Virus record (IMG/VR): IMGVR_UViG_3300031578_000057
Location: 1-50,464 of that record
Origin: a virus
Direction: 5' to 3' (one strand)
Length of the DNA: 50,464 bases
A program made the position numbers and the translations under genes. Position 1 is the first letter of the stretch. Every line of letters starts with the position of its first letter. Under the pieces are notes generated by a model. It worked only from the letters and a program-made list of their open reading frames with translations. It did not search any database and was not told the origin of the DNA. Positions 1 through 50,464 of the stretch are shown one piece after another.

Positions 1-2
1 TC

Positions 3-188
3 ACGATATGCGCGATGCTCGCCTTCGGCGTATCGTGCGCGAAGCCGAAGATAATGCTTGAGTGCCCCTTCGGCCCGCGCAATGCGGACGCCGCGGCGGA
101 AGAGCTTGCCGGCGCGCTCGACGACGCACCCGCGAACTACACGTGGATCGGGAACGCCGAGCACGAGTGCGGGTTCACCCGTGAGTAG
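3..188 (+). CDS. Secreted/lipoprotein-like protein, 5' end outside the window
   Basis: An open frame enters at the left edge and ends with TAG at 186-188. The first visible residues (TICAMLAFGVSC) form a hydrophobic segment ending in Cys, followed by AKPK, which looks like the end of a signal peptide. The lipobox is weak, because the residue three before the Cys is Gly rather than Leu. The mature part is short and acidic with two further Cys. If the window ends are joined, the frame starts at an ATG at 50438 with an Arg at position 3, giving a full signal peptide. It lies directly before a membrane protein gene, so an envelope or lysis role such as a spanin partner is possible but not shown. 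Confidence 0.5.
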   Translation, partial: TICAMLAFGVSCAKPKIMLECPFGPRNADAAAEELAGALDDAPANYTWIGNAEHECGFTRE

Positions 189-471
189 AACGCTCGTCGA
201 GCGTATGGCGGACTGGCGGTGGTGGGGCGAGCAAGTCGCGCACGGCCTTGCCGGCGCGGTCATCGTCGCGTTCTTCAGAGGCCCCGAGGCAATGCTCGGC
301 GCCGCGCTCGGCGATTGGTTCGCCCAACTCGCGCTGACGATTGCGATCGTCGCCGGCGCGCTCCGCGAGATTGTCCAGAACCACGACGACGTCGGGGGTT
401 CACTCGGGGATTCCATCGCGGACTTCTTGTTCTGGACGCTTGGCGCGATCCTTATGTCGGTCGTCTTCTAG
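181..471 (+). CDS. Three-helix membrane protein, holin candidate
   Basis: This is a small protein of 96 residues from the GTG at 181, or 88 from the ATG at 205. It has about three hydrophobic segments: around GLAGAVIVAFF, FAQLALTIAIVAGAL and FLFWTLGAILMSVVF. Charged residues lie between the last two. Length and topology fit phage holins, which make pores in the inner membrane to time lysis. No family motif was recognised. The GTG start overlaps the upstream stop by eight bases, which suggests coupling. The endolysin is far away at 24603, and lipoprotein genes flank this one, which fits a lysis/envelope cluster. A superinfection-exclusion membrane protein is the alternative. Confidence 0.45.
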   Translation: MSRTLVERMADWRWWGEQVAHGLAGAVIVAFFRGPEAMLGAALGDWFAQLALTIAIVAGALREIVQNHDDVGGSLGDSIADFLFWTLGAILMSVVF

Positions 472-662
472 CGGGCGTCTTCGACGATCGTCACCGGTAG
501 CCCAAGTGGGAAGCCCAACACGATATTGGCGTCGTGGGGCACTCCCGCCCCCGGATATTTCACGAACGCTTCGCGCGGTGTGACCGGCTCGGGGAACGGT
601 ACGGCGCAGCCAGCGGTCAACGACGCTAAAACCGCGGCGATTAGTGGTTGCATTCGACGCAT
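468..662 (-). CDS. Small predicted lipoprotein
   Basis: This 64-residue protein starts at the ATG at 662, with an AGAGGA ribosome site about ten bases upstream. The N-terminus has two Arg, then a hydrophobic stretch ending in LASLTAGC, a good lipobox (T-A-G-C). The mature part is Pro-rich and short. It is probably exported by Sec, lipidated and anchored in the envelope. The size fits an outer-membrane spanin (o-spanin), but no i-spanin partner is identified. Its end overlaps the end of the rightward membrane gene by four bases, so the two are convergent. Confidence 0.6.
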   Translation of the reverse strand: MRRMQPLIAAVLASLTAGCAVPFPEPVTPREAFVKYPGAGVPHDANIVLGFPLGLPVTIVEDAR

Positions 663-744
663 ACTTGTGTTTTTCCTCTGCGGGAATCGCCCGGAGAGTT
701 CGGTAAGCAATCGCATACCAAACCCTCCGGGCACTCCGCACGCT

Positions 745-906
745 TCAAACTCTTCCGCGGTCTGTATCGACCCTTCCAAGCCCTAAGCGGTTAGGCGGGC
801 ATGTTCGTGCTACCTCGACAGTGACTCTACAGGGATACACCCGTGAGGTGTCGCAGCCACCGGGCCTATCGGCCCACTTCCCGCGCAGATGGTTGTCGGT
901 ATTCAC
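745..906 (-). CDS. Small ORF of uncertain status
   Basis: A GTG-started frame of 53 residues (begins VNTDNHLRGKW) lies between two better-supported leftward genes. Just upstream is a strong ribosome site (AGGGGAGGAG), but the ATG it serves at 920 opens only a four-codon ORF (MKYR) that stops next to this GTG. Either translation re-initiates here, the short ORF is a leader, or a base is missing. The product has three Cys and matches no family I know. The stretch also contains the hairpin GGGCCGATAGGCCC (complement strand, about 867-880). Without the ORF, 663-946 would hold no gene. Confidence 0.25.
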   Translation of the reverse strand: MNTDNHLRGKWADRPGGCDTSRVYPCRVTVEVARTCPPNRLGLGRVDTDRGRV

Positions 907-946
907 TAACGGTACTTCATTCGATTCTCCTCCCCTAGTCTAAGGG

Positions 947-1108
947 CTATTCAGAACTATCCGGGTGAGGCACCGGCGGACCTTGATAATGAGGGTTGGG
1001 ATGGCACACGTCTCGATCGGTAACGATCCAAGCCGCGTGAGGGTTCTCTTCGGCGCGTTGTTGAGCATCGGCCTTATCCCAATCGTTTTCGGTCCCGTAG
1101 TCGTCCAT
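947..1108 (-). CDS. Small acidic protein
   Basis: A 53-residue protein starts at the ATG at 1108 behind a near-ideal ribosome site (AAGGAG, seven bases upstream). That is the main reason to believe it. The first half is acidic and Gln-rich (MDDYGTENDWDKADAQQRAE). The end is Pro/His-rich with one Cys. I recognise no family. It is the first gene of a short leftward island (1108 down to 468) and is divergent from the lipoprotein gene at 1167. The 58 bases between them must hold both promoters if both are transcribed locally. Confidence 0.6.
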   Translation of the reverse strand: MDDYGTENDWDKADAQQRAEENPHAAWIVTDRDVCHPNPHYQGPPVPHPDSSE

Positions 1109-1166
1109 TCCGTTCTCCTTCTCTGTTTTAATACCTATCGGCCATGCGCCAAAGGACTGTAGCACA

Positions 1167-1442
1167 ATGTTTCGATTCATCGGCGAATTCTTTCTCATCC
1201 TCGCGCTCGCGCTCGCGCTCACCCTCGCAGGGTGCGTCCCCTCGGGGGGTTTTGGGCCGCCGGCGGCCGCGGAATGCCGGGACGAACTCGCCGCCCATTG
1301 CAAAGAGACTTGTACCGTCGAGGGCGCCTTCACCGTCGGGTATCTCTCGGTCTATCCCTTCGCGAGTCTGAAATGCGTCTGCAAGCCGATCAACGAAGGG
1401 ACGCCGGGTCCAGCCCCCAAGAAACCCGGGGTCGTGTTTTGA
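1167..1442 (+). CDS. Cys-rich lipoprotein
   Basis: A 91-residue protein begins with a signal peptide (MFRFIGEFFLILALALALTL) ending in the lipobox LAGC, so Cys23 is the predicted lipidated residue. The mature part has five more Cys in a compact pattern (C, HC, ETC, KCVC), probably disulfide-bonded in the periplasm. Its tail is Pro/Lys-rich. The family is unknown. It sits just upstream of the terminase and downstream of other envelope genes. Possible roles are lysis (outer spanin) or blocking superinfection at the cell surface. The start is ATG with a weak AGGA-type site. Confidence 0.6.
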   Translation: MFRFIGEFFLILALALALTLAGCVPSGGFGPPAAAECRDELAAHCKETCTVEGAFTVGYLSVYPFASLKCVCKPINEGTPGPAPKKPGVVF

Positions 1443-1651
1443 GTCTCTTGACGTTCGGCCGTGGCGGCCTCAAGTCCGCGCCACGAGAACATACCCGGCA
1501 GCCGGCCCACGCGTCACGTTCGATCAAGAAACCCGTCGGTGAGCCAACCTCCCGCGCGTCGCGCGGCACGGTGGCCCCTATGGGATCGTACACCCGCGTC
1601 TCGACCGTGTCGGCCGGCGTCGTCCATCGGAACCCAACGAAGGTACTCTGA
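1439..1651 (+). CDS. Small basic ORF before the terminase (uncertain)
   Basis: A TTG-started frame overlaps the preceding stop and runs 70 codons, ending three bases before the terminase start. Its product is basic and Ser/Thr/Arg-rich and ends VVHRNPTKVL. The tight fit between neighbours favours a real gene, possibly the small terminase position. The protein, however, lacks a visible helix-turn-helix and is shorter than typical small terminases. No strong ribosome site is seen. An internal ATG at 1579 would give only 24 residues. If it is not coding, 1443-1653 is the place to look for a packaging site. Confidence 0.3.
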   Translation: MSLLTFGRGGLKSAPREHTRQPAHASRSIKKPVGEPTSRASRGTVAPMGSYTRVSTVSAGVVHRNPTKVL

Positions 1652-1653
1652 CC

Positions 1654-3231
1654 GTGGCGGAAGAATGGCCCCCCGACTACGCCGCGGTCTTCCGCGAACG
1701 AAAGAAAAGGCTTCAAGGGCTTCGCGACGGCGTCGATAGCGCCTCGTGGGAAAGCGCGTTCGCGTATTACAAGACGCACCCGATTGAGGCGATCGAACAT
1801 TGGGTGACGACGTACGACCCGCGCAACCTGAAGAAGTCGCTTCCGGTCTACATGCCCTTCATGCTCTTCGAGAAGCAAAAAGACTACATTCGGTTCCTTC
1901 AGGACCGAATGGATTGGGACGAGGAAGGCATCGTCGAGAAGTCGCGTGACATGGGCGTCACGTGGGTATCGGTCGCGTTCGCGTGGTGGTTGTGGACATT
2001 CCACCCCGGCGCCAATATATCGTTCGGCTCGCGCGTCGAGCGGCTCGTCGACAAGATAGGCGACAACGACTCGATCTTCGAGAAGTTTCGCCAGTTGATG
2101 CGCTACCTCCCCCGGGAACTCCGGCCGGTGGGGTGGAACGAGAAAGAACACTCGGCGTACATGAAGATCCGAAACCCCGAGAACGGGTCGACGATCACGG
2201 GCGAAGCGGGAAAGAACATCGGCCGAGGCGGTCGCTCGTCGATATACTTCATCGACGAAGCGGCCTTCATCGAATACCCCGATCAGGTCGACAAGGCGCT
2301 CTCGGAAAACACCGACTGCAAAATATATGCGTCCACGCCCAACGGGACGGGGAACCCCTTTTACCGGAAACGGTTCGGTGGGAAGTTTCCAGTCTTCACG
2401 TTCCATTGGCGGGCCGATCCGCGTAAAAACGACGCGTGGTACGTCAAGAAACAGAATACTCTCGAAGCAGAAGTGCTCGCGCAGGAAGTCGACCTCGACT
2501 ACGAAGCGAGCGCCGGCGACGTGGTCTGCCCGGCCCTTCATGTTCGAGTTTCACAAGAGCTTCGAAAGTTGCTCAAGCGAGAGGGTCTCCTCCCGACTGC
2601 CGTCGAAGGCATTGCGGGTCTGGACGTTGGCGCCGGTGTGGCACCTAGCGTCTTCGTTTCACGATACGGTCCCGTGGTGGAACCAACGGTATCGTGGACA
2701 CTGGACGACTCGATCAACACGGCTGGCCGCGCCGAAGAGCTTGCGGTTCAATCAAAATGCCCGATAGTCAAGTTCGACTCGATCGGCGTGGGGCGGGGCG
2801 TAGCTTCCGCTTTCAAGCGCTTGAACGGGGCACGCTTCCAAGGTGTCAACTCCGGGGACCATCCGACACGAACGAAATGGGAAGACGGCAAGCGGGCGAA
2901 CGAGAAGTTCGTGAACCTGAAGGCCGAATTATGGTGGATTGTACGGGATCGCCTGTTATGCACCTATAAGCATTGGCTTCACATGAACGGCGACGGTGGT
3001 ATCGCCTACGAACTCGAAGACCTCTTACTTCTGCCCGACGATGTAAATCTCGCGGCGGAGCTTTCTCTGCCAAGGTACATGAAGACCGAGACAGGAAAAG
3101 TACAGATTGAGTCCAAGAAGGCCATGTTGGCCCGCGGTATCCTATCCCCGGATCACGCCGACGCGCTCATTCTGACATTCGCACCCGTGCCTGCTAGGCG
3201 TGGGTCAAACTCCACGACGGGGCACCAATAG
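1654..3231 (+). CDS. terL: Terminase large subunit
   Basis: This 525-residue motor-nuclease pumps DNA into the prohead and cuts it. The N-terminal ATPase shows a deviant Walker A (EKSRDMGVTW, about residue 90) and a Walker B with catalytic Glu (SIYFIDEAAF, about residue 196). A coupling-motif-like segment STPNGTG follows. The C-terminal RNase H-like nuclease has GLDVGAG (about 325), an acidic DSIG (about 373) and SPDHADALILTF near the end. The length is normal for the family. The start is GTG with GAAGG upstream. Portal follows after three bases, the classic packaging order. No clear small-subunit gene precedes it. Confidence 0.95.
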   Translation: MAEEWPPDYAAVFRERKKRLQGLRDGVDSASWESAFAYYKTHPIEAIEHWVTTYDPRNLKKSLPVYMPFMLFEKQKDYIRFLQDRMDWDEEGIVEKSRDMGVTWVSVAFAWWLWTFHPGANISFGSRVERLVDKIGDNDSIFEKFRQLMRYLPRELRPVGWNEKEHSAYMKIRNPENGSTITGEAGKNIGRGGRSSIYFIDEAAFIEYPDQVDKALSENTDCKIYASTPNGTGNPFYRKRFGGKFPVFTFHWRADPRKNDAWYVKKQNTLEAEVLAQEVDLDYEASAGDVVCPALHVRVSQELRKLLKREGLLPTAVEGIAGLDVGAGVAPSVFVSRYGPVVEPTVSWTLDDSINTAGRAEELAVQSKCPIVKFDSIGVGRGVASAFKRLNGARFQGVNSGDHPTRTKWEDGKRANEKFVNLKAELWWIVRDRLLCTYKHWLHMNGDGGIAYELEDLLLLPDDVNLAAELSLPRYMKTETGKVQIESKKAMLARGILSPDHADALILTFAPVPARRGSNSTTGHQ

Positions 3232-3234
3232 CAA

Positions 3235-4779
3235 ATGTCTATTGACAGCAAGCATCCAGACTTCTCCGAGGTCGCAAGCGACTACCGCGTGATGCGGGAC
3301 ACGGTCGCCGGCGAACGTCGAATAAAAGAGGCCACCTTCGCGTACCTTCCGGCCACGACCGGGCAGGTTATAGACGGGGCTTTGAAGAACACAGGTTCGC
3401 CCGGTTGGTCGGCGTACGTCAACTACCTCGCGCGGGCGCGGTTCCCCGACCTCGTGAAACAGGCGGTCGGAACGCAAGTCGGCGTTATGGTGCGCGAGCC
3501 CGCAGTCATCAAACTCCCGGCGGTAATGGAACCGCTCCGGAATAAGGCAACGCGGAAGGGGGAGTCTCTTCAGGCTCTCCTCCGGCGGATCTACGAACAG
3601 CAACTTAGCTTCGGGCGCATCGGTCTCCTCATTGACTTCCCGCAAGATCCATTCGCAGCCGAGCGGGCGCAACTCCCGCATATCGTGGAGTACGACGCCG
3701 AGTCGATCATAAATTGGGACGACGAGCGCTTCGCCGAGTATGGCACGAACATTCTTAGCTTCGTCGTGTTGAATGAGACGGTTCAGGTCCGGGGGAAAGA
3801 CGGCGCCGAAATGTTCGACTGGCAGGAAGAACGGCAGTTCCGCGTAGCCATGCTCGAACAGGTGGACCCGCAGTTCCCTATCGGGATTTCCAACCCACTC
3901 GTATACAAAACGTTCGTGGAGAATGACAACGTACGGTCCGAAGAGGTGACGCCAAGTTTCAAAGGCGTTACGATGGAAGAGCTACCTTTCACGTTCATCG
4001 GCTCGAATGACTTGAATGCGAAGCCCGACGAGATTCCGCTTCTCGGACTCGCGCGCCTCGCGTTACATATCTACCGCTCGGGCGCCGATTACTACCACGC
4101 GCTCCACGTCATCGGCTCCGATACGCTAGTTATTTCCGGTGATGAACTTTCGGCGAATGGCGACGTGAAGGACGAGAGCGAACCCACCCGCGTCGGCGCG
4201 GGCGCGGTCGTCCGGCTCGATGATAATGGCAAGGCGTACTTCATCGGGATCGACTCGAAGGGAATCCCCGAGCAGCGGGCCGCGATCCAGAGTGACTTGG
4301 TCGAAGCGCGCGAGCATGGCGCCCGACTCCTCGAACCCCGTAAAGGTCAAGCCGAGTCCGGCGAAGCCCTCCGGGCGCGGATTTCTTCCGCCACCGCGAA
4401 CCTTCACCAAATTGCGCTCACGGGCGCTGCCGGGCTCGAACATTCACTCAAGCAGATCGCCACGTGGGTCGGGGCGAACCCCGACGACGTTGAAGTCATA
4501 CCGAACCTCGACTTCACTCAATCCAAGATTGACCCGAAGAAGGCAAAGGACTTGATTGAGGCTAAGCGAGACGGCGGCCTCAAGATTTCCGACGTGTCAA
4601 TCCATGCGTGGATGCAGGATAACAACCTAACCCGGTTGACGTTTGAGGAAGAGCAAGAGGCACTTGACGCAGAGGAAGAGCCGGTGAACACCGTGCCCGC
4701 CCCGGTCGTGAACATGGTAGACCCGGCGATACCCGCCGAGGCTGCCGAACCTATCCCGCCGGAAGAGCCCGCGGAATAA
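3235..4779 (+). CDS. Portal protein (DUF4055-like)
   Basis: This 514-residue protein forms the dodecameric ring at the capsid vertex through which DNA enters and leaves. The assignment rests on its position between terminase and scaffold, its length, and a stretch typical of DUF4055 portals: GRIGLLIDFP, then an LPHIVEYDAESIINW segment, then YRSGADYYHALHVIG. The C-terminus is acidic and Pro-rich (DAEEEPVNTVP onward) and is probably disordered. No head-morphogenesis (Mu gpF-like) domain is fused or adjacent. Confidence 0.88.
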   Translation: MSIDSKHPDFSEVASDYRVMRDTVAGERRIKEATFAYLPATTGQVIDGALKNTGSPGWSAYVNYLARARFPDLVKQAVGTQVGVMVREPAVIKLPAVMEPLRNKATRKGESLQALLRRIYEQQLSFGRIGLLIDFPQDPFAAERAQLPHIVEYDAESIINWDDERFAEYGTNILSFVVLNETVQVRGKDGAEMFDWQEERQFRVAMLEQVDPQFPIGISNPLVYKTFVENDNVRSEEVTPSFKGVTMEELPFTFIGSNDLNAKPDEIPLLGLARLALHIYRSGADYYHALHVIGSDTLVISGDELSANGDVKDESEPTRVGAGAVVRLDDNGKAYFIGIDSKGIPEQRAAIQSDLVEAREHGARLLEPRKGQAESGEALRARISSATANLHQIALTGAAGLEHSLKQIATWVGANPDDVEVIPNLDFTQSKIDPKKAKDLIEAKRDGGLKISDVSIHAWMQDNNLTRLTFEEEQEALDAEEEPVNTVPAPVVNMVDPAIPAEAAEPIPPEEPAE

Positions 4780-4849
4780 CATCGGAACCCCCTAGTTCCG
4801 AGCGGCCCGCAATGAAGTGGTGCCGCACTCATGGAGAGGAATTTTTCTT

Positions 4850-5701
4850 ATGTCGTTGAAAATGGTTGTTGAGTCACTCGAAGACGTGCCCTCCGAGGCG
4901 CACAGTTTCTACGAAGAGCGGGACGGCAAGTTCCAACTTCAGGTGGACGGCGCTTTTTCAGTAATCGACCGAAACAAGTTGCAGGAATCGCTTCGCAAGG
5001 AACGCGACCTTCACGGAACCACGTCGTCGAAGATCAAGGCTTTCGGAGACCTCACCCCCGAGAAGGTTCACGAACTTCAGGACGCGCACGACCAACTCGC
5101 GGTCGAACTGTCCGCCATCAAGAGAGAAGGCGGCCCGACCGGAGAGGATCTTGACAAGATCATCGAAGCCCGTGTAGTGGCCCGCCTCGCTCCGGTTCAA
5201 CGCGAACTTGGTCGATCCAACGAAGCCGTTCAGGCCCTCACCGGTGAGCGTGACTCACTTGCGCAGGCGCAGGCGAAAGACAAGATCCTTCGCGAAGTCG
5301 TTGGCGCGTTCGGGGTCAAGGAACTCGGCGCGAACCCCGACGCCCGCGTGGACGTCGAGCTTTGGGCCACGAGCGCCTTCGAGATTGGCGAGGACGGCGC
5401 GGTTGTGTCGCGTGAAGCTCCGGGAGTCGTTCCCGGACTCAAGCCGACCGACGTCTTCAAAGACATGAAGGACAACAACCAACGCCGCCATTGGTTCGGC
5501 CCGACGGTTGGCGCCGGTGCCAATGGTAATTCCGGCAACGGTCCCGAGACCGGGGCGAACCCGTTCGCGCTGAACCCGAAGACCGGAAAACCCACAAATC
5601 TCACGCAGGCTTCGGCGATGTGTATCGCCGATCCCGCCCGAGCCAAGCGCCTCGCGACTTCCGCGAGGGCGCAAGACTTCTTTCCGAGCCTTTTTAAGTA
5701 A
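4850..5701 (+). CDS. Scaffolding protein
   Basis: This 283-residue protein has a long central helical, Gln/Glu/Lys-rich region (about residues 40-160) likely to form a coiled coil. A Gly/Asn-rich linker follows, then a basic C-terminus ending RAQDFFPSLFK. That architecture, with position between portal and major capsid, is typical of internal scaffolds that guide shell assembly and then leave. No protease motif is visible here or in neighbouring genes. The ATG at 4850 is chosen because GGAGAGGA lies about ten bases upstream. About 135 gene-free bases separate it from the capsid gene. Confidence 0.8.
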   Translation: MSLKMVVESLEDVPSEAHSFYEERDGKFQLQVDGAFSVIDRNKLQESLRKERDLHGTTSSKIKAFGDLTPEKVHELQDAHDQLAVELSAIKREGGPTGEDLDKIIEARVVARLAPVQRELGRSNEAVQALTGERDSLAQAQAKDKILREVVGAFGVKELGANPDARVDVELWATSAFEIGEDGAVVSREAPGVVPGLKPTDVFKDMKDNNQRRHWFGPTVGAGANGNSGNGPETGANPFALNPKTGKPTNLTQASAMCIADPARAKRLATSARAQDFFPSLFK

Positions 5702-5836
5702 GGCACAATCAACCCGTATGCGGACCCATGAGGGGACGTTAGGCGGCGACCCACGGACAGCCATGGTGCTTGTCCCACCAAACGGGTGCGGAATACTTCC
5801 GTGCCCCCCACTCACACCTTTTAAGGACATTTTATC

Positions 5837-6847
5837 ATGGCACTAACCCAGATTGCGGATATCATCCCGCCCGACGTATTCTCGGACTACGTTCAGCTTT
5901 TGACTGCCGAGCGTTCGGCACTCATTCAGAGTGGCGTCGTAGAGGCGTCGCCTTTCTTCGACAACCTTTTGGTTGGCGGGGGCACCATCTTTCAGGTGCC
6001 CCACTTCAAGGATCTCGACAACACCGAATCCAACGTTTCCACGGATCAGGACTTCGGTGTCAATGACATGGCCCCGGTCAAGACCACGACCGGTCGTGAG
6101 ATTGCCATCCGGCTTTCGCGCAACCAAGGTTGGTCGAGTGCGGACCTTGCCGGCGACCTCGCCGGTGCGGACCCCATGGAGTCGATCGCTTCGCGCGTGG
6201 CGAACTATTGGGTTCGTCAGGCACAGACGATCGTGATTTCGTCCATTCAGGGCGTCATCGCAAACAACATCGCGGCCGACGCCGGCGACATGGTCGTTGA
6301 CATCACGAACGGTGCTGGCGCCGTCACCGCGGCCAACCTGTTCTCTGCCGAGTCGTTCATCGACGCGATTCAGACGATGGGTGACGCAGGCGAAGACCTC
6401 GTCGCAGTTGCGGTGCATTCGGTGGTTTACCGTCGCATGCAGAAGAACAACTTGATCGACTTCATCCCGGACTCGAACGGCGTTGTGAACATTCCGACCT
6501 TCCTCGGCCGGCGTGTCATCGTTGACGATGGTCTTCCCAAGGTCGCGAACGGCCCGAACTTCGAATTCAGTTCGTACCTGTTCGGTTCCGGCTCGATCGT
6601 GTCGGGTGTCGGTTCGGCTCGCGTACCCACGGAAATCGAGCGTGAAGCTCGCGCCGGCCAGGGTGGCGGCATCGAGACGCTTCACAACCGCGTCGAGTGG
6701 CTCTATCACCCGCGCGGAACGGCGTTCCTCGAAGCCGGCATTGCGTTGGAGTCTCCGACGAATGCTGAACTCGCGGCTGCGGCTCAGTGGGATCGTCGCT
6801 TCGAGCGCAAGCTCGTGAAGATCGCCGAGCTTCGCACGAACGGGTAA
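5837..6847 (+). CDS. Major capsid protein
   Basis: This 336-residue protein is expected to have the HK97 fold and build the icosahedral shell. It begins MALTQIADIIPPDVFSDYVQ, carries a distal segment ETLHNRVEWLYHPRGTAF, and ends in a basic helix (WDRRFERKLVKIAEL). These features resemble the family of about 330-residue capsid proteins that follow DUF4055 portals. There is no N-terminal delta domain, since scaffolding is a separate gene. The ribosome site AAGGA is well placed. A strong hairpin follows the gene. Confidence 0.9.
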   Translation: MALTQIADIIPPDVFSDYVQLLTAERSALIQSGVVEASPFFDNLLVGGGTIFQVPHFKDLDNTESNVSTDQDFGVNDMAPVKTTTGREIAIRLSRNQGWSSADLAGDLAGADPMESIASRVANYWVRQAQTIVISSIQGVIANNIAADAGDMVVDITNGAGAVTAANLFSAESFIDAIQTMGDAGEDLVAVAVHSVVYRRMQKNNLIDFIPDSNGVVNIPTFLGRRVIVDDGLPKVANGPNFEFSSYLFGSGSIVSGVGSARVPTEIEREARAGQGGGIETLHNRVEWLYHPRGTAFLEAGIALESPTNAELAAAAQWDRRFERKLVKIAELRTNG

Positions 6848-6870
6848 GCCGTTCTTCTTTCCAACCTTGT

Positions 6871-6901
6871 TCGACGGGGGCGCATAACGCACCCCCGTCG
6901 A
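6871..6901 (+). other. Strong hairpin after the capsid gene
   Basis: A ten-base arm (6871-6880, TCGACGGGGG) pairs perfectly with 6892-6901 around an 11-base loop. There is no T-tract after it, so it is not a classical terminator. It may stabilise the capsid mRNA 3' end or slow polymerase. Confidence 0.6.
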
Positions 6902-6928
6902 CTCATCACCCAATAAGGGGGTCATATT

Positions 6929-7360
6929 ATGCCCCGAATGGATTCCGAAGAGTCACACGCTCTCGGATCAGCCAACCGGAAGACGCGAATGCTTCAGGGA
7001 GCGCTCCAAGGCGATATCCTGTTTGTGGTCACGCCTGCGGTACTCACTTCCGCTCCGACCGCGCTTGCGTGGACTCGCAACGTTTCGGTCACTGTGGAGA
7101 ACGCCGCGGGCGAAGTCCATGAGTGGTTCGAAGAGGCGATTGTCACCGGGGTCTCGGTCGGGGATACGTCGACTGCGGGCACCGCCTCGATCGACTCGAC
7201 CACGCTCACGTTTGTCAATGGTAAGGCGAATGTTGTTGTCTCTGGCGACGCGGCCGCGTGGCTGAATGCCGAGACCGTTACAGTCACCGTTCCTCAGTAC
7301 ACCGGCTTCGCCAGTGAGACTCTGACAGTCAAGACGAGCGTTGACACGTACACCACGTAA
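6929..7360 (+). CDS. Ig-like domain protein, capsid decoration candidate
   Basis: This 143-residue protein has a short polar N-terminus and then alternating Thr/Val/Ser strands (VSVTVENAAGEV, TLTFVNGKANVVVSGD, ETVTVTVPQYTGF, ETLTVKTSVDTYTT). The pattern is that of a bacterial Ig-like (Big-type) beta sandwich. Its position right after the capsid gene and before a strong terminator suggests high expression and a shell-surface or head-decoration role. No catalytic motif is seen. A hoc-like decoration protein is my reading. A minor head protein is possible. Confidence 0.6.
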   Translation: MPRMDSEESHALGSANRKTRMLQGALQGDILFVVTPAVLTSAPTALAWTRNVSVTVENAAGEVHEWFEEAIVTGVSVGDTSTAGTASIDSTTLTFVNGKANVVVSGDAAAWLNAETVTVTVPQYTGFASETLTVKTSVDTYTT

Positions 7361-7377
7361 ACCTTTTACGTGTCTGT

Positions 7378-7408
7378 GACCGCCCCGCGTTATGCGGGGC
7401 GGTCTTTT
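7378..7408 (+). terminator. Rho-independent terminator
   Basis: A perfect 11-base stem (7378-7388 with 7394-7404), loop GTTAT, is followed at once by TTTT. It lies 18 bases after the Ig-like gene. It should lower expression of the connector and tail genes relative to the capsid genes, although they lie in the same direction. Confidence 0.9.
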
Positions 7409-7439
7409 CTCTACCCCCTATCAAACCGGAGTGAATCCT

Positions 7440-7730
7440 TTGTCTGAATCAGACCCGACCCTGAAACTTTCCAACGCCGACCTCGACGCCCCCGTCGAAG
7501 TACCCTCCCCCGCGTTCGTTCTTGAAGAGGCCCTTCGCGCGCTCGACTTCGCCGAGTCGATCGAGCCCAAGCCCGAGCCCGAGCCCGGGCCGAGAAGCCG
7601 ACCTTGGCTTGATACCGAGTCCGAGCCCGAGCCCGAGCCCGAGCCCATGAACCGGTACGTCGCCCCGGCGGACGAGCCCACCCTTTCCGAAGTGAACGCT
7701 GCACAGCGTCTCATTCGCACCGTTCGATAG
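7440..7730 (+). CDS. Acidic Pro-Glu repeat protein
   Basis: A 96-residue protein starts at the TTG at 7440 with GGAG ten bases upstream. Its middle is a low-complexity Pro-Glu run (PKPEPEPGP and SEPEPEPEP), so it is probably extended and disordered. The C-terminus (PTLSEVNAAQRLIRTVR) resembles PTLQEMNAAQVRV in the next gene product, which suggests a shared short binding motif or an old duplication. The function is unknown. Its location in the head-to-tail joining region hints at a structural or assembly role. The frame could also be opened slightly upstream inside the terminator, which is less likely. Confidence 0.6.
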   Translation: MSESDPTLKLSNADLDAPVEVPSPAFVLEEALRALDFAESIEPKPEPEPGPRSRPWLDTESEPEPEPEPMNRYVAPADEPTLSEVNAAQRLIRTVR

Positions 7731-7740
7731 GAGTGATTCC

Positions 7741-8196
7741 ATGACCGAAGCAGGAGACCCGTTCGTGAACCCGAGCAAGGAAGCCGCGGCCGAAATCGAA
7801 GTCATTCGAGAAAGCCAAGTCGCCCCGCCGGAGAAAATCCAAGAAGCGCTGGACGCGCTCGCCGAGTTCGAAGCCGACGAAGTGGCCGAGGCAGCGGCCG
7901 TGGAAGCCGCGCGTCCGCTCTCCCTTGACGAAGTTCGAGAAATCGTAAAGACCACCGCCAAGGCGGTAGAAGTCGCGACGGTGAACTTGGAGAAGGCCCA
8001 GAAAGCGCACCAACTCGCTAGCAGGCTCGAAGTCAAGTCGCGGGCGGTGCCCACGTTGCAAGAAATGAACGCGGCGCAGGTGAGGGTGACGGCGAGCGAG
8101 GTTCGCCACAAGAATCGCGCCATGAAGGCCCTCGGGGCACTCGGCTACGGAGAGCCGAAGATGAAGCCGCACCCGCCGCTCTTCGAGAGCCGATAA
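7741..8196 (+). CDS. Helical head-region protein, unknown
   Basis: This 151-residue, Ala/Glu-rich protein is predicted to be mostly helical, with a likely coiled coil at residues 50-100 (EVREIVKTTAKAVEVATVNL). It carries PTLQEMNAAQV near residue 103, similar to the preceding gene product. It ends in a basic, Pro-containing tail. I do not recognise a family. Its position between decoration and connector genes suggests a minor head or assembly protein. The ATG has AGGAG nine bases upstream. Confidence 0.7.
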   Translation: MTEAGDPFVNPSKEAAAEIEVIRESQVAPPEKIQEALDALAEFEADEVAEAAAVEAARPLSLDEVREIVKTTAKAVEVATVNLEKAQKAHQLASRLEVKSRAVPTLQEMNAAQVRVTASEVRHKNRAMKALGALGYGEPKMKPHPPLFESR

Positions 8197-8198
8197 CG

Positions 8199-8780
8199 GT
8201 GGCCGCCTCGATCGACCCGACTGAACTGGAGATTTATCTTCAGACCCAAAAGCAGTATAGTCGAAGAGAAAAGTACCTCCGGGCTGGCGCAGGGTATCCA
8301 AACCCAGCGTTTGTCGTGCAACCCGGAATCGGGATCGCGGCCCCGGTTACGCTTGCGCAGGGTTCGGGGGCCGTAACTCTGATATATTCAATAGAGTCGG
8401 TAGGCCCGGCTGGCGTATACCCAAACGGAAATGCCTTTGATTGTGGAGACCTGTTAATCTCTCACGTGACGGCCGGGACTTTAGGCATAGTTAGTTCCGG
8501 TTTTACTGTCATTCTGTCCCCGAATTTGTCACTTACTTCAACTCCGGGCGGGGGCTTTCCTGCGAGTGGTACGAACACTTACGTCATTTTCTCAGACCCG
8601 CCTAACAACCGAATGGGCGCCTTCATGAACGGAATCCAAATAACTCAAGGTACGGGTGCCATTCCACTTTGGGCCGACGGTGTGAAAACATGGGAATTTG
8701 CTAACTCGATTAGCAACGTTGGTTTTGTAAGTGACCTTGAAATTCACCTCGGGTTTGTACCCCCAGGTTTTGTGGGGTAA
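8199..8780 (+). CDS. Beta-rich Gly/Ser protein, possible head fibre or decoration
   Basis: This 193-residue product starts at the GTG at 8199, two bases after the previous stop. A polar helical N-terminus (about 30 residues, TELEIYLQTQKQYSRREKYL) is followed by Gly/Ser/Thr/Val-rich strands. The DNA here is less GC-rich and uses codons such as ATA and TTA more than its neighbours, which hints at later acquisition. A short attaching helix plus a beta domain is common in head fibres and surface-display proteins. No family is recognised. Confidence 0.6.
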   Translation: MAASIDPTELEIYLQTQKQYSRREKYLRAGAGYPNPAFVVQPGIGIAAPVTLAQGSGAVTLIYSIESVGPAGVYPNGNAFDCGDLLISHVTAGTLGIVSSGFTVILSPNLSLTSTPGGGFPASGTNTYVIFSDPPNNRMGAFMNGIQITQGTGAIPLWADGVKTWEFANSISNVGFVSDLEIHLGFVPPGFVG

Positions 8781-8783
8781 AGA

Positions 8784-9386
8784 ATGGCGAGTGGACTAAC
8801 AGAAGTAGCGGACCTCGTTGTAGAAGACGGGACCATCGTCGCCGGTGCGAATAGCTACAACGCATTGGCGGACATTACCGCGTACGCTACGCTTCGGCAA
8901 GATACCCCGGCGGTCGCATGGCTGAACGCCGGGGAGTCGGACCAAGTCGCCGCGGCCATCATCGCCGCCGACTACATGGACACCCGGTGGAAATTCTCTT
9001 CGTCGATCAGCGATCCGGGGACCGACGTCCTCGCGGCCCAAGACCTTGAGTGGCCGCGCCTAGCGCAGTACGACTCGCGGTGGGTATGGATCGCCGACGA
9101 CGAAATCCCCGGCTGGATCACCGACGCGCATTCGGAGTACGCGATGCGGGCAATCACCCCGGCAACGTTCGTCGCTCGTGCGCTCTTGAACGACCTTGTG
9201 ACCCAGGACGCCTCGGGGCGCTTCATCAAAGAGACCTTCCAGCAAGTCGGCCCGCTGCGCAAGCAAGTCAAGTATAGTGATTCGAAGGGCACGAAAACGT
9301 GGTCGAACTATGGGAATGCAGACCGCATCATGCGGGCTTCAGGTCTTGTGGTTTCCGCCTCTGGTACGATGGCGGTTCGCGGCTAA
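8784..9386 (+). CDS. Head-tail adaptor (DnaT-like/gp6-like connector)
   Basis: This 200-residue protein contains a pattern typical of the phage 'putative DnaT-like' connector family: an early NSYNALADITAYA segment, Ala-rich helices with WLNAG and AAIIAADYMD, then LEWPRLAQYDSRW. These adaptors bind the portal ring after packaging; the DnaT name is historical. The gene lies where gp6-like adaptors are found, before the stopper and tail terminator. The ATG is three bases after the previous stop, and the stop overlaps the next ATG (TAATG). Confidence 0.7.
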   Translation: MASGLTEVADLVVEDGTIVAGANSYNALADITAYATLRQDTPAVAWLNAGESDQVAAAIIAADYMDTRWKFSSSISDPGTDVLAAQDLEWPRLAQYDSRWVWIADDEIPGWITDAHSEYAMRAITPATFVARALLNDLVTQDASGRFIKETFQQVGPLRKQVKYSDSKGTKTWSNYGNADRIMRASGLVVSASGTMAVRG

Positions 9387-9790
9387 TGTCTGCACTCACC
9401 GAAGACCTCGCGGACCTCGCCGTCGAACTCATTACCGAGGAAGGGCGAGTAATCACAATTCGATCGAAGGTAAACGTACCCGACCCGGCGCAGCCGTGGA
9501 AACTATTGTCGACGTCAAACACGGACCAAGTGACGGTCGGCGCTTTCTTCGAGAATATGTACTCCGATCTTGTTATTGCGCTCGGTCAAGTCCTCGGGGC
9601 GCCCGAAGGGGCGCGCTCGAATCTGACCATGAAAGAGACGAGTTGCCTAATCCCGGCGCGAGACCTTACGTCCGAGATAGTGGCAGAAAACACTATCATC
9701 GACGGGACGTCCACGTGGGAAATCATTAGCGTCGAGAAGATTGGGCCGGGCACGGTTCCCGTCTTGTATATCTGCACGTTGGGGCGATAA
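9386..9790 (+). CDS. Head-closure/stopper candidate
   Basis: This 134-residue protein starts at the ATG overlapping the previous stop. It is mixed alpha/beta (VELITEEGRVITIRSKVNV early, ENTIIDGTSTWEIISVEKI late). The second half resembles small beta-barrel stopper proteins that close the connector after packaging. Assignment is mainly by gene order: adaptor, this gene, tail terminator, tube. No catalytic residues are seen. Overlaps on both sides suggest tight translational coupling. Confidence 0.55.
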   Translation: MSALTEDLADLAVELITEEGRVITIRSKVNVPDPAQPWKLLSTSNTDQVTVGAFFENMYSDLVIALGQVLGAPEGARSNLTMKETSCLIPARDLTSEIVAENTIIDGTSTWEIISVEKIGPGTVPVLYICTLGR

Positions 9791-10209
9791 TGGCAAGCAC
9801 GTACGCTGAACTACGCGACGCGATTCAAGACTTCGTTCTTCCCGTATGGAATACCGCTACAGGTAGCGCGCCATTACACTACGACAACCTTGACGGTTCT
9901 CGGGCCGAAGGAACCACGTGGGGTCGGCTAACAATTCGGCAGACCGGTGGAACCCGCGCGACCCTCGGCAGCAACGCACGGTTCCGACGCTTTGGAGCTA
10001 TTTTTGTTCAAATCTTCGTCCCTCGGGACACGGGGATGGAGACCGCGGACGCTATCGCAGAGGCGTTAGTCGAAGCATTCGAGAACGCAGGGGGAGTCGG
10101 GAACGTGTGGTTCCGGGACGTCGCAATGCGAGAAATTGGGCTGGATAAAGATTCAGCCTTTCACCAAATGAACGTCGAAGCGCCGTACACCTTTGACCGG
10201 CTCACATAG
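9790..10209 (+). CDS. Tail terminator (DUF4128-like)
   Basis: A 139-residue protein with the typical layout of small tail-terminator proteins: an N-terminal helix (YAELRDAIQDFV), a strand segment with RRFGAIFVQIFVPRDTG, then a long helix ADAIAEALVEAFENAG. A ring of this protein would cap the tail tube and set its joining surface to the head. It directly precedes the tube gene, as expected. Similarity to the DUF4128 family is from memory of the pattern. Confidence 0.7.
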   Translation: MASTYAELRDAIQDFVLPVWNTATGSAPLHYDNLDGSRAEGTTWGRLTIRQTGGTRATLGSNARFRRFGAIFVQIFVPRDTGMETADAIAEALVEAFENAGGVGNVWFRDVAMREIGLDKDSAFHQMNVEAPYTFDRLT

Positions 10210-10224
10210 GAGACCTTTTAGACA

Positions 10225-11724
10225 ATGTCCAATACCAATCGAGTAGCCCTTCGGGCTGCGCTGGAGTCGAGCTTCGGCGTCGTTCCGACGGCGCCCGTCC
10301 TTCGCGACCTCTGCATCACCGGAGCGCCTTCGCTGGCATTTACCCCGGAGACAACCGTTTCGGAAAAGATCCGATCGGATCGCCAAATCGACGACCTCAT
10401 TTTGGTCGGCGGCGAAGCGGGGGGAGACGTCAACTCCGAACTCGCGTTCAGCGTCCACGACTTCCTTCTGGAAGGCGCGTTCTTCAACTCGTTTCAGGTT
10501 CGCAATGAGCGCCTGAACGACGAAGTCACGACCGAAATCACGGCCGTAACCGGAACCGAGTTCACCGTTCTGACCGGTGGCGTCCCCGTCGTGAACGATA
10601 TCGTTCGCGGTGAGGGGTTCAGCGTGGCGGCGAACAACGCCTACCACGTTATCGACGGCGTGCCTTCGGCAACGCAGTTCACCACGGCCACGGCCACGGC
10701 CGAGGCGACCCCGCCCAATCAGGCGCGGTTGACCACGGTTGGCCGGCGAGGCGCCGCAGGCGACCTCGTGCTGACGATCGCGGGCACGAGTACGCTCGGG
10801 TCCACGGTCCTCGACTTCACCACGCTCGGCCTTCAGGCCGGCGACTGGATCGCGCTTGACGCGCTCCCGGTTGCGCCGACGAGTGAGGGATTCTACCGAA
10901 TCGCGATCACGCCGACGGCCACGCTCATCACGTTCGATATCGTTCCGGTTGGCGCGGTCACAGACACCCCGGCGGGTGCGATGGATATCTACATGGGCGA
11001 GCGGCTCATCAACGGTGTCCAGTTCCAAAGCTATTCCCTCGAAGAAGTGTTCGAGGATCATTCGCCGGTGACGTTTCAGTATTTCCGCGGAATGACCGTG
11101 GATGGCATGGTGCTCACCGCCCCGAGTCAGTCGATCGTGTCGATCGTTTTCACCTTCTCCGGAAAGGACGGGTTCTACTCTGATACGGGACTTCCGGCAA
11201 TCGTGCCCGATCAGCTTCCCGCCGTTGACGGCCCGACGGCGCGCGTAGGTGCGGCGACAACCGTCACCTCACTCCCGGTGAATGTGCTCAACTCAAGCTC
11301 GAACGTCGCGCGAATCTCGCGTGGCGGCGTGCCCATCGTCGGGGCGAACTTCGTACTCGAAGCCTCGGTAGAGATTGCAAATAACCTTCGGCAGTTGAAC
11401 GCCGTGGGCTTCCTTGGCGCGACCAAAATCGGCGACGGCGAGTTCGGGGTCACGGGTTCGCTGAACACGTACTTCGACGACGCGTCGCTGGCACGTGACG
11501 TTGTGGCGAACGCCGAGACTTCGTTCGACATGCGCTTCGTCGACAACGCCGGTCACGCGATTGTCATCGACGCACCGCGCATCAAGTTCTCCGAAGGCGC
11601 CCCTGAAGTGCCGTCGAAGAACGAAGACGTCACCATCGCCCTCGCCTATCAGGCGATCCGCGAGCCCGTCTTCAACTACACGCTTCTCTGGCAGCGGTTT
11701 ACAGGCTTCCAGAAGTCCAATTAA
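10225..11724 (+). CDS. Major tail tube protein
   Basis: This 499-residue protein polymerises into the non-contractile tail tube. It begins NRVALRAALESSFGVVPTAP, then PETTVSEKIRSDRQI and GGEAGGDVNSELAFSVHDFLLEGA, a pattern common in long tube proteins of siphoviruses. At about 500 residues it is larger than the 200-250 of minimal tube proteins. The Thr/Val-rich region around residues 105-250 may be an inserted beta domain facing outward. AGGAGA lies a few bases before the ATG. A hairpin terminator follows, as expected for a highly made protein. Confidence 0.85.
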   Translation: MSNTNRVALRAALESSFGVVPTAPVLRDLCITGAPSLAFTPETTVSEKIRSDRQIDDLILVGGEAGGDVNSELAFSVHDFLLEGAFFNSFQVRNERLNDEVTTEITAVTGTEFTVLTGGVPVVNDIVRGEGFSVAANNAYHVIDGVPSATQFTTATATAEATPPNQARLTTVGRRGAAGDLVLTIAGTSTLGSTVLDFTTLGLQAGDWIALDALPVAPTSEGFYRIAITPTATLITFDIVPVGAVTDTPAGAMDIYMGERLINGVQFQSYSLEEVFEDHSPVTFQYFRGMTVDGMVLTAPSQSIVSIVFTFSGKDGFYSDTGLPAIVPDQLPAVDGPTARVGAATTVTSLPVNVLNSSSNVARISRGGVPIVGANFVLEASVEIANNLRQLNAVGFLGATKIGDGEFGVTGSLNTYFDDASLARDVVANAETSFDMRFVDNAGHAIVIDAPRIKFSEGAPEVPSKNEDVTIALAYQAIREPVFNYTLLWQRFTGFQKSN

Positions 11725-11731
11725 AACCTTG

Positions 11732-11760
11732 GCCCGGGGCATGTAGCCCCGGGCTTCGGC
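11732..11760 (+). terminator. Hairpin terminator after the tube gene
   Basis: A nine-base perfect stem (GCCCGGGGC at 11732-11740 with 11746-11754), loop ATGTA, is followed by TTCGGCTTT. The T-tract is interrupted, so termination is probably partial, reducing tail chaperone levels relative to tube. Confidence 0.65.
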
Positions 11761-11787
11761 TTTACACTATTACAACAGGAGACCCCC

Positions 11788-12189
11788 ATGGGACTTTACG
11801 ACCTCTTCGGAACAGACCTTGACTTGGAAAAAGACGGCTTCGCGCTGGAGTACGGCGACGTCACCTTCGTTATCGCGCGGGCGGGCGGAGCGAACCAGAA
11901 GTACCAACGATGCGTCGAGCGGAAGATGCGGCCGTACCGGTCGGCAATCAACTCGGGCACCATGGTCGAAGACACCGCCCGCAAGCTCATGGCCGAAGCC
12001 TACGCGGAGACGATCGTCCTCGCGTGGGACGGCGTCACGGATCGAGACAACAACGTCCTCGACTTCACGGTGGAGAACGTGACGAAGGTCTTGCTTGACC
12101 TCCCGGACCTGTTCAACGAACTCATTACAGAGTCTTCGAGGATCGCGAACTTCGTGGCGGCGGCGGCGGAAGCAGACTCAAAAGACTAG
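11788..12189 (+). CDS. Tail assembly chaperone, short form (gpG-like)
   Basis: This 133-residue protein holds the position of lambda gpG, between tube and tape measure. It binds the tape measure so that tube subunits polymerise around it. It begins MGLYDLFGTDLDLEKDGFAL and ends in an Ala/Glu-rich tail (AAAAEADSKD), typical of the shift region. At its end the reading frame can slip back one base on AAA (12181-12183) to continue into the next frame, giving a longer G-T protein. AGGAGACCCCC precedes the ATG. Confidence 0.8.
   Translation: MGLYDLFGTDLDLEKDGFALEYGDVTFVIARAGGANQKYQRCVERKMRPYRSAINSGTMVEDTARKLMAEAYAETIVLAWDGVTDRDNNVLDFTVENVTKVLLDLPDLFNELITESSRIANFVAAAAEADSKD
12178..12186 (+). promoter_or_regulatory. 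Probable -1 frameshift site in tail chaperone gene
   Basis: The bases TCAAAAGAC near the end of the short chaperone let a Lys tRNA on AAA (12181-12183) re-pair with AAA at 12180-12182. The -1 frame is open from here through 12590 and reads RLGEFLGFQLRTG. It is not a perfect X-XXY-YYZ heptamer, so slippage may be inefficient, as usual for this gene pair. Confidence 0.6.
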
Positions 12190-12590
12190 GGGAGTTTCTT
12201 GGTTTCCAACTCCGCACGGGGAAAAACGCGGCTAAGATAGCCTCGGCGGCGAAGGAAATGGGAACTCCACTCCCCAAATCTATCGCCGACGCCCCACTCT
12301 TGGAAGACACGTACCAACACAACATCCTCGCGGCATTCTGGAAACTTTCCACGTGTCGCGAGGTTGGTATGGGCACCGGCCCTATACCATGGGTTGCCAT
12401 CGACCGCTTCGCAACGAGACAAGGGTACGACATAGACGAGATTGAGTATGAGACGTTCGTGTACCTTATCATGGAACTAGACTCGGTGTTCTTGGATTAC
12501 GTCCGCCAAGAGAGCGAAAAGGAATCGAACCGTGGCAAATCCAGAACAGTTCGCCAAAAGAATGAAGCGAATCGCGTTAGGCGTCGTTGA
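12183..12590 (+). CDS. Tail assembly chaperone, frameshift extension (gpT-like part)
   Basis: This is the T part of a G-T fusion, read in the -1 frame relative to the gene at 11788. It gives about 135 residues after the shift: an alpha-helical segment with GFQLRTGKNAAKIASAAKEM, then ILAAFWKLSTCREVG, GPIPWVAIDRFATRQG and an acidic ETFVYLIMELDSVFLDYV end. The FW-LS, GPI-W and final MELD-like patterns recur in second chaperone ORFs of siphoviruses. No ribosome site precedes the only ATG (12258), which supports frameshifting. The end overlaps the next gene by 59 bases. Confidence 0.72.
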   Translation, partial: RLGEFLGFQLRTGKNAAKIASAAKEMGTPLPKSIADAPLLEDTYQHNILAAFWKLSTCREVGMGTGPIPWVAIDRFATRQGYDIDEIEYETFVYLIMELDSVFLDYVRQESEKESNRGKSRTVRQKNEANRVRRR

Positions 12591-12993
12591 CGGCGCGGCT
12601 CGGAGTGTCCGCAATTCGGCGATCAGCGTCATTCGGGTAGCGGCAAACACCACGCCGGTAGACACCATGCTCGCTCAGTCGAATTGGGTGGCGTCCATTG
12701 GGGAGCCCGACTTGACCCCCCGGCCTATCCGCCCGCGTACCGACGTGGTTGTGGAAGCTCGGACTGCGCTCCCCCTCGAAGAAATCAGGCGAGCGATCTT
12801 CTCCCGGAACGTGGTTGAAATCCATGTTGCCAACGGCGGGGACAAGGTTCCCTACCTCGGCAAGCTGAATAGAGGGTCGAGCAGGCAAGCCCCCGCCGGG
12901 TTCGTCGGCGCTGCACTCCGGGCGGGGGCCGTCGGTCCTCTATCAAAATCAAAACTACTGCGCGTCAAAGGCAGTAGCGCGAAGGGTTCATAA
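12532..12993 (+). CDS. Tail-completion protein candidate (HK97 gp10-like)
   Basis: This 153-residue basic protein starts at the GTG at 12532. It begins with a helix (EQFAKRMKRIALGVVDGAAR), then TPVDTMLAQSNWVASIG, then a conserved-looking YLGKLNRGSSRQAPAGFVGAAL. The 'TPVDTG..rANW' and 'LN.GsS.QAPaGF' patterns belong to HK97 gp10-like minor tail/neck proteins. It is unusual that it follows rather than precedes the chaperone genes. A role in joining head and tail is likely. Confidence 0.65.
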   Translation: MANPEQFAKRMKRIALGVVDGAARSVRNSAISVIRVAANTTPVDTMLAQSNWVASIGEPDLTPRPIRPRTDVVVEARTALPLEEIRRAIFSRNVVEIHVANGGDKVPYLGKLNRGSSRQAPAGFVGAALRAGAVGPLSKSKLLRVKGSSAKGS

Positions 12994-15900
12994 TTGGCTG
13001 AAGTTCTCGATATCGTCGTCCGGCAACGGGGCGCGCGGCAGGTCGCTAAAGACATCGCGCAAATCGGAGTGTCGGCGACGAGTGCCACAACACGCCTAAA
13101 GACGATGCAGCAAGCGCTCAAGGGCACGTCTACGGCCATGACCCAAGCGTCGGCAGCGGGGTCGAAGTTCTCGACCTCGATGAACAAGGTCGCGACCGGA
13201 ACGACCGCCGCCGGCGCCGGGCTCAAGCGTACACGCCTCGGGTTGTCAGGGGTCGGCACCGGGGCATTCGTCGCCGGCGCGGCCTTGACTGCGGGGTTCC
13301 TCAAACCCCTCAAGTCGATCATTAGCTCCGCCGGAGCCTTCCAGTCGGCGATGAACTTGGTCTCAGTGCTGACGTCGGTAGACAAGACGTCGACCGCCTT
13401 CACGGCCCTCGAAGCGAAAGCGAAAGAACTCGGCGTCACGACGCAGTTCACCGCGGTTCAGGCAGCCGAGGGTATGCAATTCCTCGCGAAGACCGGCCTC
13501 GAAGCGAACGAAGTTCTCACCGCGATCCCGTCCACGTTGGCGCTCGCGGCCGCGGCCTCGATCGACCTCGGGCGCGCGTCTGACATCACCACGAACATTC
13601 TCAAGGGCTTCCGGCTCTCGCTCGAAGACCTCCCGGGCGCCGTCGATATCCTCGCGGCTACATTCTCTTCGTCGAACACGGACATCGAACAACTCGCGGC
13701 CTCGTTCAAGAAAGCCGGCCCCGTTGCGGCCGAGTTCGGGCAAGAGTTCAAAGACGTTGCCGCGGTCATCGGCGCCCTCGGTGACGCCGGCATTCAGGCG
13801 GAAGAGTCGGGCGTCGCCCTCCGCCGTATGTTCATCAACCTTCAGAACGACGCGGCGAAGTCGAACTCGATCCTCCGCAAGTTCGGTATCTCAATTCAGG
13901 ACGACGTCACCGGGCAGATGCGCCCATTGATCGACATTTTCAAAGATATCGAAAAAGCCCCGCTCCGCCCCGCCGAGCGCATCAAGCTCTTCGGCGCTCG
14001 CGCGCTCGCCGCGGCCGGCATCATCGAGAATTCGGTGGGTGGGTTGGACGCCTTCGCGAAGTCAATTTCTGAGAACGTGGGCCGGGCCGCCGAGATTGGC
14101 GCCGCCCGCCTTGAGGGTTTCGACGGTGCCGCGAAGCTCTTGAAGTCCGCAATGGAAGGGCTCGGGCTCGCCATCGCGCAGTCTGGCGTCCTCGACTTCT
14201 TCACTCGACTCGTGGAGAAAGTCACGGTTGTTATCCGATGGATGGCGGCTCTTCCGAAGCCGATCCTCGCCACCATCGGAGTAATTCTCACTCTCGGTAG
14301 CGCGCTCGCCGCTATCCTCGTGCCGCTCGGGCTCATCGCCGTCGGCCTAAGCACACTCGCGCCGCTCTTCGCTCCCGGCGCGCTCTTTGCCGGAGTGGGC
14401 GTAGCCGCTAGTGCCGTGGGTGCGGCATTTGCCGCACTTATAATCCCCGTCACTCTGCTAGTCGCGGCCTACCTGTTACTGAAAGACATTTCGTTTGACC
14501 TCGGCGGCGAGACCGTCACCCTTGGTAACCTTGTCGCCGAAATGGGCGACAGTATTGTCGCCCTTGGGAAAGAGGCGTCCCTTTCATGGACACTAATGAA
14601 AGACAGTTTCAATGATATGTCTTCAGACATTTCAGAAGAGTCCAGCGGCATTCTGGATAATCTTCCGTCGTTCAACGACTTCGTCGCGTCTGGTATCGCC
14701 AGCTTCGAAATCTTTGGTCGGGTCGTAGCGGCGGTCTTCGTTCGCATTGGGAAGGGGCTCGGTGGGTTCGCGTCTGACTTGGTGGACGCTTTCAACTCGG
14801 TCCCCGAGGCAATCAAGGCAGCGTTCGACGGTGACGAGGCCACGAGCGCGGGGGAAATTATCGGCTCGAAGTTCAAGAATGGTTTCGTTAAGCAGTTCGA
14901 AGGACTCTCGGACGAAATATCGGCAATCGTCGCGGACTCGACGGCCAAGGCGCAGTCGGCGCTAAGTCTCCTCGGCCAAACCGACTTCGTTAAACGGGCC
15001 GCGGCCCGTCCGACCGGCGGAGCCCCCGACGATCCCGCCGCAACCGGAAAGATAGGCGGTGGTGTGAGTACACCCCCACCGCCGAAAGACGTGCTCACGA
15101 CGTTTTCCGATCAGCAAGTGAAGGCCGCGGAAGCCGTCCAAAAGCTCGTCAACGCCGTTACGCCCGGTACTGACGCAATAAATATGATGGCCGCGGCGAC
15201 GACCACGCTGAACGACGCCCAACAACTCGGGGTTATCACCGGCGGACAGAACGTGGCGATCCTTCAGCAAATTCGCGAAGAAGGCGCCGAGGGTTTCCTC
15301 GCCGGCATCAACCCCGTAACGGCCGCGTACCGCGATCAACGGATCGCCCTAGAAGAACTCGCGGTAGCGAGCGAACTGTTCAACTTGAGTGAACAAGAGC
15401 AAATTATCGCCAGTGACCTCATCAAAGAGAAGACCGAAGAACGCCTTCTCCAACTCGATCAGTTCAAAGAAAAATTGAGCTTGGTTGACGCAACGCGTAT
15501 GGGTGTGCAAAACGGTTTCGAAGAGTTTGTGAAAGGGCTCGGCACGTCGTTCGACATTGTCTCCGCCGCTACACAAAAGCTCGGCAACTTGATTTCCAGT
15601 TCTCTTGTAACGGCAATCACCGAAGGCAAGTTTGCATTCAAAGACTTCGCGACCGCGGTAATCAAGCTGATTGGCGATATGATAATTCAGCTAATAATCC
15701 AAATCGCCTTGCAAGCCGCGCTAAAAGCGCTCGGTGGTGGCGGTGGTGGTGGCGCCGCCAATGGGGCCAATGTCGGTTCGCAGGCAAATAACTTGTCCTT
15801 CGCTACACCCGGTATGGCCGAGGGTGGCCCGATTTCAGGGTCGGTTGGTCAAACGTTCCTTGTTGGTGAAGAAGGCCCCGAACTCTTCGTACCGAAGTCG

Positions 15901-16098
15901 ACCGGCGATATTGTGCCTAACAAACAATCGGCCGCGATGATGCAACAGAAAGAAGCCCCGCCGCCCGTTGTGAACGTATCGGTTGTGAACGTGAGTGACC
16001 CCAACGAAGTACCCGATGGAATGGCGTCGAGTGCTGGAGAGAAAGTGATTATGAATACAGTCCAAAAGAACGCCGGCGTCTTGAAAGGCATTCTCTAA
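12994..16098 (+). CDS. Tape measure protein
   Basis: This 1034-residue protein sets tail length and is extruded at infection. It starts at the TTG right after the previous stop. Residues about 130-300 match the TP901-type tape measure core (LGVTTQFTAVQAAEGMQFLA, GLEANEVLTAIPSTLALAAA, LGDAGIQAEESGVALRRMF). Hydrophobic segments near residues 420-500 are likely membrane-inserting. A second hydrophobic stretch near 890 is followed by Gly-rich linker and the common C-terminal motif MAEGGPISGSVGQTFLVGEE. At about 1.5 angstrom per residue, the tail would be about 150 nm. Confidence 0.93.
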   Translation: MAEVLDIVVRQRGARQVAKDIAQIGVSATSATTRLKTMQQALKGTSTAMTQASAAGSKFSTSMNKVATGTTAAGAGLKRTRLGLSGVGTGAFVAGAALTAGFLKPLKSIISSAGAFQSAMNLVSVLTSVDKTSTAFTALEAKAKELGVTTQFTAVQAAEGMQFLAKTGLEANEVLTAIPSTLALAAAASIDLGRASDITTNILKGFRLSLEDLPGAVDILAATFSSSNTDIEQLAASFKKAGPVAAEFGQEFKDVAAVIGALGDAGIQAEESGVALRRMFINLQNDAAKSNSILRKFGISIQDDVTGQMRPLIDIFKDIEKAPLRPAERIKLFGARALAAAGIIENSVGGLDAFAKSISENVGRAAEIGAARLEGFDGAAKLLKSAMEGLGLAIAQSGVLDFFTRLVEKVTVVIRWMAALPKPILATIGVILTLGSALAAILVPLGLIAVGLSTLAPLFAPGALFAGVGVAASAVGAAFAALIIPVTLLVAAYLLLKDISFDLGGETVTLGNLVAEMGDSIVALGKEASLSWTLMKDSFNDMSSDISEESSGILDNLPSFNDFVASGIASFEIFGRVVAAVFVRIGKGLGGFASDLVDAFNSVPEAIKAAFDGDEATSAGEIIGSKFKNGFVKQFEGLSDEISAIVADSTAKAQSALSLLGQTDFVKRAAARPTGGAPDDPAATGKIGGGVSTPPPPKDVLTTFSDQQVKAAEAVQKLVNAVTPGTDAINMMAAATTTLNDAQQLGVITGGQNVAILQQIREEGAEGFLAGINPVTAAYRDQRIALEELAVASELFNLSEQEQIIASDLIKEKTEERLLQLDQFKEKLSLVDATRMGVQNGFEEFVKGLGTSFDIVSAATQKLGNLISSSLVTAITEGKFAFKDFATAVIKLIGDMIIQLIIQIALQAALKALGGGGGGGAANGANVGSQANNLSFATPGMAEGGPISGSVGQTFLVGEEGPELFVPKSTGDIVPNKQSAAMMQQKEAPPPVVNVSVVNVSDPNEVPDGMASSAGEKVIMNTVQKNAGVLKGIL

Positions 16099-17343
16099 AT
16101 GGCATTCAAACAGGCATTAAACACGAGCGCGGGCGTGTGGCAGAACGCCACGGCCTACACGGTCCAGCTTGACGGGCACGAGGCTATGCTTCGCACGCTC
16201 GTCACGTTCCTCGCGAACAAGCCGACGCTCTCGGTGACGTACGTCGGCACGGGCGACGGCCAGATCAACTACCTCGATGGCGGCGTCGGCGGCGTGACCC
16301 AGACATGGACGATCACGCTTACGACCGCGACGACCTTCACCGTTTCGGGCAGTATATCTGGAGCACAAGCCGGCGGGACGGTCGGCGTCAATTACACGAC
16401 CACGGGGTCCGACCTCACGTCGCTTCTTTCGTTCGTCATCACGGCCGGCGCGACACCCTTCGTCAACACCGACGCCTTCACCGTCTCCGCGACCGCGAAC
16501 ACAATCCCGGCGGCCGACGTTTGGGTGCTCGACGCGTGGAACAACTTCGACCTCTATACCGACCAGATCGGCGGCGGGTTGTGGTGGCACGGCGAGGGCG
16601 ACGGGACGCAGGCGATCTACTGCGGGATTAGGCTGGAGACGAACGCCGGACTTCAGATATGGAATTGGGTTCATCGCTGCGCTACGGGCTTCTCGCCGTC
16701 GCAGACGTGGTCGGTTCAGCCCGGAGTGTCTGATAAATACTATTCCGCCTTCGTGGATACCAACGTTCTGTACTGGATCATTGGCAGCGGCCGCCGGTAT
16801 TGCGTCGGGTCCAAGTCGGGGTCCACCTACCATGGCATGTATCAAGGGCTCTTCCTGCCGTTCGGTTCCCCCGCGGAGTACCCGCTACCGATCGCGAACC
16901 TCGGGCAGAACGACGTCGCTACGGCGTACAACTCGGGCCTAGCGGACTTCAACGTGTTTTGTTTCCCGGACCGGTCTGGCGAAATCCGAACCGTCGATGG
17001 TTTATGGCTTGAAGCCGCGGACATTGCCACCACGGGCTTCATCCAACTCTGGCCGGCAGCCTCAGTAGGATATAGCGTCGAGGGGGTGTGGGACAATCAC
17101 GAGAACTACCCGAACAACGGCGATCACATACTGTTCCCCATCGTAATTATCCGTGGCCCGGCGGGTGGGATCAGCGTTCCCCTCGGAACGGATACGTTCG
17201 GCGTCCTTGACGGCGTTCGTCGAGTGACCGGTTTTGGCAACGCAGCCGAAACGATATTGACTATCTCGGCAGTCGACCACGTGGTGCTTCAAAACACCAA
17301 CGAAAGTACCCGCCATAATTTCTGGACTATGGAGATGGCATAA
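16099..17343 (+). CDS. Tail tip/minor tail protein
   Basis: This 414-residue protein starts directly after the tape measure stop. The first third is Thr/Gly/Val-rich beta (TWTITLTTATTFTVSGSISG). The rest has aromatic-rich strands (WWHGEGDGTQAIYCGIRLE, YYSAFVDTNVLYWIIGSGRR). Such surface proteins sit at the distal tail or as short side fibres. I recognise no enzyme motif. With the following gene it lies between tape measure and hub, where adhesion-related minor tail genes occur. Confidence 0.65.
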   Translation: MAFKQALNTSAGVWQNATAYTVQLDGHEAMLRTLVTFLANKPTLSVTYVGTGDGQINYLDGGVGGVTQTWTITLTTATTFTVSGSISGAQAGGTVGVNYTTTGSDLTSLLSFVITAGATPFVNTDAFTVSATANTIPAADVWVLDAWNNFDLYTDQIGGGLWWHGEGDGTQAIYCGIRLETNAGLQIWNWVHRCATGFSPSQTWSVQPGVSDKYYSAFVDTNVLYWIIGSGRRYCVGSKSGSTYHGMYQGLFLPFGSPAEYPLPIANLGQNDVATAYNSGLADFNVFCFPDRSGEIRTVDGLWLEAADIATTGFIQLWPAASVGYSVEGVWDNHENYPNNGDHILFPIVIIRGPAGGISVPLGTDTFGVLDGVRRVTGFGNAAETILTISAVDHVVLQNTNESTRHNFWTMEMA

Positions 17344-17344
17344 C

Positions 17345-18370
17345 ATGCCGTACGAAACAGGTGTATCTACAAGTCCGTCCGATCTTCTAGCGAAGATGGT
17401 CACCCGAATGTCAACCGACGGGTGGACGACCGTCCGGTTGACCGGCGCTCCCGGCACCCAAGTCTCTATGTCAGATGGCTCGGCCGCGGTCACAACCCAA
17501 TTCAACTTCTTGGCGGACAACTCCACGTCGATCGCGAATATCTCTTGCATGCCGTCCAACGGTGATAGCGGTTCGGGTGTGAATTTCTACGCCCACACCG
17601 GGAGCCCAAACACCTCGGGGACGGACGGCACCTTCATTCACTTCGGGCAGAAATTGTCAACCGCCGACGAAGGGTTCTCCGGGAACTCTACGGCGTATCA
17701 CTTCTTCACGGGCACGACTACCTCCGGCCGGTACGTCCACGTCGTCCTCGAAGGGACCGCTGGCGTTTTCTGGCACTTGTGCTTTGGGACGATTGAGAAG
17801 GCTGGAGCGTTTGATGGTGGGGCGTACATGACCGCGTCTTCGGTCCGTTCTCAAACGGACGGCGTTCATTGGGCTTTCGATTGGGCTAAAACCACTTTCG
17901 TAAACACCCATTGGTTTCGGAACGATTCCCATTACATCACGAAAAGCACGACCACCGATGCGGGTGCGTCCCGGTGGTTCGAAAACTTCTCTTTTGCGGG
18001 GAACCGTACAACGACTCAACATATGCCCGGTCCTCTGTATCAAGGGGGCTTGCAGTCGTTCAACCAACGGACGCCATTCGCCCCTATATGGATTCATACG
18101 TTCGACTCTGCGGCACCGACTCCGACATCAACAGGTTGGGTCATCGCCGGCCATATCCCAGATATGCGCTTCGTGTCGATGGACGGGCGCGAGCCCGGTG
18201 AAACTATCGTGATAGGCGCGGACACGTGGCACCTCTTCCCAATGCACCGGAAAACAACGGACGGGACGAGCACGACCTCGGTCGCTTACACAAATACACA
18301 TACCACTGGCGGCCCCGCCCCCCACAATGACTCGAACCTTATGGGCCTCGCGTACCGCGTGGTAGTATAG
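17345..18370 (+). CDS. Minor tail protein, beta-rich
   Basis: This 341-residue protein is rich in Thr, Ser, Gly and His (AYHFFTGTTTSGRYVHVVLE, WHLCFGTIEKAGAFDGGAYM, WFENFSFAGNRTTTQHMPG). The composition and position suggest a trimeric or decorating tail component with host contact. It resembles the preceding gene in style but not clearly in sequence. Its stop overlaps the GTG of the next gene by one base. Confidence 0.62.
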   Translation: MPYETGVSTSPSDLLAKMVTRMSTDGWTTVRLTGAPGTQVSMSDGSAAVTTQFNFLADNSTSIANISCMPSNGDSGSGVNFYAHTGSPNTSGTDGTFIHFGQKLSTADEGFSGNSTAYHFFTGTTTSGRYVHVVLEGTAGVFWHLCFGTIEKAGAFDGGAYMTASSVRSQTDGVHWAFDWAKTTFVNTHWFRNDSHYITKSTTTDAGASRWFENFSFAGNRTTTQHMPGPLYQGGLQSFNQRTPFAPIWIHTFDSAAPTPTSTGWVIAGHIPDMRFVSMDGREPGETIVIGADTWHLFPMHRKTTDGTSTTSVAYTNTHTTGGPAPHNDSNLMGLAYRVVV

Positions 18371-20193
18371 TGGCTGATACCATACTAGGCGGGGAATTCG
18401 CCGCCTTGGACTTCGTGTTGACGGTGAACGTCTTTTCGACGTCGCCCGTTGGGCAGGCAGAACTCGGCATCACCCCCGACCTCGAAGATCCGTTCAACTA
18501 CCCGCCACTCTACCAAGGCTCGCCGGTGTCCGCCGCGAATCTTGTGCTGGACGAAATCGCCGGCGCGGGTAGTGGGTTGATTGTCGGGGTGCTTCCGACG
18601 CCCCCCGGTCCCCTCACTCCTAGCTCGCCGGGAATCTCGGGTTTGTCGGGCGGCATTTGTGAATTATACGAAGGCGATCTATACGGCAGAATCATTATTA
18701 CGCCGACCGTAATGGACTTCGGAAACGTTCTACAGCAAACGAGTCGAGTTCTCGAAGTGTGGAATTCGTTCCTCGTCTCAAAGACTTTGAACTCAATCAC
18801 AGAAGTTGACACCTTCGGCTTAACACTTATTCGCCCGCTTGCTGCCCCGACCGAGCCCGCGGTTTACACCGCACTTCAGTCTCTCATATATACGGTGCAG
18901 GTTGATACGGTTGGCCCGGCCGCGGTCGACGCGTCGTTCACCTTCGTTTTCGCGTCCGGCGAAACCCCCGTCTTGGCGGTCATAGGACAACGCGTCGTGT
19001 CGTTCCCTTATTGCTACGAACGCCCGTTCAACGAAACTCTTGAATTCCTAACGAACGTCATGGAGTCTACCAACGGGAGTGAGCAGCGGGTCGCCGCGCG
19101 CCAGCAACCCCGGCAGGCTTTCAAAGCCCAATACATCGTCGACAACGTAAACGACCGGCAACGGCTCTTGAACGCGTCGTATGGCTTCCACGGCAAGTTC
19201 TTCGCCGTTCCGCTCTTCCATTGGGCGCGGCAGTTGACCGCCGACGCGGCGACTACGGATACGCGGATCTTCGTGGACTACGCGAACGCAGACTTTCGGA
19301 ACACGACGTCTCAACAAGAATACCTCATAATGCTTTGGCGCTCGCCGTCGGACTTCGAGATATCACAGATCGCACTTAACGGACTTGCGGTCCCCGGCCA
19401 GATTGACCTTCAACTAGGTCTTGCGGGAAATCACGCGTCACCCGCCACCCTCGTAGTTCCCCTCCAGTTTGCCCTATCAAAAGACCCTTTCCAGTTCACG
19501 GAGACCCAGAACAACATCGTCACCGTCAACGTGAATTGGTTATCGAACGACCCGGTCGACCTTGGGGACGTGTCTTCCCTTCCGGTACTTGACGGTATTC
19601 CCGTGTTGGCTTCGAATAACCTAATGGAAGGACGGTTGTCACAAGGGTTCAAAATAAAGTATCAACTTATTGACTCCGCAGTTGGACTTTTCCAGTCAGT
19701 AGTTGACCGAACCGTTCCCGAGACGTTCACCACCCTCGGGATTGAAGTTGCTACAGAAGCCGAAGCGTGGACGCTACGAAAGATCCTGTACGGGCTGCGC
19801 GGAAAACAGAAAACGTTCTGGCTACCGACCTTCCGCAACGACTTCACGATCAGCCAAACGATCGGACCCGCCGACACGGAAATCTCCTTCGTAGAGAATG
19901 ACTTCCACCGTTTTGTAGAAGGCGGACCCGATCCGTGGGGCGGAATTTATATTGAGCTTTTCGACGGGACTCAGATTTTCCGCACCATAGTCGGAACGAC
20001 CGCGCCGAGCGCCGGCGAAGAGAGCGTAACGATAGGCACGTCGCTCGGCGTCACAATACTCGTGCCTGAAATTCGTAGAGCGAGTTTGCTAGTCCGGTCC
20101 CGTTTCGCTACCGACAGGATATCAATCAAGCATCTTCGAGTCGGTAATATCCAACTACGAATCCCCGTGGTCGGCGTTAAGGAATCCGTGTGA
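18370..20193 (+). CDS. Minor tail / distal tail protein
   Basis: This 607-residue protein starts at GTG 18370. The first 220 residues are Gly/Pro/Thr-rich beta domains. The second part (about 220-600) contains PFNETLEFLTNVMESTNGSE and QAFKAQYIVDNVNDRQRLLN, then EAWTLRKILYGLRGKQKTFW and RISIKHLRVGNIQLRIPVV. That is a duplicated layout typical of long distal tail proteins in siphoviruses with lambda-like tips. It probably forms the ring between tube and hub. Its stop region overlaps the next GTG. Confidence 0.65.
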   Translation: MADTILGGEFAALDFVLTVNVFSTSPVGQAELGITPDLEDPFNYPPLYQGSPVSAANLVLDEIAGAGSGLIVGVLPTPPGPLTPSSPGISGLSGGICELYEGDLYGRIIITPTVMDFGNVLQQTSRVLEVWNSFLVSKTLNSITEVDTFGLTLIRPLAAPTEPAVYTALQSLIYTVQVDTVGPAAVDASFTFVFASGETPVLAVIGQRVVSFPYCYERPFNETLEFLTNVMESTNGSEQRVAARQQPRQAFKAQYIVDNVNDRQRLLNASYGFHGKFFAVPLFHWARQLTADAATTDTRIFVDYANADFRNTTSQQEYLIMLWRSPSDFEISQIALNGLAVPGQIDLQLGLAGNHASPATLVVPLQFALSKDPFQFTETQNNIVTVNVNWLSNDPVDLGDVSSLPVLDGIPVLASNNLMEGRLSQGFKIKYQLIDSAVGLFQSVVDRTVPETFTTLGIEVATEAEAWTLRKILYGLRGKQKTFWLPTFRNDFTISQTIGPADTEISFVENDFHRFVEGGPDPWGGIYIELFDGTQIFRTIVGTTAPSAGEESVTIGTSLGVTILVPEIRRASLLVRSRFATDRISIKHLRVGNIQLRIPVVGVKESV

Positions 20194-21059
20194 CATACCT
20201 AGACAAAGAACTATCCGTAGAAGACGGCCAGCCCGTTGAACTATACAAGTTCTTCAACCTTGAAGAGAGTTTCCTCTACACGAGTGGTCAGAACGAAGTT
20301 GTCTTCAACAACCAAACCTATATCCCCGAACCGATCAAGCGAGACTCACCGGATCTACGCGACGTAACGTCGAAGCGGAGTCTCAGTGTCCTCGTGCCAA
20401 TAGCCAATCTATTCGCGCGTAGGTACATTGTTACTGTTCCGGCGACTACGGATCGGTTCGAATTGTACCGCTATCATACCACGGACGGAGGAACTCCCGA
20501 GGTCATTCAGTATTTCTCTGGCCTCGTGTCCGTTGTCCAGTTCAAAGGCGCGGAAGCGATAATCGCGGTCGAAAACGCCGGCACGATTCTCGACCGGGTG
20601 ATTCCGCAGCAAACGAGCCGAAACCCGTGTAACCATATTCTCTACGACGCGAAGTGTGGCGTTTCGGACACGTCATTCGCGATAGTGGGGGTAGTCTCTG
20701 CGATTTCGCCAGATGGGCTTCTAATCACGCTCGACACCGGGGCCGCCACTGTACCCGCGACCGGGAACCAACTCACGGCACAACTCGCCGCCGACCCGAC
20801 ATATTTCAACGCCGGATTCCTATCCCGGGGCTCAATCGAACTCCGGATGGTTCGGGGCACAGTCGACACGGGGGGCAACACCGCCGACCTCACTCTGCTA
20901 TTCCCTTTTCAGACCATCGCACTCGGCACTCCTATGACGATGTTTGCTGGCTGCGATCATCAACTCCCCACGTGCAACGCGAAATTTTCCAACGCGGCCC
21001 GCTACGGTGGGTTCCCATTCGTACCCCTGAAAAACCCCTTTGCAATCGGAGTCAACTGA
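20190..21059 (+). CDS. Tail tip hub protein, lambda gpL-like (DUF2163/BR0599)
   Basis: This 289-residue protein joins the distal ring to the central tip. The N-terminal part is a beta hub domain (YLDKELSVEDGQPVELYKFF, then RDVTSKRSLSVLVP). The C-terminal part carries four Cys: C147 and C156 (nine apart, CNHILYDAKC) and C255 and C262 (seven apart, CDHQLPTC). In lambda gpL, four Cys at the same spacings bind a [4Fe-4S] cluster. The final NAKFSNAARYGGFPFVP pattern is typical of the BR0599 family. It starts at a GTG overlapping the previous stop. Confidence 0.85.
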   Translation: MTYLDKELSVEDGQPVELYKFFNLEESFLYTSGQNEVVFNNQTYIPEPIKRDSPDLRDVTSKRSLSVLVPIANLFARRYIVTVPATTDRFELYRYHTTDGGTPEVIQYFSGLVSVVQFKGAEAIIAVENAGTILDRVIPQQTSRNPCNHILYDAKCGVSDTSFAIVGVVSAISPDGLLITLDTGAATVPATGNQLTAQLAADPTYFNAGFLSRGSIELRMVRGTVDTGGNTADLTLLFPFQTIALGTPMTMFAGCDHQLPTCNAKFSNAARYGGFPFVPLKNPFAIGVN

Positions 21060-21062
21060 ACA

Positions 21063-24000
21063 ATGGGTTGGATGCTAGCCGCTTACATTGTTGTCCTAAT
21101 CGTTGTCGTCGTCCTTCAGGTCGTATTGATACCGAAAGCCTCGGTCGAGAACGCGCGGCCGAAGGGGCTCGGGGACTTCGACGTCCCGACGGCAACCGAA
21201 GACCGCGCGATCCCGATAACATGGGGAACGGTTGACATCACCGGGCCAAACGTAGTATGGTACGGCGACCTGAAAACGACGAAGCGGACAAAGACGCAGG
21301 GCGGGAATAGGATTCTTCTTGCGTATAACTATTGGCTCGGTATAGACCTCATCTTGTGCTACGGCCCAATAGACCGAGTCACACGATTCGAAATCGGTGA
21401 CAAGTGGCTTTACCCGGCCACTGAATTAGTTCTAGGGGTGCCAACCGCCCGCATAACGCCCGCTTTCCCGGTAACCCCCACGGAAGCCGGAACGCCTGTA
21501 GTGTTCTCCGCCAAGAAAGCCCTCGGCGGGAATTCAAAGGGTGGCACCATTGACGGCACCATGCGAATGTATAACGGCGGCCCGAACCAGACTCAGAACG
21601 CCTACCTTCAGTCGAAACTCGGAACGAACATTCCGGCGTACGTCAACGTGGCCCATATCGTCGGGGAACAGATTCAGGTCGGTGAGTCCTCGTCGGTCGG
21701 CGCTTATGTCTTTCGTGTTACTCGCTTTCCAGACAACCTCGGGCTCACGGGCACGCGGCATATCATAAATGGAACGATTGACGACGGCGACGCGAACCCC
21801 ATGGAAGTCGCGTACGAAGCCCTCACTTCAGACATTTTTGGGCTATCCATGGACCCGGCGCTCGTAGATATCGCTTCGTTTCGCGCCGCCGGCAATATTC
21901 TTGCCGACGAAGGCAACGGAATGTCGTGGATTATCACGTCGGTTATTCCCGCCGCGGATATCTTGAAAGAGGTCGCCCGCCAAGCCGACGCCATCTTCTT
22001 CGAGGATTCCACCGGCAAGTTTTCTACCCGTCTCATACGGGACGACTATACCCCGGCGGCGCTCTTCCTGTTCGACGAAGGAAACATTCTCAAGCTAAAT
22101 GAGTTTTCGCGAAGTGGGTGGGTGGGAAGTAAAAACCACGTGAACATCGGGTACACGGACCGGGACAAAGAATTCCAAGCCACCGGGGCAATGTCTCAAG
22201 ACCTCGCGAACGTCCGGATTCAGGGCGCCGAAGTCCGCGCCGACTACAAATACCCCGGAGTACATAGTGCGGCCACCGCACAAGCCATCGCCGAGCGCGA
22301 GCTTCGCGTCCTATCATTCCCCCTTGCGAAAATTGAATTTACTACGAACCGCGATGGGGTGCAATTCATTCCCGGCGAGGTAGTGCGTTTTTCGTGGTCT
22401 GCCCTCGGGATAACGGACATGGTCGTCCGCATCGCCCAAGTCGACGTTGGAGACATTGACAACGGAAAAGTCAAGATAGTCGGAATGCAGGACGTGTTCC
22501 GCGTGGCCGAGTCTCTCTACAAGGCCCCGAACGCAACCGGCTGGTCGCGCCCGAGTGACCTCGCGGGAGCGTTCGTTGCCGGCGAAGAACTCGTGCGGGA
22601 AATGCCGCGGATCTTGGGGAACCTTTACCCCGAACAGATCAGTGACCCGACTCAAGCGCGTACGTGGAACTTCGTAAGCCGCCCGGACGCGGGGCCGTCT
22701 ACCCTCGACGTGGAAATCTTCATCGACGCCGTCGGCGCCGGTGATTTCCTCGAAGGGTTCGGGGACATAGAGCTAGTCCCCTTGGCGCTGATTGACCTTG
22801 AATACCCGGCAGCGACGGCCGACATTGAAACATCCGACGCTCTAAGCGTAGACACCACGGTCGACTTCTCGACAGATATCGGATCGGTGACTCCCGCGCA
22901 GGTCGCGGCCGGGCTCAACCTCGTGCTGATTGAAGGTGCGACGCAAGCCGAAGACGAAGTCATAGGGTTTGAAGACCTCATTGACGACGGCGACGGGACT
23001 TACCGACTGCGCAACGCTCACCGCGGGCTTCTCGACACGCAAGCCCGGACGCATGCGGTCGGTGCTCGGGTGTGGCTCTTCGCCGAAAACGTAGCGTACT
23101 CGAACATCCGGTTCGGAGACCTACAGGCGATCGACGTTCGGCACGTACCGAGCACGGCGAGCGACACGCTCGCCGTATTCGACGCGACCACCCTACCCCT
23201 CACCTTCGCCCAACGGACGTTGCGCCCGCATCACCCGGCCAACTTTACCGTCAACGCAACGCGCGTTCCGGTGGCGGTCGACGAGACGGCGGACCTCGAC
23301 TTCGATTGGGAGCACCGGCTGAACGGAGACCTCACCGCTCGGGACGCGGCCGACGGGGACGCCACCGGCCAGTCGACGGACGTCGAGTATGTTTTGGAAT
23401 TCCGAAACGCGGTTACGGCGGCGAGCCTTCGAACGGAAGTGCGTGTGAGCCCGTCCCCGAATTGGTTGACCTACCTCTACACGCAGGCGCTTCTTCAGGC
23501 AGACACCGGCGAGGTGGGGAACTTCCCCCTCGAAGCTCGGATGCACGCTCGATGGAAGGCCGGGGCTACGGCCGGGCCGGCACTCGTGACGTCGCTTCAG
23601 ACCGTGGTGAAACAGTTCAACGCCGATATGGGCGGGGCCACGGTCCAGTCTATCGACCTCGACGGGACGACCGAGTACCTCGCGAATACCACGGCGGTTA
23701 GCCTCGGGATCGCGAACGTATGGTCGATCAACGTGTGGGTCCGCGGGACGTCGAGCGCCGGCGGGACGCAGCGGGATATCATCCACTTCGTTCCGGCCGC
23801 GTCGAACATCGGCCGAATATCACTCGTCCTCACGGACGACTCGGCCGCCGCGGCGTTCAACGTCACCGTATACAACGAAGCCGCGGCCATCGCAAAAGAC
23901 TACGACTTCGGGAGCTTCACGGTCAACACGTGGACTATGCTCACGGTAACGTGGGACGGGACTAACCTTGTTGTCTATCAGGACGGCGTGGAACAGACTC

Positions 24001-24362
24001 CGACGTTGAATACGGACATCACCTTGACGCTACTCGGCATCACGGCGAACCGTGTTCTAATCGGCGCGACTACTACCCCGGCCGCTTCGTGGGTCGGGCA
24101 GATATTCTCGCCGGCGGTATGGACGACTGAACTCGTCCAAGCCGAGATAACCGCGATCGACGCTGGGACGTCCACGTTCAATCTTCGGGAGAACTCGGGC
24201 TTTTACGCTTCGCGGGCTACGCTGAACCACCTTTGGGACTTCCGAACGTCGGCGAACATCGGACAAGACTACCGCAACTCGACGACGGGGACTGCGGTTG
24301 ACGTGGATACCAACTCGGCCAACATTACGGTGGCCGACCTCAACTCGGTGGACGTTCCCTAA
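21063..24362 (+). CDS. Tail tip J-like central protein with lectin-like C-terminus
   Basis: This 1099-residue protein is the likely host-recognition centre. Residues 4-27 are a strong hydrophobic helix (AAYIVVLIVVVVLQVVL). Next comes GLGDFDVPTATEDRAIPITW and GPNVVWYGDL, a start seen in many siphovirus tip proteins. Middle regions are hub-like with fibronectin-like strands. Residues about 860-1025 look like a concanavalin/LamG jelly roll (VQSIDLDGTTEYLAN, SINVWVRG, WTMLTVTWDGTNLVVYQDG), a probable sugar-binding domain. The end overlaps the next ATG (TAATG). The lectin call is pattern-based. Confidence 0.82.
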   Translation: MGWMLAAYIVVLIVVVVLQVVLIPKASVENARPKGLGDFDVPTATEDRAIPITWGTVDITGPNVVWYGDLKTTKRTKTQGGNRILLAYNYWLGIDLILCYGPIDRVTRFEIGDKWLYPATELVLGVPTARITPAFPVTPTEAGTPVVFSAKKALGGNSKGGTIDGTMRMYNGGPNQTQNAYLQSKLGTNIPAYVNVAHIVGEQIQVGESSSVGAYVFRVTRFPDNLGLTGTRHIINGTIDDGDANPMEVAYEALTSDIFGLSMDPALVDIASFRAAGNILADEGNGMSWIITSVIPAADILKEVARQADAIFFEDSTGKFSTRLIRDDYTPAALFLFDEGNILKLNEFSRSGWVGSKNHVNIGYTDRDKEFQATGAMSQDLANVRIQGAEVRADYKYPGVHSAATAQAIAERELRVLSFPLAKIEFTTNRDGVQFIPGEVVRFSWSALGITDMVVRIAQVDVGDIDNGKVKIVGMQDVFRVAESLYKAPNATGWSRPSDLAGAFVAGEELVREMPRILGNLYPEQISDPTQARTWNFVSRPDAGPSTLDVEIFIDAVGAGDFLEGFGDIELVPLALIDLEYPAATADIETSDALSVDTTVDFSTDIGSVTPAQVAAGLNLVLIEGATQAEDEVIGFEDLIDDGDGTYRLRNAHRGLLDTQARTHAVGARVWLFAENVAYSNIRFGDLQAIDVRHVPSTASDTLAVFDATTLPLTFAQRTLRPHHPANFTVNATRVPVAVDETADLDFDWEHRLNGDLTARDAADGDATGQSTDVEYVLEFRNAVTAASLRTEVRVSPSPNWLTYLYTQALLQADTGEVGNFPLEARMHARWKAGATAGPALVTSLQTVVKQFNADMGGATVQSIDLDGTTEYLANTTAVSLGIANVWSINVWVRGTSSAGGTQRDIIHFVPAASNIGRISLVLTDDSAAAAFNVTVYNEAAAIAKDYDFGSFTVNTWTMLTVTWDGTNLVVYQDGVEQTPTLNTDITLTLLGITANRVLIGATTTPAASWVGQIFSPAVWTTELVQAEITAIDAGTSTFNLRENSGFYASRATLNHLWDFRTSANIGQDYRNSTTGTAVDVDTNSANITVADLNSVDVP

Positions 24363-24610
24363 TGACAAAAGGTGAGAAGACTGTTTTAGAATCATTGCTT
24401 GAACAAGTCAAAGAACATAGGCTGGAAGTTCAAGCCCACGCCGAAGTCCTCGCTCGTCTCGACGAACGGACGTTCCATATACAGACGCGCATCGAAGGCG
24501 TCGAGTCCCGCATCAATCGGCGCGCGTCTGCGGTAGGTGCCATCGTTGGAACCATCGCGAGCGCGATCGTGGCCGGGATCTTCGCTTTAGTGGGGTGGCC
24601 CCGTGCCTAG
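24362..24610 (+). CDS. XhlA-like membrane protein, lysis accessory or i-spanin-like
   Basis: This 82-residue protein has an N-terminal helical, heptad-like region (VLESLLEQVKEHRLEVQAHA, LARLDERTFHIQTRIEGVES) followed by one transmembrane helix (AIVGTIASAIVAGIFALVGW). This is the plan of XhlA-type haemolysin/holin partners. It overlaps the endolysin gene by eight bases, strong support for a lysis role. True i-spanins usually have the membrane helix at the N-terminus, so XhlA-like or holin is the better guess. Confidence 0.68.
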   Translation: MTKGEKTVLESLLEQVKEHRLEVQAHAEVLARLDERTFHIQTRIEGVESRINRRASAVGAIVGTIASAIVAGIFALVGWPRA

Positions 24611-24995
24611 TTTTGGAAAGAAGAGCATGAAGGAACTTCGCACGTGCGACCCCCGGTTGGTCCGGGTGATGCAGGCCGTCGTCCTTTGGTTCGACTGTTC
24701 GATCATCAAGGGACACCGCGGCGAGGCGGCGCAGAATGCCGCGTACGACGCCGGGTTCTCGAAGCTGCGCTTCCCACTCGGGAATCACAACTCGTACCCC
24801 TCGAACGCACTGGACGCGGCCCCGTACCCCTACGACGACACGGACCGGGAGCGTATGACCCTCTTCGCCGGCTACGTGCTCGGGACCGCCCGCGCGATGG
24901 GCATCAAGCTCCGGTGGGGCGGCGATTGGGACCGTGACACGGAAGTCAAAGACAACAACTTCGACGACCTCTTCCACTTCGAGATAGACGACTAG
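24603..24995 (+). CDS. Endolysin, M15 D-Ala/L-Ala-D-Glu carboxypeptidase-like
   Basis: This 130-residue zinc peptidase cuts peptidoglycan cross-links or stems at lysis. Zinc ligands expected for M15C are visible: H62 and D71 in NHNSYPSNALDAAPYPY, and H125 in DLFHFEI. The motif LRWGGDWDRD (about 103-112) is highly typical. It is compact, with no separate cell-wall-binding domain and no signal peptide, so release needs a holin. It starts at GTG 24603 within the end of the membrane-protein gene. Confidence 0.92.
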   Translation: MPSFGKKSMKELRTCDPRLVRVMQAVVLWFDCSIIKGHRGEAAQNAAYDAGFSKLRFPLGNHNSYPSNALDAAPYPYDDTDRERMTLFAGYVLGTARAMGIKLRWGGDWDRDTEVKDNNFDDLFHFEIDD

Positions 24996-25025
24996 CCGGC
25001 CGACGCCCCTCGGGGCGACGCTGGC

Positions 25026-25065
25026 GAGCGGGTCGATCCTTTCGGGGGTTGGGATCGGCCCGCTC
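25026..25065 (+). other. Long hairpin downstream of the endolysin
   Basis: Arms 25026-25039 and 25052-25065 pair over 14 bases with one G-T wobble. No T-tract follows directly. It precedes the stronger terminator at 25075 and may protect the late mRNA 3' end. Confidence 0.6.
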
Positions 25066-25074
25066 AATTCAATA

Positions 25075-25113
25075 GGCCCGGGGTCTCGCTTAGGCGGGGC
25101 TCCGGGCCTTTTT
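25075..25113 (+). terminator. Rho-independent terminator of the late operon
   Basis: GGCCCGG at 25075-25081 pairs with CCGGGCC at 25102-25108, with further inner pairing (CTCGC with GCGGG). TTTTT follows at 25109-25113. It separates the virion/lysis operon from the rightward operon starting at 25187. Confidence 0.85.
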
Positions 25114-25127
25114 GCGTTTCGGGCTCG

Positions 25128-25186
25128 AATGTTCTAAAGTGGGATCGGCTTCAGCCGAAGAGAGTAGAAACAAAGGGAGAAACCAA
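25128..25186 (+). promoter_or_regulatory. Promoter-like leader related to the right-end type A leaders
   Basis: AATGTTCT (25128-25135) and AGAGTAGAAACAA (25161-25173) flank a small hairpin (CGGCTTCAGCCG, 25146-25157). The same start (TAATGTTCT) and end (AGAGTAGAACAA) flank the larger hairpin leader at 48392. It lies directly after a terminator and before an ATG with GGGAG. It probably starts a separate transcript; a sigma-70-like reading (TTGCGT, 17 bases, TAAAGT) is also possible. Confidence 0.5.
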
Positions 25187-25534
25187 ATGGAAAATTCAAA
25201 GATCATCTACGGCCTCATCGTCACCGGTATCGAGTCGGGCTCGTACTCTTCGTTCTCCATCGAGGGCGATTGGGAGAAGGCTTGGCGCGGCGCGGACGAC
25301 GGGAAGTTCGAATCGTTTCAAGCCATCACGATTAGCGACCGGCACGCGTCCGCGGGCGACGAGCCAGCCGGCCCCCCGGCGCAACTGACAGACCAACGAC
25401 TCACCGAAGCGTGGACGCGCTTTCAGGATCGAGCGCCCCGGCACTTCGCCGACGCCATGGAAGAGAACCATGATGCCATCACGGGCGACGTCTTCCTTCA
25501 GATCCTAGCCTTCGGAGAAATCATCTATGGGTAA
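25187..25534 (+). CDS. Hypothetical protein, first gene of small rightward operon
   Basis: This 115-residue protein starts at the ATG at 25187 with AGGGAGA upstream. It begins with a beta segment (KIIYGLIVTGIESGSYSSFS), then an acidic Trp-containing region, then helices (LTEAWTRFQDRAPRHFADAM). No family is recognised. It shares its promoter-like leader with the right-end early cassettes, so early expression is plausible. The next gene overlaps its end by eight bases. Confidence 0.65.
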   Translation: MENSKIIYGLIVTGIESGSYSSFSIEGDWEKAWRGADDGKFESFQAITISDRHASAGDEPAGPPAQLTDQRLTEAWTRFQDRAPRHFADAMEENHDAITGDVFLQILAFGEIIYG

Positions 25535-26162
25535 TTTCAAACGATTCACGGACAGTCAACGAAACAAACTCTACACGGCGGAGCGCGAAGCGTTCGAGGG
25601 ACACAAAGCGGACGAGAACCTTACGCCGGACGAAGCCCTCGAACTAACGGCGCGCGTTTGGCGTGCGTCGGGGGCGTTGGCCTCGACGCCGGGGGTTCGC
25701 TTCTCTCGGAAGAAGGGTCTCGGCGCCGCGCACTATTCGCCATGGTGCCACCGTATCACGTACCACCCCGACTCGATTCACGCTTGGGTCGTCGTCCACG
25801 AGGTCTCGCACGCGATCGAGCGAGAAGGCGCTTCCCACGGCCCGGAGTTCGCCCGAGCGTACCTTGCGGCCGTCGAGCGGACCTTCGGCTTCGAGGCCCG
25901 CGAGCTACTCGGCGCAGCCTTCCGGAAGCACAAGGTCCGATCGACCGGGAAGAGCCAGCCACTAAAGAAGGGCACCGGCCCGAAGCGCGAGACGAAAATG
26001 CAGAAGGCTTTGAAACTCTCCGACGCGGTCGGTGTGAGGTTCCGGGCCGACGGTTGGAATCAACATTGGTACGAACTTCTCGGACCCGGCGGCGAATGTA
26101 ACCGAAGCTGCTACGGGCTCGACGAAGTCATCCGAGAACTCGAATCCCGAGGTGCGAAATGA
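25527..26162 (+). CDS. SprT-like zinc metallopeptidase
   Basis: This 211-residue protein carries a zincin signature HEVSH at 91-95 inside VVVHEVSHAIEREGASH, then HGPEF at 104-108 supplying a third His. The spacing is that of SprT/WLM-type proteases, which in cells act on DNA-protein cross-links. The C-terminal part (about 125-211) is basic and then folds as a small domain (FRADGWNQHWYELLGPGG) with no clear zinc ribbon. In a phage it could process virion or host proteins, or clear proteins from DNA. That role is inference. Confidence 0.72.
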   Translation: MGNFKRFTDSQRNKLYTAEREAFEGHKADENLTPDEALELTARVWRASGALASTPGVRFSRKKGLGAAHYSPWCHRITYHPDSIHAWVVVHEVSHAIEREGASHGPEFARAYLAAVERTFGFEARELLGAAFRKHKVRSTGKSQPLKKGTGPKRETKMQKALKLSDAVGVRFRADGWNQHWYELLGPGGECNRSCYGLDEVIRELESRGAK

Positions 26163-26365
26163 TGGGAATGGAACTCAGTCTCCGAATGGAAATCCACGAC
26201 GACGCGTGCGTCCGATGCTTGACGCCCAAGGCGTCGAACCGGGAGTGCGGACCCTGCGCCATGGAGAACGCCACGATCGTTTCGGCCGGCACGCTCGGTA
26301 GCGCTTGCCGGGCGATCGACGAATCAGAGAACGCTCGGAACGAGCGAAGGAAAGAGAACTCATGA
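26159..26365 (+). CDS. Small zinc-ribbon protein
   Basis: This 68-residue protein has two CxxC pairs (CVRC and CGPC, 13 residues between the pairs), a compact zinc-binding knuckle, then a helical charged tail. It starts at an ATG overlapping the SprT-like gene stop (ATGA), so the two are probably translated together. It could act as an adaptor for the protease. No family is assigned. Confidence 0.65.
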   Translation: MMGMELSLRMEIHDDACVRCLTPKASNRECGPCAMENATIVSAGTLGSACRAIDESENARNERRKENS

Positions 26366-26387
26366 CCCGTGGGAATTCCTCGGGGGA

Positions 26388-26474
26388 GTGACCGGGCAGG
26401 ACTTTTCTCACGCTCTAGGCGAGAAAGTGCGAGAATTCGATCAAGCGAATCAGGACGCGAACCGAGAAGGATAG
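26388..26474 (+). CDS. Possible 28-residue peptide
   Basis: A chain of tiny coupled ORFs follows the zinc-ribbon gene: ATG at 26362 (nine residues, overlapping the previous stop), then GTG at 26388 with GGGGGAG before it. The second reads VTGQDFSHALGEKVREFDQA and ends at 26474, 18 bases before the next gene. The ribosome site and end-to-end overlaps favour translation; the product is too short to classify. Confidence 0.3.
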   Translation: MTGQDFSHALGEKVREFDQANQDANREG

Positions 26475-26492
26475 AAACAACGGAGAGAAACA

Positions 26493-27746
26493 ATGACCAA
26501 CGAAGCCAAAATCCACGAAGTCGCTCAGTCCCGCTTCCCCGAGTTCGCCAAGAAGTTCGCTCGTCTCGTCAAGCTGGCCGAGAAGATCGACGTCGACGCG
26601 CCGGACTTCTCGATCGTCGGCGAAGTCACTCACCCCCGCCCCCCGCAGACCGACGCGGACCGCCAGCGAATCGCGGACCGCGACCCGACGTACCCGATCG
26701 TCCCCTTCTTCCAGATCACCATCACGGGCGACGCGCCCCAGGTTCCCGGCTTCCGCTTCGTCGGGAAGATTGAGCCGAGCGAGATTGCCGGCATCAACTT
26801 CGTCTCCGCGATCCCCGGGATCGACGTCAACATCACCCCCTTCGCAAAGGCCGCGATCGAGTGCGAGCATTGCCAGACGAACCGCGCCCGGAAAGCCGCC
26901 TACCTCATTGAGTCGACCGAGTCCGGTTCGATCTTCCGAGTCGGGAAGAACTGCCTTCAGGACTTCACCGGCCACGCGAGCCCCGAGTCCTGCGCGAAGT
27001 TCTTCGAAGTGCTTATGTCGATCCTCGACGAAGAGTGGGAGCCGTGCTGCGAGCGCATCGAGCCCACGTTCGATACCCTCGGCTTCGTTCAAATGACCGC
27101 CGCGGTGATTCAGGAGTTCGGATGGGCACCGGTCTCGGGTAGCGACTGGCCGACGAAGGTCGCCGTGATGCAGGCGCTTGAGAATTCCGGCCCCTTCTCC
27201 GGTTCGGCCCGGGATCGAATCGCGATTCCCGTAATCACCGAGGCGCACAAGACGCTCGCCACCGAGGCGCTTGCATGGGCGCGCACGTTGTCGCCGGACC
27301 CGGTCGTCGAGAAGAGCGACTATCTTCGAAACCTTCGCCTCGCGGTCGAGCCCGAGTTCGTGGTTGCCAAGCGGACCGGCCTTCTCGCCTCGATCCTTCG
27401 AGCCTACACGACGGCGAAGGAAATCGAAATCAAGAAGGCGGAGCGCAAAGAACAGAAGGCCGCGGCGCAGCCGATCCCCACGTTCGACGGCCGTGTCCGA
27501 GTCGAAGGTTCGATCGTAGCGGCAAACTGGAAGGACACCGACTTCGGGTCCGTCCTGAAGATTACCGTTCGCCACGCGGACGGGTGGGCGGTCTACGGTT
27601 CATGCCCGAGCGCGATCAGCGGCGAGCGTGACTCTTCCGAGTTGATCGGAAAGCCGATCGGCTTCGACGCCCGAATCAAGGTGAGCCGCGACGACCCGAA
27701 GTTCGGATTCTTCAGCCGGCCGACGAAGGTCGCCTTCGAGGGCTAG
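26493..27746 (+). CDS. Large conserved-type phage protein with CxxC and OB-like C-terminus
   Basis: This 417-residue protein contains CEHCQTNRARKAAYLIES and then FRVGKNCLQDFTGH, a pattern I associate with phage and mobile-element hypotheticals. The two segments probably form one metal site. The last 80 residues (GRVRVEGSIVAANWKDTDFG, then a Phe/Lys-rich end) look like a small OB-type barrel, which may bind nucleic acid. No catalytic residues are recognised. It ends convergent with, and overlapping by four bases, the last gene of the leftward operon, with no terminator visible between. Confidence 0.7.
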   Translation: MTNEAKIHEVAQSRFPEFAKKFARLVKLAEKIDVDAPDFSIVGEVTHPRPPQTDADRQRIADRDPTYPIVPFFQITITGDAPQVPGFRFVGKIEPSEIAGINFVSAIPGIDVNITPFAKAAIECEHCQTNRARKAAYLIESTESGSIFRVGKNCLQDFTGHASPESCAKFFEVLMSILDEEWEPCCERIEPTFDTLGFVQMTAAVIQEFGWAPVSGSDWPTKVAVMQALENSGPFSGSARDRIAIPVITEAHKTLATEALAWARTLSPDPVVEKSDYLRNLRLAVEPEFVVAKRTGLLASILRAYTTAKEIEIKKAERKEQKAAAQPIPTFDGRVRVEGSIVAANWKDTDFGSVLKITVRHADGWAVYGSCPSAISGERDSSELIGKPIGFDARIKVSRDDPKFGFFSRPTKVAFEG

Positions 27747-27976
27747 TGGATCGAGGCTCCCCGCAGGGCGACCCGGATAGCCTCGGCTTCCGGATCGGTC
27801 TTCACCCCCGGGAAATCGAGGTCGTCCGGGCGCTTCCCGGTGAGCGCGTAGCGCCCCAGAAGAACGACGACGAATACTGCGGCCAGCACCGCGGCGAATG
27901 GGGCCACACCGACGGCCAGAAGGATTCGTGACCCGATGTTCGCCCGGACGATCGGGCCGCTTAGAAGGGCTCTCAC
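27743..27976 (-). CDS. Single-helix membrane protein
   Basis: This 77-residue protein is the last gene of the long leftward operon. One strong membrane helix (LLAVGVAPFAAVLAAVFVVVLLG, about 19-41) is followed by a polar acidic tail, probably cytoplasmic. It starts at a GTG overlapping the upstream stop (GTGA). The function is unknown; late lysis control or envelope modification is possible. Confidence 0.6.
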   Translation of the reverse strand: MRALLSGPIVRANIGSRILLAVGVAPFAAVLAAVFVVVLLGRYALTGKRPDDLDFPGVKTDPEAEAIRVALRGASIH

Positions 27977-28311
27977 GGCGCCGCCTCCAGACCGAGTCCC
28001 CGAAGGAATTCACTCGCCTCGGCTTGCTTCCCACGGGGGGTTCCGCCGGCCCGGCGGTTCTGGCCCTTCACGTAGGGAACGCCCGGGTTGGTGACGTGAG
28101 CGACGCCCCCCATGACGCCAAATTTGTTCGGTCGCCGGAACGCCATGAATCCCTTCTTCCAGATCAGCCGGGGCGGCTTCGTGAGACTCGCGCGTAGTGC
28201 CTTCAGCCGGTCTCGGCTGCGCGGGCAAGTCGCCGAGTGAGCCCGGCCGGGTGCGCGCTCGCAATGCCGGCAGATAGTTTTCGACTCGCTTGCGCGTCTA
28301 AACGTATTCAT
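27973..28311 (-). CDS. Small basic zinc-binding protein
   Basis: This 112-residue basic protein starts at the ATG at 28311, which overlaps the upstream stop (ATGA); an in-frame upstream extension is therefore rejected. CRHCERAPGRAHSATC gives a Cys3His zinc knuckle near the N-terminus, followed by Arg/Lys-rich helices and a Gly-rich VMGGVAHVTNPG segment. It resembles the zinc half of HNH-type proteins but lacks a recognisable HNH core. Nucleic acid binding is likely. Confidence 0.6.
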   Translation of the reverse strand: MNTFRRASESKTICRHCERAPGRAHSATCPRSRDRLKALRASLTKPPRLIWKKGFMAFRRPNKFGVMGGVAHVTNPGVPYVKGQNRRAGGTPRGKQAEASEFLRGLGLEAAP

Positions 28312-28574
28312 ATAACCCTCAAGATCCAATAGAGCGGGGCCAACGTAGAAACCACGGTGGCGATAAAGATGGCCGCGTATTTCGCGACCTTCGACGCCGA
28401 TATGGGGTCTACTTGGTCTAGGTCAACCATGCGACCACGTTCAGTCCGGGTAACGGCGACACACAGAAACTTAGTACCGTCGGGGTCAAAGAAGAACTCG
28501 CCGACGTGCTCGACGTCGCGCTCCGCGGCCACGCGGACGCGGCCTTTCAGCCAATCGTTGAAGGCATCTAACAC
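28308..28574 (-). CDS. Membrane-anchored small protein
   Basis: This 88-residue protein starts at GTG 28574. The N-terminal domain is mixed (NDWLKGRVRVAAERDVEHVG, FFDPDGTKFLCVAVT). The C-terminus is one membrane helix (YAAIFIATVVSTLAPLYWIL) reaching almost to the end, so it is a tail-anchored type. The family is unknown. It sits in a run of small coupled genes at the operon end. Confidence 0.6.
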   Translation of the reverse strand: MLDAFNDWLKGRVRVAAERDVEHVGEFFFDPDGTKFLCVAVTRTERGRMVDLDQVDPISASKVAKYAAIFIATVVSTLAPLYWILRVI

Positions 28575-28882
28575 AATTTCTCTCCTACAATTTCGGAGTC
28601 AATGTTCCCCAGGTAGGGGAAGTGACCGAGCGCCATGAGCGCGCCGATGGTGCCTTGCAGGATTTCCCTGTAGGCGTGCATTTCCAGAGAAGCCATTACC
28701 TCGGAACTCTCGGTCGGTCGGCTTCTGGCAATCATTATAAGCGCCTTCGCGGCTTCCGCCAAGGTGTTGCTCGACTGAACTAAGAACCCTTGGTACGCCT
28801 CGGCCTTGTTGGGCAACATACCGCGTGCCATTTCTCGTGACGCGGCGCGGAAGGCCACGCTAATTGTTTGTTCGGGTGTCAT
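28568..28882 (-). CDS. Helical hypothetical protein
   Basis: This 104-residue protein is almost wholly helical (QTISVAFRAASREMARGM, TLAEAAKALIMIARSR) and near neutral in charge. There is a good AGGA site before the ATG. It follows a hairpin placed just after the dNMP kinase gene, so its level may differ from upstream genes. No family is recognised. Confidence 0.65.
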   Translation of the reverse strand: MTPEQTISVAFRAASREMARGMLPNKAEAYQGFLVQSSNTLAEAAKALIMIARSRPTESSEVMASLEMHAYREILQGTIGALMALGHFPYLGNIDSEIVGEKLC

Positions 28883-28903
28883 CCTAAATTCTCCAAGTCC
28901 GGA

Positions 28904-28933
28904 GTGTAGCGGCTTTTCAGCGTGCCGCTACAC
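28904..28933 (-). other. Intergenic hairpin
   Basis: A perfect ten-base stem (GTGTAGCGGC at 28904-28913 with 28924-28933) and ten-base loop lie between the dNMP kinase gene and the next gene. No T-tract follows on the minus strand, so mRNA stabilisation or processing is more likely than termination. Confidence 0.55.
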
Positions 28934-28943
28934 CCCGGGCAGG

Positions 28944-29513
28944 TTACGCCGTCGGGAACAGGACTTGAACCATGCGCTCGGTTGCCGCCTGAACGCGGTC
29001 CACGCCGAACTCGGCGCGAATCACGTAGTCGGGGGTGAACTCAGCCAGCGCGTCTTCGGACGCGTGCTTCGCCGCCGTACCGACGAACCCCGGGTCCGTT
29101 CGCTCCACCCGGACGACGATGCCGCCGTTGTTGTGAATGAGTTTGAACTCATTCGGGAACCGCACGTCGGAAATGACGATCGGGATATAAGCCGCCTCGT
29201 CCGTGTTCCACACGTCGTCCATGGTGCGAAGAACTTGCTTCGCCCATATGTCCGTGTCGATATGCCGGAAGCACTCGGTTCCGACGTATTGAAGAACGCG
29301 ACGCCGCGTCCATCCGTCCGGGAGTTTCGGGTCTTGCTCTTCCTTGTATTCGAGTTCGTCGAGAGCGTCTCGATTCCACCCGAAGACGTCGGCGCAAAGA
29401 TCCTTCAGCGGCCCGGCCATCGTCAACTCGACGAAGCCGTGCTTTTTCACAAGGTGACGCGCGGCCGTGCTCTTGCCCGACCCAGCGGCGCCCATCAATC
29501 CAATCAGTTTCAT
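28944..29513 (-). CDS. Deoxynucleoside monophosphate kinase
   Basis: This 189-residue enzyme phosphorylates dNMPs to dNDPs, feeding phage DNA synthesis. A P-loop is visible at residues 8-16 (GAAGSGKST). GPLKDLCADVFGW, RRVLQYVGTECFR and VISDVRFPNEF are typical of the T4 gp1/T5-type dNMP kinase family. The length is normal. It starts at an ATG overlapping the helicase stop (ATGA) in the replication operon. Confidence 0.88.
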   Translation of the reverse strand: MKLIGLMGAAGSGKSTAARHLVKKHGFVELTMAGPLKDLCADVFGWNRDALDELEYKEEQDPKLPDGWTRRRVLQYVGTECFRHIDTDIWAKQVLRTMDDVWNTDEAAYIPIVISDVRFPNEFKLIHNNGGIVVRVERTDPGFVGTAAKHASEDALAEFTPDYVIRAEFGVDRVQAATERMVQVLFPTA

Positions 29514-30919
29514 AATGTTTCCTCTGCTAGTGCGGCTTTTAAGTCCGCTTCGGTGGCGCCCTTCTTTCGAAGGACTCTTCCAACTCGTTCCTCAACCGTG
29601 TCTTCGGCGACGAGGTGGTAGACCATGACGCGGTCGGCAAGCTGGCCTTGGCGAGCGAGCCGCGCGTTTAGTTGGTTGTATAGCTCCAGATCCCACGGCG
29701 TGCCATACCAAATGATATGGTGGCCGCCGTCCTGAAGGTTAAGCCCGTAGGACATGCTCTGCGGCTGAATCAGAAGGCGGTCGATCTTCTTCTTGTTCCA
29801 TTGCGTCGCGAGCCGATCGCCTTCCTTTGCCGAAACCCCCGAGCCGATATGGGCCGCGGTCGGGAGCCGGCTACGGATCGCGAAATAGTCCGCGTGGAAT
29901 TCGTAGACGATGAACGTCGGGCGCGGGCCGATTTCAGCGAGCAACTCTTCAAGGGCGTCGAGCTTGGCGTCGTGTAGCCGGTGGGTGCCGTGGTCCCCGT
30001 CGTAGACGAAGCCGTTGCATATCTGCCGGAGCTTCCCCTGCGCCGCTTCCTCGGCGGCGAGTAGCGTTGTCCCGTCCGGAAGATCGCAGATCGCCTCGGT
30101 CCTCATTTCGTGGTATGCCACCTTCGCCTTCGCCGGCAACCGGACTGGAATGTCCGTGCGGACCACTTCGGGAAGTTCGAGGTAATCCTCCGCCCGAAGG
30201 CAAGTGATTCGCGGGGCGATAGCCCGAAGGATCTCTTCCGCGGAACCGGGCCGGAGCTTCCACGATATGTCGCGGGCGTGCGGCCCGTTCGAAATGGGGA
30301 CGAAATACCGTTTCCGGTAGTACGTGATACGGGGGTCGAGCGCGGCGCCGTCTTCGAGTGGCCGCCCGCCGTCAAGCAACGTTAGCTGACCGTGAAGGTC
30401 TTCGTACCCGTTCGGCGCCGGCGAGCCCGTGAGGATATGGCGCCGGGCGAAGTCCCCGAAGTAGCGGCCAAGGGTTTTGAACCGGGTGCCGGACGCGCGC
30501 TTGAACTTTGAGGATTCGTCGACGATCAACATTTCCGGCCGGTTCACCCACGTTTTCCAATAGCCGGGAATCCACTTCCGCGGGTTCACCGGGTCGCGGT
30601 GGCCGAAGAGTTTCTTGAGGTGTTCGGGGTTGCAGACGAACAGGTCGCCGTCTTCGCGCTCGCCGGCGTGGAGGTTCACCACCTTGAGGTGCTCGAACTG
30701 CTTCCACTTCGCGACCTCGTGCGGCCACACCGAATAACAGACGCGGAGCGGGGCGATGATAAGCGCGCGTTCCACGTCGAGGCACTCCTGAAGCTGGACG
30801 AACGCGTCGAGCGTTTGCGCGGTCTTGCCGAGCCCGGGATCTTCGAAGAGGCCGTGGTACGGATCGCGGACGAGCGCAGCGGTCGCTCGTTCCGAGTAAC
30901 CATGCGGCTTATAATTCAT
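29510..30919 (-). CDS. SNF2-family DNA helicase/ATPase
   Basis: This 469-residue superfamily 2 ATPase has motif I DPGLGKT at 27-33, motif Ia-like ALIIAPLRVCYSVWPHE, motif II MLIVDESSKFK, motif III LTGSPAPNGYEDL and a C-terminal half with QPQSMSYGLNLQDGGH and NQLNARLARQGQ (motif VI). This is the standard phage SNF2 helicase found beside VRR-NUC and family A polymerase genes. It likely remodels or unwinds DNA in replication. The ATG at 30919 was chosen; a TTG five codons upstream is possible. Confidence 0.9.
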   Translation of the reverse strand: MNYKPHGYSERATAALVRDPYHGLFEDPGLGKTAQTLDAFVQLQECLDVERALIIAPLRVCYSVWPHEVAKWKQFEHLKVVNLHAGEREDGDLFVCNPEHLKKLFGHRDPVNPRKWIPGYWKTWVNRPEMLIVDESSKFKRASGTRFKTLGRYFGDFARRHILTGSPAPNGYEDLHGQLTLLDGGRPLEDGAALDPRITYYRKRYFVPISNGPHARDISWKLRPGSAEEILRAIAPRITCLRAEDYLELPEVVRTDIPVRLPAKAKVAYHEMRTEAICDLPDGTTLLAAEEAAQGKLRQICNGFVYDGDHGTHRLHDAKLDALEELLAEIGPRPTFIVYEFHADYFAIRSRLPTAAHIGSGVSAKEGDRLATQWNKKKIDRLLIQPQSMSYGLNLQDGGHHIIWYGTPWDLELYNQLNARLARQGQLADRVMVYHLVAEDTVEERVGRVLRKKGATEADLKAALAEETL

Positions 30920-31196
30920 CACCGAAGAACTCAACTAACCACTCCTCAACCGCTTTATGCGTCCAGAGACATTGCCACTCAAAACCAAGCCTACGGAGAA
31001 GTTTTCCGATCAGGTTTTGCCGGCGGGTTAGAAGCCCGCCCGGTCTCTTCAGTTCGATGAACGCTATCCGCCCCTTTGAGGCGAAAACGATACGATCCGG
31101 CCACCCCTTCCCGAGTCTCTCCCCCTTCATTGTGAACGCGGGCTTGTGCCTTTTCACACCGCGCACTAGCGCAGACTCTACAGAACTCTCTAACAT
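30909..31196 (-). CDS. VRR-NUC domain nuclease
   Basis: This 95-residue single-domain nuclease has PD-(D/E)xK residues: D34 in GWPDRIV, then E48 and K50 in IAFIELKRPGG, and Q60. Such phage VRR-NUC proteins are thought to act on branched DNA with the SNF2 helicase encoded next. GGGAG stands before the ATG at 31196. The gene ends inside the helicase start. It lies within the 3' part of the overlapping upstream ORF. Confidence 0.9.
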   Translation of the reverse strand: MLESSVESALVRGVKRHKPAFTMKGERLGKGWPDRIVFASKGRIAFIELKRPGGLLTRRQNLIGKLLRRLGFEWQCLWTHKAVEEWLVEFFGDEL

Positions 31197-31563
31197 TTTC
31201 GGACTCCCAAGAGAGGTGGCTATACGCCAGCTTGAAGTTGAACGGTACGATCAGCCACTCTTGGAAGAATGCGCGGACGATCCCGACGGTTGTGCCCGCG
31301 GCGTCGCAAATTTGCGCGAGAGTTATGCCCCCGCGGTTGTCGACGGTGAACCATAATCTCTCGTCGTCCCACCGTTCCAGCGTGAGCATCAAGTCCGCTC
31401 GCCGCGCCACCGTTAGAGTGTGCCCGGCAATCAAAGCCGCGAATTCCGACTCGTGCGCGACCAATTTTGCGTGTGTCTCCAGAAGAGTAGTCTTCGCACT
31501 GACCACTACAATTTCCAGAACGTCGTTTGCGTCAATCACTTTCGGTATCTCACGGCCCGCCAC
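30991..31563 (-). CDS. Hypothetical protein with abnormally long overlap
   Basis: The frame gives 190 residues, but only the first 120 or so look like a natural protein (VIDANDVLEIVVVSAKTTLL, RWDDERLWFTVDNRGG, ITLAQICDAAGTTVGIVRAF). The last 69 codons lie over the VRR-NUC gene in another frame and are Arg/Ser-rich, as in a chance frame. A one-base change near the AAAA at about 31196-31199 would bring in a TAG right at the VRR-NUC start. The family is unknown. The start overlaps the polymerase end by 28 bases. Confidence 0.5.
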   Translation of the reverse strand: MAGREIPKVIDANDVLEIVVVSAKTTLLETHAKLVAHESEFAALIAGHTLTVARRADLMLTLERWDDERLWFTVDNRGGITLAQICDAAGTTVGIVRAFFQEWLIVPFNFKLAYSHLSWESENVREFCRVCASARCEKAQARVHNEGGETREGVAGSYRFRLKGADSVHRTEETGRASNPPAKPDRKTSP

Positions 31564-33737
31564 CCTTCAGCTACAATGGGGAAATTGTCGGCCCACTTCG
31601 GCCGCTCTGAGAGAATAGCGTTGAACTCTTCGACGCTACCAAAACCTTTCGGAACTTCAGACACGATTTCGTCGTGAACCGTCAAGACTATATGATAGCC
31701 GGCGTTCTCCGCTCGCACCATGGCCTCGGCCATAATATCCCGGCAAAGCGCTTGAACAATGTTCTCGGTGAGCTTCCCGCCGTAGGTCGACGTACGAATC
31801 CATTGGCGGGTGTAGGTGTCAACCCCCCAGAACTGAAGTTGCGGTCGCTTGCCCCACGGCGTGTCGACGACTTCCACCTTCGGGTCGAGATAGGAGAGAA
31901 GCCGGCCGCTCGGGAGCCGGCAATGCAGGAATCGCCCGACTACCTTCCAAGCGATATGCTCTTGCCGAATAGTCGTGCCTTTGTTGCGAACCGCGCGGAT
32001 CGCCGCCTCATTCGCCTTGTACCAGAAGTCTTTGACCGGCCAGTTCTTCTCTCGGTAGGCGTTCACGAGTTCGGTGGCGCGCTCTTCTGATAACTCGACG
32101 CCCATTCCGCCGGCGTAGCTCGCGAGCTTTGGGCCACCCATTTGATAGCCACACCCGAGAATCACGACCTTCCCGTCTTGGCGCTCTTGGTCGTCGGTCT
32201 TGTAGATCGTTCGACCGTGGATCTCGGACGCTTGCCACGTGTAAATGTCTTGCCCCGGCATCGCGCCCGAGTCGATCAGGTCGAACGCCTTGATCCCTTC
32301 GGAGTGGCCGGTGACCCAAAACGTGCCCCGGGCCTCGATCGCCGAATAGTCCGACGCGAGGAGTTCGTTGCCGGGCGCCGGCGTGATGGTCCCGCGGAGA
32401 ACCGACGAGAGGAGTTGCATGATATTGTCCCGGCCGTAAATCATGCTTACGAGTTCGTAGTCGCCGGTCGAGACGTGTTGACACGTGCGCTCCATCGCAT
32501 CGCCGGGCGCGTCCCCCTTCACGTCCTTCGGGCACTTCCGGGGGTAGTTGTGGGGCTGAATCCCCTTGCCGCCCCACCGGCCAGTCGACGCCGCGTGGTA
32601 GCGCATGGACTCGCGCACTCGGTCGTCGGTCCCAAGGCGGTTCCGGATCGTGCGGTATTTCTTCGTGCTCGTCTTGTTCACGGCCAGCCAGATTGAGCAT
32701 GCGCGGGCTACGTGCTCGGGGACGTCGGGGCGGACGAGGATCTCTTCCATTGCGTCGGCTTCAGTCGTCTCGATCTCTTCGCCCTTCGGGTTGAGCTTCG
32801 TCGGAACGGATACGCCTTGTTCGTTCAACCACTTCTTCATTTGATCGCGTTGCGTGACCTTGCAGACGTCACCGTCGGTGATTTCCGAAAGCTCTTCTTG
32901 CGAGTCCAGATCGCAGGCGTCGCCAATCTTGATCGCGGCTTCCACGAGATTGCGGTCGCAATGGAGACCCCGAAAGTTGATCTTTTGATCGAGGTTGTAG
33001 ACGACGCGCTCGGTCTTCGGTAGCGGGCGGAGCGCCTTCCCAATCGAGCGTTCGGCTTCAACGTCCTGAAGGTTGTACGCGAAGACGTCGAGCAACCCTT
33101 TACGCAACTGAAGGAAGCGCGGGAAATCATCCGAGACGAGAAGCCCTTGGCTCTCGAACTTGAAAGCGGTCGTTGTTTTGCTTTCCCATTCCCAACCGTC
33201 GAACTCAATTCCGTTGTCCTCGGCGATCACCCGGCGCTCCCACTTCAGAAGGTTGCGGGGCTTCGTGTGCTTCATCATTATCTTGTGGCCGGCGGAGTCT
33301 TTGTGCTGCGATAGACCGAGGTCGCGGGTCACGTGGTCGAGCTTCGCGCGAAGAGCGTACGACGCGGCGAGCGCGGCCGTGCAGACCCAATGGTCGTCCG
33401 GGATCTCGGGCCAACCGTGGCGGTCGACCATGACAAACTTCCAAATGCAACGTTCGAAGAACGCATTGTGTGCTTCGTGGTGGTGGCCTTCCTCCACCGC
33501 CTTGAACAGACTCTTCGGCTCGGGCGTTGCCTGAATGTCCGCGCGCGTACGGTCGGCCTTGCGCTTCGCGTAGGGGTCGGTGAAGTCCCGGAACGCCGGG
33601 TGCCAAAGCGCCGGCACGGAATCATCGACGGCCCACGCGTAGGAAAGGACTTCGGTCGAAGGATGCCGAGCGTATTCGTACGTCCCGAGGTCTTTCAACT
33701 CGACGCCGCTGCGCGTCTCGAAGTCGCCAACTATCAC
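31536..33737 (-). CDS. DNA polymerase, family A
   Basis: This 733-residue replicative polymerase has an N-terminal 3'-5' exonuclease: DFETRS (residues 5-10), AHNAFFERCIWKF, and YNLQD (Exo III). The palm shows motif A LLASDYSAIEARG, an O-helix region near VVILGCGYQMGGPKLASYA, and motif C VLTVHDEIVSEVP. There is no 5'-3' exonuclease domain, as usual in phages. The GTG at 33737 is chosen because its GTGA overlaps the upstream stop and the exonuclease motif begins at once. A longer frame upstream of it reads over the next gene and is rejected. Confidence 0.95.
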   Translation of the reverse strand: MIVGDFETRSGVELKDLGTYEYARHPSTEVLSYAWAVDDSVPALWHPAFRDFTDPYAKRKADRTRADIQATPEPKSLFKAVEEGHHHEAHNAFFERCIWKFVMVDRHGWPEIPDDHWVCTAALAASYALRAKLDHVTRDLGLSQHKDSAGHKIMMKHTKPRNLLKWERRVIAEDNGIEFDGWEWESKTTTAFKFESQGLLVSDDFPRFLQLRKGLLDVFAYNLQDVEAERSIGKALRPLPKTERVVYNLDQKINFRGLHCDRNLVEAAIKIGDACDLDSQEELSEITDGDVCKVTQRDQMKKWLNEQGVSVPTKLNPKGEEIETTEADAMEEILVRPDVPEHVARACSIWLAVNKTSTKKYRTIRNRLGTDDRVRESMRYHAASTGRWGGKGIQPHNYPRKCPKDVKGDAPGDAMERTCQHVSTGDYELVSMIYGRDNIMQLLSSVLRGTITPAPGNELLASDYSAIEARGTFWVTGHSEGIKAFDLIDSGAMPGQDIYTWQASEIHGRTIYKTDDQERQDGKVVILGCGYQMGGPKLASYAGGMGVELSEERATELVNAYREKNWPVKDFWYKANEAAIRAVRNKGTTIRQEHIAWKVVGRFLHCRLPSGRLLSYLDPKVEVVDTPWGKRPQLQFWGVDTYTRQWIRTSTYGGKLTENIVQALCRDIMAEAMVRAENAGYHIVLTVHDEIVSEVPKGFGSVEEFNAILSERPKWADNFPIVAEGWRAVRYRK

Positions 33738-34087
33738 GTCGTCGCCCCCATGCCTTGCCGCACGAGGTGGCCGCCCATCAAAATCATGGCGATCCCGAAG
33801 GCCACGTCGAGAGTCATTTTCTCGCCGACCATGAAGTGAGCGGACAGAACGCGGAGCCCGATGTTCCCGATCGTGAAGGTCGCCCACGCGGTCATAAACG
33901 AAGGCGCGTCGCGCCACGCGTAGAAGAGCCCGACCTGCGCGACGAAGATCAGCGGCGCCGTCCGAAGGAACGCCGCGCCCGCGTGCTCGTACCCTCCCGT
34001 CCGGTTCATGTATTCGGTAGCCGCAATCGCGAAGTTCGCGGCGATCGACCATACCAACCACGGGATAGCGTTGAGCAAGTGGGTCAT
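33734..34087 (-). CDS. Four-helix membrane protein, SMR/DMT-like
   Basis: This 117-residue protein has four membrane helices (about 7-27, 40-60, 66-86 and 92-112), with one Glu in or near the first (IAATEYMNRTGG). Length and topology match small multidrug resistance/DMT-half transporters, which export cationic compounds or guanidinium. Similar phage genes are usually annotated EamA/SMR-like. Its position inside the replication operon, overlapping the polymerase start, shows it is phage-encoded. The substrate is unknown. Confidence 0.65.
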   Translation of the reverse strand: MTHLLNAIPWLVWSIAANFAIAATEYMNRTGGYEHAGAAFLRTAPLIFVAQVGLFYAWRDAPSFMTAWATFTIGNIGLRVLSAHFMVGEKMTLDVAFGIAMILMGGHLVRQGMGATT

Positions 34088-34090
34088 GGT

Positions 34091-34432
34091 TCAGCCCCCG
34101 TCTCGGTCAGTCCGAATGAACTTGTATATCGTCACCGGGTCCGCGACCGTTATGTCGGGATAGTGGTACTGCAATGCCGTGTGCAGTTGGCCGAGACTGA
34201 GGAACCCGTCGGCCCGCGCTTCCTCGTCGGTCAGTTGTTCGAGGGTCGTCAACGTCACCCGGTGAATGTCGATCTCAATCGTCATCTTTGGGTTCTCCGA
34301 GTTAACGAGTACGGCCGGGCCGAAGCCGGGCCGGTGGCCTCGTCGAATAGTGGTACGCTTCGACCCGACCCGGACGGCGTTGAAATAGTCGGGGTGAAGT
34401 GTTATCTCAGGTAGAACGCTCAACTCAAACAC
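34091..34432 (-). CDS. ASCH-domain protein
   Basis: This protein of about 113 residues has the ASCH/PUA-like pattern: LHPDYFNAVRVGSKRTTIRRG, then an EIDIHRVTLTTLEQLTDEEA strand-helix and DGFLSLGQLHTAL, ending VTIYKF. ASCH proteins bind modified or coding RNA; one bacterial member is an N4-acetylcytidine amidohydrolase. The Lys and Thr of SKRTTIRRG fit the ligand loop. The start is uncertain: GTG 34432 is given, TTG 34444 is the alternative, and neither has a good ribosome site. Confidence 0.75.
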   Translation of the reverse strand: MFELSVLPEITLHPDYFNAVRVGSKRTTIRRGHRPGFGPAVLVNSENPKMTIEIDIHRVTLTTLEQLTDEEARADGFLSLGQLHTALQYHYPDITVADPVTIYKFIRTDRDGG

Positions 34433-34658
34433 TGTGAAGCCCAACGGACTGAACGGGGGGCGTGATAAAGACCGATTTGACGCCCGGGTTGTTGAGGTCT
34501 ACGAACGCGACCGGGTAACCCTGAATCTGTCCTTCAACGTTCGTCATCGCCGTCTGATTGATGAACATGAGAAGCGTGCCGGCCGGGCTGATTGTATCGC
34601 ACTCGATGATTTGTTCGGTGTCGTCGGCGTAACGGATGGTGTAACTTTTCGAATCCAT
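34425..34658 (-). CDS. Small beta-rich hypothetical protein
   Basis: This 77-residue protein starts at the ATG at 34658 with GGAG upstream, after a terminator. The pattern (SYTIRYADDTEQIIECDTIS, then YPVAFVDLNNPGVKSVFI) suggests a small five-stranded fold. No family is recognised. The upstream terminator implies either a promoter of its own or read-through. Confidence 0.65.
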   Translation of the reverse strand: MDSKSYTIRYADDTEQIIECDTISPAGTLLMFINQTAMTNVEGQIQGYPVAFVDLNNPGVKSVFITPPVQSVGLHSV

Positions 34659-34690
34659 GGGGGTCTCCAGTTGGGTTGAAGGTTCTACCC

Positions 34691-34720
34691 GAAAAGCCCG
34701 GGGAGCGAAACTCCCCGGGC
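34691..34720 (-). terminator. Rho-independent terminator, minus strand
   Basis: A perfect ten-base stem (34696-34705 with 34711-34720), loop TTTCG on the minus strand, is followed by TTTTC. It lies after the single-strand binding protein gene and probably boosts that gene's relative output by stopping most downstream transcription. Confidence 0.85.
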
Positions 34721-34743
34721 GATCGGACGTGCGCGCGCGACGA

Positions 34744-35328
34744 TCAGCTATAAATATCGTCGTCGTCACCGATCGGGGGCGCGGCCTCGTCGTCGGTGGA
34801 ACCTTCCTCGATCAGATCGGAGAAGTCATCCTCGGCCGAAGACTTGCCCGAGAAGGGTTCGTCGTCCCGGACGAAGAGAAGGTTCTGAAGGCCGAACGAG
34901 ACGCCCTTGTTCCCCTTCGTGTCGTACGCGTAGGCGTTGACCGTGGCGTACGCCCAACATCCGGCGTAGAACTCCTCGTCGGTCATCAACTCCACGCCCT
35001 CGCGGTTGATTACCTTTGGGCGGTAGAGCGAAGACGCCCGGACGAACGTATGGCCGGCGAAGCCGTCCCATTCGGTGTCGTCACCGTCGCGGAAGGGGCT
35101 CTTCAGACCCTTCGGGATCTTCTCTTTCGACCCCCAATGGTTGAGCGCGGCGGTCTTCACGGCCGCCTTCATGGTCGTGAGGTCGGCCTTGTCCTTCCCG
35201 GCCTTCGGGAAGAGAAAGGTGATTTCGTACTTCGGCGTGCCCTCTTCGTAGGTGCGCGTCTTGAAGACCGAAGCGAAAGCCGCTCGGAAGAGCGGAGTCC
35301 GGAGTTTGTTCGACTTGTCGTCTGACAT
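34744..35328 (-). CDS. Single-stranded DNA-binding protein (DUF2815 family)
   Basis: This 194-residue protein matches the DUF2815 pattern: KLRTPLFRAAFASVFKTRTY, PKYEITFLFPK, then HTFVRASSLYRPKVINREG, EFYAGCWAYATVNAYAYDT and KGVSFGLQNLLFVRD. This OB-fold family is the T7 gp2.5-like SSB of phages with family A polymerase. The acidic tail (SSAEDDFSDLIEEGSTDDEA, ending DDDDIYS) is the usual protein-docking C-terminus. It covers single strands at the fork. The ATG is 26 bases after the nuclease gene stop. Confidence 0.9.
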   Translation of the reverse strand: MSDDKSNKLRTPLFRAAFASVFKTRTYEEGTPKYEITFLFPKAGKDKADLTTMKAAVKTAALNHWGSKEKIPKGLKSPFRDGDDTEWDGFAGHTFVRASSLYRPKVINREGVELMTDEEFYAGCWAYATVNAYAYDTKGNKGVSFGLQNLLFVRDDEPFSGKSSAEDDFSDLIEEGSTDDEAAPPIGDDDDIYS

Positions 35329-35353
35329 AATGGTAGTTTCCTCTGCTAGCAGG

Positions 35354-36649
35354 TTACTCGTTCGAAGACGCCTTGTCTTCTATGAGTTCGGGGATATCGC
35401 CGAATTCCTCGATGGGTGTCGGTATTTCGACCTGCGCCCTCTTGTCATTCATGGGCGCGAGGGTCAAGCCACCTTCGGGCTTCTCCGCGTGCTCCGCGAT
35501 AAAATCTTTTCCGAGTATCTTCTCTAGTTGTGCCACTGAGAGAAGGATTGGGTCGGTAAATATGTCTTCCGGCGGAAGACCTTGGTCGAACGCTTCCTTG
35601 ACGGCGATGGCCTCGATCCCGACGGGGTCTTTGTAAACGCGGTTGGACTTCTTGCGAACCATCTTCGCCCACGGAAATTCGTAGCCGAACTCGACGCGCC
35701 GGCGAACCATTTCCGAGACGCCTTTGATGTAGTGGTCGAGATAGGGAATCAGAAGGTACGCCTTTGAGAGTGCTTCCATATCCGCGGCGTCTGGCAGTAA
35801 GACGACTTCGGAAGGTTCCGGCATGTTAGCAGGCATTCCATCTTTTGCAACCTCTACGCCCCCGGCCAGTAGATCGGCGAAGTCAGACTTCACCGTCGTT
35901 ACCGCTTTCTTTTCGAGTTCGGGGCAAGGCCGCCCGCGAACCGGACAGAACTTACACCAATCTCCGGGAGAGAGCGGGGCGTTCGGGTCGGACGTACGCT
36001 CGGCCGCGCCAACGATCGTTCCCGCGAAGTCGAGCAGGTGAGAGCGGTCGAGCGTGACGCGGCGGATCGGGCCTTCGCGGTGCATCGCCCGGGGCTGGAC
36101 GATCACGAGCTTGATGGTCTCGATCTCCGGGTGAAGCTGGAGCGCGCCGAGCGCGTAGTACATTGCTTGGTCGTTCCAATCGACCTCAACCACCACGCCG
36201 GCGCCGTACTTGAAATCGGTCACCACCATTTCGGAGTGGATCATTTCCTCGGCGGCGATGAAGTCGGCGGTTCCGTAGAGCGCGTCGTCGCCGGGGATCG
36301 GGAAGACCGTCTTCTCGATGTAGAACGAAGCCGTCCCGCTGTTCCCGAGGCGCTTCATTTGCCGGCGGATCTCGTCGAGGTACATTTGCACCGCGTCCAC
36401 CATTTCGTCGTTGACTTCGTAGGTGCCAAGCTCGCCGGCGAGGAACTCGCCCTTATGGTCGGCGGCGTTCGTATCGTTCTCAAGGCAATGCTGGCAGAGG
36501 TTGTGCGCGCACGATCCCTCGTCGGCGAAAACCGAGGTCTTGTTCCGGTCCCCCTTCGGGAGCTTCGCGATCTCACGAACCGAGCCGGGGCAGTTGATCC
36601 AACGTGAAGCGCTCGAAGCGCCGAGAATTGCGTGTGTTGTTTCAGGCAT
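35354..36649 (-). CDS. DUF2800 Cas4/RecB-like nuclease
   Basis: This 431-residue PD-(D/E)xK protein shows HAILGASSASRWINCPGS at the N-terminus, nuclease residues in YGTADFIAAEE, VTDFKYGAG and NDQAMYYALGAL, and Cys likely for an iron-sulfur cluster (CAHNLCQHC near residue 40, CKFCPVRGRPC later). DUF2800 and DUF2815 genes travel together in phages as a recombination/replication pair. The ATG at 36649 follows AGGAA; an 18-residue upstream extension is rejected. Confidence 0.88.
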   Translation of the reverse strand: MPETTHAILGASSASRWINCPGSVREIAKLPKGDRNKTSVFADEGSCAHNLCQHCLENDTNAADHKGEFLAGELGTYEVNDEMVDAVQMYLDEIRRQMKRLGNSGTASFYIEKTVFPIPGDDALYGTADFIAAEEMIHSEMVVTDFKYGAGVVVEVDWNDQAMYYALGALQLHPEIETIKLVIVQPRAMHREGPIRRVTLDRSHLLDFAGTIVGAAERTSDPNAPLSPGDWCKFCPVRGRPCPELEKKAVTTVKSDFADLLAGGVEVAKDGMPANMPEPSEVVLLPDAADMEALSKAYLLIPYLDHYIKGVSEMVRRRVEFGYEFPWAKMVRKKSNRVYKDPVGIEAIAVKEAFDQGLPPEDIFTDPILLSVAQLEKILGKDFIAEHAEKPEGGLTLAPMNDKRAQVEIPTPIEEFGDIPELIEDKASSNE

Positions 36650-36662
36650 TGGGGGTTCCTTT

Positions 36663-36688
36663 GGGCGCCGGCGTTTCGGCCGGCGCCC
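36663..36688 (-). other. Hairpin before the DUF2800 gene
   Basis: A perfect ten-base GC-only stem (36663-36672 with 36679-36688) and six-base loop, no T-tract on either side. It sits in the mRNA leader just upstream of the DUF2800 ribosome site and may modulate its translation or stabilise the RNA. Confidence 0.5.
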
Positions 36689-36699
36689 GAGTAGGGGTA

Positions 36700-37095
36700 T
36701 CAACCGCCGACGTTGACTTCGTCGAGCCGGGCGATGAACGCCCCGTATTCCTCCGCATCGAGAGTTGAAATCGAGCCAGCATTGAACTCCTGAAGAACGC
36801 CCTTCGCCGCTTCCTTCCCGGGGCCATCCTTACAGAAAGACACGAGCGCCGTCTGCACTTCCTCGCGCGTCGGGCCAGCGGGCTCTTCCTCGGCCGTCTT
36901 CTTTGCCGCGGCCTTCTTCTTCGAAGCGGCCTTCTTCCGAACGGCCTTCGGCCGCTCTTCGGTATCTTCGCCTTCGGTCGTGTCCGCCAAATTGTCGCGT
37001 GCGGTCTCGGCCTTACCACGTACGTCGTCATTGACGGCTAACGCGATGATCTCCAGTGCGGTCGCGATTCGTTCCAAGTTCACTTCAATACTCAT
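36700..37095 (-). CDS. Helical protein with Lys/Ala-rich linker
   Basis: This 131-residue protein has an N-terminal helix (MSIEVNLERIATALEIIALA), an acidic part, a histone-like basic run (RKKAASKKKAAAKKTAEEE, about 53-71), then a C-terminal domain (EVQTALVSFCKDGPGKEAAK, YGAFIARLDEVNVGG). This layout is common beside phage recombination genes and suggests a DNA-binding accessory factor. It starts at an ATG overlapping the primase-helicase stop. Confidence 0.7.
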   Translation of the reverse strand: MSIEVNLERIATALEIIALAVNDDVRGKAETARDNLADTTEGEDTEERPKAVRKKAASKKKAAAKKTAEEEPAGPTREEVQTALVSFCKDGPGKEAAKGVLQEFNAGSISTLDAEEYGAFIARLDEVNVGG

Positions 37096-39173
37096 ATCAG
37101 GGAGTCCTCTTCCATGGGTTGTGGCACAATATAACCGCGCCGTAGTACGCCATTTGACCGCCGGCGATCTCTTTCGATCTCCAGCCGTTGCATGACATTA
37201 GAAAGTCTCTTCGTCATTCGGATATTATGGTTCTGAGGCATAAGGCCAAACGCCTCGATCAGTATGCTCTCAGACGTCAAGAACTCACCCGCGTTGAACT
37301 TGTTCAAGTGCGCCGCCGCTTGCCCTTCCCACGGGTCCGCGATCCGCCGGTTCTCTTGTTCGACGCCGGCGGGTGCCCACAACCGTTCGGGGAGTTTGAG
37401 TCTAGCCTCCGCGTTCGGGCTCTTCTTCCAACTCGCCACGGCCTCGGCCCACACTTGGTCGGTGTCCATTTTATCAGGATAGATTCGACCGACTTTCACA
37501 GGAAGATATCGCCGGTTCCCGGTGGAGTCCTGAAGATACGAGTCGTCGTTGACCGTGCCGATGAAGACACATTGCCGGGGGAAGTCTCGCGACGCGCGGT
37601 CGTATGGAAGGCGGACGCGGTCAACGCACCGGGTGACGAACGCCTTCATGGCATCGGAGTCGGCTTTCTTCGCGACGTTCATTTCCTCGATCTCGATGAT
37701 CCACTTCCCACGCATGGCGTCAACGACGTCTTTGTCGACGGCGGAGCGTAGTGGCGGCAACCCTTCGAGTGCCCACTCCCGTCCGAGCTTGCGGACGAGC
37801 GTTGACTTCCCGGACCCCTGAACGCCTTCGAGGATCAACATGAAGTCGAACTTGCAACCGGGCTCGAAGATCCGCGCGACGCCGGCGATCAGCACGAGCT
37901 TCGATACCCCACGGACGTATTCGTTGTCTTCCGCGCCGGCGGCGTCGATCAGCCACGTCTCCATGCGCTTCGTGCCGTCCCACTTCAGCGCGTTCAGGTA
38001 TTCACGCACGGGGTGAACCTTGTTCTCCTGCGATTCCTTGATGATAGCTTCCCACCGACGTTCTTTGCCCGCGTCGCCGGTCCATCGGTTCCCCATTGAG
38101 TCGGAAATCGCGGCGCCGAGGAATACAACGTCCTCGTCTCCGAAGAGCGCCCCGGTATCTCGGCGCCGAATGTCCCCGGTAAATTCGTCGCAGTAGAACG
38201 AAAAGTCGAGCAAGCGCATCGCTTGGCGGACGTTGTGAACGAGGTCCGCGCGGATCAGCGCCATCCCGTCTTTCGGCTTCGGGCCGAACCGCCATTCCGG
38301 GACGTAGGGGGGGTTCTCTTCCCCTTGAAGTACGACCATGACGTCCGCGAACTCGACCTTTGGGTCGCCGGGTGGGAAGCCGAGCCCGCGCTTCGCGAGT
38401 TGGTAGTAGAGCGAGTCGATGGTCCGGCCTTCGCCGAATGACGAGTCGGCCGCTTCCCAAAAGTATTCGATATCGTCGCCGGCGTCCGCGTGCGCCGGGT
38501 CACTCGTCGACCACGCCTTGAACGCTTCGAGTCCCTCGGCACTTCCGCCGGTGCCGTGATGGCACGCGAAGAGCATATCGCGCCATTCGTCATAGTTCGA
38601 GAACTCGGCCGGGTCAAGCTGCGCGAGCGCCTCGGCGAGTTGGCCGTGGGAGACCGCGTCGCCCTCCCCACTCGCTTTCTTCGTCGCCGGCGGCCGGGTG
38701 ATGGCTTCGAGGAGTGCCTCGGGGCAGGGGCGGCGCTCGCCCCCTTGGATCACGCGATACGTGCCCCCGTCGGGGTGAGTGCAACCCGGGGCCAACACTT
38801 GCCGGCCCATCGTCTTGAACTCGATCGCGCCCCCGAAGACGTCCTTCAGTTTCTCTTTGATCCGCACGCCCTCGGGCTTCGTAATATGAACGTGGTAGCC
38901 GGCGATCTTCCCCCCGGTCTCGACGATCAGGTCGTTCGAGAAGTCGAGGTCGTATTCAAGTTCAAGAGCGTCGAGCAGATCGCGAGCGCTCCGGCCCTTC
39001 GCGTCGGCGTGCTTCGGGTCCACGTCAATCACGAGGTCGGTGGCGTCTAGGCGGAGTCCGATATTCCCGCCGTTGGCTTTCCACTTGTCGATCACCTCGG
39101 TCGAGTAGACGTTCCGGCGCCAGTCATTATCTCGGGGGAGTTTTTGCCCCTTCTTCAACGGTATCTGTTTCAC
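37092..39173 (-). CDS. Primase-polymerase/VirE-type helicase fusion
   Basis: This 693-residue replication protein starts at GTG 39173. The N-terminal AEP primase-polymerase domain has LVIDVDP (D50, D52) and YHVHIT, with IEFKTMGRQVLAPG following. A middle linker (PAEFSNYDEWRDMLFACHHG) is of PriCT type. The C-terminal VirE-like P-loop domain has LEGVQGSGKSTLVRKLG (about residue 450), WIIEIEEMN (Walker B) and FIGTVNDDSYLQDSTGNRR (sensor). It likely primes and unwinds at the fork. Confidence 0.92.
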   Translation of the reverse strand: MKQIPLKKGQKLPRDNDWRRNVYSTEVIDKWKANGGNIGLRLDATDLVIDVDPKHADAKGRSARDLLDALELEYDLDFSNDLIVETGGKIAGYHVHITKPEGVRIKEKLKDVFGGAIEFKTMGRQVLAPGCTHPDGGTYRVIQGGERRPCPEALLEAITRPPATKKASGEGDAVSHGQLAEALAQLDPAEFSNYDEWRDMLFACHHGTGGSAEGLEAFKAWSTSDPAHADAGDDIEYFWEAADSSFGEGRTIDSLYYQLAKRGLGFPPGDPKVEFADVMVVLQGEENPPYVPEWRFGPKPKDGMALIRADLVHNVRQAMRLLDFSFYCDEFTGDIRRRDTGALFGDEDVVFLGAAISDSMGNRWTGDAGKERRWEAIIKESQENKVHPVREYLNALKWDGTKRMETWLIDAAGAEDNEYVRGVSKLVLIAGVARIFEPGCKFDFMLILEGVQGSGKSTLVRKLGREWALEGLPPLRSAVDKDVVDAMRGKWIIEIEEMNVAKKADSDAMKAFVTRCVDRVRLPYDRASRDFPRQCVFIGTVNDDSYLQDSTGNRRYLPVKVGRIYPDKMDTDQVWAEAVASWKKSPNAEARLKLPERLWAPAGVEQENRRIADPWEGQAAAHLNKFNAGEFLTSESILIEAFGLMPQNHNIRMTKRLSNVMQRLEIERDRRRSNGVLRRGYIVPQPMEEDSLI

Positions 39174-39712
39174 TGAGTGACTATCCCCGCCAATGTTAGT
39201 TCGTGCTCGAAAGCCCGTTTTGCTACGCCAACCCGGTAAAACATTGAACGCCTACCCCACGGCCCGGGTGCTTCCGGCCAAAGTTCATGGAACATATCAG
39301 CTAACGGGGGGCGCGTCACGTCCCCTTCTTTCGCGCCGTGTCGCGGGTCGATCTTGAACCCGTGGCACGTGGCGACGTAAAGACGCATATTCCACTCTAA
39401 GCCCGGCTTTGTCAATAGCCGGTGGATGATAACCCCAATGTCGACCCATCGGGCATTCTGGCGCTCGAAGACGTCGGGCGGGTTCGGGGTCTGCACTTCG
39501 CCCTTCAGAATGAAGTGGTCTTCGAACGGCCAGTTCTCCCCACACTTCCCGCAGACCCATATGCCGGCGTTGTTGCAGTTGCGATATATGAATTCGCATT
39601 TCCCACACGCCTTTCCGTAGAGTCGCCCGACCGAGTCGATGAAGTTCAAGCCCGGCGCCCCGAGACCATCGCGGGTCTCGTAATACCAGACGATTAAGCC
39701 GGCGGGGGTCAT
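39170..39712 (-). CDS. Zinc-ribbon hypothetical protein
   Basis: This 180-residue protein has a four-Cys zinc ribbon (CGKCEFIYRNC and CGKCGEN, about residues 36-60). The C-terminal half is mixed (DIGVIIHRLLTKPGLEWNMR, ATCHGFKIDPRHGAKEG, FYRVGVAKRAFEHEL). It lies between the metallophosphoesterase and primase genes, one base from one and overlapping the other. A nucleic-acid-binding replication accessory is plausible; the family is unknown. Confidence 0.65.
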   Translation of the reverse strand: MTPAGLIVWYYETRDGLGAPGLNFIDSVGRLYGKACGKCEFIYRNCNNAGIWVCGKCGENWPFEDHFILKGEVQTPNPPDVFERQNARWVDIGVIIHRLLTKPGLEWNMRLYVATCHGFKIDPRHGAKEGDVTRPPLADMFHELWPEAPGPWGRRSMFYRVGVAKRAFEHELTLAGIVTQ

Positions 39713-39713
39713 A

Positions 39714-41378
39714 CTACCCGTGCCACGCGTCGTCGATCATATGGACGAGTTGGCGGTAACCGTTCGCGTGGACGAGGCCGTGTGTCTGGAACCACGAGGA
39801 CGGGCCTTTGTTGTAGGACAGTCGGTAGTTGCTCGACGTACCGACCACGTAGCACCCCTGCCAGATCGCCGGCGAGTGGGAGTGGCCGACCATGCTGCGA
39901 ACCCCGAGGCGGGCGAAGCCGGCGGCCGAGCCGCGCGCACCGTTCGAGCCGCGGTTGCCGTGCATTCCGAGTTCGACGCCTTCGACTTGGAAGGGCTTGT
40001 CGACGCGGCGGAATCTAACGTCCGAGCGGTCGAACAGGGCATGGTTCCGAAGAGCGAGTTCGAGCGCGACGGGGAACTCCCCGGTCGAGTCCTCGGCCCG
40101 GAGCATGGCCGCGGCGAGGTCGTGGTAGAGTGCGAGGTTCTCTGACTCCACACCGTTCTCCCCGCGCTCCAACCATCGGTCGAGGAACTCGTCATGGTTC
40201 GAGGGAATCACGTGGATGCCTGCTTCGAACTCGGGCAGATCATCCAGCCATGCCGCGATGGAGTTGAGTTCAAATTGCAAATTCGTCTGGCCTCTCCGGG
40301 CTTGCGCCGCGCGGGTCAAGCGACTGTTCACTTCGTGCGGGCTCACGGATGTTCCGTTGCCGAGGTCATGCAGAACGAGCCGATCAGGCTGAAGCACGGG
40401 CACCATGCCATACTCGCCGAACGTTGCGTCCATGACGTTCTGCGCAGTCTCGCCGACGTGGATATCACCCATGACGAGGGCGGCCGGGCTAGGCGCGTCT
40501 TCGATTCGGTCGGCGAAGTACGCGCGGTCGAGGTCGATGAAGCACTCGCCGTCCCAAACAATTTCCCGAAGGTGGAACCGGTCGTCGCGGACTTCGGCGA
40601 TAATGCCGGCGAGCGAGTGGTGGAACGCCCCCATATCGCCGGCGGTCGTCTCACTGTACTCGGGTTGCGTCACCGCCCCCGAACTATAGAGCAACTTCGG
40701 GAGTTTGTTCTGCGGCGTCGCGACCGAGCGCATCGCGAGTTGGGGGTGACCGAAGACGGCGGAGCGCGCCTTCGTGCGACCGTCGAGCCGTGCGGGCAGC
40801 GGGTTGTGCGCCGTCGCCTGCGCCTTCATCGTCATAAATGAGAGAAGCGGGTGCGGTCGGATCTCCTCTTCGAGAAGGTAGGGGTGAAGGTTCACGTCCC
40901 ACCACCGGTCGGGGCGCTCTGATTCCTCGACGGCTTTCCGCGTCGGGTTCTGGTACTTGATCGGGTTGACGACGAGTGCGCCGTCCCGCTCTTCGCGCCA
41001 GCGTTCGAGCGCGGAAAGGAAGCCCGGGTCGGCGGCGCAGTTGTTCACGGCCGACGTGACGATGAAGTCTTCGCGCTTCGAGAGTTTCGCGAGGTCCGAC
41101 CCCGAGCGCGCGAATGATTCAGACGCGGCGCGCTTCGACTTCACGGCTCTCGGCGTGAACGCACTCATCGCTGATTCGTAGACCGGCTCATTCTTCTGAA
41201 GCCACACCTGAAGTGTATTCGTGGCGAACGGGAACCCGTGGTCTTTCCTCGCCCGTCGCACCCAAGACGCGAGACTACCCGTGTCGTCTCCTGCGGCCTT
41301 GCGCTCCAGCCACTTCACTAGGCCGGCTTTGATACCTTCGTTCGCTAGGAAAAAGTCGCTCAACGTCTCACGGGCCAA
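39714..41378 (-). CDS. Calcineurin-like metallophosphoesterase, T5 A1-like
   Basis: This 554-residue protein starts at TTG 41378 with AGGAG seven bases before. A helical N-terminal region (1-110) is followed by a complete metallophosphoesterase set: GDIHVG (D305, H307), HDLGNG (D338), PSNHDEF (N394, H395), MHGNRG (H473) and GHSHS (H499, H501). The segment around FMTMKAQATAHNPL and FGHPQLAMRSVATPQNKLP recalls T5 pre-early protein A1, which is needed for host DNA breakdown and second-step DNA entry. That similarity is from memory. A DNase role fits its place in the replication operon. Confidence 0.75.
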   Translation of the reverse strand: MARETLSDFFLANEGIKAGLVKWLERKAAGDDTGSLASWVRRARKDHGFPFATNTLQVWLQKNEPVYESAMSAFTPRAVKSKRAASESFARSGSDLAKLSKREDFIVTSAVNNCAADPGFLSALERWREERDGALVVNPIKYQNPTRKAVEESERPDRWWDVNLHPYLLEEEIRPHPLLSFMTMKAQATAHNPLPARLDGRTKARSAVFGHPQLAMRSVATPQNKLPKLLYSSGAVTQPEYSETTAGDMGAFHHSLAGIIAEVRDDRFHLREIVWDGECFIDLDRAYFADRIEDAPSPAALVMGDIHVGETAQNVMDATFGEYGMVPVLQPDRLVLHDLGNGTSVSPHEVNSRLTRAAQARRGQTNLQFELNSIAAWLDDLPEFEAGIHVIPSNHDEFLDRWLERGENGVESENLALYHDLAAAMLRAEDSTGEFPVALELALRNHALFDRSDVRFRRVDKPFQVEGVELGMHGNRGSNGARGSAAGFARLGVRSMVGHSHSPAIWQGCYVVGTSSNYRLSYNKGPSSWFQTHGLVHANGYRQLVHMIDDAWHG

Positions 41379-41441
41379 AGTCTACTCCTCAGATCAAAAT
41401 TTAAGGGGGAAGAACACATTAACACAGTTGCGCGTAGAATG

Positions 41442-41987
41442 CTACCCTCCCCGCGGGCCGCCCCCCCGAGGGACAACTTGCCAGAACGCGACGACCTTTG
41501 ACCTCGGGAAGCGGACAACCGGATGGTCTTCTGTCTTCCAGAAAACCGGATGTTCGTAAATCCAGAAGGGGGTAATGGGTGGGTTCGGGCAGGCGTTCGC
41601 AGCCAACACGAGGTCTCGGCCATGAGGCCGCCAAACAGTCGCGGTGTGAAAACCTACGCCGTCAGATTCCCCTTCGTCGGGCAGCGAATAGACGAGGACC
41701 GCGACGGCCGGGGGTTTGGCCCTTTGGAGTTGACTCACGACGTTATTCCAGAACGGTCGTCGCATTTGAATCCTATATGGTGAACCTAACAACTCGGCGA
41801 TAACCGCCCATCGGGTGCGATAAATCATACACCCTTGACGCGGAATGTATCCAGTAGACTCAATGAGCCTTGACCGGTGTTTTCGGTATCCCCCCTTCGC
41901 AGACGGTAGCTGAAGAATACGCGCCATGTTGTAGACCGCGATCACGCTGCATTCCGCGCTCGTCGCTTGCGCGCTCACAATCCTCAC
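41442..41987 (-). CDS. C39-like cysteine peptidase candidate
   Basis: This 181-residue protein starts at a GTG overlapping the upstream stop. It shows a papain-like order of residues: Q7 and C13 in SAQATSAECSVIAVYNMARI (helix after the Cys), H114 in VGFHTATVWRPHG, and N131 in LAANACPNPP. That is the layout of C39/BtrH-like cysteine enzymes (peptidase or acyltransferase). It has no signal peptide, so it acts in the cytoplasm. Targets are unknown; host protein cleavage is inference. Confidence 0.5.
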   Translation of the reverse strand: MRIVSAQATSAECSVIAVYNMARILQLPSAKGGYRKHRSRLIESTGYIPRQGCMIYRTRWAVIAELLGSPYRIQMRRPFWNNVVSQLQRAKPPAVAVLVYSLPDEGESDGVGFHTATVWRPHGRDLVLAANACPNPPITPFWIYEHPVFWKTEDHPVVRFPRSKVVAFWQVVPRGGGPRGG

Positions 41988-42211
41988 TTCTCCCCCTTCG
42001 CCGCGTCTCGCAGGGCGTCGTACTCTTCAATCAGACTCGAAGAAGGCTGATAAAGATCCAATCTTTCCCTCAACCGATCCGCCGCAGCCAGCGCAGCCCT
42101 CGCCCCCTCCAGTTCGGCGCGAAGGGATTCGATGATGCAGGTCGGACAGGAAACGGGGATGGTCGCTAGACCGTCCTTGGTGCCACTATGGTCAGGGCAG
42201 TAGAGCGCCAT
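41984..42211 (-). CDS. Small coiled-coil protein with Cys pairs
   Basis: This 75-residue protein starts at the ATG at 42211, which shares one base with the upstream TAA. CPDHSG and CPTCI (three Cys and one His within 22 residues) may bind zinc, followed by a long helix (SLRAELEGARAALAAADRLR) likely to dimerise. It resembles small phage 'Lar-like/ead' type proteins only in layout. The function is unknown. Confidence 0.65.
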   Translation of the reverse strand: MALYCPDHSGTKDGLATIPVSCPTCIIESLRAELEGARAALAAADRLRERLDLYQPSSSLIEEYDALRDAAKGEK

Positions 42212-42597
42212 TATTGGGCACCGATCGGCGGGGGGTTTGCACACGTACATTCCTCCCCCTCGCCGGACCCGCACGTGACGCATAGATCGTTCGTGTATTC
42301 ATCAAAGAGCGCGCGGACGGTCTCGTGAATCCACACCGCGTCTTCGTACTCGTGGTAGGTGCCCTCCATCTTGAGCCAATGCTGAAGTTTCCGGAGACGT
42401 TCGAGTGTGAGTGGGTTCTCCGGGATTTCGTGGCCGGGCAGCGGGTATCCGTCGTAAGGTTCGGTGAGCGCCATTCCACCGGCCTCACGAAAGCAATCGG
42501 AATCGGTTTCGCAGCCGTGGTGACAAGTCCCACCGTCGTGCGGACACCGGTCTTCGTCGTAGTCGAAGCCGTCTTCTATATTTTTGAACTCAGACAT
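42211..42597 (-). CDS. Acidic Cys-rich hypothetical protein
   Basis: This 128-residue protein starts at the ATG at 42597 with AAGGTGG upstream. The N-terminal part is acidic with a Cys/His cluster (CPHDGGTCHHGCETDSDC). The C-terminus has CVTCGSGEGEECTC. Both clusters probably bind zinc. The middle is helical with Trp (LERLRKLQHWLKMEG). Transcription or protein-binding adaptor roles are typical of such phage proteins, but none is shown. Confidence 0.65.
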   Translation of the reverse strand: MSEFKNIEDGFDYDEDRCPHDGGTCHHGCETDSDCFREAGGMALTEPYDGYPLPGHEIPENPLTLERLRKLQHWLKMEGTYHEYEDAVWIHETVRALFDEYTNDLCVTCGSGEGEECTCANPPPIGAQ

Positions 42598-42803
42598 TAA
42601 ACCACCTTTTCGCACGTGCAGCGTTCGCCGAGAAACACCGGGCAACTTTTGGCTAGGCCCGACTCGATCTTCATGTTCGCAACTTCGACTTGAATATCAC
42701 GCCGGGCATGCCGGCCCGGGGGCGTTTCCGAATGAGTAAATCGTAGAAGCTCTGCCACACCCCGAGCGGTCGCAATCAGAAGTCGTCGTTCGGCGTTCGT
42801 CAT
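42597..42803 (-). CDS. Small hypothetical protein
   Basis: This 68-residue protein begins with a helix (NAERRLLIATARGVAELLRF) and ends with three Cys (SCPVFLGERCTCEKVV). Both of its ends share one base with neighbouring start or stop codons (TAATG), so it is embedded in a translationally coupled string. No family is recognised. Confidence 0.6.
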   Translation of the reverse strand: MTNAERRLLIATARGVAELLRFTHSETPPGRHARRDIQVEVANMKIESGLAKSCPVFLGERCTCEKVV

Positions 42804-43060
42804 TATCGTCTATCCTTTCGCCAGTCGATATTGTTGGCGTCAGCGAAGTGGCGCTTGTTCCACTCGCGTTCGAGGGTGGGGTCGAGATATTGCCGGTGGT
42901 AGTTCACCGGAATATCGCGGTACGCGGCCAACATGGACTCGGCGTCGATCGAGGCCGGGAGTTCGACGGCCTCGGGCGCGATCGTTCGACACGCGGCCAC
43001 GGCTGGCACCACGAGGGCGGCGCCTAACAGGGCCTTCAGAAAGTCTCGTCTCGTCCTCAT
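42803..43060 (-). CDS. Tat-signal lipoprotein
   Basis: This 85-residue protein starts at the ATG at 43060, whose ATGA overlaps the upstream stop. The N-terminus (MRTRRDFLKALLGAALVVPA) contains TRRDFLK, an exact twin-arginine consensus, then a short hydrophobic stretch and VAAC, a lipobox with Cys24. It should be exported folded by the Tat system and lipidated. The mature part is short and polar (YRDIPVNYHRQYLDPTLERE, ending NNIDWRKDRR). Tat signals are rare in phages. It sits next to a YkgJ-like metal-binding gene. Confidence 0.65.
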   Translation of the reverse strand: MRTRRDFLKALLGAALVVPAVAACRTIAPEAVELPASIDAESMLAAYRDIPVNYHRQYLDPTLEREWNKRHFADANNIDWRKDRR

Positions 43061-43593
43061 TTCTCCACCTTCCTTTTGATTCCTTCGCAGCCGCCCACCA
43101 CGGGCATCGCCGGCCAGCCGTGGGCTGCGCCCATTGTACCAGACTTCACGCGGGCCGCAATGTCGAGCGCGCGCTTCAGGAGTTCTTCCCGATCGGGATA
43201 GAGTGAACCCGGGCCGAGCCAAATTTGCACGCCGACGGCCGCTTGGTCCGGCGAGCCCGAGCCGGCGGGAATGAGTACGATCCCCGTCTTGTCCGGCCGT
43301 TCGTGGTCTTCACCGAGCCCGAGGCGCCAGCCACAATAAAATTGTACGCAGGGCCGCGGCCGGCGGGCGTAGATCCCGCACCCGAACTGAGGGTGAACAG
43401 TCGGCGCGAAGTCCACCCCGAACTCACCGACCGAGATTTCCATGACGGTCGCGGTTCCAGACCGAGCGAAGCGACACTTCCCGTGCTCCCCCTTAATGCC
43501 GGGCACGGGGAAGGCTACACAACACAAGTCACACGAACCACACTCGCGCCCGACGTTGTAGGCGACGTTGTTGACTATTGACGGGACGGTCAT
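43057..43593 (-). CDS. YkgJ-like CxxCxxCC metal-binding protein
   Basis: This 178-residue protein has the YkgJ/zinc-iron-chelating pattern: CGSCDLCC at about 18-25, then CRFA, FGCGIYARRPRPC and FYCGW. Eight or more Cys probably hold zinc or an iron-sulfur centre. The pattern 'C.iY..RP..C..F.C.W' is characteristic of the family. The function is unknown in bacteria too. The start shares a base with the upstream TAA; the end overlaps the Tat lipoprotein start. Confidence 0.82.
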   Translation of the reverse strand: MTVPSIVNNVAYNVGRECGSCDLCCVAFPVPGIKGEHGKCRFARSGTATVMEISVGEFGVDFAPTVHPQFGCGIYARRPRPCVQFYCGWRLGLGEDHERPDKTGIVLIPAGSGSPDQAAVGVQIWLGPGSLYPDREELLKRALDIAARVKSGTMGAAHGWPAMPVVGGCEGIKRKVEK

Positions 43594-44015
43594 TAGTACG
43601 GTATGTCGTCAAGGTGGAAGGGTTGCGTCGTCGACGCAACGGCACCACTTCGGTCTTCGTCTACTTGATCCAAGAGGCGTTCGTAAATCCAAGTCCCGAG
43701 GAAGAATTCGTTGAACTTCACCCCTTCACCGCACGCCTCTTTGGCGCCGGGTGCCATGCGGGAGAACGGGACGAAGAGCTTGCCAAGGTCTCCGCGCTCG
43801 AAGTCGATATACGCGGCCTTCTCGGTACAGAACTCGATCACGCACGGGCCGAGGTCATGCGGGAACTTCGCCGGGTCAAAATCCTTAACCTCGATGGTCT
43901 TCGGAGTGAGAAGGTCTCGAATGTCCAGAAGGACGTCGAGGATCAGCCCGAAATGTTCCGGGTCGTCCTGCGATAGTTCTGCCACCGTCTCTCGCGTTAC
44001 TTCGTAGTCGCTCAC
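43593..44015 (-). CDS. Hypothetical protein downstream of the GGDEF gene
   Basis: This 140-residue acidic protein starts at the GTG at 44015, whose GTGA overlaps the GGDEF gene stop; a longer frame reading into that gene is rejected. A helical N-terminus (ETVAELSQDDPEHFGLILDV) is followed by a mixed domain (HDLGPCVIEFCTEKAAYIDF, KFNEFFLGTWIYERLLDQV). No family is known to me. Tight coupling to the cyclase gene makes it a candidate partner or effector, which is inference. Confidence 0.62.
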   Translation of the reverse strand: MSDYEVTRETVAELSQDDPEHFGLILDVLLDIRDLLTPKTIEVKDFDPAKFPHDLGPCVIEFCTEKAAYIDFERGDLGKLFVPFSRMAPGAKEACGEGVKFNEFFLGTWIYERLLDQVDEDRSGAVASTTQPFHLDDIPY

Positions 44016-44572
44016 TTCTCTCCCCTTTCGACGCGGTTGCGTCCCCCCGCCTTTGCCGCGTACATCGCGGCGTCGGCTCGTTTCAAAATGTCGGTGGCGC
44101 ACGTGTCGAAGTGCTCCTGAATCGACCACCCGATCGAGACTGTCACGAGCGGGTAGCCGGGAAGGTTCGACGACTCGACTAGCAGGCGCATGTTCTCGGC
44201 CATGGCGGCCACGCCGGCCGGGGTCGTATTCTCAATGACGACCACGAACTCTTCCCCGCCGTAGCGGCCGATCGAGTCCACCCGCCGGGTTCCACTTTTG
44301 AGGGTCTCGGCCACGTAGCGCAGCACCCGGTCCCCGACGTCGTGCCCGAAGTCGTCGTTCACGCTCTTGAAGTTGTCGGCGTCCACCATCAAGACGGCCA
44401 TCGGCCGGTACGACCGCTTCGAGCGCGCGAAGCTATTGTCAAGCTCGCGGTCGAGCACGCCCCGGCCGGCGATCCCGGTCACGGCGTCGACCGAAAGGCG
44501 TTCGATCTCGGCCTTCAGGCGCGCGATCTCTTTCTCGAACGCTAGGCGCGCGAAGTATGCTCTTTTGCTCAT
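44012..44572 (-). CDS. GGDEF-domain diguanylate cyclase
   Basis: This 186-residue protein would make cyclic di-GMP from two GTP. The N-terminus is a short coiled coil (RLAFEKEIARLKAEIERL), useful for the dimer needed for activity. The GGDEF domain then shows DAVTGIAGRGVLDREL, metal and substrate residues DADNFKSVNDDFGHDVGD, the active loop GRYGGEEF (GGEEF at 105-109), and a product-inhibition I-site RxxD (R96, D99) five residues before it. VSIGWS and ADAAMYAAKAGGRNRV complete the fold. All key residues are intact. It has no sensor or EAL domain. Four-base overlaps on both sides show it belongs to the phage operon. Confidence 0.92.
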   Translation of the reverse strand: MSKRAYFARLAFEKEIARLKAEIERLSVDAVTGIAGRGVLDRELDNSFARSKRSYRPMAVLMVDADNFKSVNDDFGHDVGDRVLRYVAETLKSGTRRVDSIGRYGGEEFVVVIENTTPAGVAAMAENMRLLVESSNLPGYPLVTVSIGWSIQEHFDTCATDILKRADAAMYAAKAGGRNRVERGEK

Positions 44573-44820
44573 ACCGTCACCTCGGCCGGCACGACGCGGA
44601 AGTCGCGCAGGGCTTCACGGTGGACTTGCTCCATCGCGGCGTTCTTCATTGCCCGCACTATGTCAGACTCTTTCCATTCGAAGCCGATGAAGTGCTTCTC
44701 TGATTGAAAGCCCGTGCCATGCCAAAAGACGAAGAAGTCTCTCCCGTGCGGTGTGAACTCAGGCTCCCAATCGCGGAAGACCACGCGATCGAGAATCACT
44801 TTTAGTTCGGGTGCGGTCAT
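44569..44820 (-). CDS. Small hypothetical protein upstream of GGDEF
   Basis: This 83-residue protein starts at the ATG at 44820 behind AGGAAAAGC. It is mixed alpha/beta with aromatic strands (RDFFVFWHGTGFQSEKHFIG) and a C-terminal helix (VRAMKNAAMEQVHREAL). It overlaps the cyclase start (ATGA). No family is recognised. Confidence 0.62.
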   Translation of the reverse strand: MTAPELKVILDRVVFRDWEPEFTPHGRDFFVFWHGTGFQSEKHFIGFEWKESDIVRAMKNAAMEQVHREALRDFRVVPAEVTV

Positions 44821-44990
44821 TTGCTTTTCCTTTTCTGATTTAGAAATTCGTCGGCCGCACTCTTGCGGGCCGCCTTCTCGGCGCAAGCGAAGCATGGCTC
44901 CGCCGGCGACGTGTACGACTCACCACGTCGGAACGTGGTGCAGGTGGTGTGAACCGCCGGGCAGGTGGGGCAGGTGGTGTGAACCCTCAC
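44817..44990 (-). CDS. 57-residue zinc-knuckle protein
   Basis: A short GTG-started gene fills the apparent gap between its neighbours exactly. Its GTGA overlaps the upstream stop and its TGA overlaps the downstream ATG. The product has C7, C10 and C17 early (VHTTCPTCPAVHTTC) and CFAC later, then a basic helical tail (EFLNQKRKSK), so it probably binds zinc. A tandem repeat in the DNA encodes VHTTC twice. The fit of both overlaps is the main evidence. Confidence 0.6.
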   Translation of the reverse strand: MRVHTTCPTCPAVHTTCTTFRRGESYTSPAEPCFACAEKAARKSAADEFLNQKRKSK

Positions 44991-45271
44991 GCCATCGACT
45001 CGGCGTGGAAGTAATTGTCGTCCGCCTCAGTGTCCGCCCGCGCCCACGCTTTGAACAGGAAGGGCGCCGTCTTGTGATGGACCTGCGCGTCCGGGATCTC
45101 GACGCGGTTGCCGTCCTCGTCCGCGAGGTACGTGACGCACTCGGCCGAGTCGTCGCCGAGCGGGTCGGGCGTGATGGCGAAGATCAGCGACAACGTGTCC
45201 GGGAACTCCGGGCTCGCGTCTGTCATGTATTCGAAAGTGCCGTCTTCTTCGCCGAGGAATTCGATTTTCAT
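44987..45271 (-). CDS. Acidic hypothetical protein
   Basis: This 94-residue, strongly acidic protein starts at the ATG at 45271 with GGAG upstream. Alternating strands (KIEFLGEEDGTFEYMTDASP, TLSLIFAITPDPLGDD) suggest a small beta fold. The acidic charge raises the idea of a DNA-mimic inhibitor, without further evidence. A 35-base gap to the next upstream gene is the largest in this stretch. Confidence 0.62.
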   Translation of the reverse strand: MKIEFLGEEDGTFEYMTDASPEFPDTLSLIFAITPDPLGDDSAECVTYLADEDGNRVEIPDAQVHHKTAPFLFKAWARADTEADDNYFHAESMA

Positions 45272-45306
45272 TTTGTTTCTCCAGTTGGGTTGTGCTCTTC
45301 TGTTCG

Positions 45307-45513
45307 TCATACGTGACGAAGTTCTTTAGCGGCGTCCTCAAGTTGCCGGGCAAATGCGCGTCGGACCCCTTCGTCGATATCGTGCGCCGCTAGCTGGACC
45401 CTCAGGATGGTGAGCGCGACGAGGCGCTCGTGGTAATGAGGTAGGTCCGTCGCGTCTATGCGGTCCCAATACTCGTCGAGCAACTCCCGGAGCTTTTCAA
45501 GTTTCTCGTTCAT
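45307..45513 (-). CDS. Small helical protein
   Basis: This 68-residue protein is wholly helical (EKLEKLRELLDEYWDRIDAT, RLVALTILRVQLAAHD), probably a two- or three-helix bundle. It starts at the ATG at 45513, overlapping the upstream stop (ATGA). No family is recognised. Confidence 0.62.
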   Translation of the reverse strand: MNEKLEKLRELLDEYWDRIDATDLPHYHERLVALTILRVQLAAHDIDEGVRRAFARQLEDAAKELRHV

Positions 45514-45872
45514 TTCGAATCCTCCCACAACGCGAACTCAAAGTGCCGGCGCTTGTCCCCGATCTCCATGTGAGGGCAGACACGAATGACAATCTGTGAC
45601 CGGTACATTTTCGGCCGGCGGAGAAGGCCCCACTCCATGAACGTTGGAAGGTGGTTCGCCTTGAACCGCTGCCATTCGTTCGTATAGTCGTGGTCCTCTC
45701 GGTCCGCTGGGAGTTCGTCGACGAGCCCGGTGATTCGGGTTATTAGATCGTGAGCCCCACGGTGAACCACGTAGTCCACTCGCGATTCGATATTGGAATC
45801 GGGAATTTGTAGCGCGCACCCGATTTCGTAGGTCATCAACCGGACCACTCGCACGGCGTCCTGTTCGTTCAT
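45510..45872 (-). CDS. Hypothetical protein
   Basis: This 120-residue protein starts at the ATG at 45872, overlapping the stop of the membrane-protein gene; the longer upstream frame is a shadow of that gene. Helical first half (NEQDAVRVVRLMTYEIGCAL), mixed second half with MYRSQIVIRVCPHMEIGDKR. Function unknown. Confidence 0.6.
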   Translation of the reverse strand: MNEQDAVRVVRLMTYEIGCALQIPDSNIESRVDYVVHRGAHDLITRITGLVDELPADREDHDYTNEWQRFKANHLPTFMEWGLLRRPKMYRSQIVIRVCPHMEIGDKRRHFEFALWEDSK

Positions 45873-46081
45873 CGGAGCGCCCTCACAATCACCGAGCCGA
45901 GGTAGGCGGTGACGAGGCCGATGGCCCACCCGGGCCAGAGTGCCGCGTGCCACACGGGGATTGAACGCCAGAGGAACATGAACAAGTAGGCCATGAAGAC
46001 GGTGGACGCGGCGAGGGCAAGCCCCGGCGCGCACCACTCCACTAGGGTCTTCAGGACTCCAATTTCGGGGAACCGGTTCAT
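45869..46081 (-). CDS. Two-helix membrane protein
   Basis: This 70-residue protein has two membrane helices (GLALAASTVFMAYLFMFLW and WAIGLVTAYLGSVIVRAL) with a Trp-rich loop between them. It starts at the ATG at 46081, overlapping the upstream stop. A small early inner-membrane protein could alter host membrane or exclude other phages; that is inference. Confidence 0.62.
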   Translation of the reverse strand: MNRFPEIGVLKTLVEWCAPGLALAASTVFMAYLFMFLWRSIPVWHAALWPGWAIGLVTAYLGSVIVRALR

Positions 46082-46572
46082 ATTGCTTCCCCTTCCCAAA
46101 GACACCCATTCGCCGGGCAGAAGTATCTCGGCTTCACAGACTGTACTACACGCCTCGTCACCGGACCGCCGCACTCGGGGCAAAGGTACGACTCGGACTT
46201 GTACGCCATCTTCGGGGTGGGGGGGTTGCGGAGTTTCATAAACCGATTCGCAATTTCGTGGGCTCTTCCTTGTGAGCACTGATTCCTAATGGCGAGAGCC
46301 AACTCTTCGGCGACGAGGATTGCCTCGGCCGCGTCGGCGTGGCGCGCTATTGTCCTGCGGAGACTCTTGTTCCCTCTTGACAACATTTCGCTTTTCGTGT
46401 GAAGATCAACATTCTCCGCGAGTAATTCACCGAGGTTGAAGCCCCCGTTGATAACTTCGTCGGCCATGGCCGGTGACGCACCGTAGGCGATCATGTAGAA
46501 GGCGCCGTGCGGGTTGGTAGGCCATCGGCCCGCGAACGTTTCAGCGGCCCATCGGGCAGGGTTTATCGACAT
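46078..46572 (-). CDS. Helical protein with C-terminal zinc ribbon
   Basis: This 164-residue protein has an N-terminal Trp-rich segment (NPARWAAETFAGRWPTNPHG), a helical middle (NKSLRRTIARHADAAEAILV) and a C-terminal zinc ribbon (CPECGGP then CPANGCLWEG). The ribbon type is common in DNA- or RNA polymerase-binding proteins. It starts at the ATG at 46572, two bases after the previous stop. Confidence 0.62.
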   Translation of the reverse strand: MSINPARWAAETFAGRWPTNPHGAFYMIAYGASPAMADEVINGGFNLGELLAENVDLHTKSEMLSRGNKSLRRTIARHADAAEAILVAEELALAIRNQCSQGRAHEIANRFMKLRNPPTPKMAYKSESYLCPECGGPVTRRVVQSVKPRYFCPANGCLWEGEAI

Positions 46573-46573
46573 T

Positions 46574-46858
46574 TCAATACTCCACATTTCTGCATGTTGG
46601 ACATGCGTACGTTTCGATCCCGTAGGCTTCCACGGAACAGGTTGATCCTTCCATGGGTGCGTCGCAGCAATCGCAAAAGGCGTCGAGGTCTCCGAACCAC
46701 TCGCACTCTTCCGACGAACAGTAGTGGCCGTCTGGCGTGGTCCCCTTGAGCGCGGGCTCTCCGCACTCGGGGCAACGGGCGGGGGGTGTTTCCGTTTTCG
46801 GTTTTGGAATCGGAATTTCGGTCAACCGCTGGAAAAGGTCGAGGCGCAGCGACGACAT
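46574..46858 (-). CDS. Multi-zinc-ribbon protein
   Basis: This 94-residue protein consists mainly of Cys knuckles: CPECGEP, CSSEECEWFG, CDCCDAPM and CPTCRN. It has ten Cys after a 28-residue helical start, so two zinc sites are likely. The third unit resembles the ribbon ending of the gene just downstream. Function unknown; a protein- or nucleic-acid-binding adaptor is plausible. Confidence 0.65.
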   Translation of the reverse strand: MSSLRLDLFQRLTEIPIPKPKTETPPARCPECGEPALKGTTPDGHYCSSEECEWFGDLDAFCDCCDAPMEGSTCSVEAYGIETYACPTCRNVEY

Positions 46859-47172
46859 TACGACGCACCCCCGATCGGCGTCGCGCCGTCCGAAAAGCCG
46901 GCACGGTAGGCTTCGCCGAAGCGAATTGAAAACTGAAATTCGTCGCCCTTGAGCCCGTCTTCGAAGCCGTCGACGTACTCGGCGGCCAGCCGATTGACCT
47001 CGAACTCTTCGAGGTTGCCGCCGATCGCGGTCCGCCGAACGAAGTTCGGGTCCATCGACTCGGCGCGGTCGGCCGTGCCGACCTCGAAGCCGCCGATGTA
47101 GTCCGCGTCCGCGGAGTATTCATCGTCCATCGGCTCGCCGGCGTTCCCGTCTTGGTATCCTTGATGGTACAT
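46858..47172 (-). CDS. Hypothetical protein with GYxDG-type repeats
   Basis: This 104-residue acidic protein starts at the ATG at 47172. It repeats a short motif of aromatic-x-x-Gly: YHQGYQDGNAG, YIGGFEVGTAD, YVDGFEDGLKG and YRAGFSDGATP. Four such units suggest a repetitive helical fold, seen in some phage proteins of unknown role. The long frame upstream of this ATG overlaps another gene and is rejected. Confidence 0.65.
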   Translation of the reverse strand: MYHQGYQDGNAGEPMDDEYSADADYIGGFEVGTADRAESMDPNFVRRTAIGGNLEEFEVNRLAAEYVDGFEDGLKGDEFQFSIRFGEAYRAGFSDGATPIGGAS

Positions 47173-47174
47173 GG

Positions 47175-47345
47175 CTATCGTGCCCCTTCGGTGGACACGT
47201 CGAGAGCGCGTGCCATTTTGTTGAACAGGTCCGAACCCCGGTGGTCGAGGATGTTGGCGGAGCGGAGTGCTTCGCTTCGGAGCATGCTTGAGAGTTCTTT
47301 GGCGTCCGCGAGGTCCGCCACCGTGTCGAGTTTTACTTGTATCAT
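47175..47345 (-). CDS. 56-residue helical protein
   Basis: A short gene with ATG at 47345 behind AGAGGA. It ends at a TAG two bases before the next gene. The product is helical and neutral (VKLDTVADLADAKELSSMLR, then ILDHRGSDLFNKMARAL). It fills the gap between two genes, and the ribosome site is well placed. No family is recognised. Confidence 0.6.
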   Translation of the reverse strand: MIQVKLDTVADLADAKELSSMLRSEALRSANILDHRGSDLFNKMARALDVSTEGAR

Positions 47346-47437
47346 GTTGTCCTCTTCGTCTCGTTCGTTCGGGAACTTTAGGGGTGGGGGTCATTTCGTT
47401 TTCGGTTTTCAAAATACAAATTCGTGGGGGCCTTCCC

Positions 47438-47722
47438 CTACGCGCCCAGCGGCCGACGGTCGGCCTTCGTAACGGCTCTCTTCAGAGGTTTGGAAAGGTC
47501 TCGTTCTCGTCCGATGTTGATTTTGTGGAGAAGGTGGTGGCGCATCATAAGAATCGCACCGGCGGCCGTGGCTCTTCCGACGTGCGGGTAATCGGCCGGG
47601 GCGCCGTCTGGCCCGAGAAGTAGGTACGTCCCGAGGTGGGTCCGTGAAAGTCGAAAGCCGTGCTTCGCAGCGAAAGCGCTGGCGGTCTTGTGGATTATGT
47701 GAAGGTCAGATTTCAGATTCAT
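47438..47722 (-). CDS. Small basic hypothetical protein
   Basis: This 94-residue basic protein begins MNLKSDLHIIHKTASAFAAK, continues FRLSRTHLGTYLLLGPDGAP and ends in a Lys/Arg-rich tail. GGAG precedes the ATG. It may bind nucleic acid. The 92 bases after it hold no confident gene, though a short frame beginning MKTENEMTPTPKVPE is open there. Confidence 0.65.
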   Translation of the reverse strand: MNLKSDLHIIHKTASAFAAKHGFRLSRTHLGTYLLLGPDGAPADYPHVGRATAAGAILMMRHHLLHKINIGRERDLSKPLKRAVTKADRRPLGA

Positions 47723-47785
47723 CGTTTTGTTCTCCGTTTGGTTGTTGCTTTCTATTCGGTTAAAGTGTCGCGCGCTTGAGCGCTT

Positions 47786-48061
47786 TCACCAAGTTTTCTT
47801 TCGAGCGGCCAGAACGTACAGGTTCTTCTCCACTTTCGCAAGATCCCAATCGTCCGAGAAATCGAGTTCGAGGTCTTTTCCGACGATCGAACCGCCGGCG
47901 GGCCGCGCCGAAAAATCCGGTCCAACTTTTATTTCATTTTCAGATTTGCTTTCGGTAAAGCCTTTCCCCCTCGGGTCGGGTCTCGCCTTATTGCGCATCC
48001 TCGTCAGTGCGCATGCCCCTCGGGTCAAGTTTCGAATCACGGATAGGCAACTAACACGCAT
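47786..48061 (-). CDS. Small early leftward protein
   Basis: This is 91 residues from the ATG at 48061 (AAGGA upstream) or 70 from the ATG at 47998. The first residues (MRVSCLSVIRNLTRG) are encoded over one copy of the 15-base repeat, which makes the longer start less sure. The likely core begins MRNKARPDPRGKGF and has an acidic stretch (KDLELDFSDDWDLAKVEKN) and a basic end. It is near the start of the leftward operon. Function unknown. Confidence 0.5.
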   Translation of the reverse strand: MRVSCLSVIRNLTRGACALTRMRNKARPDPRGKGFTESKSENEIKVGPDFSARPAGGSIVGKDLELDFSDDWDLAKVEKNLYVLAARKKTW

Positions 48062-48062
48062 A
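48048..48062 (-). repeat. 15-base repeat, copy 1
   Basis: Matches CAACTAACACGCAAC at 13 of 15 positions. It overlaps the likely start of the gene at 48061. Other copies lie at 48096, 48226 and 49366. Confidence 0.5.
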
Positions 48063-48064
48063 TC

Positions 48065-48235
48065 TCATTTCCTTTCGTCACCTCCGGGGGTGACCTCATT
48101 AACACGCAACTCCCGAGGGGAGAAATTCTTCCCCATGGGACGCCGGCCGCGCCCGGGGGGTCTGCCCCCGCACGCATGCGCAACTATCGCTTTGCGCCGG
48201 TAACACCCCCCGCGAGGGATACCGGCAACTAACAC
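48065..48235 (-). CDS. Possible first peptide of the leftward operon
   Basis: A GTG-started frame of 56 residues with GGGAG six bases upstream. The GTG lies inside a copy of the 15-base repeat. The product is basic (CYRRKAIVAHACGG, ending SPRELRVNEVTPGGDERK), and its stop is three bases before the next ATG. The DNA also holds several hairpins, so it may instead be an untranslated control leader. Confidence 0.35.
   Translation of the reverse strand: MLVAGIPRGGCYRRKAIVAHACGGRPPGRGRRPMGKNFSPRELRVNEVTPGGDERK
48096..48110 (-). repeat. 15-base repeat, copy 2
   Basis: Matches the repeat at 12 of 15 positions (core TAACACGCAAC intact). On the minus strand it is preceded by CTCGGGAG. A small hairpin (GTCACC/GGTGAC) lies just beside it. 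Confidence 0.45.
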
Positions 48236-48240
48236 GCAAC
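48226..48240 (-). repeat. 15-base repeat, copy 3 (reference)
   Basis: CAACTAACACGCAAC. On the minus strand GGGAGAG precedes it. It is flanked by an inverted repeat (GCCGGTA/TACCGGC) on one side and the palindrome CCCGTACGGG on the other, so it sits in the most structured part of the control region. Confidence 0.55.
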
Positions 48241-48325
48241 TCTCCCGTACGGGCGCGAATTCGCCCGGGGGGCGAACTCACTCCCCTAGGGAAAAGTCTC
48301 CGGGCCGTACAACGTCAGAACGCCG

Positions 48326-48353
48326 GTTATACTTTAGTGAATTCGACGACAAA
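48326..48353 (-). promoter_or_regulatory. Candidate leftward promoter
   Basis: On the minus strand TTTGTC (48353-48348), a 16-base spacer and TATAAC (48331-48326) resemble a sigma-70 promoter. It would start RNA near 48319, ahead of the leftward operon. The complementary TATACT (48328-48333) may serve the plus strand. Confidence 0.4.
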
Positions 48354-48370
48354 AAAAAAAAAATTATTTT
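48351..48370. other. Poly-A/AT-rich tract in divergent control region
   Basis: Thirteen A in a row followed by TTATTTT, in an otherwise GC-rich genome. It lies between the divergent promoters. It could be bent or easily melted DNA, either an UP-like promoter element or a replication origin feature. Confidence 0.5.
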
Positions 48371-48461
48371 CGCCCCCCGCGTCGATTCGTGTAATGTTCT
48401 CCCGGCCCGACGCCGTAGTGGACCCATCGCCGAAAAATTTTTCGGCCGGGAGAGTAGAACA
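48366..48461 (+). promoter_or_regulatory. Type A promoter-leader, copy 1
   Basis: ATTTTCG (48366-48372), exactly 19 bases, then TAATGT (48392-48397). A 31-base block (48391-48421) is identical to 49415-49445. CTCCCGGCC (48399-48407) pairs with GGCCGGGAG (48444-48452), which contains the ribosome site of the gene at 48462. A second inner palindrome lies at 48429-48446. The RNA can thus hide its own ribosome site. Confidence 0.7.
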
Positions 48462-48545
48462 ATGATAGTTGTCAGCATGCTAGCAGGATTTTTCGTGGTT
48501 CTAGTTGGTTCGGATATCGTCGCCAGCGCGCGACGATTTCGCTAG
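48462..48545 (+). CDS. 27-residue membrane peptide, cassette 1 small ORF
   Basis: The ATG follows GGGAGAG at normal distance. The peptide is one hydrophobic helix (MIVVSMLAGFFVVLVGSDIV) with a basic end (ARRFR). It is short for a functional gene, but its leader is conserved, and the second cassette has an ORF at the same place. It could act as a small membrane peptide or only couple translation to the next gene. The second leader begins seven bases later. Confidence 0.5.
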   Translation: MIVVSMLAGFFVVLVGSDIVASARRFR

Positions 48546-48552
48546 ACTAGCG

Positions 48553-48603
48553 TCGAAAGAATAACCGGCGCCCCCCGGCGCCACCACTCGGGAGAGTACT
48601 ACA
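48553..48603 (+). promoter_or_regulatory. Type B leader, copy 1
   Basis: A 51-base segment, identical at 50 positions to 49664-49714. It holds a GGCGCC-CCCC-GGCGCC hairpin, then CCACCACTCGGGAGAGTA, and ends at the ATG of the 250-residue gene. GGGAG is the ribosome site. Confidence 0.7.
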
Positions 48604-49356
48604 ATGGATTTGAATCAGGAAACTAGAGAGTATTACGAATCAGTCGACGGTATAGTGATGGACATTACTAGCGCGGTTCGTTCCGGCGAAATCGACGCGG
48701 ACGAGTGGAGTGATAGGCTACACGAAATCGTCGACGGAAATTTTTGGGTGATTTATACCTATCAAGCGAAACTAGTTGTAGCGTTCATATCGGATAACGA
48801 TACCGCGGCATTCGACGAGGGTATGGAACTCGACCATTCGGCCGGAATTAATTGGAGTGGCCTAGCCTATTTCGCAATGTACGCGGACGCATGCGAACGA
48901 ATGCCCGATTTCGACGCTATGCTAGCCGAACGCGACGAAATCGTCGATAGCGTCGCGCGGATGCTATTCGTCACGGCGTTCGCGGACGCATGCGAAGACG
49001 AGGAACTAGCGTCCGAGGGTTTCGAAATCGACCGAACGCAGGCGGCCGGCGCCGGTCAAGACTGGTTCGATACCGTCACGGACGACACCCCCGGCGAGGC
49101 AATAGACAGGGCGCGCGAAATCGTCGCCGATTTCGAGGCTAGGAACTCCCGGACGATAGAGGACGCTGGCAATGAATGGTCGGCGCTGGATTTCCACTAT
49201 GGGGCCGGCCGAGAACATGGCCTAGAGCGGTTCGGATACTGCATTGCCATGACCTACCTCGGCGCCGGCGTTGGGTTGTGGGATGATTTTCGGGGGGATA
49301 AACCCCCGGCGTTCGAATGCGGAAATTCCGAGTTCAACGCGCTGGAGTTCCTCTAG
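48604..49356 (+). CDS. Acidic 250-residue protein, cassette 1
   Basis: A very acidic (Asp/Glu-rich) and largely helical protein. Segments include NQETREYYESVDGIVMDITS, FWVIYTYQAKLVVAF, WSGLAYFAMYADACERMPDF, FVTAFADACEDEELASEGFE and ERFGYCIAMTYLGAGVGLW. No catalytic motif is recognised. YADACE and FADACE recur about 50 residues apart, hinting at an internal duplication. Codon use (CTA, ATA, AGG) and many CTAG sites differ from the rest of the genome. Early expression and anti-host or anti-defence action are inference. Confidence 0.8.
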   Translation: MDLNQETREYYESVDGIVMDITSAVRSGEIDADEWSDRLHEIVDGNFWVIYTYQAKLVVAFISDNDTAAFDEGMELDHSAGINWSGLAYFAMYADACERMPDFDAMLAERDEIVDSVARMLFVTAFADACEDEELASEGFEIDRTQAAGAGQDWFDTVTDDTPGEAIDRAREIVADFEARNSRTIEDAGNEWSALDFHYGAGREHGLERFGYCIAMTYLGAGVGLWDDFRGDKPPAFECGNSEFNALEFL

Positions 49357-49365
49357 ACGAATGCG

Positions 49366-49380
49366 CAACTAGCGCGCAAC
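49366..49380 (+). repeat. 15-base repeat, copy 4
   Basis: CAACTAGCGCGCAAC, 13 of 15 matches. It lies between the two right-end cassettes, just upstream of the second type A promoter-leader, as copy 3 lies upstream of the first. Confidence 0.5.
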
Positions 49381-49389
49381 GTTGAAACT

Positions 49390-49485
49390 ATTTTCGTTCG
49401 GCCGGGCCGGGGGGGTAATGTTCTCCCGGCCCGACGCCGTAGTGGTATCAAGGCCCCGAGTTAACCGGGCCGGGAGAGTAATACA
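49390..49485 (+). promoter_or_regulatory. Type A promoter-leader, copy 2
   Basis: ATTTTCG (49390-49396), 19 bases, TAATGT (49416-49421), then the same 31-base block as copy 1. CTCCCGGCCCG (49423-49433) pairs perfectly over 11 bases with 49466-49476, which carries GGGAG, the ribosome site for the ATG at 49486. The loop sequence differs from copy 1 while the pairing is kept. Confidence 0.7.
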
Positions 49486-49662
49486 ATGGACGACGATACG
49501 AAATTCGCAGTAGCCGAGAATCTAGTTCGCGAAATTCTGGACAGGGAACGCGAAATTATGGACGACGAGGACGCGATTAAAACCCTGCGAAGTCGAATCA
49601 CGTTGAAACGTGCTAGTAATGAATCCCTGCGATTCGTTCTGCGCAGCGTCAACGCTATCTAG
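49486..49662 (+). CDS. 58-residue acidic helical protein, cassette 2 small ORF
   Basis: The protein is helical and charged (KFAVAENLVREILDREREIM, then DAIKTLRSRITLKRASNESL). It has no similarity to the 27-residue peptide in cassette 1, although both occupy the same place after a type A leader. Function unknown. It ends one base before the second type B leader. Confidence 0.65.
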   Translation: MDDDTKFAVAENLVREILDREREIMDDEDAIKTLRSRITLKRASNESLRFVLRSVNAI

Positions 49663-49663
49663 T

Positions 49664-49714
49664 TCGAAAGAATAACCGGCGCCCCCCGGCGCCACCACTC
49701 GGGAGAGTAATACA
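49664..49714 (+). promoter_or_regulatory. Type B leader, copy 2
   Basis: Differs from copy 1 by one base (GTAATACA instead of GTACTACA). It has the same GGCGCC hairpin, the same GGGAGAG ribosome site and the same distance to the start codon. Confidence 0.7.
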
Positions 49715-50464
49715 ATGAGACTAGCCGAAAAATTGCTATATGATATCGTGCGATCCTACCTCGAATCGGGACAGGGGGAAATCGACGCATGCGACGAGTA
49801 CGCGGAGCCCGGATATTCTACAGATACCCCCGACGCCCCGATATTGTTCGCCGATTGGAACGAATCGCACGCTACCCCCGCGTCCGACCCTTTGCGGGAG
49901 TATCAGCTAAACCATATCACGTCAATCGCGGACGCGTCCGCTATTCTCGCCGGCCGAATAGACAAACGAGACGCACGAAATCGCATAGCACGAATCGGGG
50001 CGCTAGCCGAACGTCTCGGATGGGGCGTAGAGTGGTCGGACGAGTGGACGATTTGCTACGCGGGGGGTAGTTGTAACAAAGCAGTCAGAACGCGGGGGGA
50101 TTCATATAGTTGGACCCCGAGTTTTGTTATGTTCGACGGCGAAATTCAGTGTAAAGAATGCGCGCTGGAGGACGCGGACGCGTTGGAGGAGTATCTAACC
50201 GATAACGCGGACGCCGCAGATACATTCGGGGTCGATTGGAACTCCCGAGGGTGGCGACTGACTCGGCCCGGTTATGAATCGGGCTGGCATGCGGGACAGG
50301 ACGCTAATCCGCACGATATTCTGAAGAGTCTGAACTCACGCAACGTCGAAGCGTTATTCTCGATTGACGGAACGGGCCAATTCGACATTCGCTTTTCACT
50401 ATGGGTCCGGCCGCTGAATTCTCGGCATGGTTCGGGGGTATGGTACGACCCTGCGGGGGAGTGA
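49715..50464 (+). CDS. Acidic 249-residue protein, cassette 2
   Basis: A complete gene whose TGA is the last three bases of the window. It is acidic, with a helical N-terminus (RLAEKLLYDIVRSYLES), a possible zinc site (CYAGGSC around residue 113 and CKEC near 145), an Asp-rich helix (DALEEYLTDNADAADTFGVD) and a Gly/Trp-rich end (WRLTRPGYESGWHAGQD). It is no relative of the cassette 1 protein, although length and charge are similar. Parts recall phage proteins of the antirestriction-like type only in charge. Function unknown. Confidence 0.78.
   Translation: MRLAEKLLYDIVRSYLESGQGEIDACDEYAEPGYSTDTPDAPILFADWNESHATPASDPLREYQLNHITSIADASAILAGRIDKRDARNRIARIGALAERLGWGVEWSDEWTICYAGGSCNKAVRTRGDSYSWTPSFVMFDGEIQCKECALEDADALEEYLTDNADAADTFGVDWNSRGWRLTRPGYESGWHAGQDANPHDILKSLNSRNVEALFSIDGTGQFDIRFSLWVRPLNSRHGSGVWYDPAGE

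Follow-up and report, generated by a model that had tools for sequence, protein, structure and literature searches.

Two tandem two-gene cassettes with shared start leaders at the right end of a siphovirus genome record

Layout of the two cassettes

The window, meaning the whole 50,464-base stretch of DNA that was analysed, is a virus record from IMG/VR and encodes a siphovirus. The terminase, portal, tape measure and tail protein genes are all directed rightward, and the genes for a DNA polymerase, a helicase-primase, an exonuclease and a T5 A1-like protein follow the tail genes in leftward orientation. Two gene cassettes lie at the right end of the window and are transcribed away from these leftward replication genes. 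Identity of the DNA polymerase to its counterparts in the top-scoring phages, which are phages of Xanthomonas, Stenotrophomonas and Janthinobacterium, does not exceed about 40%. The best match of the A1-like protein among the viral contigs found has 38% identity, and the collections searched yielded no close relative of the phage. The contig carrying this match (L038/G001) was considered as the closest one and set aside, as it shares nothing but replication genes with this phage and carries no repeated start leader. The contig breaks off directly after the final ORF's stop codon (50464), and hence further cassettes may be missing.

A preliminary description of this DNA had proposed two cassettes, each in the order of 15-base repeat, ATTTTCG-N19-TAATGT block, leader A, small ORF, leader B and an acidic ORF some 250 codons long, and from the ATTTTCG-N19-TAATGT block onwards both cassettes indeed have this order. 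The features, all on the plus strand, are listed below.

48047..48241, +, GCAACT cluster of five repeats (48047, 48106, 48180, 48225, 48236), located in the intergenic region between divergent genes; candidate operator or iteron array
48225..48240, +, 15-base repeat, copy 1, GCAACTAACACGCAAC, 141 nt upstream of ATTTTCG
48366..48397, +, promoter-like block 1, ATTTTCG-N19-TAATGT; predicted +1 at G48404
48391..48421, +, 31-nt identical block, copy 1 (putative -10, discriminator TCTCCC and first transcribed bases), 31/31
48398..48453, +, leader A inverted repeat, copy 1, TCTCCCGGCC ... GGCCGGGAGA, with the Shine-Dalgarno sequence in the 3' arm; fold z -1.90
48448..48464, +, ribosome-binding (RBS) block GGGAGAGTANNACAATG, first of four, exact match
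48462..48545, +, ORF 1a, 27 aa, hydrophobic with a basic C-terminus (MIVVSMLAGFFVVLVGSDIVASARRFR), without a convincing family match
48553..48606, +, leader B, copy 1: hairpin, mini-hairpin, RBS block (second of four) and ATG; 53/54 identical to copy 2; fold z -1.54
48567-48582, +, predicted hairpin of leader B copy 1, GGCGCC-CCCC-GGCGCC
48586-48597, +, predicted mini-hairpin of leader B copy 1, ACUC-GGGA-GAGU, with GGGA in the loop
48604..49356, +, ORF 1b, 250 aa, pI 4.05; weak match to phrog_15314 (E 5.5e-4)
49365..49380, +, 15-base repeat, copy 2, GCAACTAGCGCGCAAC, 25 nt upstream of ATTTTCG
49390..49421, +, promoter-like block 2, ATTTTCG-N19-TAATGT, hexamers conserved, spacer 5/18; predicted +1 at G49428
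49415..49445, +, 31-nt identical block, copy 2
49422..49477, +, leader A inverted repeat, copy 2, TCTCCCGGCCCG ... CGGGCCGGGAGA; fold z -2.69
49472..49488, +, RBS block GGGAGAGTANNACAATG, third of four, exact match
49486..49662, +, ORF 2a, 58 aa, pI 5.0, without a convincing family match
49664..49717, +, leader B, copy 2, with the fourth RBS block; 53/54 identical to copy 1; fold z -2.26
49715..50464, +, ORF 2b, 249 aa, pI 4.56; match to phrog_35561 (E 3.9e-23)

The distance from ATTTTCG to the first ATG is exactly 96 nt in both cassettes. The longest exact repeat between 48001 and 50464 is 46 nt, compared with at most 18 nt in 200 dinucleotide shuffles; the two-cassette repeat is real and beyond chance. 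The block GGGAGAGTANNACAATG has four exact copies in the whole genome, one at each of the four cassette ORF starts.

The non-coding parts had been described as nearly identical, a statement that holds for some segments and fails for others. In-register comparison revealed identities of 7/7 for ATTTTCG and 16/20 for the final 20 nt ahead of the first ATG, and confirmed a claimed 31-base block, GTAATGT and the bases following it, as well as the conservation of leader B. In contrast, chance-level identity is seen in the promoter spacer, in the 20 nt that form the latter half of the leader A loop (7/20), in the 60 upstream nt (15/60) and in the first ORF (24/84). The coding parts are unrelated, as described, with no BLASTP similarity between ORF 1b and ORF 2b; the ORF lengths are 27, 250, 58 and 249 aa in order, and the two large products are both acidic. 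The 15-base repeat said to head each cassette exists (best match GCAACTANCNCGCAAC, 48225 and 49365) but is out of register, as seen from its two distances to ATTTTCG, and its first copy lies outside the span assigned to the cassettes (48366-50464) and belongs to the wider GCAACT cluster. GCAACT occurs five times on one strand within about 350 nt, whereas segments of this length elsewhere in the window contain no more than two copies.

Such a pattern might come from a recent tandem duplication coupled with recombination at short homologies, in which the leaders would be crossover sites for the exchange of cargo or would have been homogenised by gene conversion; their identity would then carry little information on regulation. 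The strict identity of the 31- and 46-nt blocks, their sharp borders to unrelated sequence, the unrelated ORFs with their lower GC3 (third-position GC content) and the lack of relatives that would demonstrate longer-term conservation are consistent with this scenario. It is nevertheless regarded as unlikely, since ATTTTCG forms an island amid chance-level upstream and spacer sequence with its exact spacing to TAATGT and ATG kept, and duplication or conversion tracts would not single out hexamers. After a recent duplication, the spacer, loop and upstream segments should still resemble each other. They show no more than chance-level identity, yet the hexamers, spacing and RBS blocks are kept, as would be expected for elements of promoters and translation starts; the conserved motifs with fixed spacing thus suggest selection on expression parts and not a new duplication. 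The identical 31- and 46-nt runs may also be maintained by gene conversion between the two copies.

Promoter-like block and leaders

The ATTTTCG-N19-TAATGT block is present in both cassettes, in agreement with the preliminary description. Its hexamers match sigma-70 poorly, with a spacing of 19, and a consensus scan did not report the block; no further promoter of this form was found elsewhere in the window. If TAATGT is taken as the -10, the predicted +1 at the usual distance is G48404 in cassette 1 and G49428 in cassette 2. With these start sites, TCTCCC would be discriminator DNA and would be absent from the cassette's own mRNA.

This placement bears on leader A, which had been described as a hairpin. 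The inverted repeat is present; its arms are 10-12 bp long, take in the RBS and are separated by about 32 nt. However, the anti-Shine-Dalgarno (anti-SD) arm is predicted to fall outside the cassette's own mRNA if TAATGT is the -10. In the own RNA, the SD-covering hairpin and the -10 reading are mutually exclusive, because the predicted +1 falls after TCTCCC. The calculated cost of opening the SD in cassette 1 is 7.0 kcal/mol with the TCTCCC arm versus 3.0 kcal/mol from the predicted +1, and the corresponding values in cassette 2 are 11.9 and 2.4 kcal/mol. The two copies have identical 5' arms, and neither hairpin is supported by covariation. A long-range interaction between leader B and the conserved loop of leader A was also considered and rejected, the predicted energy of -11.8 kcal/mol being matched by 261 of 1000 shuffles. 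An Rfam scan yielded no family above its gathering score; the only hit was to an sRNA model, which scored 15.3 bits where 41 are required and lies at 48179-48372, outside both leaders.

Structures that sequester the RBS are found at gene e, soc, 49 and I-TevI of phage T4, and the late promoter of gene e overlaps the 5' strand of its structure (PMC3014915). In the predicted geometry of the cassettes, the promoter-like block overlaps the 5' strand and the SD lies in the 3' strand, and RNA from the predicted +1, which follows TCTCCC, would lack the 5' strand. Leader A may be a translational switch of the gene e type, in which read-through RNA hides the SD and own-promoter RNA is translated. The overlap of the -10 and discriminator with the anti-SD arm, together with the rise in opening cost when the full arm is present, argues for such a switch, and the longer RNAs predicted for cassette 1 require 6.6-13.2 kcal/mol, except for one with 3.9 kcal/mol. 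No plus-strand terminator-like site was found in 47700-50464, so that cassette 1 may read into cassette 2, and cassette 2 may use both promoters. Cassette 2, the one able to receive read-through, is predicted to keep its SD open: for RNAs whose 5' ends lie 25 to 200 nt before +1 the cost is 2.3-2.8 kcal/mol, and the G-rich promoter spacer captures the anti-SD arm in the predicted read-through RNA. In this respect, and in the repetition in two cassettes, the locus differs from the T4 case. In addition, no plus-strand gene reading through cassette 1 was identified. The switch is considered a still weaker candidate than the duplication scenario, and the predicted open SD of cassette 2 in read-through RNA favours a simple strong-start module instead.

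The inverted repeat may also act as DNA, i.e., as a pair of operators about 44 bp apart that flank the start site, through which a phage regulator would co-repress both cassettes, with the GCAACT repeats as additional sites. Both cassettes have the arms, the unpaired GACGCCGTAGTGG after the first arm is also conserved and is not explained by RNA pairing, and GCAACT is clustered upstream. The 3' arm, however, holds the RBS, would be conserved for that alone and recurs in leader B, where the 5' arm is missing. The distance between the GCAACT repeats and the promoters is not fixed, and no regulator was identified. We give the operator reading low odds, comparable to those of the duplication scenario. 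A coding role for the 31-nt block, with a leader peptide starting at the ATG inside TAATGTTC (48394 and 49418), is highly improbable and was rejected: copy 1 has no SD and the predicted peptides differ beyond nine residues. The ATG does lie within the conserved block and the copy 1 frame ends at a TGA overlapping the next ATG, but the ATG sits within the -10 and would be untranscribed if TAATGT has that role.

Leader B, described as a 51-base element, is conserved; it measures 54 nt with the ATG and 51 nt without it. It is predicted to fold into the same hairpin in both copies, and it may act as an insulator or a 5' protector.

Leaders in other genomes and known systems

The preliminary description had proposed a search for relatives carrying the same leaders ahead of different ORFs, and this search, covering viral contigs, phages and plasmids, returned none. 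Leader B in its exact form and the pattern of promoter plus hairpin had no match in 2.9 million viral contigs, and blastn of the leaders against phage and plasmid records gave nothing. The bare 15-base RBS motif occurs in 51 viral contigs, with one copy in each, and in the best 15 of these 51 the 40 nt upstream resembles neither leader. Because the leaders were not found in the other viruses searched, a platform common to several phages is unproven; as no close relative of the phage turned up in the collections, the missing leaders represent a lack of support and not a refutation. As a background check, 150 retrieved loci, partly overlapping and amounting to 2.05 Mb, were scanned for a 30-nt leader that recurs at the starts of unrelated ORFs; such a leader was seen only in this phage, Rhodococcus phage ChewyVIII and one other contig (L076).

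The preliminary description compared the leaders in concept with those of cluster K mycobacteriophages, noting that sequence and structure differ, and at this level the comparison is apt. The start-associated sequence (SAS) of these phages is a 13-bp element, GGGATAGGAGCCC, which covers the RBS, has 11-19 copies per genome and immediately precedes non-structural genes that belong to different families (PMC3203893). The extended form (ESAS), studied in Adephagia, contains SigA-like -35 and -10 hexamers 17-18 bp apart and a 17-bp imperfect inverted repeat upstream of the SAS (PMC11373665). The cassettes similarly place a repeated promoter-like element and an RBS-covering start region before unrelated genes, as GGGAGAGTANNACAATG stands at four ORF starts, with ORF 1b and ORF 2b unrelated. 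They differ in having two distinct leaders in fixed order within two bicistronic cassettes, a hexamer spacing of 19 and other sequences. A further difference is that the nearest polymerase relatives here infect Xanthomonas and Stenotrophomonas. Allowing up to two mismatches, the SAS consensus has three matches in the window (3136 and 20814 on the minus strand, 31025 on the plus strand) against a mean of 1.06 expected by chance, none of them at the cassette ORFs. The ESAS geometry is likewise not seen, since the 10-12 bp arms include the RBS itself and the hexamers are 19 apart. The cassette leaders are therefore not members of the SAS or ESAS. Leader reuse is already described in cluster K mycobacteriophages; the cassette leaders have a sequence of their own, which was not found in any other virus searched.

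ChewyVIII offers a further parallel. Its own repeated leader (approximately ACCACCACCGAACNARGGRAACGACATG) precedes the unrelated right-arm genes gp86, gp87 and gp91, of which gp87 is the ORF 2b homologue and another is annotated as an Ocr-like antirestriction gene; gp87 has a neighbour with this annotation. The leader sequence is unrelated to those of the cassettes, and its copies have a lower identity of 24/30. Morons are phage accessory genes that are independently transcribed from their own promoter and are followed by their own terminator. The cassettes resemble morons in that their presumed accessory genes have a promoter-like element to themselves and differ in base composition. They differ in that no terminator-like site accompanies the promoter-like block on the plus strand of 47700-50464, and in that their leaders are shared and repeated.

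Cargo genes and the proposed expression module

Family searches gave no convincing match for ORF 1a or ORF 2a, and PADLOC returned no relevant match. ORF 1b has weak similarity to ChewyVIII gp93 (E 0.001, from a single comparison). ORF 2b contains four conserved cysteines (C114/C120 and C146/C149) and a GWHxGQD-type motif, and its homologues occur in ChewyVIII, Mycobacterium phage DrLupo and Bacillus phage vB_BcoS-136 as well as in two IMG/VR contigs and one Rhodococcus assembly. In the Rhodococcus assembly, a phrog_2059 anti-restriction match lies about 0.5 kb downstream of the ORF 2b homologue. Taken with the ChewyVIII neighbourhood, an anti-host role is a reasonable guess, and the cassette cargo probably consists of anti-host accessory genes. 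The AlphaFold models of ORF 1b and ORF 2b (mean pLDDT 42 and 37) are too poor for structure searching. GC3 is 0.50-0.64 in the four cassette ORFs versus 0.57-0.86 in the 29 other ORFs tabulated; the lowest value among the latter (0.57) belongs to the divergent gene adjoining the cassettes.

The explanation regarded as probable is a duplicated expression module in which each bicistronic unit of exchangeable accessory cargo has its own promoter of host type and a ribosome-binding module common to both. Each copy would have a promoter for host RNA polymerase, with ATTTTCG as the -35-like and TAATGT as the -10-like element, followed by a common initial transcribed sequence and the standard ribosome-binding block GGGAGAGTANNACAATG. 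The small ORF would then be followed by a second ribosome-binding block behind the GC-rich leader B hairpin, which would insulate the larger ORF. Transcription most likely begins at G48404 and G49428, which would leave the SD largely free in the own mRNA, and the module would allow joint expression of unrelated accessory genes to comparable levels. The repeats, their register, the distribution of variable parts and the unrelatedness of the ORFs are direct observations, whereas the action of the blocks as promoters, the position of +1, the insulating effect, expression early in infection and the role of the cargo are inferred. The evidence base is two copies in one genome.

The view that regulation is conserved and cargo is exchanged, put forward in the preliminary description, accords with this genome, in which the hexamers and RBS blocks are kept and the ORFs are unrelated with lower GC3; its extension to other phages found no counterpart. 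The duplicated leader architecture is real, sharply delimited and unusual, and for this single genome a platform is a plausible account. It is doubtful that the cassettes represent a cargo-indifferent, two-tier chassis of an unsampled lineage, into which anti-host gene pairs are slotted and in which the anti-SD arm is held in promoter DNA while the RBS stays open.

If the platform is true, the leader sequence would serve as bait for candidate anti-host or anti-defence genes in related phages, which could then be recognised without homology, and the leaders would provide compact standard parts with measurable insulation. It would also mean that the reuse of a promoter-plus-RBS leader arose in a phage lineage unrelated to the cluster K mycobacteriophages.

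Promoter spacer and upstream region

In cassette 2, the second of the two tandem units at the right end of the window (49390-50464), the promoter spacer together with TAAT (CCGGGCCGGGGGGGTAAT, 49402-49419) matches the ribosome-binding region (CCGGGCCGGGAGAGTAAT, 49465-49482) at 16 of 18 positions, and both contest the same pairing arm, the TCTCCC-bearing 5' arm of the leader A inverted repeat. This cassette lacks the A-run (48351-48363) that lies immediately 5' of promoter block 1 and is a possible UP element. The divergent intergenic region at 48040-48300 is a candidate origin or operator region: it contains several inverted repeats rich in GC, as well as five GCAACT repeats that all lie on the same strand.

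Start leaders in other phages

Rhodococcus phage ChewyVIII (locus L034) carries its own start leader, approximately ACCACCACCGAACNARGGRAACGACATG, which is repeated 5' of gp86, gp87, and gp91, and shorter variants of this type precede gp90 and gp95.

Repeated leader copies in ChewyVIII
L034 3229-3261
L034 3856-3888
L034 5943-5975

Two further viral contigs share the start leader GAATNANATTAAATTAGTGGGGGTGAAGTG, which is located 5' of duplicated ORFs in L075 (6647, 7764) and of two mutually unrelated ORFs in L076 (107, 2064).

Array end and ORF 2b family

IMGVR_UViG_3300031539_001409 (L036 5109-6839) codes for a segment that matches the window tail protein with 100% identity across residues 1-577, indicating that a near-identical phage is present in that sample. 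As the contig stops exactly at the last base of the ORF 2b stop codon (50464), the cassette array may extend past the assembled sequence. ORF 2b, the large ORF of cassette 2, belongs to phrog_35561, which has four conserved Cys residues.

Members of the ORF 2b family
Window 49715-50464
ChewyVIII, L034 3884-4756
Rhodococcus assembly, L091 5767-6468

In ChewyVIII and the Rhodococcus assembly, anti-restriction genes adjoin or stand close to the family members, and phrog_35561 is a candidate anti-restriction or host-takeover family.
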